A DNA stretch of 64,000 bases from Buchnera aphidicola (Ceratoglyphina bambusae) (GTDB taxonomy: Bacteria; Pseudomonadota; Gammaproteobacteria; Enterobacterales; Enterobacteriaceae). This document shows, in pieces, positions 1 to 64,000 of the stretch; position 1 is the first letter of the stretch; each line of letters starts with the position of its first letter. A program made the translations under genes and the position numbers. The notes beneath the pieces were generated by a model that had not been told where the DNA came from, did no database searches, and saw only the letters and a list, made by a program, of their open reading frames with translations. The stretch is from positions 124,001 through 188,000 of the forward strand of contig NZ_CP134982.1 of the NCBI RefSeq assembly GCF_039363085.1. The letters are read 5' to 3'.

Positions 1-1
1 T

Positions 2-1657
2 GTTATATGGATTAAAAAAGAAATTTTAATAGATGTTTTACTATTTTTAAAAAATATAAAAAAACCATATATTTTTTTATATGATCTTCATGGTATAGAT
101 GAAAGAACAAGAATATATAAAGATGAATTACCTAAAGCAGATTTTTCTGTATTTTATTATATAATATCTATAGAAAGAAACAAAGATATAATGTTAAAAG
201 TGCCATTAAAAAATGATGATTTAACAATAAATAGTATAACTAAATTATTTAAAAATTCTAATTGGTACGAATGTGAAACTTGGGAAATGTTTGGAATAAA
301 ATTTTTAGGTCACCCATTTTTAAGAAGAATAATAATGCCTAGAAATTGGAAAGGTTATCCATTAAGAAAAGATTATTTAGCTAGAGCAACAGAAAGAGAA
401 GAATATAATTTAAGCAAAGAAATTGAAAATATAGAAATGGAATCATTGAAGTTTAATCCAAAACATTGGGGAATGATTGATGAAAAAAATTCTGATTTTA
501 TGTTTTTAAATTTAGGGCCAAATCATCCTTCTGTACATGGAGTCTTTAGAATAATATTAAAATTAAGAGGAGAAATAATTGTAGATTGTCTTCCTGATAT
601 AGGATTTCATCATAGAGGAGCAGAAAAAATGGCTGAAAGGCAAACTTGGCATAATTATATTCCATATACTGATAGAATAGAATATTTAGGTGGTTGTGTT
701 AATGAAATGCCTTATATATTGTCTTTAGAAAAATTAGCTAATATAATAGTTTCTGATAGAATTAAAGTTATAAGAGTAATGTTGTCTGAATTATTTAGAA
801 TAAATAGTCATTTATTATATATAGCTACATTTATTCAGGATGTTGGAGCTATGACTCCAATATTTTTAATTTTTACAGACCGTCAAAAAATATATGATAT
901 AATAGAAGCTATAACTGGTTTTAGAATGCATCCAGCATGGTTTAGAATAGGAGGTGTGTCTCATGATTTACCTATAGGGTGGAACAAATTATTAAAAAAT
1001 TTTTTAGAATGGATACCTAAAAGATTAAATTTATATTATAAAACTGCTTTAAAGAATAGTATATTAATAAATAGATCTAAAAATGTTGCTTGTTATGATA
1101 AAAATCAGGCATTGTCTTGGGGTATAACAGGAGCGGGGCTAAGAGCTACAGGAATAAATTTTGACGTTAGAAAATCCAGACCGTATTCTGGTTATGAAAA
1201 TTTTGATTTTAAAATACCATTAGGATACGAAAATAGTGATTGTTATACTAGAGTTATGCTTAAATTTGAAGAAATTTTTCAAAGTATAATTATTTTGCAG
1301 CAATGTATGGACAATATGCCAGAAGGGCCTTTTAAAGTAGATCATCCTTTAACTACTCCCCCTCCTAAAGAATTAGTATTTAATGATATTGAAAACATGA
1401 TATCTCATTTTTTGCAAGTTTCATGGGGGCCTATTATGCCATGTGATGAATCTTTTCAAATGATAGAAGGGACTAAAGGAATAAATAGTTATTATGTAAT
1501 AAGTGATAAAGGAAATATGAGTTATCGTACTAGAATTAGAACTCCTAGTTTTGCACATTTGCAACAAATTCCATCAGTTATAAATGGATATACTATTTCA
1601 GATTTAATTGCATATTTAGGTAGTATAGATTTTGTTATGTCAGATGTAGATAGATAA
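2..1657 (+). CDS. nuoCD: NADH-quinone oxidoreductase subunit C/D (fused), 5' end cut by window
   Basis: Peripheral-arm subunit of respiratory complex I that carries the quinone-binding site at the membrane junction. The frame is open from base 2, and the first codons already read as NuoC ([23 protein letters not shown]), so the ATG at 191 is internal and the true start lies upstream of the window. About 551 residues are visible against about 600 in E. coli. The NuoC part ends near the GYPLRKDY motif. NuoD follows with GPNHPSVHG, the [12 protein letters not shown] stretch and [10 protein letters not shown]. The C and D parts are fused, as in Enterobacterales. It is followed after 27 bases by nuoE in the same operon. 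Product identity is certain; only the N-terminus is missing. Confidence 0.97.
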
Positions 1658-1684
1658 CATTAAAATATTTAAAATGAAATTTAT

Positions 1685-2161
1685 ATGAAAAATAAAAAAT
1701 TAAGTGTAAAAGAAAAAAAATTTATTTTGAAAGAAATAAAGAAATATAATAACTCTGATGCAGCTATTATAGAATCTTTAAAATTTGTTCAAAGAAGATT
1801 AAATTGGATATCATCAGATATAATGTTAGAAATTTCTAAAATTCTTTTAGTTCCAGTTTCTAAAATAGAAAGTATTGCAACTTTTTATAGTCAAATTTTT
1901 AGAAGACCAGTAGGAAAAAATATTATAAGATATTGTGATGGTGTAGTATGTTATATAAATGGTTATAAGAATATAGAAAAATCTTTATCTAATTATTTAA
2001 ATATATGTCCTGGTCAAACAACAAAAAATAATAAATTTACTTTATTGCCAGTGTGTTGTTTAGGAAATTGTGATAAAAGCCCCACTATGATGATAAATGA
2101 AAATTTGTTTTCCAATATTAATACAAAATCCGCAATATCTATATTAGAGAATTTTAAATGA
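1685..2161 (+). CDS. nuoE: NADH-quinone oxidoreductase subunit E
   Basis: Complex I NADH-dehydrogenase module subunit of 158 residues (166 in E. coli), a thioredoxin-like fold holding the N1a [2Fe-2S] cluster. The four ligands are visible as C-x4-C in YCDGVVC and C-x3-C in CCLGNC. The ATFYSQIF motif typical of the family is intact. Its last codons overlap the start of nuoF (ATGA at 2158), which points to translational coupling. The ATG start sits behind an AAATGAAATTT stretch without a clear Shine-Dalgarno sequence, but it matches the family N-terminus. Confidence 0.97.
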
Positions 2162-3498
2162 AAAAAAAATTTTATAATAATGAAGAAACTCATCCTTTAA
2201 CTTGGAGAATACAAAATAGAAAAAATACTATTTTTATAAAAGAATATGAAAAAAAGAGAGGTTATTTAGCATTAAAATATGCATTAAAAAATATGTCTCC
2301 ATTAGAAGTTATTAATGAAGTTAAAAAGTCCAAGCTTAAAGGCAGGGGAGGGGCTGGTTTTTTTACTGGAATTAAGTGGAGTTTAATGCCTAAAAATTAT
2401 AATTCTAATAAAAGTAGATATTTACTTTGTAACGCTGATGAAATGGAGCCTGGAACTTATAAAGATAGATTTTTAATGGAAACATTACCTCATTTGCTTT
2501 TAGAAGGAATTATATTAAGTTCTTATGCTATAGAATCTTCTTGCAGCTATATATTTTTAAGAGATGAATATTTTTTAGCAAAAATTTTATTAGAAAAATC
2601 TATATTAGAAGCAAAAAATAATGGCTACATAGGTAAAAACATATTAAATAGTGGATTTGATTTAGAAATTTTTATACATTCAGGAGCAGGGAGATATATA
2701 TGTGGAGAAGAAACAGCATTAATAAATTCTTTAGAAGGTAAAAGACCTAATCCAAGGAGTAAACCTCCATTTCCTTCAGAGAAGGGATTATGGAACAAAC
2801 CTACTTGTGTTAATAATGTAGAAACTTTATCTAATATTCCAGCAATAATTTTAAATGGATCATATTGGTATAATAATATTTCTAATAATTCTGATACAGG
2901 GACAAAATTAATGGGATTTTCTGGAAAAGTTAACAATCCTGGATTATGGGAAGTTCCGTTTGGAATTACCGCTAGAGAAATATTAGAAGATTATGCTAAA
3001 GGTATGAAAAAAGGATATCAGTTAAAAGCTTGGCTTCCAGGAGGTTCAGGAACTGGTTTATTAACTGAATTTCATTTAGATACTCCAATGGATTTTAAAC
3101 ATATTAGTTTATTAGGAAGTAGATTAGGTACTGCTATTTCTATAGCTATAGATAACACTATAAATATAGTATCTTTATTACTTAATATAGAAATTTTTTT
3201 TTCTAGAGAATCTTGCGGGTGGTGCACTCCTTGCAGAGAAGGTCTTCCTTGGTTAGTAAAAATTTTGCAAGATATAGTTAATAAAAAAGGTAAAATAGGA
3301 GATATTGAGTTATTAGAAGATATATGTAGAAATTTAGATATTGGAAAAACTTTTTGCGCTTTTGCTCCTGGTGCTATTAGTCCATTACATAGTTCTATAA
3401 AATATTTTAGAAAAGAATTTGAATCTGGAATTGATTTGTCTTCTTCTTTAGATGATAAGAAAATAAGTGGTATTCAAAAAAATAATTTTAATAGTTAA
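2158..3498 (+). CDS. nuoF: NADH-quinone oxidoreductase subunit F (NADH/FMN-binding)
   Basis: Catalytic subunit that oxidises NADH through FMN and passes electrons to the N3 [4Fe-4S] cluster. Its 446 residues match the 445 of E. coli. The glycine-rich GRGGAGF loop (about residues 62-68) that binds FMN/NADH is present. The cluster ligands appear as SCGWCTPC near residues 352-358, with a fourth Cys near 398 (KTFCAFAPG). It overlaps nuoE by four bases and is followed after 68 bases by nuoG. Confidence 0.98.
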
Positions 3499-3566
3499 TA
3501 AATTATTTTTAACATATTTTTATAAATTAAGTTATTTTTTAATATTTTGTTTTGGAATCAAACATT

Positions 3567-6299
3567 ATGCAAACAATGTTAGTAGATAATAAAAAATATA
3601 AAATAGATGTGTCAAAAAATCTTTTACATAATTGTTTATTAAATAATATTAATATTCCATATTTTTGTTGGCACCCTTCATTAGGAAGTGCAGGATCATG
3701 CAGGCAATGTGCTGTTAAATATGATATATTAGATGTGAACGGGTCTATTCAAAGTAAAATAGTTATGTCGTGTATGACAGAAGTTAAAAATGGAATGATT
3801 ATTTATGTTAATGATAGTGAAGCATATAATTTTAGGAAAAGTATTATAGAATTTTTAATGTTAAATCATCCACATGATTGCCCGGTATGTTCAGAGGGTG
3901 GAAATTGTCATTTACAAGATATGACTGTAATTTCTGAACATAATAAAAGGAGATATAGATATAATAAAAGAACATATAAAAATCAATATTTAGGAAAATT
4001 TATTTCTCATGAAATGAATAGATGTATTTCATGTTATAGATGTGTGAGATTTTATAAAGATTATGCAGGTGGTAAAGATTTTGACGTATATGGATTATCA
4101 AATAATATTTATTTTGGAAGATCAGAAGATGGGGATTTAGAGAATGAACATTCAGGTAATTTAATAGAAATTTGCCCTACTGGAGTTTTTACTGATAAAT
4201 TACATAACAAAAATTATAGTAGAAAATGGGATATGCAATACGCCCCTAGTGTATGTAATTTTTGTAGTGTAGGTTGTAATATTATAGCAGGAGAAAGATT
4301 TGGAAATTTAAATAAAATAGAAAATAGATATAATAAAGATGTAAATGAATATTTTATATGTGATTTGGGTAGGTTTGGATATAATTTTGTTAATTTAAAA
4401 AAAAATCCTTCTAATCCATTTTTTATAGAAAAAAATAAATTTTTTAAATTAAAGAAAAAAAAAGCTATAAATTTTGCAAAAAATATTTTAATAAAATCTA
4501 ATAAAATACTAGGGATTGGATCATCTAGATCTAGTATAGAAAACAACTTTTCTTTATTAAATTTTGTTGGTAAAAAAAATTTTTCAAACGGTATGCTTAA
4601 AGATGAAAATAAATGTGTAAATAAAATTACAAATTTTTTAAAAAATAATTATGTATATACTCCTACTTTAAAAGAAATAGAAAATTATGATTTTATATTA
4701 ATTGTTGGTCAAGATATTACAATTACTGCGCCAAGAATGTCTTTGTCTGTAAGACAATCTGTTAATAATCAAATTAAAAATAATATTTTTAGTTTTAAAA
4801 AAAATTGTAATGTTTGTAAAATTTCTGAAGAAAATAAAATATTTAATAACAAAAATAATAGTTCTTTATTTATATTAAGTAATAACAAAACTAAATTAGA
4901 AGACATTTCTAATATAAATTATTATAGTGATTCTGAGGACAAAGCTAGATTTTTATATTTTTTAGAAAAATATGTAAATAAAGAAATATTTAAAAAATGT
5001 TCTTTTTATGAGCTTATTAAAGATAAAGTTTATTACATTTATAATGCGTTATTAAAATCTAAAAAACCTCTTTTTATATTTAGTTGTTGTGATAATGATT
5101 ATAATTTATTAAAATCTTATATTAATTTAATAATTTCTTTTAGAAAGATTAATAGTTTATTAGGAAATGTTTTTTTAACTAATAATTCTAATAGTATCGG
5201 AGTTTCTGCTATGAGTAATATTTCTTTAGATGAAATATTAAATATAGCTTATATGGAAAAAAAAGTTTCTATAATTTTATTAGAAATAGATTTATATAGA
5301 TTTATATCTGAAAAAATTATAAATAAAATTTTAAAAAATAAAAACAAAATAATAGTTTTAGATCATTTGTATACTAAAAGTATGAAAAATTTTAATTTAT
5401 CATTTCCTACAAAAAGTTTTTTTGAAAGTACTGGAACTATATTAAATTATGAAGCAAGAGCTCAAAGATTTTTTAAAGTTTTTGATAAAAAATCTTATGA
5501 CATAAAATGCAATAGAATGGAAAGTTGGAAATGGATAAAAGAAATATATTATAAAATTAATAATAAAAAATGTAAATGTAATAATTTAAAAAATATTTTA
5601 AACTTATGTATTAAAAAATTTCCAATTTTAAAAAAAATAAAATATGCTTCTAAAAATTCTGATTTTAGAATATCTGGGCAAAAAATACCTAGATCTCCAA
5701 ATAGATATAGTGGAAGAACTTTATTACGTTATAATAAAGAAAATTTTAAAAAAAATCTTATATATGATTCAGAAACTATGTTTTCTTTTTCTATGGAAGG
5801 ATCTAATAATTTTAATAACAAAATTAGTCATATACCTTTTATATGGAACCCTGGAATAAATTCTTCTCAAGCTTGGAATAATATTGCTGATAGTCATGTT
5901 TTAAAAGAAAATATTTCTTCAGGAATAAAAATTTTTGAATCAGTAAAAAATAAAAAAATTAATTATAATAAAATATCTTTTTCAAAAAATTATAAAGAAC
6001 ATAAATTAATAATTACAAAACATAATTTTTTATTTGAACTTGAAGAAATGTCTCAATTTTCCTTTAAAAAAAATGAAAAAATAAAATATATAAATGGTTT
6101 TATAAACGATAGATATGCAAACTTTTTAAATATAAAAATTAAAGATATATTAGAATTTAATTGTGAAGGTAAAAAATTTAAAATAAAAATATTTTTTTCT
6201 AAATTTTTAAAAACAGGATATATTTCTTTACCTGTTGGATCTTTTAATGTGCCTGTTTTTTTAAATAATTATAAAATTAAAAAATTTAAAATAATATAA
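3567..6299 (+). CDS. nuoG: NADH-quinone oxidoreductase subunit G
   Basis: Largest peripheral complex I subunit, carrying several Fe-S clusters; about 910 residues against 908 in E. coli. The N-terminus has the [2Fe-2S] ligands (YFCWHPSLGSAGSCRQC), then the His/Cys and Cys-rich [4Fe-4S] region (CISCYRC), then the extra N7 ligands (CNFCSVGC with a later C). The long C-terminal molybdopterin-oxidoreductase-like domain is lysine- and asparagine-rich and poorly conserved, yet remains open. I place the start at the ATG at 3567 because MQTMLVDNKKYKI lines up with the E. coli N-terminus; an in-frame TTG at 3552 is less likely. Confidence 0.96.
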   Translation: MQTMLVDNKKYKIDVSKNLLHNCLLNNINIPYFCWHPSLGSAGSCRQCAVKYDILDVNGSIQSKIVMSCMTEVKNGMIIYVNDSEAYNFRKSIIEFLMLNHPHDCPVCSEGGNCHLQDMTVISEHNKRRYRYNKRTYKNQYLGKFISHEMNRCISCYRCVRFYKDYAGGKDFDVYGLSNNIYFGRSEDGDLENEHSGNLIEICPTGVFTDKLHNKNYSRKWDMQYAPSVCNFCSVGCNIIAGERFGNLNKIENRYNKDVNEYFICDLGRFGYNFVNLKKNPSNPFFIEKNKFFKLKKKKAINFAKNILIKSNKILGIGSSRSSIENNFSLLNFVGKKNFSNGMLKDENKCVNKITNFLKNNYVYTPTLKEIENYDFILIVGQDITITAPRMSLSVRQSVNNQIKNNIFSFKKNCNVCKISEENKIFNNKNNSSLFILSNNKTKLEDISNINYYSDSEDKARFLYFLEKYVNKEIFKKCSFYELIKDKVYYIYNALLKSKKPLFIFSCCDNDYNLLKSYINLIISFRKINSLLGNVFLTNNSNSIGVSAMSNISLDEILNIAYMEKKVSIILLEIDLYRFISEKIINKILKNKNKIIVLDHLYTKSMKNFNLSFPTKSFFESTGTILNYEARAQRFFKVFDKKSYDIKCNRMESWKWIKEIYYKINNKKCKCNNLKNILNLCIKKFPILKKIKYASKNSDFRISGQKIPRSPNRYSGRTLLRYNKENFKKNLIYDSETMFSFSMEGSNNFNNKISHIPFIWNPGINSSQAWNNIADSHVLKENISSGIKIFESVKNKKINYNKISFSKNYKEHKLIITKHNFLFELEEMSQFSFKKNEKIKYINGFINDRYANFLNIKIKDILEFNCEGKKFKIKIFFSKFLKTGYISLPVGSFNVPVFLNNYKIKKFKII

Positions 6300-6321
6300 A
6301 TTAATTAAAAAGTAAAACATT

Positions 6322-7272
6322 ATGAGTATTTTATTTAATTATGTAAAAATTTTTTTTGTTATTTTTTTAATAATGTGTTTAGGAGCTTTTCTTAGTATAT
6401 TAGAAAGAAGAATTTTAGCATTGCTTCAAAACAGACATGGGCCTAATAGAGTAGGATGGAATGGATGTTTACAAATTTTTGCTGATATGATAAAAATATT
6501 ATTTAAAGAAGATTGGATACCTCCCTTCAGCAAAAAGTTTATATTTTTTGTGTCTCCTATATTTTCATTTTGTATATCTTTATTAATGTTTTTTACAATA
6601 ACTATTTCTAATGAGTATAAAATGTTAGATTTAAATATAGGAATATTATTTTTTTTAATGTTGGTCAGTTTATCTGTTTATTCTATATTATTTGCTGGAA
6701 TTTCTAGTAATAATAAATATTCTTTGTTAGGATCGATTAGATCTATTGCTCAAACTTTGAGTTATGAAATTTTTTTAGGAATTTCTATTATGTCAATAGT
6801 GATAAAATCTAATTCTTGTAATGTTAATGATATAATAATAGATCAAAAACATTTGTGGAATGTAATTCCTCAATTTATAAACTTTTGTATTTTTTTTATT
6901 GCAAGTTTAGCTGTTTGTCATAGACATCCTTTTGATCAGCCTGAATCAGAACAAGAACTTGCAGATGGATATCATATAGAATATTCTGGAATGAAATTTG
7001 GTATTTTTTTTATTTCTGAATATATATCAATTTTTTCTATTTCTGCGTTTATTACATGCATATTTTTTGGTGGATATTTAGGAATAGATTCATATCCTAT
7101 TTTTTGTTTTCTTATAAAAACTTTTTTGTTAATTTTTTTGTTTATTTTAGTAAGAGCTTCTTTGCCTAGACCTAGATATGATCAAGTCGTTTCTTTTGGA
7201 TGGAAATTTTGTTTTCCTGTTTCATTATTAAATTTATTTGGTACTGCATTTTTTAATTTAATTTTATATTAA
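6322..7272 (+). CDS. nuoH: NADH-quinone oxidoreductase subunit H
   Basis: Membrane subunit that, with NuoD and NuoB, forms the quinone chamber of complex I. It has 316 residues (325 in E. coli) and about eight hydrophobic segments. Conserved family stretches include [47 protein letters not shown] and [11 protein letters not shown]. It starts 22 bases after nuoG and is followed after 11 bases by nuoI, so it is cotranscribed. Nothing appears broken. Confidence 0.98.
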
Positions 7273-7283
7273 AAGGATAATTT

Positions 7284-7829
7284 ATGCATTTTTTAAAGTT
7301 TTTTTTTGTTGCACTAATTTCACAACTTAGAAGTATTTTTTTTGTTATATTAAATATCTTTTCAAAAAGAGAAACAAAACTATATCCTGAAGAAAAAGTT
7401 GATTTATCTTCTAGATATAGAGGAAGAATTATTTTGACTTCAGATAAAAAAGGAAATGAAAGATGTGTAGCTTGTAATTTGTGCGCATCTGTATGTCCTT
7501 CTAGTTGTATAGTTTTAAAACAAGCTAAAACTAAGGATAATAGATATTTTCCAAAGTTTTTTAAAATAGATTTCTCTAGATGTATATTTTGTGGTTTGTG
7601 TGAAGAAGCATGCCCTACAGCTGCAATTCAGTTAATACCAGATTTTGAATTATCTGATTATAAAAAAGAAGATTTAATATATGAAAAAGAAGATTTGTTA
7701 ATATCTGGAACTGGAAAGTATCCAGATTATGATTTTTATTCAGTTTCTGGAATAAAAGCTAATAGTAATAATTTTAATAAAAATAAAAAAATTATTGATT
7801 GTGTTGATACTAAAAAAATATTACCTTAA
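7284..7829 (+). CDS. nuoI: NADH-quinone oxidoreductase subunit I
   Basis: Ferredoxin-like subunit with the N6a and N6b [4Fe-4S] clusters that link NuoG to the terminal N2 cluster. It has 181 residues (180 in E. coli). Two classical eight-Cys ferredoxin motifs are visible: [15 protein letters not shown] and [15 protein letters not shown]. The N-terminal hydrophobic helix ([10 protein letters not shown]) docks it to the membrane arm. A good AAAGGATAATTT ribosome site precedes the ATG. Confidence 0.98.
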
Positions 7830-7844
7830 TAATTAGGAAAATTT

Positions 7845-8342
7845 ATGGAACTAACGTTTTATTTATCAAGTTTTATTTCTTTAATTTCTATTTTTTTTAT
7901 AATTATAGGAAATAGTTTATTTTTTTCAATATTGTTTTTAATAATATCTTTTTTATCTACATCTAGTATATTTTTCTTATTAGGTTCATATTTAATTGGT
8001 TCTTTTCAAGTTATTATATATTCTGGTGCTATTTTGTTATTATTTGTTTTTGTTATTATGATGACTAATTATAAAAATAGGTCTTTTTTTATAAACTTTA
8101 GTTTAAAAAAAATATTAAGTTTATTTATGTACATATTTTTATGTGCATTTTTTTTAATAGAAATTGTATATACAGCATTATTTTGTTTTAACAATAAAAG
8201 TGTAAACATTATAATTTTTACTAAAGATGTAGGTAAAGTATTGTTTTCTAATTACTTTTTTGTAATAGAATTATCCTCTATGTTATTACTAATATCTTTA
8301 ATTTTATCATTTTATTTAAATAAGAATTATAAAGATTTATAG
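7845..8342 (+). CDS. nuoJ: NADH-quinone oxidoreductase subunit J
   Basis: Small membrane subunit of complex I, 165 residues (184 in E. coli), with about five hydrophobic helices. The family signature lies in the third helix region (SFQVIIYSGAILLLFVFVIMM), including the YSGAI stretch with the pi-bulge helix. The C-terminus is somewhat shorter than in E. coli. It lies between nuoI (15-base gap) and nuoK (30-base gap). Confidence 0.96.
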   Translation: MELTFYLSSFISLISIFFIIIGNSLFFSILFLIISFLSTSSIFFLLGSYLIGSFQVIIYSGAILLLFVFVIMMTNYKNRSFFINFSLKKILSLFMYIFLCAFFLIEIVYTALFCFNNKSVNIIIFTKDVGKVLFSNYFFVIELSSMLLLISLILSFYLNKNYKDL

Positions 8343-8372
8343 ATATTCTTATTTTTTATTTAAGGTTTAACA

Positions 8373-8672
8373 ATGTCTATACTTAATTGTTTTATATTTT
8401 GTGTAATTATGTTTTTATTAGGAGTTTTAATTTTTATTCTTAAGAAAAATCTTTTTTTTATGTTAATAGGAATAGAAATTATGACAAATGCATGTTTACT
8501 TCTTTTTGTTATATCTAGTAATTTTTGGAATAGTTCTGATGGAAACGTAATGTATATATTTATAATTACTACTTCTGCAGCAGAAGTTTGTGTAAGTTTA
8601 TCCTTTCTATTTAAGTTTTATAAAATTAACAATACATTAAATATAGATTCATTGAGTGAGTTAAAAAAATGA
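8373..8672 (+). CDS. nuoK: NADH-quinone oxidoreductase subunit K
   Basis: Three-helix membrane subunit of complex I, 99 residues (100 in E. coli). The conserved membrane glutamates of the proton path are visible in GIEIMTNACLLLF and in the TSAAEVCVSL segment. Its stop codon overlaps the ATG of nuoL (ATGA at 8669-8672), the usual coupling of these two genes. A TTTAAGGTTTAAC ribosome site precedes it. Confidence 0.97.
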   Translation: MSILNCFIFCVIMFLLGVLIFILKKNLFFMLIGIEIMTNACLLLFVISSNFWNSSDGNVMYIFIITTSAAEVCVSLSFLFKFYKINNTLNIDSLSELKK

Positions 8673-10507
8673 GCATTATTCTTTTAACAATTTTATCTCC
8701 TATGTTAGGATTTTTTGCATTAATTTTTTTTAAAAAAATTTTAAATAAAAAATTTTTATTTTTTATTGGTTTAATTACGTTGTTTATATCTTTTTGTTCT
8801 AGCATTTTTAGTTTATATCTTATAAATATATTAAAAGAAAAATGTTTTATTTTTAATATATATAATTTAGTAGATATAAATGATTTTAAATTTAATATAA
8901 GTTTTTTATTAGATGAATTGTCTTTATCAATGTTATTAATTATAACTGGAATTGGTTTATTAGTTTATTTTTTTTCTTATTGGAATATGTTTTTTGAAAA
9001 TGAAATAATAAAATTTTTTGCATATATAAATTTATTTATATCTAGTATGTCTATTTTAGTTTTGTCAGATAATTTTTTATTAATTTACCTTGGATGGGAA
9101 AGCGTAGGAATTTGTTCATATTTATTAGTAAGTTTTTATTATAAAGATTTTAAAAATATACTTTTTTCTATGAAATCTTTTTTAATTTCTAAGTTAAGTG
9201 ATATATTTTTTTTAATATCTATATTTTTTATATATTATATTTTTCATACTTTTAATATAGTTGATATATCAAATTTTTTACATGATAATAATAATTTTAA
9301 AAACTTATATTTAGTTAAATTTGTTTGTTTATTTTTATTTTTAGCATCAATATCTAAATCAGCTCAATTTCCATTTCATACATGGTTGCCATATGCTATG
9401 GTTGGGCCTACTCCAGCTTCTGCTTTGATACATTCTGCTACTATGGTAACATCCGGTGTATATTTAATTTCTAGAATTAAAGATATTTTTTTATTTAATG
9501 ATTATATATTTAATTTAATATCTATATTTAGTTTATTTTCAATAGTATTAGGAAGTGTTTCAGCTATGTTTCATAGGGATATTAAAAAAATTTTAGCATA
9601 TTCTACAATTAGTCAAATAGGATATATGTTTTTATCTATAGGAATAAAATCTTGGAATTTTGCTATTTCATTTTTAATATCTCATGCAATTTTTAAAACT
9701 TTATTGTTCCTTTCAGCTTCATCTATAATATTTTGCAATAAAAATGAAAAAGACATATTTAAAATGACTTTTTCTAATAAAAAAAGTCAAATAGTTTATT
9801 TTTCTTTTTTAATTGGTTTAATGTCTTTAATGTCTTTTCCTATAATAACTCTAGGTTTTTATAGTAAGGGAGAAATATTATTTAAAATATTTGAGTCAAA
9901 AAACTATGCATTATTTTATATAGCTTTATTTGGTGCTATTTTTACTATATTTTATACTGCTAGACTGATGTTAAATATTTTATTTATTAAAAAAAAAGTT
10001 TTTTTATACGAATTAAATAGCAATATTTTTCATAATATTCCATTGTGCATTTTATTATTTTTGTCTACTTTTTTTGGAATATTTATAATTCCAGATTTAT
10101 CAAGTTTTTTTTCTAATTTTTTCACAATTAGTAAATATTATGTTTCTTTAGAATTTTTGTTAAGTATAATAACAATTTTTAGTTTTTTTTCATATTTTTT
10201 CATTAATGAAAAAATATTTTTTTTAAAAAAAATATTTTTGTTTAATAAAATTTATAATTTTTTAAATGAAATTTTTATAAATGATTTATATTTTAATAAA
10301 TTTTATAATTTTTTGAAAAATATTTATAAATACTTGTCTATAATATTTTATAGAGATGTTTTTAAAATTTTAATTTGTTTTATTTCATTTGTTATAATGC
10401 TTTTAAATAAAATTATTTTATTTTTACATTCTGGTTACTTGAGAAAGTATATATTAATATTTTTTTTAGTTTCCTTATTAGTTTTTAGTAGTATAATTTT
10501 TATATAA
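8669..10507 (+). CDS. nuoL: NADH-quinone oxidoreductase subunit L (antiporter-like)
   Basis: Distal proton-pumping subunit of complex I, 612 residues (613 in E. coli), with many hydrophobic helices and the long lateral C-terminal helix region. Signature stretches include YLGWESVGICSYLLV, SAQFPFHTWLPYAMVGPTPASALIHSATMV (residues about 225-260) and the HRDIKKILAYSTISQIGYMF segment. The start overlaps nuoK. The C-terminal third is Phe/Asn-rich and less conserved but uninterrupted. Confidence 0.98.
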   Translation: MSIILLTILSPMLGFFALIFFKKILNKKFLFFIGLITLFISFCSSIFSLYLINILKEKCFIFNIYNLVDINDFKFNISFLLDELSLSMLLIITGIGLLVYFFSYWNMFFENEIIKFFAYINLFISSMSILVLSDNFLLIYLGWESVGICSYLLVSFYYKDFKNILFSMKSFLISKLSDIFFLISIFFIYYIFHTFNIVDISNFLHDNNNFKNLYLVKFVCLFLFLASISKSAQFPFHTWLPYAMVGPTPASALIHSATMVTSGVYLISRIKDIFLFNDYIFNLISIFSLFSIVLGSVSAMFHRDIKKILAYSTISQIGYMFLSIGIKSWNFAISFLISHAIFKTLLFLSASSIIFCNKNEKDIFKMTFSNKKSQIVYFSFLIGLMSLMSFPIITLGFYSKGEILFKIFESKNYALFYIALFGAIFTIFYTARLMLNILFIKKKVFLYELNSNIFHNIPLCILLFLSTFFGIFIIPDLSSFFSNFFTISKYYVSLEFLLSIITIFSFFSYFFINEKIFFLKKIFLFNKIYNFLNEIFINDLYFNKFYNFLKNIYKYLSIIFYRDVFKILICFISFVIMLLNKIILFLHSGYLRKYILIFFLVSLLVFSSIIFI

Positions 10508-10596
10508 AAATTGTATTTTTTTTCTATTTTATTTTTTTTAAAAATTTAAAACTTTTATAAATTTTTAAAAGTTATTTTAAAAAGGTTAAATTTAAA

Positions 10597-12093
10597 ATGT
10601 TACTTCCTTTTCTTATTATTATTCCTTTTTTAGGAGGAATTTTTTCATGGATATTATATTTATATAGTAGAACATTAGCTAAATTTATTGCAATTTTTTC
10701 TATAGTTTTAGTTTTTTTATTAAATACTATAATTTTTAAAAATCATTTTTATGATGTTTCTAATATATATTGTGATGATTTATGGTACGAAAAATTTTTT
10801 TTTCCTTTAATGTGTAAATTAGATATTAGCATTAATTTAGCATTAGATAGATTTTCTATATATATGATTTTTTTATTAACTTTATTATGCTTTGTTTCAA
10901 TAATTTTTAGTTGGAATGAGAAAAATAGTAATTCTGGAGCTTTTTATTTAAATGTATTAATTTTATTTTCTAGTATAATTGGTGTTTTTTTATCCAAAGA
11001 TTTATTTTTATTTTTCTGTTTTTGGGAAATAATGATATTTCCAATTTGTTTTTTAAACATTTTTTATGGGTTAAAGACTAATTACAAAAATAAAATAAAA
11101 TGTGTGAAAAGTTTTTTTTTACATAGTCAGATATCATCTTTAATAATGTTTTCTTCTATATTATTATTAGTTCATTATAATTATAGTATAAATGGAATAT
11201 GGACTTTTGATTTTAATTTGTTAAAAAATTCTTTTTTAAGTTCAAATTTTACAGAATATTTTGTTTTATTTGGTTTTTTATTATCTTTTTTAGTAAAAAT
11301 GCCTTCTGTTCCATTTCATACTTGGCTTCCATCTTTTTCGTATTATTCTCCTATAGGTAATTCTGTAGATTTATTAGGTTTTTTATCTAAAGTAGGTGTA
11401 TATAGTATTTTAAGATTTTTTATTCCATTATCTCATAACGTTTTTTATAGAATTCAAATTTTAGGAATATTATTAGGAGTAATAAACATTTTTTATGGAA
11501 TTTTTATGGCTAGCATAAAAAATAATTTAAAATATATATTATCATACATAAATATTGCGCACTCAGGAATAATGTTAGTATCTATATTTAATATTAATAA
11601 TATATCTTATGAAGGATTATTACTGTATATAATTTCTAGTACTATTTGTTCTACTGCTCTTTTCGTGCTATCTAGCAAGTTGTATAAACAAATACAAACT
11701 TACAATTTAAATAAAGTTGGTGGATTATGGGATAAAATTAATATTATACCTGAATTTTTTTTATTTTTTTCTTTATCTAATTTTGGATTACCTGGTACAG
11801 GAAATTTTATTAGTGAATTGTTAATTTTTTTAGGTCTTTTTTTATTTTGTCCTAAGATTTCTATTATTTGTATAATTAGTTTGATGTTTTTTGTTTTTTG
11901 TTCATTAAAAATGTTTCATAGAATTTTTTATGGAGAATTAAAAAATAAAATAAAATTTCATAATATAAATTTTTTAGAAATTTTTACAATATTATTATTA
12001 ACTTGTTTATTAATTTTAATAGGTTTGTTTCCAAATTTTATACTTTATAAATTTGATTTTTATAATGATTTTTTATATAAAAATGTTGATTAA
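10597..12093 (+). CDS. nuoM: NADH-quinone oxidoreductase subunit M (antiporter-like)
   Basis: Proton-pumping membrane subunit, 498 residues (509 in E. coli). The family motif around the key membrane Glu is visible in FFCFWEIMIFP. The broken-helix region is VKMPSVPFHTWLPSF, and the second conserved block is NLKYILSYINIAHSGI. HTWLPSFSYYSP departs from the usual HTWLPDAH, so the residues after HTWLP have drifted. An 89-base AT-only spacer separates it from nuoL, and an AAAAAGGTTAAA ribosome site precedes the ATG. Confidence 0.96.
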   Translation: MLLPFLIIIPFLGGIFSWILYLYSRTLAKFIAIFSIVLVFLLNTIIFKNHFYDVSNIYCDDLWYEKFFFPLMCKLDISINLALDRFSIYMIFLLTLLCFVSIIFSWNEKNSNSGAFYLNVLILFSSIIGVFLSKDLFLFFCFWEIMIFPICFLNIFYGLKTNYKNKIKCVKSFFLHSQISSLIMFSSILLLVHYNYSINGIWTFDFNLLKNSFLSSNFTEYFVLFGFLLSFLVKMPSVPFHTWLPSFSYYSPIGNSVDLLGFLSKVGVYSILRFFIPLSHNVFYRIQILGILLGVINIFYGIFMASIKNNLKYILSYINIAHSGIMLVSIFNINNISYEGLLLYIISSTICSTALFVLSSKLYKQIQTYNLNKVGGLWDKINIIPEFFLFFSLSNFGLPGTGNFISELLIFLGLFLFCPKISIICIISLMFFVFCSLKMFHRIFYGELKNKIKFHNINFLEIFTILLLTCLLILIGLFPNFILYKFDFYNDFLYKNVD

Positions 12094-12120
12094 TTTATTG
12101 AAGATAAGGAAGTATTTAAA

Positions 12121-13569
12121 ATGTTAGAAACAATTTTAAAATGGATAGAATTTATACCATTTTTTATTATTATGTGTAGTATTTCAATAGGAATATTTTT
12201 TGTTGTATTTGAAATAAGTAATTTAGTAATGTTTATAAACACTTTTTTAGGAATATTATTTACTATTATTTATTTATTTGTATTTAAAGATAGTTTAATG
12301 TTTAAAAAAAATTTTTTTTTCCATTTTGACATATATTCTATTTTTTTTGCAATTTTAATTTTATTAACTAGTTTAATTACTTCTTTTTTTGTGCATTTTT
12401 ATTATAAAAAGAATAAAATGTATAAAAAAGAATATTATATAATATTACTTGCACTATCTTTAGGAAGTTTATCATTAAATTTTTCTAAACATATGTCTGT
12501 TTTTTTTGTTAGCATGGAAATAATAACATTGTCTACAGTAGGTTTAATTTATTTTTTTAATAACAATAAAAAAGCTATAGAGGCTTCATTAAAATATATA
12601 TTATTTTCTAGTTTTAGTTCTATTTTTGTTTTATTTGGAATTGGATTAATTTATTTTATTTCTGGTAGTTTAGAATATTCTAATTTATATAATTTTGTTG
12701 ATAACAGTGATATATATAAAAAAATTTTTCTATTTTTCGGTTTATGGATGATTTTGTCTGGAATATTTTTTAAAATGTCCATATTTCCATTTCATTTTAT
12801 TTTTCCAGATGTATATAAAATTTCTAACCCTGTTTTTTTGATTTGTTTTTCTGTTTTAAATAAAATATCTTTTTTTAGTTTTTTATTATATGTTTTTACT
12901 AATACTTTTTTATCAAAAGAAACTTTTTTTTTAAATTTAATTGAAATATTTTCTTTTTTTTCTATGTGTTTTGGAAATTTATTAGCAAATTTACAAAATA
13001 ATATTAAAAGATTATTAGGTTATGCATCTATTAGTCAAGTTGGATATTTAATGTTAATTTTATTAGTTTTTGACAAATTTGTTTTTTTTAAAGAAAATAT
13101 TTTTTTTTATTTTTTAAATTATATTATTTGTAACATTTGTATTTTCAGCGCAATGACAATAGTAAAAAAATATTATATTAAAAATAATATGTATAATAAT
13201 ATATATAAAGAAAATATTTTTTTTAACTTATATAATTCATTTCCTTTATTATCTATTGCTTTATCAATTGTTTTCTTTTCTTTATCTGGAATTCCTTTTA
13301 CTATAGGTTTTATTAGTAAATTATATTTAATTTATTCTATTATAGAAAATAAATTATGGTTTTTAATGATTGGTTTAATATTTAGTAGTATTATAGGAGT
13401 ATATTTGTACTTTAAAATAATAATAGATTTTTATAATAAAAAATATGATCTTTTTTTTATAAAAAAATATGATATTTCTATGTCAAGTAAAATTTTAGAA
13501 AAAATAATTTTTTTTATTTCATCGTTGTTAATAATTATTAATATATTGTTTTTAAATATTAGATATTAA
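12121..13569 (+). CDS. nuoN: NADH-quinone oxidoreductase subunit N (antiporter-like)
   Basis: Third antiporter-like subunit and last gene of the nuo operon, 482 residues (485 in E. coli). Recognisable parts are FVSMEIITLSTVGLIYF (membrane Glu), EASLKYILFSSFSS, FKMSIFPFHFIFPDVY and NIKRLLGYASISQVGY. In the family the PFH stretch usually continues with W.PDVY; here a Phe-Ile-Phe replacement is seen. A ribosome site (GATAAGGAAG) precedes the ATG, and a hairpin terminator follows about 120 bases downstream. Confidence 0.96.
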   Translation: MLETILKWIEFIPFFIIMCSISIGIFFVVFEISNLVMFINTFLGILFTIIYLFVFKDSLMFKKNFFFHFDIYSIFFAILILLTSLITSFFVHFYYKKNKMYKKEYYIILLALSLGSLSLNFSKHMSVFFVSMEIITLSTVGLIYFFNNNKKAIEASLKYILFSSFSSIFVLFGIGLIYFISGSLEYSNLYNFVDNSDIYKKIFLFFGLWMILSGIFFKMSIFPFHFIFPDVYKISNPVFLICFSVLNKISFFSFLLYVFTNTFLSKETFFLNLIEIFSFFSMCFGNLLANLQNNIKRLLGYASISQVGYLMLILLVFDKFVFFKENIFFYFLNYIICNICIFSAMTIVKKYYIKNNMYNNIYKENIFFNLYNSFPLLSIALSIVFFSLSGIPFTIGFISKLYLIYSIIENKLWFLMIGLIFSSIIGVYLYFKIIIDFYNKKYDLFFIKKYDISMSSKILEKIIFFISSLLIIINILFLNIRY

Positions 13570-13687
13570 AAAAATGTTAAAATCTTGTTAAAAATTTTAT
13601 AGTTTAATTTTTTAAATAGTATAATTTTTTATATTTAAACTATTTTATACATAATTTTTTATAATTTTAACATTTTTGTAAAAATTA

Positions 13688-13724
13688 AAAGACAAAGATA
13701 AAAATACTTTGTCTTTATTTTTTA
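13688..13724. terminator. Bidirectional hairpin terminator between nuoN and prs
   Basis: Perfect stem AAAGACAAAG / CTTTGTCTTT around a nine-base loop, followed on the plus strand by a T-rich run (TATTTTTTA). Read on the minus strand it is also followed by a T-rich run. It lies between the convergent genes nuoN and prs, so it can end both transcripts. Confidence 0.75.
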
Positions 13725-13820
13725 TAAATAGTTCTTAAATTTTATTAAATTATGTTTAATATTTTATTTCTTAACATATTTTTTAAAAATATTTTACATT
13801 TTTTCTATAAAATTTTATGT

Positions 13821-14762
13821 TTATATTAAAAACATCTCAGATATAGATTTTTCTTTATTTATTCTTCTTATAGCTTCAGATAACATTTTTGATAATTTTA
13901 TTGTTCGTACTTTTTTTATATTTTTTATTTTTTTTGATAAAGGTATAGTATCACAAACTATAATTTCATCTATAAAAGAGTTTTTTAAATTGTAATCTGC
14001 TTTTCCTGAAAATACTGGATGAGTGGAATATGAAAAAATTTTTTTAGCTCCTTTTTTTTTTAACATGTTTGCTGCATTGCACAATGTACCAGCTGTATCT
14101 ATTATATCATCAATTAATATACAATTTCTTTTTTTCACTTTTCCTATTATATTCATTACTTGAGATTCATTATTTTTAGATCTTCTTTTATCTATTATAG
14201 CTATATCATTAGAATTTAATAATTCAGCTATTGTTCTAGTTCTTACTATACTTCCTATATCTGGAGATACTAAAACTGGTTTTTTAATTTTTATATTTTT
14301 TTTTATATCTTTAGCTATAACAGGGCTAGTAAAAACGTTATCTATAGGTATATCAAAAAATCCTTGAATTTGTTCAGAATGTAAATCTACTGTAAGAACT
14401 CTATTTACTCCTACATTGGACAAACAACTAGCTATTACTTTTGCTGTGATAGGAACTCTGTATGATTTTATTCTTCTATCTTGTCTTGCATACCCAAAAT
14501 ATGGTATAACTGCAGTTATTCTTTTTGCTGAAGCTCTTTTTAAAGCATCTATTATTATAATTAGTTCCATTATATTATCATTTACAGGATAACAAGTAGA
14601 TTGTATTATAAATACATCATGTCCTCTAACATTTTCATTTATATTAACACTTATTTCTCCATCACTAAATTTTGTTACTTCTGCTATTCCTAATTTTTTA
14701 TTTAAATATTTTGCTATATCTTTTGCTAAACTTAATGTAGCATTTCCAGAAAATATTTTCAT
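13821..14762 (-). CDS. prs: Ribose-phosphate pyrophosphokinase (PRPP synthetase)
   Basis: Makes PRPP from ribose 5-phosphate and ATP for nucleotide, histidine and tryptophan synthesis. It has 313 residues (315 in E. coli). Visible motifs are [21 protein letters not shown] (ATP-binding flexible loop), [12 protein letters not shown] and the PRPP-binding [11 protein letters not shown] clear AAAGGAAACC ribosome site precedes the ATG. In related genomes ispE lies next to prs; here the gene upstream is prfA, divergent, across 344 AT-rich bases. Confidence 0.98.
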
Positions 14763-15106
14763 ATTTTAAAGGTTTCCTTTTATAAAAGTATTTTATTAAA
14801 TATATTTTAATAAATGTCTTGTTATTTTTATAATATTTTAACATTGTATTTTGAATAAAAATTATTAAAAATATTTATATATTAAATAAAAATATTTTAA
14901 TTATTTAAAACATTTTTGTTCAATATATTTTTGTAATTAATATATATTTGTTTTATGTAAAATTATTATTATATGTCTATAATATATTATATTAGATTAA
15001 CGAAATTAAATGTTAGTTAAACATTTTTAAGTATATTATCTTATTATATTTTTTATTAAAAATAAAAATTTATATAAATGTTTTTTAACCTTATAGAGCA
15101 AAGTAT
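14763..15106. other. Gene-free divergent region between prs and prfA
   Basis: 344 bases of nearly pure A/T holding the 5' regions of the two divergent genes. I see no ORF of useful length and no tRNA. The only structured element is the small hairpin at 15008-15026. This is where ispE (ychB) sits in larger Buchnera genomes, as I recall them, and I cannot recognise a remnant of it. Confidence 0.6.
15008..15026 (+). repeat. Short hairpin in the prfA upstream region
   Basis: AAATGTT-AGTTA-AACATTT forms a perfect 7-bp stem with a 5-base loop followed by TTAAG. It lies 80 bases before prfA. It could be a weak terminator left from a lost upstream gene, or a structure in the prfA leader; the sequence does not decide. 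Confidence 0.35.
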
Positions 15107-16192
15107 ATGAAAAATTTTATTAATGAAAAATTATTATTATTTACAATTAGAATAAAAAAAATTGAAAAAAATCTTTATAAAGCTAGTTATAAAAAGTATG
15201 AAAAAAAATTTAATAATTTATCTAAAGAATATTATAAATTAAAATATATAATAAATTTATTTAATAATTGGAAAAAAAATGAAAAAATAATAAATCAACA
15301 TATTGATTTATTTTCAGATGTAGATTTGTGTAATTTAGCTAAAGAAGAGTGTAAAATGGTAAAAAAAAAAAATAAATTAATAGAAAAAAAAATATATAAC
15401 TTTTTTTCTACTAAAACATATAGTAATAAAAATGGATGTTATATAGAAATCAGATCTGCGTCTGGAGGAGATGAAGCATCTATTTTTGCTGGAGATTTAT
15501 TTAAAATGTATATAAAATACGCAGACAGAAAAAAATGGAAAACTAAAATAATGAATATAATATATGGAGATAGAGGAGGCTTCAAAGAAGCTATAATTAA
15601 AGTAAATGGAAGAAATTCTTTAAAAAATTTAAATCTTGAATCTGGAGGTCATAGAGTTCAGAGAATACCTAAAACTGAAAATCAAGGAAGAACTCATACA
15701 TCAACTTGTACTGTTGCTATAATACCTGATAGTAATGATAAAAAAAAAATTTTTATAAAAAATTCTGATTTGAGGATAGATACTTTTAAATCTTCAGGAG
15801 CTGGCGGGCAACATGTAAATACAACTGATTCAGCTATAAGAATTACACATTTACCAACTGGTAATGTAGTAGAATGTCAAAATGAAAGATCACAACATAA
15901 AAACAAATCTAAAGCTATGGAAATATTATATGCAAGAATAAAGAATCAAGAAGAAAAAAAAAATCAAGAAAGAAAATCTAACATAAGAAAGAGTTTGTTA
16001 GGAAGTGGAGAAAGATCTGATAGAAATAGAACATATAATTTTTCTCAAAATAGAATTACAGATCACAGAATAGATTTAAGTTTATATTGCTTAGATAAAG
16101 TATTAAATGGAGATCTAGATTTAATTATTAAGCCTGTTTTAAAAGAATACAAAAAAAAAATGTTTTTAAAATTAAATATAAAAGATATATAA
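15107..16192 (+). CDS. prfA: Peptide chain release factor 1
   Basis: RF1 recognises UAA and UAG stop codons and triggers peptide release; 361 residues (360 in E. coli). The peptidyl-transferase GGQ motif is intact in SGAGGQHVNTTDSA. The stop-codon-reading tripeptide of the PxT type is seen as PKT in QRIPKTEN (PAT in E. coli). The Lys-rich N-terminal domain contains an uninterrupted run of 12 A at 15361-15372. The gene normally downstream, prmC, which methylates the GGQ glutamine, is not present here. Confidence 0.98.
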   Translation: MKNFINEKLLLFTIRIKKIEKNLYKASYKKYEKKFNNLSKEYYKLKYIINLFNNWKKNEKIINQHIDLFSDVDLCNLAKEECKMVKKKNKLIEKKIYNFFSTKTYSNKNGCYIEIRSASGGDEASIFAGDLFKMYIKYADRKKWKTKIMNIIYGDRGGFKEAIIKVNGRNSLKNLNLESGGHRVQRIPKTENQGRTHTSTCTVAIIPDSNDKKKIFIKNSDLRIDTFKSSGAGGQHVNTTDSAIRITHLPTGNVVECQNERSQHKNKSKAMEILYARIKNQEEKKNQERKSNIRKSLLGSGERSDRNRTYNFSQNRITDHRIDLSLYCLDKVLNGDLDLIIKPVLKEYKKKMFLKLNIKDI

Positions 16193-16978
16193 AAATTTTA
16201 AATGTATAAAATATATAAAAATAAATTTTGTTTAATATGTAGTAATAAAAACATTATTATATTTTAAATATTTTTTTTTAAATAATTTTTTTATTAATTT
16301 ATATATAAAATTTATTATTTTTTTTATGTAAATACTAAAAATTTTTTATTAACAAACTTTTAATTTAGTTTATATTGTTTTTTAATAGTTTTAATTAATT
16401 TTAAAAATAAGTTTTAAAAAAACATATAACTTTTTGTTAAAATTTTAAATTAAAAAATTTATAAACATTATATAAAATAGTTTTTAATATTATTAAATTT
16501 TTTTTATATTTGATATATAAAATTTAATTTTTCAAATGTTTTATTATATAAATTTTTTGATATAAAAATAATAAAATTTAATTATAATAAAAAATTAAAA
16601 TTAAATTTAAAAAAAAATAAAATTTATAAAATATTTTTTTTATAGAAATGTAACTTTTAATTAAAAAAAAATTTTAATATGACATTAAACAAATATTTTT
16701 TTTCATTTTTTTTTAAAAAAAAAATATATATATAAAAATTTTAATATTTTTTTTAATTTAATATAAAAATTATATTTAATAATATAAAATATATGAAATA
16801 AAATTATTAAAAATATTATTTTTAGAATTTTACTTTTGGCAAAAATATAATTAATAAATTTTTTAAATTATATATTTTATATATATTTTTTTAATTTATG
16901 TTTTATATAGTTGTTAATATTTTAATAAATAATTAAATTATAACAGTTATTTAAAAACTTGGTTAAGGTATTTAATAT
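16193..16978. other. 786-base gene-free region between prfA and ackA
   Basis: The longest stretch without a gene in the window, almost entirely A and T. The position corresponds to prmC (hemK) and sirB1 in related genomes. I looked for an NPPY methyltransferase motif, for GC-richer islands and for a tRNA TTCGA loop, and found none. The longest reading stretches are very short. It looks like fully eroded DNA. The final 20 bases carry the AAGGTA ribosome site of ackA. Confidence 0.65.
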
Positions 16979-18175
16979 ATGAAAAATTTAATTTTAGTTT
17001 TAAATTGTGGCAGCTCTTCTGTGAAATTTTCTATTATAGATCCTATAAATGAAAAAAAATTTTTAGAAGGAGAAGTAAGTTCATTAAATTTGCCTATTTC
17101 TTATATAAAATGCATAACAAAGCATAAAAATTTTTATGAAAAAAAAAATTATAAGATGTCACATAAAGATGCTATAAATTTTATTATAAAAAAAATTTTA
17201 TTAAAATATAATAAAAAACTTTTTTCAAGTGTAATAGGTATAGGGCATAGAGTTGTTAATGGAGGTGATAAATTTAAGAAATCTGTCATTATAAATAATT
17301 CAGTATTGAAACATTTAGAAGAGTTAATTTCTTTGGCTCCTATTCATAATCCACTTAATTTAATAGGAATAAAGCAAATATTAAAATATTTTCCAAATTT
17401 ATATAAAAAAAATGTAGCAGTATTTGACACTAGTTTTCATAGCAGTTTACCAAAAAGAGCGTATTTATATGCAATACCAAATAAATTTTTTTATAAACAT
17501 AAAATTAGAAAGTATGGCGCCCATGGAATTAGTTGTACATATATATTAAAAAAATTTTCTAAAATAACAAAAAAAAAGTTAAGTGAATTAAATGTTATAA
17601 TTTGTCATCTTGGTAGTGGATCTTCAGTATCTGTAATAAAAAACGGTTTTTGCATAGACACATCTATGGGTTTTACTCCATTAGAAGGTTTAGTAATGGG
17701 GACTAGATCTGGTGATATAGATCCATCTATAATATTTTATATGAACGAAGAATTGAAATTAGAAATTAAACAAATAAAAGAAATATTAAATAATAAGTCT
17801 GGAATAATTGGATTAAATGAAAAAAGTAGTGATTTTAGATATTCTGAAAAAAAATATTTTATTTCTAAAAGATCTAAAATTTCAATAGATATATTTTGTT
17901 ATAGATTAGTTAAATATATTAGTTCATATTTTTTCTTAATAAATAAAAATATAGATGCTTTAATTTTTACAGGCGGTATAGGAGAAAATTCTAAATTAAT
18001 GAGAGAAATTACTATTAGTAAATTAAATTCTTTAAACTTTTTTGTTGACAAAAATAAAAATGACATTTATTGTAAAGATTTTTCTTTTATAAATAAGGAA
18101 AATTCTATACCTATATTAGTTATTAAAACTAATGAAGAAATAATAATAGCTAAAGATACTTTTGATTTGATTTAG
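16979..18175 (+). CDS. ackA: Acetate kinase
   Basis: Converts acetyl phosphate and ADP to acetate and ATP. It has 398 residues (400 in E. coli). ASKHA-fold motifs are visible: NCGSSSVKFSI at the N-terminus, GHRVVNGGDKF, DTSFHSSLP, the ATP-binding HLGSGSSVSVI and GFTPLEGLVMGTRSGDIDP. FTGGIGEN near residue 325 is also conserved. An AAGGTA ribosome site lies eight bases before the ATG. It is followed by pta, so this is the standard acetate-forming pair. Confidence 0.98.
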   Translation: MKNLILVLNCGSSSVKFSIIDPINEKKFLEGEVSSLNLPISYIKCITKHKNFYEKKNYKMSHKDAINFIIKKILLKYNKKLFSSVIGIGHRVVNGGDKFKKSVIINNSVLKHLEELISLAPIHNPLNLIGIKQILKYFPNLYKKNVAVFDTSFHSSLPKRAYLYAIPNKFFYKHKIRKYGAHGISCTYILKKFSKITKKKLSELNVIICHLGSGSSVSVIKNGFCIDTSMGFTPLEGLVMGTRSGDIDPSIIFYMNEELKLEIKQIKEILNNKSGIIGLNEKSSDFRYSEKKYFISKRSKISIDIFCYRLVKYISSYFFLINKNIDALIFTGGIGENSKLMREITISKLNSLNFFVDKNKNDIYCKDFSFINKENSIPILVIKTNEEIIIAKDTFDLI

Positions 18176-18242
18176 TTTAAATAAAATTTTAATATTATAT
18201 TATTTATATTTAAAATAAAATAATAAAATTATAGGTGTTATT

Positions 18243-20372
18243 TTGTCTAGATCAATAATTTTTATTCCTATAGGAAATAATGTTCATTTAACTGATATTA
18301 TATATAACTTTTTTAGTTTTGTTACTAAAAAAAAATTTAGTTCATTTTTTTTTAAAATACTTCATGAAAAAACTAAAAATAATTTTTTAGATGATACAAC
18401 TAATTTTTTTTTAAAGAAAAAAATAAATAACTTTATAAATCCAACTTTAATAAAAAATTTAGAAATGTTAGAAAATGATTCAGAATATAGTTTTTTATTA
18501 GAAAAATCTATAAAAAAATATAGTTCAATTAAAAATTTAGCAGATATAATATTAATAGAAGGAATAAATACTAAAAAAAATAGTTTGATTGAGAGAAGTT
18601 TTAACATAAATTTTGCTAAAAGCATAAATGCTAAAATTATATTTATTTCTAATTTTAATAAAATTTTTAATGGTATTAATTTTGATATTATGAATAAAAT
18701 TGTTTTAAAAGATTTTTCTTATTCAAAAGAATCTATATTAGGGGTGATAATAAATAAGTATAATAAAAAAAAAGATATAATTAATTCATTTAGATCTAAA
18801 TTTTGCATAGATAATAAATATGATAAAAAAATTGAATATATAAAAGAAATAAAAAAAAAATATAACTTACATGTCTTATTCAACTTATTAGGTATTTTTA
18901 TATATAAAATAAAATCAAAAAGAATTTGTGTTTCAAAAATTTTGAAATATTTAAATTTAAAATATTTATATGACAAAAAAACATTTTTAAGAAAAATAAA
19001 ATTTTTTATCTTTAATAATATAAATATTAAACGCTCAAAAAAATTTTATAAATATCATTTTTTCATAATAGATGTTAATGATAAAAATACTTTAAAAGAT
19101 TTTTTTTTTATTGTTAACAACAATTATAAAATAGGATCAGTATTATTTATTTGTAATAATAAAAATACGAGAAAATTAACTTATTTATTTTTAGATTTTT
19201 ATAAAAAGAAAATTCCAATATTTGTTACTAAAAAAAGTTTGATAGAATTAATTGAAAAAATTAAATGTTGTACTTATTTTAAAAATATAATTTTTTCTAA
19301 TAAAAATAATTTATTTAAAAAAAATGTATTTAATTTTAATATAAATAAATTTATAAAATTAATTTTCAATAAAATTAAAAATAAATTTTTAACATCTTTT
19401 TTTTTCAAATATAATTTAAAAGAAAAAGCTAAATCATTAGATCATAAAATTATATTTCCTGAAGGTTATGAACCTAGAATTTTAAAAGCAGTCTCCTTAT
19501 GTTCTGAAAAAAAAATAGCAAATTGTATTTTATTAGGTGATCCTAATATAATAAAAAAAGTTTCAAAAAAAAATAACATAATTTTAGATAAAAACATACA
19601 AATTATAAATCCATATAAAATAAGAAATAACTATATAGATTTTTTTATAAAAAGTAGATTACCAAAACATTTAGATAAAAACTCAGCAAAAGAAATGCTA
19701 AAAGATAATTGTGTTTTAGCTACTTTAATGTTAAAAAATAATGAAATAGATTGTTTAATTTCAGGTTGTACTAATACTACAGCTAATACTATTAGACCTG
19801 CTTTTCAAATTATAAAAACAAAAAAAACATCTTCTTTAATATCATCATTTTTCTTTATGTTATTAAATGATAGGGTAATAATATATGCTGATTGTGCTAT
19901 AAATCCTAATCCTAATTATGTTCAGTTAGCTGAAATTGCTATTGAAACAGCAAATTCTGCATTAAAATTTGGAATGTTACCAAGAATAGCTATGATATCT
20001 TATTCAACTAAATCATCTGGGTATGGGCCTTTAGTTGATAAAGTTAATGAAGCTACTTTACTTGTTAAAAAAAATAGACCTGATTTGTTAATAGATGGAC
20101 CAGTACAATATGACGTAGCAATTAGCAGTAGTATATCTAAATTAAAAAAATATAATTCTGCAATAGCGGGAAAAGCTAATATATTTATATTTCCTGATTT
20201 AAATACTGGTAATTCTGTTTATAAAGCAGTTCAAAATGCTACTCAATCTACTTCTATAGGTCCTATATTACAAGGAATAAATAAACCTGTAAATGATTTA
20301 TCTAGAGGAGCAACAGTAGAAGATATAGTTTATACAACAGCTGTAACTTCTATTCAATTTTTAAACAATTAG
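18243..20372 (+). CDS. pta: Phosphate acetyltransferase (TTG start)
   Basis: Converts acetyl-CoA and phosphate to acetyl phosphate for AckA. It has 709 residues (714 in E. coli), so the long enterobacterial form with N-terminal P-loop-like and DRTGG-type domains is kept in length. The catalytic C-terminal third is well conserved (IIFPEGYEPRILKA, SGCTNTTANTIRPAFQIIKT, DCAINPNP, IDGPVQYDVA, FPDLNTGNSVYKAVQ). Residues of roughly 20-390 are Lys/Asn/Phe-rich and hard to align. The start is TTG at 18243: MSRSIIFIPIG matches E. coli, and an AGGTG ribosome site lies five bases upstream. Confidence 0.95.
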   Translation: MSRSIIFIPIGNNVHLTDIIYNFFSFVTKKKFSSFFFKILHEKTKNNFLDDTTNFFLKKKINNFINPTLIKNLEMLENDSEYSFLLEKSIKKYSSIKNLADIILIEGINTKKNSLIERSFNINFAKSINAKIIFISNFNKIFNGINFDIMNKIVLKDFSYSKESILGVIINKYNKKKDIINSFRSKFCIDNKYDKKIEYIKEIKKKYNLHVLFNLLGIFIYKIKSKRICVSKILKYLNLKYLYDKKTFLRKIKFFIFNNINIKRSKKFYKYHFFIIDVNDKNTLKDFFFIVNNNYKIGSVLFICNNKNTRKLTYLFLDFYKKKIPIFVTKKSLIELIEKIKCCTYFKNIIFSNKNNLFKKNVFNFNINKFIKLIFNKIKNKFLTSFFFKYNLKEKAKSLDHKIIFPEGYEPRILKAVSLCSEKKIANCILLGDPNIIKKVSKKNNIILDKNIQIINPYKIRNNYIDFFIKSRLPKHLDKNSAKEMLKDNCVLATLMLKNNEIDCLISGCTNTTANTIRPAFQIIKTKKTSSLISSFFFMLLNDRVIIYADCAINPNPNYVQLAEIAIETANSALKFGMLPRIAMISYSTKSSGYGPLVDKVNEATLLVKKNRPDLLIDGPVQYDVAISSSISKLKKYNSAIAGKANIFIFPDLNTGNSVYKAVQNATQSTSIGPILQGINKPVNDLSRGATVEDIVYTTAVTSIQFLNN

Positions 20373-20380
20373 TATGAACC

Positions 20381-20423
20381 TTTTATAGAAATAAGAAAAT
20401 TATTATATCTTATTTCTATAAAA
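20381..20423. repeat. Perfect 16-bp inverted repeat between pta and gyrA
   Basis: TTTTATAGAAATAAGA (20381-20396) is the exact reverse complement of 20408-20423, separated by 11 bases. It starts eight bases after the pta stop and lies between convergent genes. There is no separate T tract outside the stem, so it may work as a 3'-stabilising hairpin or a non-classical terminator. Confidence 0.6.
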
Positions 20424-20576
20424 AATATTATATATATTTTATATTAAAAAATATATATCAAAAAATATTTTATTTTTTAAACATTTTAAATATTATTAAT
20501 ATTAAATATTTTTTTATTATATATTTTTAATATTTATTCTTCGTCATATTTAAATTAATTTATTTCTAAAAATTTT

Positions 20577-23123
20577 TTATACATTTTTTTCAGAATAAGG
20601 AATAGTAACTTTTTGTATTGCAACTACTTTTGCTTTTTTATTAGTTCTAATTAATATTACTCCTTGCGTATTTCTGCTTAAAATACCTATTTCTGAAACT
20701 CTAGTTCTAACTAAAACTCCTGAATTAGTAATTATTATTATTTCATTTTTTTTAGTAACTTGTATAGAAGCTATTACTACTCCATTTTTTTTTGTAATTT
20801 TAGTAGAAATTATACCTCTAGTAGCTCTAGATTTTATTGGAAATTCTGAAATTTTTGTTCTTTTACCATATCCATTTTTTGTAACTGTTAGTATTTCTCC
20901 ATTTTTTTTTGGAACAATTAAAGAAACAACCTTGTCTTTTTTGTTTATTTTTATTCCTCTTACTCCAGCAGCAGTTCTACCCATTTTTCTTACATGCTTT
21001 TCAGAAAAATGAACTACTTTTCCATGAGATGTAAATAACATTATAGTGTTTTGGCCATTAGTTAAAGAAACTCCTATTAATTCATCTCCTTTACTAAGAT
21101 TTATAGCAATAATACCTGAATTTCTTTGCTTTTTAAATTTTGTTAACGTAGTTTTTTTTACTATTCCATTTGATGTAGCCATAAAAATATTTTTATTTTC
21201 ACTATATTTTGATAATGGTAATATCGCTGTAATTCTTTCGTTAAAACTTAATGGTAATAAATTTATTATAGGTTTTCCTCTAGTATTTCTGCTGGAACTA
21301 GGCAATTGATATACTTTCATCCAATAAATTATACCTTTACTAGAAAAACATAATATTATGTCGTGAGTATTAGTGACTAACAAACATTCTATAAAATCTT
21401 TTTCTTTTATTTTTGCAGCTAATTTACCTTTCCCTCCTCTTTTTTGCGCATTATAATCAGATAAAGGTTGATATTTTACATATCCAGAATTTGATAAAGT
21501 TACTACAACATCTTTTTTTGTAATAATATCTTCTATATTTATTTTAGAAGCATTATGTTTTATTCTAGTTCTTCTTATATCACCAAAACAATTTTTAGTT
21601 TCTAACAATTCTTTTTTTATTACTTCAACTAATTTATTTTTATTATTTAATATGTTTATTAAATATTTTATTTTACTTAATATATTTTTATATTTTTCAC
21701 AAATTTTTTTATTCTCTAAATTAGTAATTTTAGATAATTTTAGATTTAGTATTGCTTTAACTTGCTTTTTAGTAAGGGAATATTCTTCCTTCATTTCATT
21801 TTTTTTAACTATTTTACATTTTTTTAATAATTTATTTTTTTCTAAATACATATTATAAAAATTATTTTTGTGAAATTTCCATTTTTTTTTTATTAATATG
21901 TTTTTTATATATGATGTTTTGTTTGATTTTTTTATAATATTTATAATACAGTCGATGTTATTAACAGCTATTATAAATCCTTCTAATAAATGCGATTTTT
22001 TATTGTTTTTTTTTAACTCAAAAATACTTCTTCTAGTTACTATTTCTTTTCTATGATATAAAAAAGCATCTAAAATTTCTTTTAAAGACATTATTTTAGG
22101 TTTTCCATTATATAATGCTACCATGTTTATTCCAAAAGAAATTTGAAGTTTACTTAGTAAATATAATTTATTTAAAATAACTTCAGCTATTGCTTCTCGT
22201 TTTATTTCAATTACTATTCTCATTCCATCTTTATCAGATTCATCTCTTAAGGTACTTATTCCTTCTATCTTTTTCTCTTTTATTAATTCAGAAATTTTTT
22301 CTATTAATTTAGATTTATTAACTTGATAAGGTATTTCTTTAATTACTATAAACTCTTTTTTTGTTTTTTTATTTTTTTTAATAATACTTTTTGCTCTTAT
22401 ATATATTTTTCCTTTTCCTGTTTTATATGCTTTTTTAATTCCTTCTGATCCATATATTATACCTGCTGTAGGAAAATCGGGACCAGGTATTATCTTCATT
22501 AATTTTTTTAAAGATATTTTTTTATTATCTAAATATTTTAAACATCCATCTATTATTTCATTAAGATTATGTGGCGGTATATTTGTAGCCATACCTACTG
22601 CTATTCCTGAAGAACCATTTATTAGTAGGTTAGGTATTTTAGTTGGTAGAACTATTGGTATTTTTTCAGTATCATCATAGTTAGATATAAATTTAACAGT
22701 ATCTTTGTTTAAATCATTTAAGAATTCATGAGATATTTTAGACATTTTTATTTCAGTATATCTCATAGCTGCCGCTGAATCTCCATCTATTGATCCAAAA
22801 TTTCCTTGTCCTTTTATTAACATATATCTTAATGAAAATGGTTGTGCCATTCTAACTATAGCTTCGTATACAGCAGAATCTCCATGTGGATGATATTTTC
22901 CTATTACATCTCCAACTATTCTTGCAGATTTTTTGTATGGTTTATTATAAAAATTTTTTAAAATGTTCATAGCAAATAAAATTCTTCTATGTACTGGTTT
23001 TAATCCATCTCTTACATCTGGTAACGCTCTTCCAATTATTACTGACATTGCATAGTCTAAATATGAATTAGTAAGTTCTTTTTCTATATATACTTTTATT
23101 ATATTTTTAGAAATATTTTTCAT
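20577..23123 (-). CDS. gyrA: DNA gyrase subunit A
   Basis: Breakage-reunion subunit of gyrase, 848 residues (875 in E. coli). The N-terminal [24 protein letters not shown] block is intact. The active-site tyrosine is about residue 122 in [10 protein letters not shown]. The C-terminal DNA-wrapping domain keeps the GyrA box as QKRGGKG. The acidic C-terminal tail is missing, which accounts for much of the shorter length. In Buchnera genomes as I remember them nrdA and nrdB lie next to gyrA; here pta is the direct neighbour. Confidence 0.98.
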
Positions 23124-23381
23124 ATTTTTCTCTTTATATAATTTTTATAATAATAAAACTATATCATGACGGATTTTGTTAAGTAAAATTTAAATACAAT
23201 TATTTATAATATATAAAATTTAAATATATATTTTTTTTAATTATTTTAGAATATTATAAATATTTTATATAATTAAATTAAGTTATAATACTTATATTAT
23301 AAATTTTTATAGTTATTTATATATACTTGTAGTTTAATTCTTATTCAGAGCTCTTTTTATTATATAAATATGGTGAAATTT

Positions 23382-24116
23382 ATGAATTCTGAAGAAAAAA
23401 TATTAATTGAAAATTTATTTAAAAAAATTAGTAAAGCAGAAAAAAAATTTTTTAAAAAAGATGAGGAGGCTAATAATTTAATAACAAAACTTTCAAAAAA
23501 AAATACTAACTCACATTATTATATGGTTCAATTTTTGTTAGTTCAAGATGAACTAATAGCAAGACTTAATAATTATGTGAATGAGTTGAAAAATGAAATG
23601 TCAAATTTAAAGAAATTTAAGAAAAATACTAAAAAAAGTTTTTTATCTAATTTTTTTAATTCTAAAGATAATAGTTCAACTGAAAAATTTAATAAAGAGA
23701 GTAATTTTAAAAAAGATAGTTTTAACAAAAAATATAATTATGAAAATAGTAATAATTATAGATATAATGAAAGTTTTGGTTGTTATGGAAATAATGGTAG
23801 TTTTTTAAGTAATGCTTTACAAACTGCTTCAGGAGTTGCTGGTGGTATTGTATTTGGAAATTTGTTAAGTAGTTTGTTTCATTCTAATAGATATGATTCA
23901 ACTGTAATAAATGATGTTAATAATACTAATATTTTCAATTTAGAAAAAAATTCTGTAAACAATTTAGACAATGTTGAAAACTCTAGAGAGAATTTCTTAG
24001 TAGAAAATATAGATAGTTCTAAATTACAAAATATAGAAAAAAATAATTTTGATTTTAGCAATAAAGATTCTATAGAAAATGCAGAGGATAATTTTACAGA
24101 AAATGATTTTGTTTAA
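23382..24116 (+). CDS. DUF2076 family protein of unknown function
   Basis: About 244 residues. The N-terminus (MNSEEKILIENLFKKI, then YYMVQFLLVQDELIARLNNYV) is a predicted helical hairpin typical of DUF2076. The middle (residues about 75-140) is Ser/Asn/Lys-rich and low in complexity. Then comes the glycine/alanine stretch SFLSNALQTASGVAGGIVFGN, also typical of the family, and an Asn/Asp/Glu-rich tail. I start it at the ATG at 23382, behind a TGGTGAAA ribosome site, because DUF2076 proteins begin M-N-x-E-E; the ATG at 23370 is in frame. It stands alone between gyrA (divergent) and a peroxiredoxin gene (convergent). Function unknown. Confidence 0.8.
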   Translation: MNSEEKILIENLFKKISKAEKKFFKKDEEANNLITKLSKKNTNSHYYMVQFLLVQDELIARLNNYVNELKNEMSNLKKFKKNTKKSFLSNFFNSKDNSSTEKFNKESNFKKDSFNKKYNYENSNNYRYNESFGCYGNNGSFLSNALQTASGVAGGIVFGNLLSSLFHSNRYDSTVINDVNNTNIFNLEKNSVNNLDNVENSRENFLVENIDSSKLQNIEKNNFDFSNKDSIENAEDNFTENDFV

Positions 24117-24135
24117 ATAAAAAATTTGCATTTGT

Positions 24136-24192
24136 TAAGAAAATTTTCTTAATGATTAAACCAGCAATCTTTATTGCTGGTTTATTTTTTTT
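24136..24192 (+). terminator. Strong terminator after the DUF2076 gene, with a preceding palindrome
   Basis: AAACCAGCAAT (24159-24169) pairs with ATTGCTGGTTT (24174-24184) around a four-base loop and is followed by ATTTTTTTT. This is one of the most GC-rich intergenic elements here and a textbook intrinsic terminator. Just before it is a perfect 18-base palindrome (TTAAGAAAATTTTCTTAA, 24136-24153). The hairpin may also help stop the convergent ahpC transcript. Confidence 0.85.
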
Positions 24193-24784
24193 AAGTTTTA
24201 TTTTGTATATATTTTTTTAGCCCTTCTGTAGAAGGATGTATTCCTTTTTTTTTGTTATTCCAGTCTGATGGACATACATAACCATTTTTTTTATGAAAGT
24301 TTAATGCATCTATCATTCTAATAATTTCTTTTACACTTCTTCCATAAGGTAAATCGTTAACAATTTCATGTTTTATTATTCCGTCAGAATCTATTAAAAA
24401 AGTTGCTCTTAGAGATATGCCTAGTTTTGGATGTTCTATTTCATATGATTTTTGAATTTCTTTTTTTATGTCAGAAACTATAATGTAATTTAAATTTCCT
24501 ATTCCACCATTTTTAATAGAAATATTTTTCCATGTATAATGTGAATATATTGAATCACATGATACACCTATTATTTTTACATTATTTTTTTTAAATTTGT
24601 TGTAATGTTTATTAAATTCTATTATTTCTGTTGGACACACAAAAGTAAAATCCATAGGCCAAAAAAATAATACTGTTATATTGTTTTTTATATATTTTTT
24701 AAAATTAAAATTATCAATAATTTCATTATTTTTCAAAATAGCTGAAGAAACAAAATTAGGTGCTTGTTTAGTTACTAAAGTCAT
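24191..24784 (-). CDS. ahpC: 2-Cys peroxiredoxin (AhpC/TSA family)
   Basis: Thiol peroxidase that reduces hydrogen peroxide and organic peroxides; 197 residues. The peroxidatic Cys is in DFTFVCPTEI (near residue 50) and the resolving Cys in GYVCPSDW near the C-terminus, so this is a typical 2-Cys enzyme. It resembles the Prx1/TSA branch (FFWPMDFTF, EIEHP, NDLPYGRS) more than E. coli AhpC; in Buchnera it is often called tsaA. No ahpF reductase gene is adjacent, so the electron donor is probably thioredoxin. The AAGTC and TAGGAAAATAT region upstream gives a good ribosome site. Confidence 0.93.
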   Translation of the reverse strand: MTLVTKQAPNFVSSAILKNNEIIDNFNFKKYIKNNITVLFFWPMDFTFVCPTEIIEFNKHYNKFKKNNVKIIGVSCDSIYSHYTWKNISIKNGGIGNLNYIIVSDIKKEIQKSYEIEHPKLGISLRATFLIDSDGIIKHEIVNDLPYGRSVKEIIRMIDALNFHKKNGYVCPSDWNNKKKGIHPSTEGLKKYIQNKT

Positions 24785-24871
24785 ATATTTTCCTATAAAT
24801 TTTTTGTATAATTATTTTTATATAAGAGTTTATTTTAAAAATTTTATTTAATTATTTATATATATTGAAAT

Positions 24872-25537
24872 ATGAAACAAATAATAACTTGGAGAAGTTT
24901 ATTAAAGACTGAAAAAAAAAAAAAATATTTTTTAAAAATGTTAAAATTTTTAAAAAAAGAGAGAAAAAAAAGTATTATATATCCTTCTTGTAATGAAGTG
25001 TTTTCTGCTTTTAAATATACTAATTTTGATAAAATAAAAGTAGTTATAGTTGGTCAAGATCCATATAGTAATTTTAATCAAGCTAATGGTCTAGCTTTTT
25101 CTGTAAGATACGGTCAAAATATTCCCCCTTCTTTAAGAAATATATTTAAAGAACTTAAGTCAGATATAAAAAATTTTGTTTACCCATCTCATGGATTTTT
25201 AAAAAAATGGGCATTACAAGGTGTATTTTTGTTAAATTCTATTCTAACGGTGGAAAAAGATAAACCTGGTTCTCATAAAAAAATTGGGTGGTTAAATTTT
25301 ACAAATGTTGTTATAAAAAAAATAAATAAATATAAAAAAAATGTTATTTTTTTATTATGGGGTAATTTTGCTAAACAAAAAATAAAATTTATAAATTTTA
25401 AAAAACATATTATATTAATTTCTTCTCATCCATCACCTTATTCAGCTTATAATGGTTTTATAGGATGTAAACATTTTTCTAAAGTAAACAATATTTTAAC
25501 TAAATTAAAAAAGAAAAATATAAATTGGAATATATAA
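24872..25537 (+). CDS. ung: Uracil-DNA glycosylase
   Basis: Removes uracil from DNA; 221 residues (229 in E. coli). The water-activating motif is VGQDPY (near residue 60), followed here by Ser instead of the usual His. The second motif reads HPSPYS, with Tyr at the place of the minor-groove-inserting Leu of HPSPLS. The uracil-recognition Asn is in LLWGNFA. An A14 run (24912-24925, codons 14-18) lies close to the start and encodes KKKK. It is transcribed divergently from ahpC and convergently with grpE. Confidence 0.94.
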   Translation: MKQIITWRSLLKTEKKKKYFLKMLKFLKKERKKSIIYPSCNEVFSAFKYTNFDKIKVVIVGQDPYSNFNQANGLAFSVRYGQNIPPSLRNIFKELKSDIKNFVYPSHGFLKKWALQGVFLLNSILTVEKDKPGSHKKIGWLNFTNVVIKKINKYKKNVIFLLWGNFAKQKIKFINFKKHIILISSHPSPYSAYNGFIGCKHFSKVNNILTKLKKKNINWNI

Positions 25538-25574
25538 TTTTTTTTTGATATTTTATTTTTACTTATTTTTTTTA

Positions 25575-25952
25575 TTAAATTTTATATTTATTTTTTATAT
25601 TTAAAATAGATTTTAATATTAAAGGTATTCCTTGTATAACAGCTTCATTATCTATTTTATTTTTTTTTATTTTTTTGTTTAATTTTTTTAACTTTTTTAT
25701 TACTTTACTTATTTTTTTTAAAAACATTAGTAAATATGTTTTTTTTATATTTTTAATTTTTTTATTAGTTTCTTTTTTAATATTTTCTATAGAAGCTTGT
25801 TCTCTTAATGTTATTTCTTTTTCTAGTTTTTTTATTTTTTTAAATTTTTTGTTTAATTTTTTAATTTTATTTTTAATCTCTTTTTTTGTTTCTTTTTCTT
25901 TTTTTTTAATTTTGTGTTCTTTTATTTCTTGTTTATCAAAACTTTTTTTCAT
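25575..25952 (-). CDS. grpE: Shortened GrpE-like nucleotide exchange factor
   Basis: 125 residues against 197 for E. coli GrpE. After a very Lys-rich N-terminal coiled coil, the segment LREQASIENIKKETNKKIKN matches the GrpE long-helix region, and VIQGIPLILKSILNI matches the end of the four-helix dimerisation part. The frame stops there, so the C-terminal beta domain that contacts the DnaK ATPase domain is absent. Only 37 bases separate its stop from ung, leaving no room for the missing part. The gene has a good ribosome site (TAGGAAAAAT). The place near ssrA fits the grpE neighbourhood of E. coli. It could be a functional dimerising fragment, a second grpE copy in decay, or a pseudogene. Confidence 0.72.
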   Translation of the reverse strand: MKKSFDKQEIKEHKIKKKEKETKKEIKNKIKKLNKKFKKIKKLEKEITLREQASIENIKKETNKKIKNIKKTYLLMFLKKISKVIKKLKKLNKKIKKNKIDNEAVIQGIPLILKSILNIKNKYKI

Positions 25953-26039
25953 ATTTTTCCTATTTTTAATAATATTAACAATTTTAATGTATTTTATTAA
26001 AATTTTAAATAATCTTTAATTAACATAAATAATGTTTTT

Positions 26040-26394
26040 GGAGCTGGCGGGACTCGAACCCGCGTCCAAATAATTTTTAATAAAGGTATTACATGTTTAT
26101 TCTATTTTTTTTTTAAATTTTAATATAAATAGACGTATAACATAAAATCATAGTTCATTATATAAATTTTTTAATAAAAACATGAACAATTTTTATTATA
26201 TCTCTTTTTTTTATGACCTTTTATATCTATTTTATAAGAGAATAATTAGATAATAAGGGCTTTATTAGTTTTTAGGCTGCTAAAGCATATTTTGTTTTGT
26301 TTGCATATATTTGTTTTCGGTTTTTAACGAGGCAACCGATCCTCGACATGAACCTTATATTTTAAAATTATTTGTCAAATCCTGAAACAGCCCC
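26040..26394 (-). ncRNA. ssrA: Transfer-messenger RNA (tmRNA)
   Basis: Rescues stalled ribosomes and tags their products for degradation. The mature ends pair as an acceptor stem: GGGGCTG at the 5' end (26394-26388) with CAGCTCC at the 3' end. The T arm is GGACGCGGGTTCGAGTCCCG, with a standard T loop. The 3' CCA is not encoded. The tag frame on the minus strand (26304-26272) reads GCA AAC AAA ACA AAA TAT GCT TTA GCA GCC TAA, giving the peptide ANKTKYALAA. The central pseudoknot region is very AT-rich. Length 355 is near the 363 of E. coli. It is a one-piece tmRNA. Confidence 0.96.
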
Positions 26395-26530
26395 AATAAA
26401 ATGTATATTAATTATTGCAAAAAAAAATGTTTATGTCTATGTTTTATTTTTAAATTTTTTACATAATAAATTAAAATATGTTAAAATTTAAGAATAATTT
26501 TTATATAAATAATTTATAGCGAAAAGTAAA

Positions 26531-26839
26531 ATGAATGCATTAGAAAAAATAAAAAATCAAATAAAAAAAAATTCTATAATATTATATATGAAAGGTAGTA
26601 TAAAATATCCTAGTTGTGGTTTTTCAGCTAAAGCTTGTGAAATAATTTCTATGTATACTACAAAATGTAAATATATAGATGTATTAAAAAATCCTGACAT
26701 AAGAAAAGAACTTCCTATATTTTCTAATTGGCCTACTTTTCCTCAATTATGGATTAATGGAAAATTAGTTGGGGGTTGTGATATAATTATTAAATTATCT
26801 AAAACTGGAGAATTAAAAAGAATTTTACAAAATTTATAA
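26531..26839 (+). CDS. grxD: Monothiol glutaredoxin 4
   Basis: Fe-S cluster-carrying glutaredoxin, 102 residues (115 in E. coli). The monothiol active site CGFS is visible in YPSCGFSAKAC. The family stretches LYMKGS, NWPTFPQLWINGKLVGG and CDIIIKL are intact. The product is slightly shortened at the C-terminus. It probably passes Fe-S clusters together with the A-type carrier ErpA encoded at 45.7 kb. It is divergent from ssrA and convergent with rnt. Confidence 0.97.
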   Translation: MNALEKIKNQIKKNSIILYMKGSIKYPSCGFSAKACEIISMYTTKCKYIDVLKNPDIRKELPIFSNWPTFPQLWINGKLVGGCDIIIKLSKTGELKRILQNL

Positions 26840-26868
26840 TATATAAGTAATTTAATTTAAAAATTTTA

Positions 26869-26932
26869 AGATATAACATTAAATTTTATAAATTTAATTT
26901 TAGATTTTTATTGTTATATCTATTTTATTTTA
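26869..26932. terminator. Hairpin between grxD and rnt
   Basis: AGATATAACA (26869-26878) is the reverse complement of TGTTATATCT (26912-26921). The 33-base loop can fold further through AAATT/AATTT pairing. A T-rich run (ATTTTATTTTAATTTT) follows on the plus strand. It lies between convergent genes, so it is a likely terminator for grxD. Confidence 0.6.
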
Positions 26933-26938
26933 ATTTTG

Positions 26939-27574
26939 TCAAATAGGCCATCCTCCTAATTTTTTCCATTTATTTACTATTTTACAAAATAAATTTGCTG
27001 TTTTAATTGCATCATATAATGCTGAATGAGCTTGTTTGTTGTCAAAATATATTCCTATATTCTTACAAGCTTTTGATAATACTGTTTGGCCTATAGCTAA
27101 ACCGCTGAGAGTTGCTGTATCAAAGGTTACAAATGGATGAAATGGATTTTTTTTTATACTATTTCGCTCTATAGCTGACATAAAAAAGTTTAAATCAAAT
27201 ATTGAGTTGTGTGCTACTATTACTCCTTTTTTGCATTTTTGTATTTTAATTCCTTCATTAACTTTTTTTAATATAGATTTTAATGCTTTTTTTTCACTTA
27301 CAGCTCCTCTTAATGGACTAAAAGGATCTATTTTATTAAATTTTATTGATGTTTCATTTACTATTGATCCTATAAATGGTTTTATATGATGATGTAAAGT
27401 TTTTTCTTTTTTTAGCCAACCTGATTCATCCATTTTTAAAGTTATCGCGGCTATTTCTAATAGAGCATCTGTTTTATAATTAAATCCAGCCGTTTCTATA
27501 TCTATAACTACTGGATAAAATTTTCTAAATCTTTTACTTAAAAAATTTTTTTTTTTTATATTTTTATTTTGCAT
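26939..27574 (-). CDS. rnt: Ribonuclease T
   Basis: 3'-to-5' exonuclease that trims the 3' ends of tRNAs and other stable RNAs, and degrades single-stranded DNA. It has 211 residues (215 in E. coli). The DEDDh catalytic residues are visible: DIETAG (near residue 21), AHNSIFD, and the His/Asp pair in [19 protein letters not shown] is also conserved. An 11-base A tract on the coding strand falls at the Lys-rich N-terminus. It is divergent from sodA. Confidence 0.97.
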
Positions 27575-27756
27575 ATTTTTCTCTATAATTCTATTATATA
27601 TTGTATGATAATATTATTTATATTATTATTTTTTATAAATTTTTAATTAATACAATAGAATTTATTTATATTTTACAATTTTTATTTATAATAAAGTTAT
27701 ATTCATATATAAAATATATATTATTTAAATAAAATTTCATTCTTAGAGGTATTTTT

Positions 27757-28392
27757 ATGACATTTACACTCCCTAATTTGCAATATTCTTATAAAGAATT
27801 TCAACAATATATAGATGAAGAAACTATGTTTATACATTATAATAAACATCATAAGAATTATATAGATAGTTTAAATATTATAATAAAAAATAATAATATT
27901 ATTATTGATTCTATTGAAGATTTAATAAAATCTTTAAATAATATTGATATAGAAGATATAGAAAAGTTAAAAAATAGTGCCGGGGGGCATTTTAATCATC
28001 TTTTGTTTTGGAAAAATTTAAAATTAGGAACAAAAATTAGTAATGATTTTAAAAAAATAATAGAAAAAAATTTTGGGAGTATACAAAATTTTAAATTAAG
28101 ATTCGAAAATATTTCATCTAATCATTTTGGATCTGGCTGGGTTTGGTTAATTGTTAAGAGAAATAATATATTAAGAATTGTTTCTACTAATAATCAAGAT
28201 AATCCATTAATGGGAAAATTTGTTTCAGATGATTACGGATATCCAATATTTGGTTTAGATTTGTGGGAGCATGCTTATTATTTAAAATATAAAAATGATC
28301 GTTTAAGTTATATAAAAAATTTTTGGAACATTATAAATTGGGATGAAGTTTTTAATAGATTAAAAAAGTTTCATAAAAAATTTAATATATAA
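27757..28392 (+). CDS. sodA: Superoxide dismutase (Mn-type)
   Basis: Detoxifies superoxide; 211 residues (206 in E. coli SodA). Metal ligands are visible as His in IHYNKHHKNY, His in GGHFNHLLFW, and Asp/His in LDLWEHAYYLKY. The Gly-Gly before the second His (AGGHFNH) and the overall length favour the Mn rather than the Fe type. A strong AGAGGT ribosome site precedes the ATG. It is followed after only 23 bases by pth, so the two may be cotranscribed. Confidence 0.96.
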   Translation: MTFTLPNLQYSYKEFQQYIDEETMFIHYNKHHKNYIDSLNIIIKNNNIIIDSIEDLIKSLNNIDIEDIEKLKNSAGGHFNHLLFWKNLKLGTKISNDFKKIIEKNFGSIQNFKLRFENISSNHFGSGWVWLIVKRNNILRIVSTNNQDNPLMGKFVSDDYGYPIFGLDLWEHAYYLKYKNDRLSYIKNFWNIINWDEVFNRLKKFHKKFNI

Positions 28393-28415
28393 TTTTAAAA
28401 TAGGAATATGAATTT

Positions 28416-28979
28416 TTGAATATAATAAAAATTATAGCTGGTTTATCCAACCCTTTTAAAAAATATAATAATACTAGACATAACATAGGAGCATTATTTG
28501 TTAAAAATCTATCTAAAAAATTTAATATAAAATTAAATATTAAAAATAAATTTTTAGGAAATATTGGTATATGGAAATATAATAATCAAAATATTTATTT
28601 ATTTGTTCCTAGTCTTTATATGAATTTGAATGGAATTTCTATTAGATTGATTTCTTCTTTTTATAATATAAGTTATAAAAATATACTAATAGTACAAGAT
28701 GATATATATACTAATGTAGGAATATCAAGATTTGTAGTTTCTAACAATCATTATGGTCATAATGGAATAAAAAACATAATATATAATTTTAATAAAAAAT
28801 GTCTTTTAAATAGGCTTTGTATAGGTATAGGAAAACCAACTAATAAACATAATTTAGCTTCTTATGTATTATCTGAACCTTTGAAAGAAGAAAAAAAATT
28901 GATTAATAAATCTATTAATGAGTCAATAAACATTGTTAAAAATTTGATCAAAAAAAACATATCTATAAAAAAAATTTAA
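28416..28979 (+). CDS. pth: Peptidyl-tRNA hydrolase (TTG start)
   Basis: Recycles peptidyl-tRNA released from ribosomes; 187 residues (194 in E. coli). Active-site parts are the N-terminal IAGLSNP, TRHNIG with the catalytic His, the Met/Asn block SLYMNLNG, the QDDIY region (usually DELD), and the NHYGHNGIKN block. The start is TTG at 28416: MNIIKIIAGLSNP fits the family, the only nearby ATG (28408) is out of frame and hits a stop at once, and AGGA lies about ten bases upstream. Confidence 0.95.
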   Translation: MNIIKIIAGLSNPFKKYNNTRHNIGALFVKNLSKKFNIKLNIKNKFLGNIGIWKYNNQNIYLFVPSLYMNLNGISIRLISSFYNISYKNILIVQDDIYTNVGISRFVVSNNHYGHNGIKNIIYNFNKKCLLNRLCIGIGKPTNKHNLASYVLSEPLKEEKKLINKSINESINIVKNLIKKNISIKKI

Positions 28980-29057
28980 TTTAAACGCAGTTTTTTATAA
29001 AAAAAAGTTATATAAATTTTAAAGTTCATTGTTTATATAAAAATAGAGTATTGTATT

Positions 29058-30152
29058 ATGTCATTGAAATGTGGTTTAGTTGGATTACCAAATGTTGGAA
29101 AATCTACATTATTTAATGTATTAACAAAATCTCGAGTACCTTCTAAAAATTTTCCATTTTGTACTATAAATTCTAATATAGGTATATCATTTGTAGAAGA
29201 TAACAGAATTAAAAATATTTGTAAAATAATTAATTCTACTAATAATGTTGTGAAATCTTATATTAAATTTGTCGATATAGCTGGGTTAGTTAAAAATTCT
29301 CATTTAGGAAGTGGATTAGGAAATAAATTTTTAAACAGCATTAAAGACGTTGATATAATATTACATGTTGTAAGATTTTTTAAAAATAAAGATATAATAC
29401 ATGTAAATAATAAAATAGATCCAATATATGATGTTAATTTAGTTAATACTGAATTAATATTGTCTGATTTTCAAGAATGTCAAAAAATAATTTTTAATTA
29501 TAAAAAAAGATTTAATAAAAGAGAAAGAGATAATAAAAATATTGAAAACATTTTAAACATATTAAAGATTTGTTCAAATAGTTTAAAAAAAAATATTATG
29601 TTAAATGAAGTATATTTTAACAAAGATCAGGTAAATATTTTAAAATCTTTTAGATTTATAACTATGAAAAATATTATATATATAGCTAATATAGATTTAG
29701 AAGATTTTGTTAAAATTAAAATAGAAAATAATAAAATATTAAATATAGAAAAATTTCCTTATAAAGTATTTCCAATATGTATAAATTTTTATGAAATTAA
29801 TTTCGGTTATAAAAAAAGTTTTTATAAAAATTTATTGTCTTTTTTTTTAGAAGATATAAAAAATATAATTTTAAAATCATATATTTCTTTAAAGTTACAA
29901 ACTTTTTTTACTGTTGGGTCTAAAGAAATAAAGTCTTGGACTATAAAAAAAGGTACTACCGCAATTGAAGCCGCTAAAATTATTCATACAGATTTTAAAA
30001 AAGGGTTTATAAGAGCCAAAGTAATTTCTTACAAAGATTTTATAATTCATAAAAAAATAGAAAATTTAAAAAAATATGGAAGATATAGATTAGAAGGTAA
30101 AAATTATAAATTAATTGATGGAGATATTATACATTTTTTGTTTAATATATAA
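29058..30152 (+). CDS. ychF: Ribosome-associated P-loop ATPase YchF
   Basis: Obg-like ATPase that binds ribosomes, 364 residues (363 in E. coli). The P-loop is GLPNVGKST, and the FVDIAGLVK switch region follows. The C-terminal TGS domain is intact (LQTFFTVGSKEIKSWTI, TDFKKGFIRA, DGDIIHFLFN). The nucleotide-specificity motif, NVNE in E. coli within YIANVNE, reads NIDL here, an unusual change. The gene follows pth, its neighbour in E. coli, after 78 bases. Confidence 0.97.
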   Translation: MSLKCGLVGLPNVGKSTLFNVLTKSRVPSKNFPFCTINSNIGISFVEDNRIKNICKIINSTNNVVKSYIKFVDIAGLVKNSHLGSGLGNKFLNSIKDVDIILHVVRFFKNKDIIHVNNKIDPIYDVNLVNTELILSDFQECQKIIFNYKKRFNKRERDNKNIENILNILKICSNSLKKNIMLNEVYFNKDQVNILKSFRFITMKNIIYIANIDLEDFVKIKIENNKILNIEKFPYKVFPICINFYEINFGYKKSFYKNLLSFFLEDIKNIILKSYISLKLQTFFTVGSKEIKSWTIKKGTTAIEAAKIIHTDFKKGFIRAKVISYKDFIIHKKIENLKKYGRYRLEGKNYKLIDGDIIHFLFNI

Positions 30153-30183
30153 AACTATTATCAAATTTATTTTTAATTAAATT

Positions 30184-30226
30184 AGTTTCCTATCAAGTAT
30201 TGTTACTTGTTAGGAAACTATTTTTT
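30184..30226 (+). terminator. Strong terminator after ychF
   Basis: AGTTTCCTA (30184-30192) pairs with TAGGAAACT (30211-30219). The stem continues, after one T-T mismatch, with CAAGTA/TACTTG and closes on a TTGT loop. ATTTTTT follows. It is the best intrinsic terminator in this part and lies just before the convergent thrC stop. Confidence 0.85.
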
Positions 30227-30233
30227 AAGTATT

Positions 30234-31535
30234 TTATTTTTCCATTAATATTTTTTTCAATATTGAAAATTCAGGATTAATTGAATATGTAAACAATTTA
30301 TTTTTTTTGTATTTTTTTATTTTTTCTGGAACTTTTATGTTTATTTTTAAAACTTCTTCTATAGTATTTTTAAATTTTATTGGATGAGCTGTACCTAAAA
30401 ATAATCCATATTCTTTATCTTTAATTTTTTTCTTTAAAACTGTATATGCTACAGATGCATGTGGTTCTGATATATATTTTAATTTATGTAATTCTTTTAA
30501 ACTTTTTTTAGTATTTTTCTCGGAAACACTATCATAATTTAAGTAATTTGAATCATTTATATTCCATTTATTTTGTTTGAATAACTCTTCAATTCTATCC
30601 CAGTTATTAGGCACACTTATATCCATAGCATTAGAAATAGTAGATATAGTATTTCTTGGTTCCCATTTTTTGTTTTTTAAAAATCTTGGAACTGTATCAT
30701 TAGAATTTGTAGATATAATAAATTTTTTTATTGGCAACCCAATAGATTTTGCAATTAATCCTGCTGTAATATTCCCAAAATTTCCACATGGTACTGAAAT
30801 TATAATTTTTTTTCTATTTCTTTTATTTATTAAAGAAAATGCTTCAAAATAATAACAAATTTGTGCCAATAATCTGCTTATATTTATAGAGTTTCCTGAA
30901 TTTAAACTAATTTTTTTTTTTAGATAAGAATCATTAAATGCTGTTTTTACTAATTTTTGACATTCATCAAAACTTCCATTTACTGATATAGTTTTTATAT
31001 TTTTACCTAAATTACACAACATTTTTTCTTGTATATCACTAATTTTTCCTTTTGGATAGAGTATCACTATTTTTATATTTTTCATTTTATAAAAAGCATG
31101 TGCTACTGCTGCTCCAGTATCTCCAGATGTTGCTGTTAAAATTGTAATTTTTTTTTTATTAATTTTGTTCATATAAAATATTATTTGAGACATAAATCTA
31201 GCACCAAAATCTTTAAATGCAAATGTAGGTCCATGAAACAATTCTAAACAAGAAATATTTTTTTGTATTTTTTTTATTTTTGGAATAGTTTTGGAAAAAG
31301 ATTTTTTTACTATTTTGTATAATTTTTTTTTGGGTATTTCTTTCCCTATAAATGCATTTAGTATTTTATAGCTTTTTTTAAAAAAGTTCATTTTTAAAAT
31401 TTTTTTTATTTCATTTTTTTTAAAAAATGGTAATTTTTTTGGAAAAAATAAACCTTGTTTTTTGCATAATCCAAGCTCTACAGCTTTTAAGAATGTTACT
31501 TCTTGTGAAGAATCTTTTAAACTATATAATTTCAT
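30234..31535 (-). CDS. thrC: Threonine synthase
   Basis: PLP enzyme converting phosphohomoserine to threonine; 433 residues (428 in E. coli). The PLP-binding lysine is in FHGPTFAFKDFGARF (near residue 108). Other conserved parts are TATSGDTGAAVAHAF, SVNGSFDECQKLV, SVPCGNFGNITAGL (phosphate-binding) and SEPHASVAY. It is the last gene of the threonine operon, four bases after thrB. Confidence 0.98.
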   Translation of the reverse strand: MKLYSLKDSSQEVTFLKAVELGLCKKQGLFFPKKLPFFKKNEIKKILKMNFFKKSYKILNAFIGKEIPKKKLYKIVKKSFSKTIPKIKKIQKNISCLELFHGPTFAFKDFGARFMSQIIFYMNKINKKKITILTATSGDTGAAVAHAFYKMKNIKIVILYPKGKISDIQEKMLCNLGKNIKTISVNGSFDECQKLVKTAFNDSYLKKKISLNSGNSINISRLLAQICYYFEAFSLINKRNRKKIIISVPCGNFGNITAGLIAKSIGLPIKKFIISTNSNDTVPRFLKNKKWEPRNTISTISNAMDISVPNNWDRIEELFKQNKWNINDSNYLNYDSVSEKNTKKSLKELHKLKYISEPHASVAYTVLKKKIKDKEYGLFLGTAHPIKFKNTIEEVLKINIKVPEKIKKYKKNKLFTYSINPEFSILKKILMEK

Positions 31536-31539
31536 ATTT

Positions 31540-32469
31540 TTACCTAATTTTTATAGTTCCTGTATTATTTACTTTGCATATTTTTACAAAACCTTTTTTA
31601 TTTTTTAAATAGTTCTTTGATAGCCATATTGAAACATTTTTAGCTATTTTAATACTATTACAAATAGAAAATATTGTTGGCCCAGATCCTGATATTCCAA
31701 ATCCTATTGCTCCAATTTTTTTTATTATTTTTTTTGTTTTTAAAAATTTTGGAATAATTTTTATTCTATATGGTTCAGCTATTTTATCTTTTAAAAATTT
31801 TATAGCTAAGTTTTCTTGCATAGAATAAGAAGCATGTATAAATCCAGCTAAATTTCTACTATGGTCTATACATGTTTGTTTATTATATTTTTTAGGTAAT
31901 ATTTTTCTAGATTGTAAAGTAGATATTTTTGTGCCAGGCCATGCTATAACCCATATCCAATTTTGAAAAAATGGTATAGATTGGCTTATTATATTATTTT
32001 TTTGTAAAATTATTTGTAATCCTCCCAAAAAACATGGAGCTACATTATCAAAATGAATATTTCCAGATATTTTTCCTTCTAGTTTTCCCATCAATATTAA
32101 TAATTCATTTTTTGATAAAGGATTTTTACAAAATTCATTCATAGCGAACAAACTAGCTGATATTGAACATGCACTAGATCCTAATCCTGAACCTATAGGC
32201 ATATTTTTTTTAAGTATTATTGACATAGGAACTTTTTTATTTATTTTTTTACAAAAATATTTCCAACATTTCCATACAACATTTTTTTCCAAAATTTTAG
32301 GAAGTTTTTTTGAGAACTTACCAATATTTTTTAGTTTAAAAGTTTTACATTTTTTAATTATTACTATATCTCCAAAATATGAATTATCTATTGGAGAAAT
32401 TGCTAAACCTAAAGTATCAAATCCAACGCTTATATTTCCTATAGTAGCTGGTGAATAAACTGTTATCAT
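31540..32469 (-). CDS. thrB: Homoserine kinase
   Basis: Phosphorylates homoserine; GHMP-kinase family, 309 residues (310 in E. coli). The N-terminus VYSPATIGNISVGFDTLG and the ATP-binding MPIGSGLGSSACS loop are intact. GISGSGPTIFS near the C-terminus is the third GHMP motif. Tight spacing to thrC (4 bases) and thrA (25 bases) shows one operon. Confidence 0.98.
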   Translation of the reverse strand: MITVYSPATIGNISVGFDTLGLAISPIDNSYFGDIVIIKKCKTFKLKNIGKFSKKLPKILEKNVVWKCWKYFCKKINKKVPMSIILKKNMPIGSGLGSSACSISASLFAMNEFCKNPLSKNELLILMGKLEGKISGNIHFDNVAPCFLGGLQIILQKNNIISQSIPFFQNWIWVIAWPGTKISTLQSRKILPKKYNKQTCIDHSRNLAGFIHASYSMQENLAIKFLKDKIAEPYRIKIIPKFLKTKKIIKKIGAIGFGISGSGPTIFSICNSIKIAKNVSIWLSKNYLKNKKGFVKICKVNNTGTIKIR

Positions 32470-32494
32470 TATTATTTTCCATATTATTATGACA

Positions 32495-34939
32495 TTAAAT
32501 TCTTAATAAATCTGAAAATACTCCCGCTGCAGTCACTTGGTTTCCAGCGCCATATCCTCTTAATATTAATGGCATTGGATTATAATATTTAGTATAAAAA
32601 ATTAAAGCATTTTCTCCATTTTTTATATTATATAATATATCTTCTTTTTTTATTTTTTCTATTTTTACTATACATTTCCCGATATTAGATATAGATCCTA
32701 CTAATCTAAGAACTTCATTATGATTTTTTGCTTTTTTTATTTTTTCTTCATAAAATTTTTTTATTTTATTTAATTTTTCGTTTAAATTAACATCGTTTAT
32801 TTTTGTATCATTTATTTCTTTAGGTAAAATATTTTTTATTTCTATATCTTTTAATTCTAGTTTTAATCCAATTTCTCTTGCTATTATTAATAATTTTCTC
32901 GCAACATCTATACCAGATAGATCTTCTAATGGATTAGGCTCTGTGTATCCTAATTTTTTTGCTTCTTTAACTGCTTCTATTATAGTATAATTTTCTTCTA
33001 ATTTACCAAAAATAAATGATAATGATCCTGATAGTATTCCCCTGAATTTTATTATTTTATCACCAGCAAGAATTAATTTTTGTAAATTTTCTATTACTGG
33101 AAGTCCTGCGCCCACATTAGTTTCATACAGAAATTTTTTTTTATATTTTAATAAATTCTTTCTAATTTGAAAATAATATTTTAAAGATGATGTGTTTGCT
33201 TTTTTGTTAGAAGTTATTATGTTAAATCCTTTTTTTATAATATTGTTATATTCTTTAGATATTTCTCTACTAGAAGTACAGTCTATTATTGTAGGATTTG
33301 TTAATTTTTTTTTTGTTATTTTGTTTATAAATTTTTTTATATTAAATTTACTTTTTTTGCTATTTTGTATTTTTTTTAATTGTTTTCTTTCAATGTTGTT
33401 TGAATTTAACAAATAGCTTTTAGAATTTGCTATTCCCAATATTTTAATTTTTATATTATTTTTTTGTAATTTATATCTTTGATTATATATTTGTTTTAAT
33501 AAATTTAATCCAACTCCACCTATTCCTATTAAAAATATTTCTACAATCTTATTATTAAAAAAAATTTTGTTATGTATTGAATTTATTGAGTCATTTAAAT
33601 TTGAATTTTTTACTATAATTGATATTGAATATTTTGAATTTTCTAAAATTATAGAAATTATTTTTATATTAACACTTTTCATGGAAAAAATTATTTTATA
33701 TAAAATATTTATATTCAAATTTATATTTTTTCCTATTACAGATATTATGGATAATTTTTTTATTGTATTTATTTTATATATGTTTTTTGAAAAATGTTTA
33801 TTTGATTCATCTGTAAAAAATTTTTTTATTATTTTATAATTTTCATAAGATGTAAATATTTCAATTTTTTTATTGCTTATTTTTTTTTTATCAAATGATG
33901 TTTTTATATTTATTTTTTTTTCTAATTTTGATATTTTTTTTAATAATTTATGTTTTTTTTTAAATTTTTCTTTAAAAAATATTTTTATTGCACAAAAATT
34001 TTTTAAATAAGTTATACTTTTCACAGAACATTTTTTTTTGTTATTATAATGTTTGCTTATTAGTGTTCCTTGTACATATGGAAAATAAGAATTTTTAATT
34101 CTACAAGGAATATTTTTTTTATATAAAAGATAAATAGTTTTTGGATGTATGATTTCAGCTCCGCATTTTGATAATTCTATGGCTTCTTTATATGAAATAT
34201 ATTTAATTATTTTTGCATTAGAAGTTTTTTTTGGGTCTGAAGTATATATTCCATTTACATCTTTCCATATTTCACAAGATTTTGCATTTAAACAATATGA
34301 TAATATTGATGCTGAATAATCTGATCCATTTCTACCTAATAAAGTTATTTCCTCTCTATTGTTTCCTGATATAAATCCTGGCATTAAAATTATTTTTTTT
34401 TTGCAGTCATTTATTTTCTTAAATTTTTCTACAGTTTTTTCTATATTAATGTTTGCGTTTAAATAATTGTTATCAGATACAATTTTTTTCGCGGGATTTA
34501 TTATTTTTCTGCTTATTTTTTTTGTTTTTAATATATAATTCATTATTTCTATTGAAATTATTTCTCCTTTGCTTATTATTTTTGCTTTTTCTTTGTCAGT
34601 TATTTTTTTAAACTTTTCTTTTTTTATTAATATGTTTTCTATGTTGTTTATATGATTATTAATTATTTTTGAAATTTTTTTTATTTTGAATTTATTATTA
34701 TGAAATTTAATATTTGTTAATATTTTTTTAATTTTTTTTTTAATCTTGTTTAAACTCTTGTTTTTTTTATTCTTTGTTTTTTCTTCTATAGAAGAAATTA
34801 AATAATTAGTTATTTTATGAGGAGCAGAGAGAACAACAAAAATTTTTTGGCATCTACTGTTTTTATTTAATATTTTATATACGTTTAAAAATTTTTTTGC
34901 ATTAGATAATGATGAGCCACCAAATTTTAATACTTTCAC
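32495..34939 (-). CDS. thrA: Bifunctional aspartokinase I / homoserine dehydrogenase I
   Basis: Fused enzyme for the first and third steps of threonine synthesis, 814 residues (820 in E. coli). The aspartokinase part starts VLKFGGSSL and includes GFISGNNREEITLLGRNGSDYSA. The middle, with tandem ACT-type regulatory domains (about residues 300-460), is Lys/Ile-rich and weakly conserved. Homoserine dehydrogenase starts at the nucleotide-binding GIGGVGLNLL and includes NVGAGLPVI, GILSGSLSF and EPNPLEDLSGIDVARKLLI. Whether threonine feedback survives cannot be read from the eroded ACT region. Confidence 0.97.
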   Translation of the reverse strand: MKVLKFGGSSLSNAKKFLNVYKILNKNSRCQKIFVVLSAPHKITNYLISSIEEKTKNKKNKSLNKIKKKIKKILTNIKFHNNKFKIKKISKIINNHINNIENILIKKEKFKKITDKEKAKIISKGEIISIEIMNYILKTKKISRKIINPAKKIVSDNNYLNANINIEKTVEKFKKINDCKKKIILMPGFISGNNREEITLLGRNGSDYSASILSYCLNAKSCEIWKDVNGIYTSDPKKTSNAKIIKYISYKEAIELSKCGAEIIHPKTIYLLYKKNIPCRIKNSYFPYVQGTLISKHYNNKKKCSVKSITYLKNFCAIKIFFKEKFKKKHKLLKKISKLEKKINIKTSFDKKKISNKKIEIFTSYENYKIIKKFFTDESNKHFSKNIYKINTIKKLSIISVIGKNINLNINILYKIIFSMKSVNIKIISIILENSKYSISIIVKNSNLNDSINSIHNKIFFNNKIVEIFLIGIGGVGLNLLKQIYNQRYKLQKNNIKIKILGIANSKSYLLNSNNIERKQLKKIQNSKKSKFNIKKFINKITKKKLTNPTIIDCTSSREISKEYNNIIKKGFNIITSNKKANTSSLKYYFQIRKNLLKYKKKFLYETNVGAGLPVIENLQKLILAGDKIIKFRGILSGSLSFIFGKLEENYTIIEAVKEAKKLGYTEPNPLEDLSGIDVARKLLIIAREIGLKLELKDIEIKNILPKEINDTKINDVNLNEKLNKIKKFYEEKIKKAKNHNEVLRLVGSISNIGKCIVKIEKIKKEDILYNIKNGENALIFYTKYYNPMPLILRGYGAGNQVTAAGVFSDLLRI

Positions 34940-35251
34940 AATTTTTTTTTCCTATATAAAATTATGTTAATATAAAAATTTATTTTTAATAATTAATTAT
35001 ATTAAAGTTTACAATAATAATATATTAAAAATTTTTTTTATTTTAATATATTATTAATTTATTTTTATTTAAAATTAAAATATTTATTAATATAAATATT
35101 AATTTTATAATATATATTTTACAGATTTAATTAGAATATTTATATTTTGTCAACATTATAAATTCAAAATAAAATATTTATATAAATTAATATAAATTTT
35201 TATATAAATTTATATTCTATTTTTTTAATAAACTTATTTATTATTTTTATT
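34940..35251. other. Gene-free region between dksA and thrA
   Basis: 312 A/T-rich bases upstream of the minus-strand threonine operon. It holds a candidate promoter (35125-35153). I see no threonine/isoleucine-rich leader peptide and no attenuator hairpin as in the E. coli thr operon. In larger Buchnera genomes hpt, panB and panC lie here, as I recall; no trace of them is visible. Confidence 0.55.
35125..35153 (-). promoter_or_regulatory. Candidate sigma-70 promoter for thrABC
   Basis: On the minus strand a perfect TTGACA (35153-35148) is followed after 17 bases by TTAAAT (35130-35125), a four-of-six match to TATAAT. It is 185 bases before thrA and points toward it. Chance matches to the -10 are common in such A/T-rich DNA, but an exact TTGACA is not. 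Confidence 0.4.
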
Positions 35252-35707
35252 TTATCTAATTATTTGCTTATCTCTTATTTCTGATAGAGTTTTGCAATCA
35301 ATGCATAAATTAGCTGTTGGTCTAGCTTCTAATCTTTTTATACCAATTTTTATATCACATGATATACAATATCCAAAGTTGTTTATTTCAATTTTTTTTA
35401 ATGTGTTTTTTATTTTTTTTATTATATTTCTATCTCTATCTCTATTTTTTAAATTTAAATTAAATTCTTCTTCTTGAACTGCTCTATCTATTGGATCAGG
35501 AAAATTTATAGACTCTTTTTGTATGTTGTTTTCTATATAATTTATTTTTTTTTCTATTTGATTTTTCCATGCTTCTAAAATTTTTTTAAAATGATTTATT
35601 TGTTTTTTGTTCATATATTTTTCATTTTTGTTTAATTTATATGGTTTTACTCCTGCTATTGATAATATGCTTAAAGAAGATATTTTTTTATTTTTTTTTA
35701 TTTTCAT
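35252..35707 (-). CDS. dksA: RNA polymerase-binding transcription factor DksA
   Basis: Acts with ppGpp on RNA polymerase at rRNA and amino-acid promoters; about 151 residues as in E. coli. The N-terminal [14 protein letters not shown], the coiled coil with [16 protein letters not shown] (acidic tip) and the four-Cys zinc finger (YCISC ... LCIDC) are all intact. I choose the ATG at 35707 over the upstream in-frame TTG at 35713, because AAGAGAT then lies at ribosome-site distance. It is one of the few transcription regulators in this window. Confidence 0.97.
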
Positions 35708-35874
35708 TGTCAAATCTCTTATAAAAAAGTTTAAAAAATATATTTAAATTTTTAAAAATTAATATTTTAATATATTTTTAAAACAAAAATTTTTATTTTT
35801 TTTATAAAATTTATTATAAAAATATAATACTTATATATTAATATTTTTCAACTTTTATTTTGGTAATTAATATT

Positions 35875-36663
35875 ATGAGAATTGCTTTAGGAATTGAATA
35901 TAATGGAACAAATTATCATGGATGGCAAAATCAAAAAGGAATAATAACTATACAAAACGTTTTAGAAACATGTCTGACTATTGTAGCAAATGAAAAAATA
36001 AAAATTTTTTGTGCTGGTAGAACAGATTCTAAAGTACATAGTTTTGGACAAGTTGTACATTTTGATACAAATTCAGTTAGAAGAACTAAATCTTGGATTT
36101 TAGGAACTAATTTTTATTTGCCTAAAGACATATCTGTTATTTGGGCTAAAAAGGTTAACTATAAATTTCATGCAAGATATAGTGCTATATATAGGCATTA
36201 TAGATATATAATAAATAATAGTAATCATAGGTCTGCTATTTTTACAAATAATTTTTATAATTTTAATAGAGCTTATTTAGATGAAAAAAAAATGAATAAA
36301 TCTGCTAAATTTTTAATTGGTGAACATGATTTTACTTCATTTAGATCAAAAAATTGTCAATCCAATGTTCCGTATAGATATGTTTTTAATATAGAAGTAT
36401 ATAGAATAAACTCTTTAGTTATATTTGATATAATTGCAAATTCTTTTTTATATAATATGGCGCGAAATATTGTTGGAGCTTTATTAGAAGTTGGTTGTAA
36501 CAATAGAGAAATATCATGGATTAACACATTATTAGTTATGAAAAGTAACAATTTTTTATATAACGTAGTTCATCCATCTGGATTATATTTAGTATATGTA
36601 AAATATCCAAAGTTTTTAAAATTTCCTAAAATAAATTTAAAAAAAATTTTTAATCTTTTTTAA
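35875..36663 (+). CDS. truA: tRNA pseudouridine synthase A
   Basis: Makes pseudouridine at positions 38-40 of tRNA anticodon arms; about 262 residues (270 in E. coli). The catalytic aspartate is in CAGRTDSKVHSFGQVVHF. YDGxxYxGWQ is present as YNGTNYHGWQ, and HDFTSFRSK and RNIVGALLEVG are conserved. I start it at the ATG at 35875 (MRIALGIEYN), not at the in-frame TTG at 35860. It is divergent from dksA. Confidence 0.97.
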   Translation: MRIALGIEYNGTNYHGWQNQKGIITIQNVLETCLTIVANEKIKIFCAGRTDSKVHSFGQVVHFDTNSVRRTKSWILGTNFYLPKDISVIWAKKVNYKFHARYSAIYRHYRYIINNSNHRSAIFTNNFYNFNRAYLDEKKMNKSAKFLIGEHDFTSFRSKNCQSNVPYRYVFNIEVYRINSLVIFDIIANSFLYNMARNIVGALLEVGCNNREISWINTLLVMKSNNFLYNVVHPSGLYLVYVKYPKFLKFPKINLKKIFNLF

Positions 36664-36758
36664 TATTCAAATTTTTATTTAAAATTAATATTGTATTTTA
36701 TAATGTTAAATTTAAAAAAAATGTTATTGTATTTTTTTTAAAAAAATTATATTTTAAA

Positions 36759-36850
36759 TTTTTTTTTTAAAAAATAGTTTATTTTATTTTTTTTTTAAAA
36801 AAAAGTTTATTTTATTTTTTTTTTAAAAAAAAGTTTATTTTATTTTTTTT
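36759..36850. repeat. 28-base tandem repeat array, about three copies
   Basis: GTTTATTTTA recurs with a period of exactly 28 bases at 36777, 36805 and 36833, each followed by a ten- or eight-base T run. The two complete units (36777-36804 and 36805-36832) are identical and end in eight A. A partial copy flanks each side, and a more diverged similar stretch begins near 36724. It is likely a minisatellite made by slippage. The T-run/A-run pairs could also form hairpins. Confidence 0.8.
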
Positions 36851-36966
36851 ATATATTTTCTTAAATATAATTTATATTTTATATAATATTTTTAAAAATA
36901 TAAATTTTTATAAATAAAATTTATATTTTGTATCATATTATTATAATATTTTTAAATTTTATATTT

Positions 36967-36983
36967 ATTGTATTAAATACAAT
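36967..36983 (+). repeat. 17-base palindrome just upstream of secA
   Basis: ATTGTATT-A-AATACAAT is a perfect 8-bp inverted repeat around one base, 24 bases before the secA ATG. It could be an operator-like site or a leader hairpin. In DNA this rich in A/T it may also be chance. Confidence 0.35.
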
Positions 36984-37007
36984 TAACTATTTTAATGAGA
37001 AAATTTT

Positions 37008-39560
37008 ATGTTAATAAAATTTATTAAAAATTTATTTAAAAACAATAATGAAAAAGTTTTATTAAAAATTTATAAAACTGTAGATAAAATAAATAGTTTA
37101 GAATCAAGTTTTGTTAAATTAAGTGATTCACAGATTAAAAATAAAACTTTTTACTATAAGAATAGAATTTTGTCTGGAGATTCTTTAGACGATATATTAC
37201 CTGAAGCATATGCTACAGTTAAAGAAGCTAGTAAAAGAATTTTTGGCATTAGTCATTTTAATGTTCAAATTATTGGAGGAGTAATATTACACAAAAGATG
37301 TATTGCTGAAATGAAAACAGGTGAAGGAAAAACTTTAACATCTACTCTACCTTTATATTTAAATTCTTTAACTAATAATGGTGTACATATAGTTACCATG
37401 AATGATTATTTAGCAAAAAGAGATTATGAAAAAAACAATGAATTATTTAATTTTTTAGGAGTGAGTGTAGGTTTAAATTTACCTGGAATGAACACAAAAA
37501 TAAAAAAAAATGCTTATCATGCAGACATTACTTATGGAACTAATAATGAATTTTGTTTTGATTACTTAAGAGATAATATGATTTTTAATATTGCTGATAA
37601 AGTTCAAAGAAAATTAAATTATGCTTTAATAGACGAAGTAGATTCAATTTTAATAGATGAAGCTAGAACTCCATTAATAGTTTCTGGGTCTTTAGATTCT
37701 AATAATTTTTTATATAAAAAAATTAATAATTTAATATTTAATTTGTCTATACAAGAGAAATCTGATTCTAAAGATTTTATAGGTAAAGGAGATTTTTATA
37801 TAGATGAAAAATATAAACAAGTTTATTTAACAGAAAGAGGTCTTAATAAAATAGAAAAAATTTTTATTCAAGAAAAAATATTAAAAAAAAATTCTAGTTT
37901 GTATTCTTCTAATAATATAATTCTTTTTCAACATGTAATAGATGCTTTAAAAGCACATAAATTATTTTTTAAAAATATAGATTATATCGTAAGAAATGGA
38001 GAAATTTTAATTATAGATGAACACACTGGCAGAATCATGGAAGGTAGAAGATGGAATGATGGATTGCATCAAGCTATAGAATCTAAAGAAAATATAAAAG
38101 TACAAAATGAAAGTTATACTTTAGCTTCTATTACATTCCAAAACTATTTTCGTTTATACAATAGTTTATCTGGAATGACTGGAACAGCTATGATGGAGTC
38201 TGAAGAATTTAGATCCATATATAATTTAGAAACAATTTCCATACCAACTAACAAACCAATAATTAGACGAGATTTACCTGACTTAATATATATGACTGAA
38301 AAAGAAAAAATAAAAGCTATTATTAAAGATATTAAAAAATGTATAAAAAAAAAACAGCCTGTTTTAGTTGGTACAATTTCTATAGAAAAGTCAGAACTAA
38401 TATCAAAAAAATTAAAAAAATTAAATATTAAACATAAAATATTAAATGCAAAATTTCATAATAAAGAAGCTAAAATAATTGAAAACGCTGGGTTTTTAGG
38501 ATCTGTTACTATAGCTACCAATATGGCTGGTAGAGGAACAGATATAATGTTAGGTGGCAGTTTTACTAATTTTTTTAAAAAATATAGAAACAAATATAAA
38601 TTTTTAAACAAAATGGAAATTTATAAAAAATGGAAATTTCAACATGAAAGGGTTATTTCTTCTGGTGGATTACATGTAATTGGAACAGAAAGACATGAAT
38701 CTAGAAGAATTGATGATCAATTAAGAGGAAGATCAGGAAGACAAGGAGATATAGGATCTTCTAGATTTTATATTTCTATGGAGGATCCTTTAATTAGAAT
38801 ATTTATTTCAAAGAAAATAATAAATATAATAAAAAGTTTAAATTTGAAAAAAAATAAACCTATAAAAAATGTTTTTGTATCAAAATCTATATATAATGCT
38901 CAAAAAAAAATAGAAAATCATAATTTTAATATGAGAATTAAATTATTGGAATATGATAATATATACAATACACAAAGATTAATATTTTATGAAAAAAGAA
39001 AAAGAATATTGAATATAAGAAATTTTAAGAAAATAGTTTTTAATATAGCTAATGAAGTATTTAATTCTATTATAAAATTATACTTTGAAAATAAATTTGA
39101 TACTTATAATATAAAAACTAAATATTTTAAAAAATATTTTAGAAACTTTTTTTATAAAAATGAAATAATTAAATTATGTAATTCAAGTAAAAATAAAATT
39201 AATAAAAAAATAATTTTTTGTAAAATGTTAAATTGTTTTAAAAAAAAATATAAAAACAAATTAAAAAATAATGATGAAAATGAATTTAATAAATTTATAA
39301 AAATTTTAATTTTAAAGGTTTTAGACATGTTTTGGCAAGAGTATTTATATAATATAGATCATTTAAAAAAAAGTATTCATTTTCGTGGATATGCTGAAAA
39401 AAACCCAGAACAAGAATATAAAAAAGAATCTTTTATGATATTTTTTAATATGATAAAATATATAAAATATGAAATAATTTCTTTAATTGGAGTTTTTATT
39501 ACTAAAAAATATTCTTTAAAAAATTTTATTAATATATTTGAAAATTTTTATAAAGATTAA
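37008..39560 (+). CDS. secA: Protein translocase ATPase SecA
   Basis: Motor that pushes preproteins through SecYEG. It has 850 residues against 901 in E. coli. The Walker A motif is MKTGEGKT and Walker B is ALIDEVDSILIDEARTPL. The helicase motif NMAGRGTDIMLGG and GRSGRQGDIGSS are intact, as is MFWQEYLYNIDHLKKSIHFRGYAEKNPEQEYK in the scaffold region. The protein ends soon after this, so the C-terminal linker and zinc-binding tail that binds SecB and lipids are absent. The upstream partner secM is absent as well. Confidence 0.97.
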   Translation: MLIKFIKNLFKNNNEKVLLKIYKTVDKINSLESSFVKLSDSQIKNKTFYYKNRILSGDSLDDILPEAYATVKEASKRIFGISHFNVQIIGGVILHKRCIAEMKTGEGKTLTSTLPLYLNSLTNNGVHIVTMNDYLAKRDYEKNNELFNFLGVSVGLNLPGMNTKIKKNAYHADITYGTNNEFCFDYLRDNMIFNIADKVQRKLNYALIDEVDSILIDEARTPLIVSGSLDSNNFLYKKINNLIFNLSIQEKSDSKDFIGKGDFYIDEKYKQVYLTERGLNKIEKIFIQEKILKKNSSLYSSNNIILFQHVIDALKAHKLFFKNIDYIVRNGEILIIDEHTGRIMEGRRWNDGLHQAIESKENIKVQNESYTLASITFQNYFRLYNSLSGMTGTAMMESEEFRSIYNLETISIPTNKPIIRRDLPDLIYMTEKEKIKAIIKDIKKCIKKKQPVLVGTISIEKSELISKKLKKLNIKHKILNAKFHNKEAKIIENAGFLGSVTIATNMAGRGTDIMLGGSFTNFFKKYRNKYKFLNKMEIYKKWKFQHERVISSGGLHVIGTERHESRRIDDQLRGRSGRQGDIGSSRFYISMEDPLIRIFISKKIINIIKSLNLKKNKPIKNVFVSKSIYNAQKKIENHNFNMRIKLLEYDNIYNTQRLIFYEKRKRILNIRNFKKIVFNIANEVFNSIIKLYFENKFDTYNIKTKYFKKYFRNFFYKNEIIKLCNSSKNKINKKIIFCKMLNCFKKKYKNKLKNNDENEFNKFIKILILKVLDMFWQEYLYNIDHLKKSIHFRGYAEKNPEQEYKKESFMIFFNMIKYIKYEIISLIGVFITKKYSLKNFINIFENFYKD

Positions 39561-39947
39561 TATTAAATTTTTTATTTTAGTTAATTTTGAATAAATATTT
39601 TTAATTTTTCGATATATTTTAAATATTTTATTTAAAAATTTAATTTTAACATTTAGTTAAATAAATATTTTTTGTGTTTTTTATATATTTTTATAAGTTT
39701 TAGTTTTATATATAAAAGTTTATTTTTTTTTAATTTGTGTATGTAAAAATCTTTTTAAAAATATATTTTTTATATTTAGATATTTAAAATTTATGTAACA
39801 TTTTTTTTATTCACTATTTTATAAATTGTATAAAAAAAATAAAAATTTTTATATAATTAAATTTGATTTAACAAATAAAAATTACTTTTATGTACAAGTT
39901 AAAAATAATTTGATTTTATTTTTTTTATTAAAAATTAGGATATTTTT
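39561..39947. other. Gene-free region between secA and aceE
   Basis: 387 A/T-rich bases between two same-strand genes. In related genomes this interval holds genes such as mutT, coaE and guaC. I see no ORF with family features, no tRNA and no strong hairpin. The last bases carry the TTAGGATATTTTT ribosome site of aceE. Confidence 0.55.
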
Positions 39948-42611
39948 ATGTCAAAAAATTTAAGTTTTAATTCAGATAAAGAAGAAATAAATGAATGGAT
40001 ACAATCTATAAAATCAGTTATAAATAGAAAAGGAGTTGTTAGAACTAAATTTTTATTAAAAAAAATATTTAATACTTCTATTAAATATGGAATTAATTTT
40101 AATAAAAAAAGAAATTTAATTACTGATTATATAAATTCTATACATAAAAATAAAGAAAAAAAATATCCTGGAAATTTAGATATTGAAAAAAAGATAAGAT
40201 CTTTTATGAGATGGAATGCAATTATTATGGTTGTGAAATCATACAATAAAAAATTAGATTTAGGAGGTCATATTTCTTCTTTTCAATCTTCAGCAAATAT
40301 ATATGATGTTTGTTTTAACCATTTTTTTAAGGGATCTGATGAAAAAAAAACTGGAGATTTAATATATTTTCAAGGACATATTTCTCCGGGAATATATTCT
40401 AGAGCATTTTTAGAGAATAGAATTACAGAAAATCAAATGGATAATTTTAGACAAGAAGTCGATGGAAATGGTTTGTCTTCATACCCTCATCCTAAATTAA
40501 TGCCTAATTTTTGGCAATTTCCTACTGTGTCTATGGGATTAACTTCTGTATGTTCAATTTATCAAGCAAAATTTCTAAAATATTTAAAAAATAGATGTTT
40601 AAAAGATACTACTACTCAAAAAGTTTATGCTTTTTTAGGAGATGGAGAAATGGATGAACCTGAATCTAAAGGATTGATATCAATAGCAGCTAGAGAAAAA
40701 TTAGATAATTTAATTTTTATAATAAATTGTAATTTACAGAGATTAGACGGTTTAGTTAATGGAAATGGCAAAATTATTAATGAATTAGAATCTTTTTTTT
40801 TAGGAGCAGGATGGAAAGTTATAAAAGTGGTATGGGGTAGTAGTTGGGATAAATTGTTGGAAAAAGATTATTCTGGAAAACTTGTTAAATTAATGAATGA
40901 AACTTTAGATGGTGATTATCAAAATTTTAAATCTAAAGATGGAAATTTTATAAGAAAAAATTTTTTTGGAAAATATACAGAAACTTATGATTTAGTTAAA
41001 AATATGACTGATAATGAAATATTTAAATTAAAAAGAGGTGGTCATGATTCTATAAAAATATTTAATGCTATAAACAAAGCTAATAATATTAAAGGTAAAC
41101 CTATAGTTATTTTATTTCACACAGTTAAAGGATATGGTTTAGGGGAAATAGGAGAAAGTAAAAATATATCGCATCAATTAAAAAATATTAATATAAAATC
41201 TTTAATAGATATTAGAAATAGATTTTCTATACCATTGGATGTTAGTTCAATTGAAAAATTATCTTATGTAAAATTTTCTAAAAAATCTGAAGAATATGAA
41301 TATATAAATGATCAAAGAGAAAAATTAGGTGGTTATGTTCCTTTTAGATTAGAAAAATTTACTAATAAATTAACTATACCTTCAATAAATAATTTTAAAA
41401 TTTTATTAAAAAAACAAAATAAAAAAATCTCAACAACAATTTCTTTTGTTAGAGTATTAAACATTTTACTAAAAGATAAATTTATAAAAGACAGAATTGT
41501 TCCTATAATAGCTGATGAAGCAAGAACATTTGGAATGGAGGGTTTATTTAGAAAAATTGGGATTTACAATTCTGAAGGGCAAAAATATATTTCTCAAGAC
41601 AAAAATAGTCTATTATATTATAGAGAAGATATTAAAGGACAAATGTTACAAGAAGGAATAAATGAATTAGGAGCTTGCGCTTCTTGGTTATCTGCTGCTA
41701 CTTCTTATAGTAATAATAATTTTCCAGTTATACCTTTTTATATATATTATTCTATATTTGGATTTCAAAGAATAGGAGATTTGTTATGGGCGGCTGGAGA
41801 TCAACAAGCTAGAGGATTTTTAATAGGAGCTGTTTCAGGAAGAACTACTTTAAATGGAGAAGGATTACAGCATGAAGATGGTCATAGTCATATTCAATCT
41901 TTGACTATACCTAATTGTTTATCATTTGATCCAGCTTATTCTTATGAATTAGCAGTAATAATTCAAAATGGAATATATAGAATGTATGGTGATAATCAAG
42001 AAAATATATATTATTATATAACTGTTACTAATGAAAATTATAAGATGCCTAAAATTCCAAAAAATTCTGAATATGGAATTTGCAAAGGTATATATAAGTT
42101 AAAAAAAAATAAAGGCACATTATGTAATGTTCAATTATTAGGATCTGGGGCAATATTGCAAAAAGTGTGCATTGCTGGTAAAATTTTGTCTAAGAAATAT
42201 AATATATCTTCAGATATTTATAGTGTTACTTCTTTTACTGAATTAGCAAGAAATGGTCAAGATTGTGACAGATGGAATATGCTTAATCCTGGTAAGTTAA
42301 AAAATCCTTATGTAAAAAAAATAATGAATAATAGTCCTGCTATAGCAGCCACTGATTATATGAAATTGTTTGCGGAGCAAATAAGAAAATATGTGCCTAC
42401 TAATAAATATGTAGTTTTAGGAACAGATGGATTTGGAAAATCAGATAGTAGAGAAAAATTAAGAGAATATTTTGAAATAAATGAATTTTATATTGTTATA
42501 GCAGCATTAAATGAATTATATAAATTAAATATTATAAAAAAAGAAGTTTTATTAAATGCAATTAAAAAATTTAATATAAATAAAAAAAAGAATAATCCCC
42601 GTTTATTTTAA
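39948..42611 (+). CDS. aceE: Pyruvate dehydrogenase E1 component (homodimeric type)
   Basis: Thiamine diphosphate enzyme that decarboxylates pyruvate and acetylates the E2 lipoyl group. Its 887 residues equal the E. coli length. The ThDP/Mg motif is GDGEMDEPESKG through INCNLQRLDG. GLGGHISSFQSSA near the N-terminus (as DLGGHISSFQSSA), LQHEDGHSHIQSLTIPN and the GTDGFGKSDSREKLREYFE C-terminal block are conserved. It starts the aceE-aceF-lpd operon; no pdhR repressor gene is upstream. Confidence 0.99.
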   Translation: MSKNLSFNSDKEEINEWIQSIKSVINRKGVVRTKFLLKKIFNTSIKYGINFNKKRNLITDYINSIHKNKEKKYPGNLDIEKKIRSFMRWNAIIMVVKSYNKKLDLGGHISSFQSSANIYDVCFNHFFKGSDEKKTGDLIYFQGHISPGIYSRAFLENRITENQMDNFRQEVDGNGLSSYPHPKLMPNFWQFPTVSMGLTSVCSIYQAKFLKYLKNRCLKDTTTQKVYAFLGDGEMDEPESKGLISIAAREKLDNLIFIINCNLQRLDGLVNGNGKIINELESFFLGAGWKVIKVVWGSSWDKLLEKDYSGKLVKLMNETLDGDYQNFKSKDGNFIRKNFFGKYTETYDLVKNMTDNEIFKLKRGGHDSIKIFNAINKANNIKGKPIVILFHTVKGYGLGEIGESKNISHQLKNINIKSLIDIRNRFSIPLDVSSIEKLSYVKFSKKSEEYEYINDQREKLGGYVPFRLEKFTNKLTIPSINNFKILLKKQNKKISTTISFVRVLNILLKDKFIKDRIVPIIADEARTFGMEGLFRKIGIYNSEGQKYISQDKNSLLYYREDIKGQMLQEGINELGACASWLSAATSYSNNNFPVIPFYIYYSIFGFQRIGDLLWAAGDQQARGFLIGAVSGRTTLNGEGLQHEDGHSHIQSLTIPNCLSFDPAYSYELAVIIQNGIYRMYGDNQENIYYYITVTNENYKMPKIPKNSEYGICKGIYKLKKNKGTLCNVQLLGSGAILQKVCIAGKILSKKYNISSDIYSVTSFTELARNGQDCDRWNMLNPGKLKNPYVKKIMNNSPAIAATDYMKLFAEQIRKYVPTNKYVVLGTDGFGKSDSREKLREYFEINEFYIVIAALNELYKLNIIKKEVLLNAIKKFNINKKKNNPRLF

Positions 42612-42623
42612 GAGGTTTTAATA

Positions 42624-43835
42624 GTGTACAATATAGTTAAAGTTCCTGATATAGGAGAAGAAGAATTAGAAATAATAGAAATTTTAGTTAAAATTGGAGA
42701 TCATATATCAAAAGATCAAGGATTAATAACAATAGAAGGAGAAAAAACTTCTATAGAAATACCTTCAAAATATAATGGAATTATAAAAAAAATTTTTGTT
42801 AATGTGGGTGATAAAATTAAAACGAATTCTGAAATACTTTTATTAGACGTAAATAGTAAAGAAGATAAAAATATAACATATACAAAAAATTATGATATTA
42901 AAAAAAATAAAGAAGAGAATTTTGATAAAAAACAAATATATGCTACCCCTATGATTAGAAGATTAGCTCGTAAAAATAATATAAATTTATATGATGTAAA
43001 ATCTACAGGATTAAAGGGAAGAATTTCTAAAAAAGATTTTGAAAATTATTTAAAAAATAATGAAAGAAATAATTTAAAACAAAATAAAATAAATTCAACA
43101 GAAAAGAAATTTAATTTTGAAAAATTTGGTAACGTAAAAAAAACTTTTTTAAATAAAATTCAAAAAGTTACTTCAAGAAATTTAGAAGAAAGTTGGTCAA
43201 CAATACCTCATGTTACTCAATTTGACAAAGTTGATATTACAAAATTGGAGAAGTTTAGAAAAAATGTTAATTTATGTATTTGTTTAGACGAAAAATCAAA
43301 ATTAAAAGTTACATTATTACCTTTTATTGTTAAAGCAATAGGTTTAGCTTTAGAAAAATTTCCTAATTTTAATAGTTCTTATAATCAAATTGAAAATGTT
43401 TTATTTTTAAAAAAATATTTTAATATAGGAATAGTAGTAAATTCTGAAGATGGAATATTTATACCAGTTATAAAAGATGTTATTAATAAAAGTATTATTG
43501 ATATTGCTGAAGATATATTAGTTCTTTCAGAAAAAACTAGGTCAAAAAATTTAAATATAAATGATTTAAATGGTGGAAATTTTACTATTTCTAATTTAGG
43601 AAGTTATGGAGGTTCTTATTTTACTCCTATAATTAATCATCCTGAAGTTGCAATTTTAGGAATTTCTAGATATGTGAATGAAAACATTTTGGTTAATGAA
43701 AAACTTTGTTCTAGAATAGTAATGCCATTATCTTTAAGTTATGATCATAGAGTTATAAATGGAGTTGAGGCTGTTAGTTTTATGAATTTTATAATAACAA
43801 AATTAGAAAAATTTCATAAATTTATTATAGAATAA
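42624..43835 (+). CDS. aceF: Pyruvate dehydrogenase E2 (dihydrolipoyl acetyltransferase), one lipoyl domain, GTG start
   Basis: Core of the pyruvate dehydrogenase complex. It has 403 residues against 630 in E. coli because only one lipoyl domain is present instead of three; the lipoylated Lys is in EGEKTSIEIPS (near residue 42). The peripheral-subunit-binding domain is ATPMIRRLARKNNINL through GRISKKDF. The catalytic domain ends with SYDHRVINGVEAVSF, holding the active-site His with Asn where E. coli has Asp. The start is GTG at 42624 with AGAGGT six bases upstream. Confidence 0.97.
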   Translation: MYNIVKVPDIGEEELEIIEILVKIGDHISKDQGLITIEGEKTSIEIPSKYNGIIKKIFVNVGDKIKTNSEILLLDVNSKEDKNITYTKNYDIKKNKEENFDKKQIYATPMIRRLARKNNINLYDVKSTGLKGRISKKDFENYLKNNERNNLKQNKINSTEKKFNFEKFGNVKKTFLNKIQKVTSRNLEESWSTIPHVTQFDKVDITKLEKFRKNVNLCICLDEKSKLKVTLLPFIVKAIGLALEKFPNFNSSYNQIENVLFLKKYFNIGIVVNSEDGIFIPVIKDVINKSIIDIAEDILVLSEKTRSKNLNINDLNGGNFTISNLGSYGGSYFTPIINHPEVAILGISRYVNENILVNEKLCSRIVMPLSLSYDHRVINGVEAVSFMNFIITKLEKFHKFIIE

Positions 43836-43904
43836 TTTTTTAATTTATAAATATATTTTTAGAACAAAGTTTAATGCTTTAATATAAGATTAACGGAGTT
43901 TAAT

Positions 43905-45314
43905 ATGACAAAAGACTTATATACTAATACAGTAGTAATAGGTTCTGGCCCTTCTGGATATTCAGCTGCTTTTAGGTTAGCTGATTTAGGTATAAATACT
44001 GTTTTAATAGATAAAAAAAATGTTTTAGGAGGAGTATGTTTAAATAATGGATGTATTCCTTCAAAATATTTGTTGCATATTGCTAAAGTTATAAAGGAAG
44101 TAAAAAAATTAAATAATTTTGGATTAAAAATTGATGTTAAAAAAATTAATATATTAAATATAATATTGGAAAAGAATAAGATAATTAAAAAATTAAATAA
44201 TGGATTAAAAAGTATTGCCAAAAGTAAAAATATAAAAATATTAAATGGATCAGCATATTTTAATGATAAAAATAGTATATTATTAAATTTAAATAATACA
44301 AATGATAAAATAAAAATATTTTTTAAAAATGCTATAATATCTTCAGGATCTAAAGCTATTAAATTGCAAGACATTCCTTATGATAATCCTAGAATATGGA
44401 ATTCTACAGATGCGTTAAATTTTATTAAAGTTCCTAAAAAAATGTTAATTATTGGATCTGGTATTATAGGAATGGAAATGGCCACTGTATATAGCGCTTT
44501 AGGTTCTAAAGTAGATATTGTTGAAAGATCTTCTAAATTTTTTTCTTTTTTAGATTCTGATATTACTAAAATTTTTAAAAATTCTTTTAAAGACGATTTT
44601 AACATATTATTAGGAACTAAAATTGTTAAAATCATTGAAAAAAAAGAAGGTATTTTAGTAAATTTAAATAATTTTAATGGTTTTAATGAAAATATTTTAT
44701 ATGATGTAATTTTAATAGCAGTTGGAAGAAAACCAAACGTAAAAAATTTAAAATTAAATAATGTAGGAATAAACTTAAATAAATTTGGTAGTATAAAAGT
44801 GGATGAAAAACTCAGAACAAACATTAAAAATATTTATGCTATAGGAGATGTTACAGGTAATCCTATGCTAGCTCATAAAGGTTCTTATCAAGGTAAAATT
44901 GTTGCTGAAATAATATATGGTAAAAATATTTATTATGATCCTAAAGTTATTCCGTATATAATTTATTCTTATCCTGAATTAGCTTGGACTGGAATATTGG
45001 AAAAAGAAGCTTTAGAAAAAAAATTGAATTATAAAGTAGCAAAATTTCCATGGTCTTTTTCCGGAAGAGCTCTTTCTTCTAATAATAATTTAGGTATCAC
45101 AAAATTAATTTTTAATTTAGACACTAATAGAATAATAGGAGGAATTGTTGTAGGTTCAGGAGCTGGAGAACTTTTAGGAGAAATTAGTTTAGCTATAGAG
45201 ATGTGTTGTGATGCTGAAGATATTTCTTTAACTATGCATGCTCATCCTACTTTATATGAGACAATATGTTTATCTTCTGAAATTTTTCAAAAAAAATGTG
45301 TTGATATTATATAA
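43905..45314 (+). CDS. lpd: Dihydrolipoamide dehydrogenase
   Basis: FAD enzyme that reoxidises the lipoyl groups of pyruvate (and, where present, 2-oxoglutarate) dehydrogenase and makes NADH. It has 469 residues (474 in E. coli). The FAD-binding VVIGSGPSGYSAAFRLADLG, the redox disulfide GGVCLNNGCIPSK, the NAD-binding IIGSGIIGMEMATVYSALGS and the active-site HAHPTLYE near the C-terminus are intact. It is the last gene of the ace operon, with a long hairpin downstream. Confidence 0.99.
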   Translation: MTKDLYTNTVVIGSGPSGYSAAFRLADLGINTVLIDKKNVLGGVCLNNGCIPSKYLLHIAKVIKEVKKLNNFGLKIDVKKINILNIILEKNKIIKKLNNGLKSIAKSKNIKILNGSAYFNDKNSILLNLNNTNDKIKIFFKNAIISSGSKAIKLQDIPYDNPRIWNSTDALNFIKVPKKMLIIGSGIIGMEMATVYSALGSKVDIVERSSKFFSFLDSDITKIFKNSFKDDFNILLGTKIVKIIEKKEGILVNLNNFNGFNENILYDVILIAVGRKPNVKNLKLNNVGINLNKFGSIKVDEKLRTNIKNIYAIGDVTGNPMLAHKGSYQGKIVAEIIYGKNIYYDPKVIPYIIYSYPELAWTGILEKEALEKKLNYKVAKFPWSFSGRALSSNNNLGITKLIFNLDTNRIIGGIVVGSGAGELLGEISLAIEMCCDAEDISLTMHAHPTLYETICLSSEIFQKKCVDII

Positions 45315-45676
45315 AAATTTTAAAAAAAAATAATTTTTATTTTATATGTAATATATATTATGTTTCATTTATTAATATATATATTTTACATGCATATTGT
45401 TTTATTAAAATTTCATATTTTATAAAAAAAATATGTTTTAATTTTTATTATAGTTAATATGCATGTATTTTTTTTATATTATATAATTATATATTTAAAT
45501 TTTTAATATCTCATTTAAATAAGATATTTTAAATACAATTAATTTTTTTTATATGTTTTTTAATGTGTATTATTTATTATTTTAAAAAAAAAATTTATTA
45601 TTAACATAATATTAATTTTTATTTTTTATAAGTTTTTTTATTTATGAAAATAGCATTTTGATAATTAATTTCATCT
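45315..45676. other. Gene-free convergent region between lpd and erpA
   Basis: 362 bases without a gene, between convergent neighbours. The main content is the long hairpin at 45387-45476. A small 7-bp stem (AATATCT/AGATATT, 45505-45528) follows. In related Buchnera genomes speD and speE lie in this interval; no remnant is visible. Confidence 0.6.
45387..45476. terminator. Long hairpin between lpd and erpA
   Basis: TACATGCATATT (45387-45398) is the exact reverse complement of AATATGCATGTA (45456-45467). The 57 bases between them fold again: CATATTTT pairs with AAAATATG, flanked by ATTAAAA and TTTTAAT. A run of nine T follows on the plus strand. It is the likely terminator of the ace operon, unusually long for this genome. 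Confidence 0.7.
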
Positions 45677-45994
45677 TTATATACTAAATGAAATACCACA
45701 ACTACATGTAGTTTTAGCATTAGGATTTTTTATCATGAATTTAGAACCTTCTAAATTTTCTAAATAATCTAATTTACTTCCTTTTAAATATTGTATACTT
45801 ATGTAATCTATTAATACTATAATATTTAATTTTTTTATAATTATATCATATTTTTTAATTTTTTTTTCTATTATAAATTCGTATTTAAAACCATTACATC
45901 CACCTCCTATTATATATATTCTAAAATATAATTTTTTTTTATTAATTTTTAAAATTTTTTTTATTGCGTTTTTTGTAAATTTTATTTTGTACAT
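45677..45994 (-). CDS. erpA: Iron-sulfur cluster insertion protein ErpA
   Basis: A-type carrier that delivers Fe-S clusters to target proteins; 105 residues (114 in E. coli). The three ligand cysteines are in [11 protein letters not shown] and TTCSCGISF at the C-terminus. [15 protein letters not shown] matches the ErpA signature. Complex I alone, encoded in this window, needs many such clusters, so retention is not surprising. Confidence 0.96.
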
Positions 45995-46039
45995 TTTTTT
46001 TAATAATTGAAATATATATTTTTAATAATATTTTTTTTT

Positions 46040-46066
46040 TATGAAATTTTTTATAAAAATTTCATA
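46040..46066. repeat. Hairpin between erpA and ftsZ
   Basis: TATGAAATTTTT (46040-46051) pairs perfectly with AAAAATTTCATA (46055-46066) around a three-base loop. It lies downstream of ftsZ on the minus strand, but an A run rather than a T run follows in that direction. It may be a 3'-end-stabilising hairpin rather than an intrinsic terminator. Confidence 0.45.
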
Positions 46067-46169
46067 ATAGAAATATAATCCATAGTGTTGGATAAAATGT
46101 GTGTAATAAAATCATTATAATCTATTATATAAAATATTTTTCCGAACATTTTAATTATCTCTTTTTTTA

Positions 46170-47333
46170 TTATATTTTGTTTTTATTATTTTTTCTTAAA
46201 AATGTTGGTATATCTAAATAATCCATTTTTCTATTTTTTTTCATGTAACTATTATTATTTATATTATTTAATTTAGTATTTTTTTTTTCTTCAGATTTTT
46301 TTTTTAAATATTTTTTTTGATATTCTAATAACATATCTTTAGGAGATTTATTTTTTATATTATTTGTATTATAAATTTTTTCAGGAGAAATTCCAGTAGC
46401 TACTATAGTAACTCTTAACTCTTCTTTCATTTCATCATCTAATGATGTTCCTATTACTACAGTTGCATTTTCTGAAGAAAAGTTTCTAATTGTATTCCCC
46501 ACTATTTCGAATTCTTCTAATTTTAGATCTAATCCAGCTGTAATATTTACTAATACTCCTCTTGCTCCTGATAAATCTATATCTTCTAATAAAGGACTTG
46601 AAACAGCCATCTCTGAAGCTTCTTCCGCTCTATTTTCACCAGATGATACTCCTGTTCCCATTATAGCATATCCCATTTCTGACATTACAGTTCTCACATC
46701 AGCAAAATCAACATTCATTAATCCTGGTTTAGTTATTAATTCAGCTATTCCTTGCACAGCTCCATTTAAAACATTATTAGCTGCTCTAAAAGCGTCTAAT
46801 AATGAAATTCCTCTAGTTAATACTTTTAGTAATTTGTCATTTGGTATTGTTATTAAAGAATCAACATTTTTGGATAACTCCATAATTCCTTGTTCTGCAT
46901 ATAGCATTTTTTTTTTCCCTTCAAATACAAATGGCTTTGTTACTACAGCTACTGTTAGTATTCCCATATTTTTTGATATTTCGGCAATTACTGGAGCAGC
47001 TCCTGTTCCTGTCCCTCCCCCCATTCCAGCTGCTATGAAAATCATGTCAGCCCCTTCTATAGCAGTTTTCAAAGACTCTTTATCTTCTTCAGCAGAATTT
47101 TTACCTATTTCTGGATTAGATCCAGCTCCTAACCCTCTAGTAATATTTTTTCCTATTTGTATAGTTTGTTCTACTTCTATTTTTTTTAATGCTTGAGAAT
47201 CAGTATTAACAGCGAAAAATTCTACTCCAGCTATTTTTTCTTTTATCATGTGTTCTATAGCATTTCCACCTCCACCTCCTACTCCAATTACTTTTATAAC
47301 TGCTTCTTTAATAGACTCTAAATTTTCAAACAT
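46170..47333 (-). CDS. ftsZ: Cell division protein FtsZ
   Basis: Tubulin-like GTPase forming the division ring; 387 residues (383 in E. coli). The GTP-binding [13 protein letters not shown], the N-terminal [13 protein letters not shown] and the T7 loop [11 protein letters not shown] are intact. The C-terminal peptide that binds FtsA is present as [12 protein letters not shown] after a Lys/Asn-rich linker. It lies 24 bases after ftsA. Base composition is less A/T-rich than in neighbouring genes, which suggests strong selection. Confidence 0.99.
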
Positions 47334-47357
47334 TTTTTTCCCTTACATTTTTAAATT

Positions 47358-48590
47358 TTATCTTATAATCCAACTATTTATTTTGTCAATAATGCTTTTT
47401 AAAAAATTTTTATATTTATATTTTTTTTTAAAACTTTTGTTTTTAATTACATATTTTAATAATCCCACTGCAGTAGAATAAATTGGATCATATGTTTTTT
47501 TATTTTTATCTTGTATGTCTTTAGGAATAGCTATTCTGACTTGTGTTAAAAATATTTTTTTTGCACATTCTTTGAGAAATTTTATTTTAGATCCCCCTCC
47601 AGTTATAACTATTCCCTTTTTTAATTCCATTTCTGTTCCATTTTTGTGTAAATCTTTTTGTATTTTTATAATTTTTTTTTTTACTATATTTAACAATTCT
47701 ATATATCTAGGTTCTATTACTTCTATTAATTTTTGTATTGTAACATTTTTTATTATGTTCCCTTTTTTATCTAATACATTATTATTTTTAATTTTTTCTA
47801 GTATTGGTATAGTAGTACATCCATATTTTATTTTTATATTTTCAGCGGTTTTATAAGATAAAGAAAATGCATATGATATATCACTGGTGACTAAATCACT
47901 AGCATATGGTATAACATGATTATATATAGAATATCCATTATGATATAAACTTAAATCTATAGAATTACTTCCTATATCAATCATGCATACTCCAAATTTT
48001 TTTTCTTCATTAGTTAATACAGCTTCACTAGAAGCTATGCCAGAAAATATTAATTTTTTAACTTTAATTTTACATTTTTCTATAGATTTTTTTATATTTT
48101 TATATATATCTTGATGGCATGTAATTAAGTGTACTTTTGCTTTCATTCTCATTCCAGATAATCCTATTGGATTTTTTATTCCTGTTCTTTTATCTATAGA
48201 ATACTCTTGAGGTATTACATGCAAGATTGTATGTTCATCATTTATTTTTACTGATTTAGCTGAATATATTACGTCATTAATATCTTTTTTTTTGATTTCT
48301 TTTCCAGAAATTGGTAATATTCCAATTTCATTTTTACATTTTATTTTTTCATGAGATATTGACAAATATGCTGATTTTATTTTATGTTTTGCCATTTTTT
48401 CTGCTTTTGTTATTGATTTTTTGATACAACTTCTTATTGATTCTAGATCATATATTCCTTTCTTATTAATACCTTCAGATCTGTTTTTTCCTATTCCTAT
48501 AATTTTTATATTATTGTCTTGTATTTCTCCTATTAATGTAACTATTTTGTTATGTCCTATTTCTATACCTGTAATTAATATTTTTTCCAT
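47358..48590 (-). CDS. ftsA: Cell division protein FtsA
   Basis: Actin-like protein that anchors FtsZ to the membrane; about 410 residues (420 in E. coli). ATPase-fold motifs are visible: GIEIGHNKIVTLIGE, VIPQEYSIDKRTGIKNPIGLSGMRM, MIDIGSNSIDLSLY and VITGGGSKI. The C-terminal amphipathic membrane helix is kept (LKSIIDKINSWIIR). I start it at the ATG at 48590; an in-frame GTG at 48602 would add four residues. The wall-synthesis genes normally upstream are absent. Confidence 0.97.
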   Translation of the reverse strand: MEKILITGIEIGHNKIVTLIGEIQDNNIKIIGIGKNRSEGINKKGIYDLESIRSCIKKSITKAEKMAKHKIKSAYLSISHEKIKCKNEIGILPISGKEIKKKDINDVIYSAKSVKINDEHTILHVIPQEYSIDKRTGIKNPIGLSGMRMKAKVHLITCHQDIYKNIKKSIEKCKIKVKKLIFSGIASSEAVLTNEEKKFGVCMIDIGSNSIDLSLYHNGYSIYNHVIPYASDLVTSDISYAFSLSYKTAENIKIKYGCTTIPILEKIKNNNVLDKKGNIIKNVTIQKLIEVIEPRYIELLNIVKKKIIKIQKDLHKNGTEMELKKGIVITGGGSKIKFLKECAKKIFLTQVRIAIPKDIQDKNKKTYDPIYSTAVGLLKYVIKNKSFKKKYKYKNFLKSIIDKINSWIIR

Positions 48591-49045
48591 TTTATATGTC
48601 ACTTTTATATGTTATATGTATAACATTTTAAAATTTATAATTAATTATTTTTTTTTTAAAAAAAAATTTTATTTTTACAAGTTTTAAAAATAATGTTTTT
48701 TTATTTTTTTTATTTTTTTTTAAATTTTATTTAACAAAAATTTAATATAAAAAAATATAAAATTCTTTATTTTTTATTTTTATTAAAATATATATTGTTT
48801 TTTAAGATTTTTTATATAGAAAATATATAAACTAATTTCTGTATTTTATAAATTTTTATTTTTTGTTCTTATAAGTTTTGTTATAATTTATTTAAATTTG
48901 TCAAACATAAGTTATAAGTTTTATTAATATAATAAGAATATTATAAAAAATTTTTAAATAAATATTATAGCATTTTAAAATTTAAATTTAAAAATTTTTA
49001 ATTTAATATTTAATATTTTATATTATTATTTAATATAATTTATTT
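48591..49045. other. Gene-free region between rsmH and ftsA (lost wall-synthesis cluster)
   Basis: About 455 bases, nearly all A/T, joining two same-strand genes that in E. coli flank the dcw cluster (ftsL, ftsI, murE, murF, mraY, murD, ftsW, murG, murC, ddlB, ftsQ). None of these is present and I see no recognisable fragment. The region includes the ftsA leader. Confidence 0.65.
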
Positions 49046-49990
49046 TTATTTTTTTTTTAATATAGCAACTCTTAATATCGCGCTTCTAGAACTTGGATTT
49101 TTTTTAATCTCTTTTTTTTTTGGTTTTATTTTTTTTAAAATTTTTAATTGTTTGTTATAATTAAGTTTTTTGACTTCTTTATTTGTTATAGGCAATTTTA
49201 TTGGTATGTTTAAATTCATGCTATTTTCTTTCATAAATTTTTTTATTATTTTATCTTCTAATGAATTAAAACTTATTACTAATAATCTTCCATTTGGGGC
49301 TAAAATTTTTAATGAATCTTTTAATATTTTTTTTATAGATTTTAATTCTTTGTTAATATAAATTCTTATTGCTTGAAATGATCTAGTAGATGGATTTTTT
49401 TTTCTATTTTTGTTAGAAATTACATTATTTATTATTTTAGATAGTTCTAATGTTCTTTTTATTTTTTTTTTTCTTCTGTGTTTAATTATAGATTTAGCTA
49501 TATTTTTTGAAAATCTTTCTTCTCCAAATTTTTTTAATATTTTACATATGTCTTTCTCACTACTTTTATTTATCCACTCTTCAGCAGAAATACCAATGTT
49601 TTGATTTATTCTCATATCTAACGGTCCATCTAAAGTAAATGAAAATCCTCTTTTTTTGTCATATATTTGATTTTTAGATATTCCTAAATCTAATAATATT
49701 CCATTTACTTTTTTTGTTATATTAAATTTTTTTGTGTATTTTAACAAATTTTCAAAAGAATCATTTATAAAATGAAAATTTTTATTTTCAATTTTTTTTG
49801 AAAACTTCAAAGTATTTGGATCTTTATCAAAAGAATATAAAAAACCATTTTTTTTTATTTTTTTTAATATATTTTTTGAATGCCCTCCTAATCCAAATGT
49901 ACAATCTATATATATTCCATTTTTTTTTATTTTTAAATTTTTTATTACTTCTTTTAATAATACTGAAACATGATTTTTATATATTTTCAT
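49046..49990 (-). CDS. rsmH: 16S rRNA (cytosine-1402-N4)-methyltransferase
   Basis: Methylates C1402 in the ribosomal P site; 314 residues (313 in E. coli). HVSVLLKEVI at the N-terminus, the SAM-binding DCTFGLGGHS, LLDLGISKNQIYDKKRGFSF and FQAIRIYINKEL are conserved, and the C-terminus ends with the typical NPSSRSAILRVA. It is the only survivor of the start of the mraZ-rsmH-ftsL cluster. It lies 45 bases after ilvH on the same strand. Confidence 0.98.
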   Translation of the reverse strand: MKIYKNHVSVLLKEVIKNLKIKKNGIYIDCTFGLGGHSKNILKKIKKNGFLYSFDKDPNTLKFSKKIENKNFHFINDSFENLLKYTKKFNITKKVNGILLDLGISKNQIYDKKRGFSFTLDGPLDMRINQNIGISAEEWINKSSEKDICKILKKFGEERFSKNIAKSIIKHRRKKKIKRTLELSKIINNVISNKNRKKNPSTRSFQAIRIYINKELKSIKKILKDSLKILAPNGRLLVISFNSLEDKIIKKFMKENSMNLNIPIKLPITNKEVKKLNYNKQLKILKKIKPKKKEIKKNPSSRSAILRVAILKKK

Positions 49991-50035
49991 ATATTTTTAT
50001 TTTTATATTTATAAGATAAATTTTTTTATATTGTT

Positions 50036-50278
50036 TTATTTTTTTTTAATTATTTTTACATGTGATATATTTATCAATCCTAATAATTTTTTTTTTATTT
50101 GATTTGTAATATTTTTACTATTTTTTAGTTTTATTAATGCTTCTGATATTTTTCTATTTTTTTTAAAAGGTTTTACTATTATTTTTTCTATATTATATCC
50201 TCTTTGAGAAAATATTCCTATTATTCTAGAAAGAACTCCTGGTTTATTATCTAATAATATATATAATTTTTTTTTCAT
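50036..50278 (-). CDS. ilvH: Acetolactate synthase III regulatory subunit, ACT domain only
   Basis: 80 residues against 163 in E. coli IlvH. The N-terminal ACT domain is complete and well conserved (LLDNKPGVLSRIIGIFSQRGYNIEKI), but the frame ends where the second, C-terminal domain would begin. Only 45 bases separate it from rsmH, so that domain is deleted rather than shifted out of frame. It follows ilvI after ten bases and is surely cotranscribed. The length is like the single-domain small subunits IlvM and IlvN. It probably still activates IlvI; valine sensitivity is doubtful. Confidence 0.9.
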   Translation of the reverse strand: MKKKLYILLDNKPGVLSRIIGIFSQRGYNIEKIIVKPFKKNRKISEALIKLKNSKNITNQIKKKLLGLINISHVKIIKKK

Positions 50279-50288
50279 TAAAAATTTC

Positions 50289-51983
50289 CTAATATTTTTT
50301 TAGAATCATTTTGTTCATTCCTAAGCCTTTTTTTTGCATAGGATAAACATGTTCTGAAGAATCTATTTTTATATCTAAAAAAACTAAGTTATTTTTTTTA
50401 GTTTTATTTATAGCATATTTAATTTTTTTATACACTTGTGTTTTTTCATTTACTCTTATTCCTATATGTCCATATGACTCTACTAGTTTTACAAAATCAG
50501 GAAGTGATTTCATGTATGATTGAGAATATCTACTTGAATAATTTATATCTTGCCATTGTTTAACCATTCCTAATACACTATTGTTTAAATTTATTATTAA
50601 AATTGAAATGTTATATTGTTTTGCAGTAGAAAGTTCTTGTATATTCATTTGTATACTTCCATCTCCTGTTATGCAAATTACAGTTTTTTTAGGAAATGCA
50701 AGTTTTACACCTAAAGCTGCTGGCAACCCAAAACCCATAGTTCCTAATCCGCCTGAATTTATCCAAAATCTAGGTTTTTCAAAAGAATAATGTAATGCTG
50801 TGAACATTTGGTGTTGGCCAACATCAGAAGCTATATATGCTTTACCTTTCGTAATTTGCCATAATTTTTCTATAACATATTGTGGTTTAATTTTTTTTGA
50901 ATTATTATTATATTTAAGGCTATTTATACTTCTCCAAGATTGTATTTTTATCCACCATTTTTTTATATTATTTTTATATTTTTTTTTTTCAAAAATTTTA
51001 ATTATTTTTTTAATAATTTTTTTTGCATCTCCAATAATAGATATATTAGATCTTATAGTTTTTGATATTGATGTAGGATCTATATCTATGTGAATAATTT
51101 TGGCATTTGGGCAATATTTTGAAACATTGTTTGTAGTTCTATCATCAAACCTAACTCCTATAGCTAATATTAAATCTGAATAATGCATTGCCATATTAGC
51201 TTCATAAGTTCCGTGCATACCTAACATGCCTAGACATTGTATATGTCTTCCTGATATAGATCCTAGCGCCATTAAAGAAGTAGTTATAGGAAAATTTAAT
51301 TTTTCTAAAATTTTTTTTAAATGTTTACTACAGTTAGAAGATATTGTTCCACCTCCTACATATATAACAGGTTTTTTAGATTGTGTTAATTTTTCAAATA
51401 TTTTATTTATTTGTTTTTTTTTGTTATATATTTTGTTCTTATTTTTTATTTTTATTTTTTTATAAAAAAAATATTTTTTATTTACTTCATTTGATAATAT
51501 ATTTTTAGGAATATCAATTACTACAGGTCCTTTTCTTCCATTTAATGATATATAGAAAGATTCATTTATAATATCATATATTTCTTCTGATTTTTTAATC
51601 AAAAAACTATGTTTTACAATAGGTCTAGATATTCCTATCATGTCACATTCTTGAAAAGCATCGTATCCTATTAATGAAGAATCTACTTGTCCTGAAATTA
51701 TTATCATCGGTATAGAGTCCATATAAGCTGTAGCTATTCCAGTTATTGCATTAGTAGCTCCAGGACCTGAAGTTACTAAAACCACGCCTATATTTCCAGT
51801 AGATCTAGCATATCCATCAGCCATATGAGTAGCAGCTTGTTCATGTCTAACTAATATATGATTTATTTTACCTATTCTTTTTATAGAATCATAAATATCT
51901 AAAACAGCTCCTCCAGGATATCCAAATATATATTTCGTATTTTTTTTTATTAAAGATTTTACAACTATGTCCGCTCCTAACAT
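50289..51983 (-). CDS. ilvI: Acetolactate synthase III catalytic subunit
   Basis: First common enzyme of branched-chain amino-acid synthesis; about 564 residues (574 in E. coli). Conserved parts include [13 protein letters not shown], the ThDP-activating Glu in [43 protein letters not shown], and the ThDP/Mg motif [12 protein letters not shown] through NLNN. I place the start at the ATG at 51983 ([11 protein letters not shown]), seven bases after an AAGGTA ribosome site. A TTG at 52013 is in frame but less likely. Confidence 0.97.
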
Positions 51984-52307
51984 TTTTTTTACCTTGTTTT
52001 TTTTATATAACAATTTTATTATTTTGTTTAATAATAATTAAATAATTTTATTTTTTTAAAAAAATATAATTTTAAATTTTGTTATTTTATATAAATTTTT
52101 ATTGTTATAATATTAAATAAAATATAATATTATAAATATTTTTTATCTTTTTTTTCAAAAATTTTATTTTTTTATAATAATATATTCTAATAAAAATTTT
52201 ATTTTTATTTTATGAAATATATATATTATATATAAATAACATTTTAATTAATATTATCATATAATTTTATAAATTGTTTTTTTTAAAATTTTATATAAGA
52301 GATTGTT
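51984..52307. other. Gene-free divergent region between ilvI and degP
   Basis: 324 A/T-rich bases holding the divergent 5' regions of ilvI and degP. I see no leader peptide, no leuA-like gene, no tRNA and no clear hairpin. A TAAGAGATTGTT ribosome site precedes degP at the right end. Confidence 0.55.
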
Positions 52308-53702
52308 ATGAACAAAATTATTTTTTTTACTAAATTTTTTATATATTTTTTATTTTTAGGGATTTTATTAAATTCACCAAATTATTCATTTTGTTCTGAA
52401 ATAAAAAGTTTACATAATTATCAAGAATTGCCTAGTTTATCTTGCATGCTAGAAAAAGCAATGCCTTCTGTAGTAAGTATAGATGTAGAAGGATCTAAAC
52501 TTTTTTACAAAGAAAATAATAATGATAATACTTTTTTATATTCATATGAAAATGATAAAAACAATAAAAACAATAAAAAGTTAGAAAGAAGATATTTTAA
52601 TGCATTAGGATCAGGTGTAATAATAGATTCTAAAAAAGGATATGTAGTAACTAATAATCATGTTATTAGTGATGCTAATGACATACAGGTTAAATTAAAC
52701 GATGGTAGATATTTTAATGCTAAAATTGTTGGAGCTGATATAAATTCAGATATAGCAGTTATAAAATTAGAAAATCCTAAAAATTTAACTGAAATAAAAT
52801 TTTTTGACTCTGATAAAGTTAAAATAGGAGATTATGCCATTGCTATAGGTAATCCATATGGATTAGGAAATACTGCAACTTATGGAATTGTTTCTGCTAT
52901 TTGTAGAAATGGTTTAAATATTGAAAATTATGAAAATTTTATTCAAACTGATGCTGCTATTAATAAAGGGAGCTCCGGCGGGGCTTTAGTTAACTTAAAT
53001 GGAGAATTAATTGGATTAAATACTGCTATATTATCTCCTAAAGAAGGTAATATAGGAATAGGATTTTCCATACCATCTAATATGATTAAAGATTTAATAG
53101 ATCAAATAATTAAATATGGTAAAGTTCAAAAAAAAGAATTAGGTATTATAGGCATTGAAGTAAATGATTCTATTTCTAAATTAATGCAATTAAAAGTTAA
53201 TAATGGAATTTTTATAAGTGAAATTATATCAGATTCTATTGCTGAACAATTTGATATCAGACCTGGTGACATAATTATATCTATGAATAATAAAAAAATA
53301 AATAATTTTTTATCATTTAAAGCTGAAATATATTCATTTCCTTTAAACAAAGAAATAAAACTAAAAATAATGAGAAATGAAAATATAAAAGATTTTTTTA
53401 TAAAAATAAATGATATTAGTATTTCTAAACTTAATTATTTAAATATGTATAATAAAATACCAGGTTTAGGAATTTCTATGATTTCTAAAAATGGGAAAAA
53501 TATTATTAAAGTAAAATATGTAAAATTTAAAAGTCAAGCATATAAAATAGGATTTAGAAAAGATGATATTATAATTAATATAAATAATAATAAAGTAAAA
53601 GATTTTAAAGAGCTAGATAATTTAATATCTAAAAAAGATTCTATGTTTATATTTTATATAAAAAGAGGAGAAAGAAATATATATTTATTTATGAATTCTT
53701 AA
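52308..53702 (+). CDS. degP: Periplasmic serine protease/chaperone DegP (HtrA)
   Basis: Envelope quality-control protease, 464 residues (474 in E. coli). A signal peptide covers about the first 30 residues (KIIFFTKFFIYFLFLGILL). The catalytic triad is visible: His in VTNNHVISDA, Asp in DINSDIAVIKL and Ser in NKGSSGGALVN. Two PDZ-like regions follow (IFISEIISDSIAEQFDIRPGD... and a diverged C-terminal copy with AYKIGFRKDDIIININ). It could equally be called DegQ by similarity alone, but the htrA position beside dapD fits Buchnera. Confidence 0.95.
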   Translation: MNKIIFFTKFFIYFLFLGILLNSPNYSFCSEIKSLHNYQELPSLSCMLEKAMPSVVSIDVEGSKLFYKENNNDNTFLYSYENDKNNKNNKKLERRYFNALGSGVIIDSKKGYVVTNNHVISDANDIQVKLNDGRYFNAKIVGADINSDIAVIKLENPKNLTEIKFFDSDKVKIGDYAIAIGNPYGLGNTATYGIVSAICRNGLNIENYENFIQTDAAINKGSSGGALVNLNGELIGLNTAILSPKEGNIGIGFSIPSNMIKDLIDQIIKYGKVQKKELGIIGIEVNDSISKLMQLKVNNGIFISEIISDSIAEQFDIRPGDIIISMNNKKINNFLSFKAEIYSFPLNKEIKLKIMRNENIKDFFIKINDISISKLNYLNMYNKIPGLGISMISKNGKNIIKVKYVKFKSQAYKIGFRKDDIIININNNKVKDFKELDNLISKKDSMFIFYIKRGERNIYLFMNS

Positions 53703-53707
53703 AAAAA

Positions 53708-53752
53708 TTTGTTCTTCCGATAAAATGTTGTCAGAAGAACAAAATGTTTTTT
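53708..53752. terminator. Bidirectional terminator between degP and dapD
   Basis: TTTGTTCTTC (53708-53717) pairs perfectly with GAAGAACAAA (53734-53743). A T run (GTTTTTTA) follows on the plus strand. The minus strand also runs into a T-rich stretch. It lies between convergent genes and can serve both. Confidence 0.8.
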
Positions 53753-53762
53753 ATAAATTATT

Positions 53763-54584
53763 TTAACAATTTCTTAATATTTTATTTATTTTTGTTTTAT
53801 TTAATGTTTTTGAATCTACTTTTTTAACTATAACTGCGCAATATAAATTGTGTTTTTTATCATTGGATGGTAAAGATCCAGAAACTACTACAGAACCTTT
53901 TGGTACTATTCCATATGATATTTTTCCTGTTTCTCTATCATATATTTTAGTACTTTGTCCAATATATACACCCATAGATATTACTGATCCTTCTTCTATT
54001 ATGACTCCTTCAACTATTTCTGATCTTGCACCTATAAAACAATTTTTTTCTATTATAGTAGGATTACATTGTATTGGTTCTAACACCCCACCTATACCTA
54101 CTCCTCCAGATATATGTACATTATCACCAATTTGAGCACAAGAGCCTATAGTAGACCATGTATCTATCATAGTATTTTTTCCTATATAAGCTCCTATGTT
54201 TATATAACATGGCATTAATACACTATTTTTGTTTATAAATGATCCATATCTTACTGTAGCCTGAGGCACTACTCTAACTTTTTCTTTTTCAAATTGTTCA
54301 TCATGATAATCTGTATATTTTAATTTTATTTTATCATAATATGTAGTTTCTAAACTATGTATAATTTTACTTTTAGATAACATAAATTTTAACAATATAG
54401 CTTTTTTTATCCATTCATTAGTTTTCCATGAACCATTTTTTTTTTCTGATACTTTTATTTCTCCATTATCTAACATTTTTAATACTTTATTAATAGAGTT
54501 TTTTAAATCTTTGTTTTTTTCTTTTATATTAATTTTATCTTTTTTTTCAAATGAATTTTCTATAATTTCTTTTATTTTATTCAT
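53763..54584 (-). CDS. dapD: Tetrahydrodipicolinate N-succinyltransferase
   Basis: Succinylates tetrahydrodipicolinate in the lysine and diaminopimelate pathway; 273 residues (274 in E. coli). The left-handed beta-helix hexapeptide repeats run through [54 protein letters not shown] and [19 protein letters not shown] and VVSGSLPS are conserved. Because peptidoglycan genes are gone from this region, its main use may be lysine for the host. Confidence 0.98.
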
Positions 54585-54686
54585 ATTTTTCTCTTTATTG
54601 AAATTATTTAAATATTAATATACATTTAAAAAATATTATAACATTTTTATGTATTATTTATTAATATTTTTTATATTTTATTTTAA

Positions 54687-55442
54687 TTACAATGTTAAAA
54701 TTTTACATCCTTTTTTTGTAACTAAAACTGTATGCTCATATTGAGCTGAATAACTTTTATCTTTTGTTTTTACTGTCCACCCATCCTTACAAGTATATAC
54801 TTCTTTTTTTCCATAATTTATCATTGGCTCTATTGTAAATGTCATTCCTTCTTTTAAAATTATATTTGTATTTTTATTTTTATAATGAAGAACATAAGGT
54901 TCTTCATGAAACATTTTACCTATTCCATGACCACAATATTCTTCTACTATAGAAAATTTTTTTTTTGATATATATTCTTCTATTTTAGATCCTATAGTTG
55001 ATATGCTTATATTTGGTTTGATTGATTCAATAGCTTTATACATACTTTTTTTAGTAGTTTTACATAAATGTATATATTTTTTTTTTACATTACCTACAAA
55101 AAACATTCTAGAAGAATCTCCATGATATTCATTTTTTATTATAGATATATCTATGTTTACTATATCACCATCTTTTAATTTGTCTATATTATTAGGTATA
55201 CCATGACAAACTGTATCATTTATGGAGATACAAGTAGATTTTGGGAAACCATTGTATCCCAAGCATGCAGGTATAGCTTTTTGTTTGTTTATAATATAAT
55301 TATGACAAATTTTATCTATTTTTTCCGTAGTTATACCAGGAACTATATAATTTTCTATCATGTTTAAAACTTTTGCTGTTAATTTACCTACATATTTCAT
55401 TTTTTCTATTTCTTTTTTATTTTTTATTTTTATATTTTTCAT
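54687..55442 (-). CDS. map: Methionine aminopeptidase
   Basis: Removes the N-terminal Met from new proteins; 251 residues (264 in E. coli). Metal ligands are visible: two Asp in VNIDISIIKNEYHGDSS, His in GHGIGKMFHEEP, Glu in FTIEPMI and Glu in QYEHTVLV. The substrate-site His is in NDTVCHGIP. It is divergent from rpsB across 109 bases, as in E. coli. Confidence 0.98.
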   Translation of the reverse strand: MKNIKIKNKKEIEKMKYVGKLTAKVLNMIENYIVPGITTEKIDKICHNYIINKQKAIPACLGYNGFPKSTCISINDTVCHGIPNNIDKLKDGDIVNIDISIIKNEYHGDSSRMFFVGNVKKKYIHLCKTTKKSMYKAIESIKPNISISTIGSKIEEYISKKKFSIVEEYCGHGIGKMFHEEPYVLHYKNKNTNIILKEGMTFTIEPMINYGKKEVYTCKDGWTVKTKDKSYSAQYEHTVLVTKKGCKILTL

Positions 55443-55551
55443 ATTTTTTAATTTTTATATTTATTCAATAATTTTATTATTATAATATTTATTATAGTTT
55501 ATAATAAAAAATAATTTATTTTTTGTTTTTTTTAAAATTTTAGGAATATTA

Positions 55552-56250
55552 ATGAAAACTATATCTATGAAAGATATGTTAAACGCTGGAGTACATTTCG
55601 GCCATCAATCTCGTTATTGGAATCCAAAAATGAAGCCATTTATTTTTGGAACTCAAAATAAAATTCATATAATAAATTTAGAAAAGACTTTGCCGTTATT
55701 AAATTCTGCTGTATTAGAATTAAAAAGAATTTCAAAAATTGGTAACAAAATTTTATTTGTAGGAACAAAAAAAGTTTCTTCTAATATAATCAAAGAAACA
55801 GCAATATTTTGCAAACAATTTTATGTAAATAATAGATGGTTGGGAGGAATGCTAACTAATTGGAAAACTGTTAGACAATCTATAAAAAGATTAAAAGATT
55901 TAGAAATAGAATCTTCTGATGGAACTTTTGATAAATTGACAAAAAAAGAAGTCTTATTAAAAATTAGAAAGTTAAATAAATTGGAAAATAGCTTTGGTGG
56001 AATAAAAAATATGGGAGGTCTTCCAGATGCAATGTTTATTATAGATGCAAATCATGAAAAAATTGCTATAGAAGAAGCTAACAGTTTAGGAATAAAAGTA
56101 TTTGCTATAGTTGATACCAATTCTAGTCCTGACGGAATAGATTTTATAATTCCAGGAAATGACGATTCTATAAAATCTATAAAATTATATTTAGATATTA
56201 TAAAAGATGCAATTAAAAAAGAAGATACAAATATTATCAAAAAAATATAA
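55552..56250 (+). CDS. rpsB: 30S ribosomal protein S2
   Basis: Small-subunit protein, 232 residues (241 in E. coli). Conserved parts are [54 protein letters not shown] and [29 protein letters not shown] gives a good ribosome site. It is followed by tsf after 56 bases; this pair is the conserved rpsB-tsf operon. Confidence 0.99.
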
Positions 56251-56306
56251 ATATTTTAAAATTTTTTATTTTAAATAGTATATTAATTTTATTATAGGAA
56301 TTTTTT

Positions 56307-57131
56307 ATGAATAAAGTTTCTTATGATTTAGTAAAAGAGTTGCGAAATATTACTGGAATAGGTGTTTTAGAATGTAAAAATGCATTATTAAATTCAAACG
56401 GAAATATAAAAAAAGCTATATTAAACTTAAGAAAAGAAGGAATAATAAAAGCAGAAAAAAAAAAAATAAATAAAACATCTAATGGAATTATTTTTTCTTG
56501 CAAAAACAATCATTTTGGTGTAATTTTAGAAATTCTTTGTGAAACAGATTTTGTTTCTAAAAATAAAAATTTTTATAATTTTGGAAAAGAAATAGTAAAA
56601 TATTCATTAAAAAATAAATGTAAAAATTTAATTAAACTAAAGAATGTATTTGAAAATGATAGAATAGAATTATTAAATAAAGTTAATGAAAATATCATAA
56701 TTAATAGATTTAATTTTATTTCTGGGGATATTATTTCTTGTTATTCTCATTATAATAAAATAGGAGTATTATTATCTGCTAGTTTAATTAAAAATAAAAA
56801 AAAAGATTATATAAATTATAAAGAAATATTAAATAATATTGCATTACATATTGCTGCAAACAAGCCTGAATATTTAAATTTTAAAGATATACCTAAAGAT
56901 ATAATTGATAAAGAAAAAATTATTCAGTCTGAGTTGTCTATTAAATTAAATAAACCAAAAGAGTATTTTGAAAAAATAGTTTCCGGTAAAATTAATAAAT
57001 TTTTTTCTAATGTAGTTTTAATGAAGCAAAAATTAGCAATGGATGATAGAAAAACTGTAAAGGAGTTTACTCAAGAAAATAATGTTTTAATTAAAAAATT
57101 TATAAGATTTGAAATTGGAGAATATAAATAA
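56307..57131 (+). CDS. tsf: Elongation factor Ts
   Basis: Guanine-nucleotide exchange factor for EF-Tu; 274 residues (283 in E. coli). The N-terminal VKELRNITGIGVLECKNAL with the UBA-like fold, CETDFVSKN, and HIAANKPEYL are intact. A run of 12 A (56455-56466) encodes KKK in a Lys-rich loop. In E. coli and in larger Buchnera genomes pyrH follows; here a terminator and then frr follow. Confidence 0.98.
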   Translation: MNKVSYDLVKELRNITGIGVLECKNALLNSNGNIKKAILNLRKEGIIKAEKKKINKTSNGIIFSCKNNHFGVILEILCETDFVSKNKNFYNFGKEIVKYSLKNKCKNLIKLKNVFENDRIELLNKVNENIIINRFNFISGDIISCYSHYNKIGVLLSASLIKNKKKDYINYKEILNNIALHIAANKPEYLNFKDIPKDIIDKEKIIQSELSIKLNKPKEYFEKIVSGKINKFFSNVVLMKQKLAMDDRKTVKEFTQENNVLIKKFIRFEIGEYK

Positions 57132-57145
57132 AGTTTAATATTTTA

Positions 57146-57168
57146 AGAAGCTGTTTTTAACAGCTTCT
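57146..57168 (+). terminator. Hairpin terminator after tsf
   Basis: AGAAGCTGTT (57146-57155) pairs perfectly with AACAGCTTCT (57159-57168) around TTT. The following bases (GATAAATTTTATTATAAATTTTTTT) are T-rich after a short gap. It lies 14 bases after the tsf stop and fits an end of the rpsB-tsf transcript. Confidence 0.75.
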
Positions 57169-57349
57169 GATAAATTTTATTATAAATTTTTTTAAAAATA
57201 TTTTTTTTAAAACGATGTTATAATTTAAAAAGTTTTAATTTTTTTTTAAAGTAGTTTATATAAAATAAAGTTTTATATTTGAATTATATTATAATTAAAT
57301 TTTTTTAAATTATAATAATGTGGAATTTAAAAATTTATAGAGGTAAATT

Positions 57350-57907
57350 TTGATTACTAATATTAAAAAATATGTTAATGATAATATGGAAAAATGTATT
57401 AATGCATTTATGAAAAATATTGATTCCATTAAGGTTGGTAGAGCTAATACTTCTTTATTACAAAATATTTTAATAAAATGTTATGATAATAGTTTTTTTA
57501 TAAATAATGTTGCTAATGTTACAGTTCATAATTTTAATACTTTAAAAATCAGCGCATTTGACAAATCTTTAAATGATGTTATTAAAAAATCTATATTAAA
57601 ATCTAATATTGGTCTTAATCCTTATATAAAAAATAATGATATTTTTGTTCCTATACCATCTGTTACTGAAGAAAAAAGAATAGATTTAATTAAAATAATT
57701 AATAAAGAAGGTGAAAAAGCTAAAATAAATATTAGAATTATAAGAAGAGATTCTCAAATAAAGTTTAAAAAATTTTATAATGGAGAAAAAATTAACAAGG
57801 ATTTTAAATATAAAATAAAAAAGGAAATACAATTAATTACAGATTTTTTTATCAACAAAATTGATGAAATTTTAATTAAAAAAGAATTAGAAATTAAAAA
57901 AGAATAG
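57350..57907 (+). CDS. frr: Ribosome recycling factor (TTG start)
   Basis: Splits post-termination ribosomes together with EF-G; 185 residues, equal to E. coli. VGRANTSLLQN, LGLNPY, VPIPSVTEEKRIDLIK and NIRIIRRDS match the family. The start is TTG at 57350 (MITNIKKYVNDNMEKC aligns with E. coli MISDIRK), with AGAGGT five bases upstream. The 218 bases before it, where pyrH would lie, contain only the tsf terminator and A/T-rich DNA. Confidence 0.97.
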   Translation: MITNIKKYVNDNMEKCINAFMKNIDSIKVGRANTSLLQNILIKCYDNSFFINNVANVTVHNFNTLKISAFDKSLNDVIKKSILKSNIGLNPYIKNNDIFVPIPSVTEEKRIDLIKIINKEGEKAKINIRIIRRDSQIKFKKFYNGEKINKDFKYKIKKEIQLITDFFINKIDEILIKKELEIKKE

Positions 57908-57935
57908 TTGTTATAAAAATTAAATTTGTTTAAAT

Positions 57936-57977
57936 AAAATACATTTTAAATAAATTTTATTAATTAAATGTATTTTT
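57936..57977 (+). terminator. Hairpin terminator after frr
   Basis: AAAATACATTT (57936-57946) is the reverse complement of AAATGTATTTT (57966-57976), with a 19-base loop, followed by TCGTTTTGATT. It lies 28 bases after the frr stop and separates frr from fabZ. Confidence 0.65.
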
Positions 57978-58034
57978 CGTTTTGATTAAAAATTTATGAA
58001 CAAAATTATATTTTAATATAATTACTTTAAAATT

Positions 58035-58475
58035 ATGAAAAAAAATATTTCAATAGATTATGACGAATTGTTAACTTTTGTTCCTTATAAATATCCAAAT
58101 TTTTTAGTTGAAAAAGTTATTAAATTTAAAAAAAATAAATACATTAAATCATTAAAAAGTGTTTGTAGAGATGATTTTTTTTTGTCTGGTCATTTTTTTA
58201 AAAATCCTATTTATCCTGGTGTTTTGATAGTAGAATTTTTAGCTCAATCTGCTATTATATTATTATACAAAAGTGATAAAAAAAATTATAAAAAAACTTT
58301 TTATTTAGCAAAAATAAATTTTGCAAAATTTTTGAGCACTGTTAAACCAGAAAATATTATGATAGGTAAAATTTATATAGTTAAAAATATTTTAAACTCA
58401 TATGTTTTTTATTGTAAAGTATTTGTAAAGAGTAAAATTGTGTGTATTACTAGTTTTATATGTATTAAAAAATAG
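58035..58475 (+). CDS. fabZ: 3-hydroxyacyl-[acyl-carrier-protein] dehydratase FabZ
   Basis: Dehydrates 3-hydroxyacyl-ACP in fatty-acid elongation; 146 residues (151 in E. coli). The catalytic His is in LSGHFFKNPIYPGVLIVEFLAQSA, which also holds the conserved Glu. The N-terminal PYKYPNFLVEKVI (PHRYPFLLVDRV in relatives) fits. In E. coli it lies between lpxD and lpxA; all lipid A genes are absent here. No clear Shine-Dalgarno sequence is seen. Confidence 0.94.
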   Translation: MKKNISIDYDELLTFVPYKYPNFLVEKVIKFKKNKYIKSLKSVCRDDFFLSGHFFKNPIYPGVLIVEFLAQSAIILLYKSDKKNYKKTFYLAKINFAKFLSTVKPENIMIGKIYIVKNILNSYVFYCKVFVKSKIVCITSFICIKK

Positions 58476-58516
58476 AATTATTTTTAAATAAAAATTATTT
58501 TTTTTAGAGAAATTTT

Positions 58517-61500
58517 ATGAAAAATTTTGAATTTGTGCATTTGAATGTACATTCAGAATATTCTATAATTAATGGATTTAATAAACCTAAAGATATAATT
58601 AAGAAAGCATGTAAATTTAATATGCCCTCTTTATGTTTATCTGATTTAGGAAACATGTTTGGAGCATTAAAATTTTATGAAAAATCACATATTTTTGGAA
58701 TAAAACCAATATTAGGATTACATCTAAAAATTGTTTTTGTTAAAAATGATATAGAAATAATTTTGTTAGCTAGAAATATTTTAGGTTACAAAAATTTAAT
58801 GATAATTTCTTCTATATTGCAAAATAACAATATGAATAAAGTATATAAATTTAATAGAATTCATTTTTCTTATTTAAAAAAATATAGTAAAGGATTAATA
58901 CTAATATTGAGTTATAACTTTTTTTATAAAAATTATAATAATATTGTTAAAATAGATTATAAATTAATAGAAGAATATATATTATTTTTTAAAAAAAATT
59001 TTTGTGAATGCTTTTATTTAGAATTGAACAGAATAGGATTATTTAACGAAGAATTTTATATAAATAAAATATTAAAAGTTTCTTTTATTTATGAAATACC
59101 TTTAGTAGCAACTAATAGAGTTTATTTTCTTAATAAGGAAGATTTTAATTTACATAAAATTAAAACATGTATTAATAAGGGTATTTCTTTATCTAAATTA
59201 AAAAATTATAAATATACTAAAAATCAGTTTTTGAAATCTAAAGAAGAGATGTATAATATTTTTATAGATATACCTGAATCTATAAAAAATAGTGTTGAAA
59301 TTTCAAAAAGATGTAATGTATTATTTGAAGAAAAAAAATATTTTTTACCTAATTTTTTTAAAAAAAAAGTTTCTTCTAAAAGATATTTAATAAAAAAATC
59401 TTATGAAGGAATTAAGAAAAGATTAAAAAAAATATCTAAAAATAAAAATTTTAAAAATAAAAATTATAGTGAATATTATAAAAGAATATCATATGAATTA
59501 AAAATAATAAATAAAATGGGGTTTTCTGGTTATTTTTTAATAGTAATGGAGTTCATATTATGGGCTAAAAAAAATGATATTCCAGTAGGTCCTGGTAGAG
59601 GTTCTGGTGCTGGGTCTTTAGTAGCTTATGCATTATGTATAACAGAAATAAATCCTATAGACTTTGATTTATTATTTGAAAGATTTTTAAATCCTGAAAG
59701 ATTATCAATGCCTGATTTTGATGTAGATTTTTGTATGGATAGAAGAGATGAAGTTGTTTCTCATATTTCTAAAATATATGGTAAAAAATATGTTTCTCAA
59801 ATAATAACTTTTGGAACTATGTCAGCCAAGTCAGTTATTAGAGATGTTGGAAGAGTGTTAGGATATCCTTATGGTTTTATAAATTATGTTTCAAAACTTA
59901 TACCAACACATTTTAGAATGACTATTAAAAAAGCTTTTATAGAAAAGTTAGAACTAAGAGCTTTATATAAAAATGATGAAGAATTTAAAAATTTAATAGA
60001 TATATCTAAAAAATTAGAGGGAGTCATAAAGAATGTTGGAAAGCATTCAGGTGGAATAATAATATCTCCGAATAAAATTATAAATTATGTTCCATTGTAT
60101 TTTGATAAAGAATGTAATAATTCTATTACTCAATTTGATAAAAATGATTTAGAAAATATAGGATTAATAAAATTTGATTTGTTAGGATTAAGAACTTTAA
60201 CTTTAATTCAATCTACTATTTTATTAATTAAAAAAAATAACAAAAAAAATTTTAAAAATATTAATGAAATAAATTTAAATGATAATAAAGTTTTTAAGTT
60301 ATTTAAGAATTCTAACACAACAGCCATTTTTCAGTTAGAATCTAAAGGAATGAAAGATTTAATAAGAAAATTATTACCAGATTCTTTTGAAGATATAATA
60401 GCTTTAGTTGCATTATTCAGGCCTGGTCCATTACAATCTGGAATGGTAGATAATTTTATTAATAGAAAACATGGAGTAGAAAAAACATATTATCCTGACA
60501 AAAATTGGCAAAATATATTATTAAAACCAATTTTAAAATCTACTTATGGAATTATATTATATCAAGAACAAGTTATGAAGATTGTTCAAGTTTTAGCAGG
60601 ATATACTTTAGGAAGAGCAGATATTTTTAGAAGAGCTATGTCTAAAAAAAATAATAAAGAAATGAAAAAACAGAAAGAAATTTTTATTAATGGGGCTAGA
60701 AAAAATAAAATAGATAAAATCTTTGCTGAAAAAATTTTTAATTTATTAGAAAAATTTTCTGGTTATGGATTTAATAAATCTCATTCTGCCGCATATGCTA
60801 TGATTACATATCAAACTATGTGGTTAAAAACTTATTATCCATCTGAGTTTATTGTTTCTGCTATTAATTTAGAAATGGATAAAACAGGCAGATTAATAAC
60901 TTTAATTGATGAATGCAGAAAAATGAAAATTAAAATCATTTCACCTAATATAAACTATAGTTTTTATAAATTTATTATTTTTGATAATAATATAATCTAT
61001 GGATTAGGAGCAATAAAAGGTATTGGTATATCTTCTATACAAATTATAATAGATGAAAGAAAAAAAAATGGTGTTTTTAAAAATTTATTAGACTTATGTA
61101 TAAGAACTATATTTAAAAAAATTACTTTTAATGTATATAAAAAATTAATTTTTTCTGGAGCTTGTGATTGTTTTAAATTAGACAGATATATTTTATATGG
61201 TATACTTAAAAATATAATAAAATTATCATTACAAAATTTTAATAATAAAAATATTATTTGTAAAAGATTATTTAATACTATTAAGGAAGATTATAAAAAT
61301 ATAATAATGTTACATAAAAAAAAAGAATTTCAATGGACATTAGAAGAAAAATTAAAAAAAGAACACTCTTCTCTAGGTTTGTATTTAACTTCTCACCCAG
61401 TATTTCAATATTATAATGAATTAAAATATTATAAAAAAATAATTAAAATAAAAAAACTTTATAAAAATAAATTTATTAATCAAACAGTTTCAGTTATTGG

Positions 61501-61993
61501 AATAATTTTTTCAATTAGAAGTATGATTTATAAAAATAATAAAAAAATAATATATATTATATTAGATGATTTTTTTCATAAAATAGAAATTGTAATATTT
61601 AATAACTTAGTTAATAAATATAATAGTTTATTAAAAAAACAAAAAATTATATTAGTAAAAGGAAAGATAGTTTTTGATAATTTTATTAATAATATTAGAT
61701 TAATTGCAAAAGATATAAATACTTTAGAAAAATTAAGAAAAAAAAATATAAAAAAAATTATAATATTTTTAGATATGAATATTATAAAAAAAAATATAAA
61801 GAAAAACATTTTTAAAATAATAAAAGAAAATGAAAATGGCAAAATTCCATTAAAAATTTATGAAAACAATTTAAAAAATAAAAAAATATATAATTTTAAA
61901 AAAAAAACGTTTATTTATCCTAATAATAAATTGTTTAATCAATTAGATTTATTTTTAGGAAAAAATTTTGTTAAAATTTTTATAAAAAAATAA
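58517..61993 (+). CDS. dnaE: DNA polymerase III alpha subunit
   Basis: Replicative polymerase, 1158 residues (1160 in E. coli). The PHP domain starts FVHLNVHSEYSI and continues SLCLSDLGNMFG. The palm has GPGRGSGAGSLVAYAL and the catalytic Asp pair in MPDFDVDFCMDRR. Fingers and thumb blocks include FQLESKGMKDLIRKL, LFRPGPLQSGMV, YQEQVMKI and NKSHSAAYAMITY. The C-terminal OB/tau-binding part is Lys/Ile-rich and diverged. It ends seven bases before the convergent proS stop. Confidence 0.98.
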   Translation: MKNFEFVHLNVHSEYSIINGFNKPKDIIKKACKFNMPSLCLSDLGNMFGALKFYEKSHIFGIKPILGLHLKIVFVKNDIEIILLARNILGYKNLMIISSILQNNNMNKVYKFNRIHFSYLKKYSKGLILILSYNFFYKNYNNIVKIDYKLIEEYILFFKKNFCECFYLELNRIGLFNEEFYINKILKVSFIYEIPLVATNRVYFLNKEDFNLHKIKTCINKGISLSKLKNYKYTKNQFLKSKEEMYNIFIDIPESIKNSVEISKRCNVLFEEKKYFLPNFFKKKVSSKRYLIKKSYEGIKKRLKKISKNKNFKNKNYSEYYKRISYELKIINKMGFSGYFLIVMEFILWAKKNDIPVGPGRGSGAGSLVAYALCITEINPIDFDLLFERFLNPERLSMPDFDVDFCMDRRDEVVSHISKIYGKKYVSQIITFGTMSAKSVIRDVGRVLGYPYGFINYVSKLIPTHFRMTIKKAFIEKLELRALYKNDEEFKNLIDISKKLEGVIKNVGKHSGGIIISPNKIINYVPLYFDKECNNSITQFDKNDLENIGLIKFDLLGLRTLTLIQSTILLIKKNNKKNFKNINEINLNDNKVFKLFKNSNTTAIFQLESKGMKDLIRKLLPDSFEDIIALVALFRPGPLQSGMVDNFINRKHGVEKTYYPDKNWQNILLKPILKSTYGIILYQEQVMKIVQVLAGYTLGRADIFRRAMSKKNNKEMKKQKEIFINGARKNKIDKIFAEKIFNLLEKFSGYGFNKSHSAAYAMITYQTMWLKTYYPSEFIVSAINLEMDKTGRLITLIDECRKMKIKIISPNINYSFYKFIIFDNNIIYGLGAIKGIGISSIQIIIDERKKNGVFKNLLDLCIRTIFKKITFNVYKKLIFSGACDCFKLDRYILYGILKNIIKLSLQNFNNKNIICKRLFNTIKEDYKNIIMLHKKKEFQWTLEEKLKKEHSSLGLYLTSHPVFQYYNELKYYKKIIKIKKLYKNKFINQTVSVIGIIFSIRSMIYKNNKKIIYIILDDFFHKIEIVIFNNLVNKYNSLLKKQKIILVKGKIVFDNFINNIRLIAKDINTLEKLRKKNIKKIIIFLDMNIIKKNIKKNIFKIIKENENGKIPLKIYENNLKNKKIYNFKKKTFIYPNNKLFNQLDLFLGKNFVKIFIKK

Positions 61994-62000
61994 AAAATTT

Positions 62001-63569
62001 TTATTTTATATATTTTTTTATGTCTTTTATTGAAATTATTTTGCTTATATTTAATATTCTATTTTTATATTCTACCATTTTTTTTTTAGCATTTTTTTCG
62101 TTTATTATTATAGTATTCGTTATACCAATTAAATCACTATTATTAAACATTTCTCCTGGAGATATTTTTCTATCTTCTATTATAACTTCTATTTTATTTT
62201 TTTTAAAATATTTATAAACATTTTTTGCTATAATTTTTACTTCATTACATTTATGTTTATTTATTGGAAGTATTATAACTTTAAATGGAGATATTATTGA
62301 AGGCCATATTATTCCTTTTATATTATGGTTTTGTTCTACTATAGATGATAGTAATCTTGTTATACCTATTCCATAACATCCCATATTTATTAGTTTTCTT
62401 TTTTTATTTTTATCATGTACAAAAAAATTAAGTTTTTTAGAATATTTTTTTCCTATTTGAAATATATGAGCTATTTCTATACTTTTTTTTATTATAAATT
62501 TATTAGTAAAAAATATATTTTTTTTGTGTTTAATAATATTTATTTTCTTTGTTTTATTTATTTTTTTATATATATAAAAGTTTTTTAAATTAATTATAGA
62601 TTTATCAATTAAAATAGAATTTTTTATATATATTAAATTATTTATTTTTTTAATTTTATTAATAAATTTTTTATTTTTTTCATTTTCCTCTAAATATAAT
62701 GTTTCATCATTATAATATTTTTTTATTTTTTTCATGTCTAAAGTTTGAGATATTTTTATAATGATTATTATTTTTTTTTTTTTTTTTCTGTTTGATTTTA
62801 TAAAAAAAATTTTTACAAAATTGTGTTTATTTGATGTTTTGCTTTCGTTTTCTTTTTTTATTATATTTTTTATTTTTATTTTTTTAGAAATATTATCTTT
62901 TTCATGTATTAAAATATAATTTTCACCATGTTGAGATATAGCATGAAATTCATGAGATGTTTTACCACCCATTTTTTTTGATTTACTTAAAGTTATTTTA
63001 TATTTTATTTTAAACAATTTAAATATTTTTTTATATGATGAATACATTTTCATATAAGTTTTTTGCATAGATGATCTATTTATATGAAATGAATATGCAT
63101 CCTTCATAATAAATTCTTTACATCTTATTATCCCATCTTTAGATCTTATTTCATCTCTATATTTATTTTGTATTTGATAAAATGTAATTGGAAAACTTTT
63201 ATATGATTTAATTTCTTTAGAAAATATATATGTAATTAATTCTTCATGAGTGGGTGATAATATAAATTTTTTTTTTTTTCTATCTATTATTTTAAACAGT
63301 TCTTTTCCAAAAATTTTTATTCTTCCACTTTTTTTCCATAAAAACTCTTTTTGTAGCAAAGGCATATATATTTCTATAGCATAATTTTTTTCTATTTCAT
63401 GTCTTATTATTTTTTTTATTTTATTTATTATTCTTATTCCTAAAGGTAAAAAGCTATATATTCCAGATGAAATTTTTCTTACTAATCCAGACCTTATAAT
63501 TAATTCATTATTTATTAATTTAGATTTATATTTTTTCATAGTAAACAGTAAATATTTGCTTGTTTTCAT
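62001..63569 (-). CDS. proS: Prolyl-tRNA synthetase with eroded editing insert
   Basis: Class II synthetase charging tRNA-Pro; 522 residues against 572 in E. coli. Motif 1 region (LPLGIRIINKI), motif 2 (QIQNKYRDEIRSKDGIIRCKEF, here split for length: FYQIQNKYRDE, then GIIRCKEFIMKDAYSF) and motif 3 (MGCYGIGITRLL) are intact, as is the anticodon-binding end (DRKISPGEMFNNSDLIGI). The insertion (editing) domain between motifs 2 and 3, residues about 225-370, is short and mostly Lys/Ile, and lacks recognisable editing-site blocks. A 17-base A run on the coding strand (62771-62787) lies in it. Confidence 0.95.
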   Translation of the reverse strand: MKTSKYLLFTMKKYKSKLINNELIIRSGLVRKISSGIYSFLPLGIRIINKIKKIIRHEIEKNYAIEIYMPLLQKEFLWKKSGRIKIFGKELFKIIDRKKKKFILSPTHEELITYIFSKEIKSYKSFPITFYQIQNKYRDEIRSKDGIIRCKEFIMKDAYSFHINRSSMQKTYMKMYSSYKKIFKLFKIKYKITLSKSKKMGGKTSHEFHAISQHGENYILIHEKDNISKKIKIKNIIKKENESKTSNKHNFVKIFFIKSNRKKKKKIIIIIKISQTLDMKKIKKYYNDETLYLEENEKNKKFINKIKKINNLIYIKNSILIDKSIINLKNFYIYKKINKTKKINIIKHKKNIFFTNKFIIKKSIEIAHIFQIGKKYSKKLNFFVHDKNKKRKLINMGCYGIGITRLLSSIVEQNHNIKGIIWPSIISPFKVIILPINKHKCNEVKIIAKNVYKYFKKNKIEVIIEDRKISPGEMFNNSDLIGITNTIIINEKNAKKKMVEYKNRILNISKIISIKDIKKYIK

Positions 63570-63722
63570 AAATTTCCTTGTAAATATGTTTTTAAAAAAA
63601 AATATTATTAAATTTATTTTATATATATAAATTTTTTATATATTTTAAAATTTTTTGATTATATAATGTTTTATATATTATATTTTTTTTTTTATATTTT
63701 AAACATATTTTGTGAGTTCATT

Positions 63723-64000
63723 ATGTCTGAAAAAGATTTTGATGAAGACAAAACTGAAGATCCATCTGAACACAAATTAAATAAAGCTAAAAAAGATGGG
63801 AAAAGAATAAATTCAAAAGAATTCAATTTTTTATTGTTTTTATGTATAAATTTTTATATTCTTTATTTATTTAAAGAAGATATTTTTATACATTTTGTAA
63901 GTTTTTTTTCTAATAATTTAAAATTTAATTTTTATTATTTTGAAAAAAATGTTTTTGACAACTTTTATTTAATAATAAAAGAAAAAATTTTTATATTTTT
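63723..64000 (+). CDS. flhB: Flagellar type III export protein FlhB, 3' end outside window
   Basis: Export-gate protein of the flagellar/type III secretion apparatus. The first 92 codons are present and run off the right edge. The N-terminus DDxTExPTxxRLxKARExG of the family is recognisable as EDKTEDPSEHKLNKAKKDGKR, followed by a first hydrophobic segment (FLLFLCINFYILYLF). The ATG at 63723 is the only fitting start. It is too short to judge whether the autocleavage NPTH site survives. It is divergent from proS. In Buchnera, flagellar basal bodies are thought to act as exporters. Confidence 0.88.
   Translation, partial: MSEKDFDEDKTEDPSEHKLNKAKKDGKRINSKEFNFLLFLCINFYILYLFKEDIFIHFVSFFSNNLKFNFYYFEKNVFDNFYLIIKEKIFIF

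Follow-up and report, generated by a model that had tools for sequence, protein, structure and literature searches.

The ilvIH locus

The window, that is the whole stretch of 64,000 nucleotides that was analysed, carries ilvI, ilvH and rsmH on the same strand, with the following features:

50289..52013, minus strand: ilvI, catalytic subunit of AHAS III (listed open reading frame; the likely ATG start is at 51983; TIGR00118, PRK07979)
50036..50278, minus strand: ilvH, 80 amino acids, single ACT domain, ALS_ss_C absent (open reading frame, spacing, PF22629, TIGR00119)
49991..50035, no strand: 45 bp spacer from the ilvH stop to the start of rsmH; the deletion lies here, and no remnant of the second domain is left
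49046..49990, minus strand: rsmH (mraW), the next gene, which bounds the space available to ilvH (PF01795, 342.7 bits)

ilvI lies upstream of ilvH in the same orientation, and a gap of 10 bp separates its end from the start of ilvH. The ilvH frame begins with ATG and has 80 codons; the ATG of rsmH (49990) follows 45 bp past its stop. The Pfam family found in the product was ACT_AHAS_ss (PF22629; residues 5-71, 52.1 bits with a cut-off of 27), with nothing beyond it, and a search for PF10369 (ALS_ss_C) gave zero matches across the 434-kb genome, 13 of 14 control genomes being positive. The initial annotation, which had described an ilvH product of about 80 residues with one ACT domain and rsmH 45 bp farther on, is confirmed by these data. 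It had also named a second ilvH elsewhere as an observation that would speak against it; a second AHAS small subunit was not found, PF22629 matching the genome only once. The third contig of the genome (2175 bp) reads as unknown bases throughout in the sequence analysed.

The 80-residue product scored 58.0 bits with TIGR00119 (acolac_sm), just above the cut-off of 56.9 and over model positions 2-76 of 158, and 63.6 with PRK11895, below the cut-off of 119. By ancestry and gene position it is an orthologue of IlvH, yet, lacking PF10369 and staying under the PRK11895 cut-off, not a typical two-domain IlvH. It resembles E. coli IlvH (AHAS III; PDB 2F1F; b0078) in sequence orthology, in adjacency to ilvI and in ACT residues 1-76, but the E. 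coli protein is 163 residues long and carries ALS_ss_C, with its conserved RSG(I/V)(I/V)G tail, as a second domain, and this half is missing from the window IlvH. In a PDB sequence search the top matches were AHAS small subunits, including 2F1F. A structure predicted with a single-sequence model at moderate confidence (pLDDT 73.5) suggests an ACT fold; the best Foldseek match of this predicted model was the valine-bound single-domain IlvN, and 2F1F was found at TM 0.64.

The product of ilvI scored 819.7 bits with TIGR00118 (cut-off 538), and its best model was PRK07979 (AHAS 3 large subunit). Acquisition of an IlvM/IlvN-type gene is ruled out by this pairing with an IlvI-type large subunit and by the family-model scores of the 80-residue IlvH (34.1 versus a cut-off of 128 with the IlvN-type model PRK08178; 24.1 versus 68 with the IlvM model PRK11152). 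IlvN (AHAS I) and IlvM (AHAS II) likewise have one ACT domain and fewer than about 100 residues, and their proposed origin is deletion of the C-terminal part (PMC5727371); they are, however, old paralogues paired with IlvB or IlvG, whereas the window IlvH is a recent truncation paired with IlvI.

A promoter scan gave only a chance-level result. A scan of genome contigs had a single match, one distant Clostridia locus. Some 440 bp of AT-rich DNA without genes separate rsmH from ftsA (48603-49045); the corresponding stretch in E. coli is occupied by ftsL, ftsI, mur genes and ddlB. The gene-free stretch is consistent with the peptidoglycan gene loss reported for the Buchnera of C. japonica (PMC9672956).

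Distribution and number of domain losses

The genus to which the window belongs is the Buchnera of Cerataphidini aphids, and the leu plasmid of the genome shares about 81% identity with the plasmids of the Ceratovacuna keduensis and Pseudoregma panicola Buchnera. An ACT-only ilvH of 79-81 amino acids sits between ilvI and rsmH in all six genomes examined for this genus, none of which had a match to PF10369. In the other five species the protein has the same end point and 59-66% identity to the window IlvH, so the truncation cannot be put down to sequencing error or chance. The ilvH-rsmH gaps of the six species measure 33-84 bp, and no remnant of the lost domain was recognisable in them. An artefact, whether assembly error, frameshift or a second domain encoded elsewhere, was rejected and has a negligible probability: six species concur, PF10369 is missing in all of them, and before rsmH there is no space for the domain.

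When further reduced symbiont genomes were searched with E. coli IlvH as query, 27 matched, and all except one (G131) have an IlvH of 157-168 amino acids. Apart from a second Buchnera-type group, genus g127, nearly all Buchnera-type genomes examined outside the window genus retain this longer form. In one 600-kb symbiont genome (G089) a 550-codon AHAS large-subunit frame was observed (C1:232855-234492), with IlvH unmatched and a weak AHAS-ACT match (8.1e-5); this symbiont possibly keeps an AHAS II (IlvGM) type instead of AHAS III.

G131 is a member of genus g127, of which 11 genomes were examined (G131, G232, G249-G257; loci L063, L064, L075-L083). Five of these (G131, G252, G257, G249 and G255) have an ACT-only IlvH of 76-85 residues counted from ATG, while six retain 158-168 amino acids, in some cases very degenerate. 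The genus forms a graded series of ilvH erosion: the least eroded copy, in G253, is full-length with N11, G14 and N29 intact; G232, G250 and G254 have G14 replaced by Asp in a full-length protein; the full-length copies of G251 and G256 are very degenerate; and the five ACT-only species are the endpoint. The ACT-only proteins of g127 end like the window IlvH after about residue 76 and occupy the same operon position, but they arose independently, are younger and also have G14 and/or N29 changed. Their gaps are AT-rich (182-272 bp, 3-6% G+C) and close in size to the lost domain, which is no longer recognisable in them.

In a tree of IlvI and RsmH (801 columns, IQ-TREE) the window genus formed one branch (UFBoot 100) and g127 a separate one (UFBoot 100), with G253, which has full-length IlvH, at the base of the g127 branch. 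The losses of the C-terminal domain in g127 are independent of that in the window clade, where the loss was fixed in the common ancestor. If regain is disallowed, the best tree gives four losses (the window clade, the G131/G252/G257 clade, G249 and G255). Because some placements have weaker support (83 for G249, 46 for G254 with G255), at least three losses is the safer count. The loss in the window clade is old and clean, with short gaps free of remnants, and those in g127 are younger. In the literature searched we found no report of natural recurrent IlvH truncation in Buchnera, an absence that is weak evidence; one-domain AHAS small subunits (IlvM, IlvN) and engineered C-terminal truncations are already known.

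Selection on the ACT domain

With a codon model applied to 77 ACT codons from the six window-clade species, omega=1 was rejected (2dlnL 147); ilvI and rsmH gave a similar outcome, and omega=1 was rejected for the five ACT-only g127 genes as well (2dlnL 75). Only these rejections were used, the absolute omega values being untrusted because synonymous sites are saturated. The ratio of ACT to IlvI divergence was 1.78 (95% 1.32-2.43) in the window clade and 2.58 in g127, compared with a mean of 0.87 for nine clades with full-length IlvH. The excess of the window clade over full-length relatives is 2.06-fold (95% 1.45-2.81; none of 300 bootstraps fell to 1 or lower), and the faster ACT divergence is also seen in branch lengths estimated on a fixed topology. 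The ACT domain is thus maintained, with its constraint partly relaxed or shifted but not absent. The description of the ACT domain as well conserved holds in so far as purifying selection is evident, but the domain evolves faster relative to IlvI than in full-length relatives, so that relaxed selection, which had been named as evidence against the annotation, is found in part.

Where the C-terminal domain is retained, its divergence is 1.0-3.3 times that of IlvI, as would fit the more dispensable half of IlvH. In IlvI (window ilvI, 50298-51983), 5 of 221 conserved positions (the same in E. coli and in ≥95% of the full-length relatives) were altered in all window-clade species with a residue there: P177, S184, Y185, L328 and G561 in E. 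coli numbering. They are candidate contacts with the lost domain, or chance.

Valine site and feedback-resistance positions

When about 80 residues are removed from the C-terminus of E. coli IlvH, the protein reportedly retains activation of IlvI but loses its response to valine. In a passage of PMC11893703 that cites Kaplun 2006, residues L9, N11, L16, N29 and V35 of E. coli IlvH are tied to valine binding. The window IlvH carries all five. Throughout the window clade L9, N11, G14, L16, S17 and N29 are retained (6/6 species), and residues 1-31 are 87% identical; V35 is Val in two species, that of the window being one of them, and Ala in the rest. Retention of the contact residues would be unexpected if valine binding were useless, unless they have a role at the dimer interface. 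All six species have Lys or Glu at position 36, where full-length IlvH outside g127 has Ala or Ser. Asp, Tyr or Phe replaces G14 in 8 of 11 g127 species, and N29 is altered in 8 of 11.

In C. glutamicum IlvN, the substitution A42V (with A89V) or G20D/I21D/I22F leads to feedback resistance (PMC8709942). Assuming an offset of six residues, C. glutamicum A42 would correspond to A36 and G20 to G14 of E. coli IlvH. The part of PMC8709942 that quotes Wada 2008 gives 90.8% activity left in valine for C. glutamicum IlvN minus 53 C-terminal residues. By that account this protein is also a C-terminally truncated, feedback-resistant small subunit of the two-domain type, but it was engineered, lost only part of the second domain and comes from a different phylum, whereas the window truncation is natural and comprises the whole domain. 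The window clade and g127 thus carry different combinations of changes, each at positions or in parts known to matter for feedback.

The initial annotation had proposed that a single-domain form could respond differently to valine. This does not follow from the architecture: AHAS I with its single-ACT IlvN is fully inhibited by valine and AHAS II with IlvM is not (PMC5727371), so the number of domains does not predict the valine response, and most valine contacts are kept in the window clade.

Pathway context and interpretation

ilvI, ilvC, ilvD and leuABCD are intact in the window genome. LeuA retains its own allosteric domain (PF08502), which indicates that loss of regulation is not general. 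ilvE was absent from all 23 genomes searched (13 of 14 control genomes were positive), and the branched-chain pathway is reportedly finished by the host transaminase (PMC4306246). Valine reaching the symbiont AHAS would therefore be host-derived and, as the aphid makes the valine, its inhibition of this enzyme would be a host-to-symbiont signal.

We consider that the 80-residue IlvH is probably a functional minimal activator of IlvI (AHAS III) with valine feedback weakened or lost. The sequences show that the deletion is complete and clade-wide, and that the ACT domain is under purifying selection beside an intact ilvI. In the ancestor of the Cerataphidini Buchnera the ALS_ss_C domain was deleted down to a short spacer. 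The ACT domain alone would still dimerise, and bind and activate IlvI, while signalling from bound valine to IlvI, which appears to require the C-terminal domain in two-domain small subunits, would be weakened or lost. The outcome would be an activated AHAS with little valine sensitivity; any benefit to the host, such as the steady overproduction proposed in the initial annotation, would be conjectural. With valine produced by the host transaminase from the exported 2-oxo acid, the feedback cut in this way would be that of a host-made end product on the first enzyme of the symbiont.

Part of the same evidence could be read as slow decay, in which IlvI works without a small subunit and ilvH is being lost, the C-terminal domain first. 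The 2.06-fold raised ACT/IlvI divergence, the rate of the C-terminal domain where it is retained, and the very degenerate full-length copies and several more truncations in g127 all point that way. We nevertheless hold this to be improbable, as the gene and its ACT frame are present in 6/6 Cerataphidini and 11/11 g127 species, both groups strongly reject omega=1, and ilvH has stayed intact although these genomes have only about 20% G+C and their synonymous sites are saturated. Alternatively, and with more likelihood than decay, the protein may be a regulator like IlvN, whose single ACT domain binds valine at the dimer interface and still inhibits IlvI, the C-terminal domain being dispensable. 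The six residues unchanged across the window clade, the high identity of residues 1-31 and the full inhibition of AHAS I would all agree with this, as would the top structural match of the predicted model, valine-bound IlvN, though ACT domains are widely alike. It seems unlikely, but deserves to be kept in mind: position 36, equivalent to that of the C. glutamicum resistance mutation A42V, has changed from Ala to Lys or Glu, a two-domain small subunit becomes less sensitive to valine when its C-terminus is truncated (PMC8709942), and IlvN is an old paralogue that was separately adapted.

It is quite possible, though we propose it tentatively, that lineages of the Buchnera type severed a feedback loop from host to symbiont more than once and by different routes, the Cerataphidini symbionts by C-terminal deletion and replacement of A36 by Lys or Glu, and g127 by changes of G14 and/or N29 and several domain losses. 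That domain loss recurs in g127, and that feedback-resistance positions are substituted, hints at a loss that was selected for and not just tolerated. The selected domain loss of the initial annotation accordingly stands as a real loss, fixed in the ancestor of the clade and leaving an ACT domain under purifying selection, and selection for the loss itself may have acted.

Among close relatives, IlvH thus occurs in nature in full-length, valine-site-mutated and ACT-only forms, each with its own IlvI. With this set, feedback-insensitive branched-chain synthesis in symbionts becomes testable, as does the question of which half of IlvH does what, and the finding bears on end-product control when the host owns the last step of a pathway.
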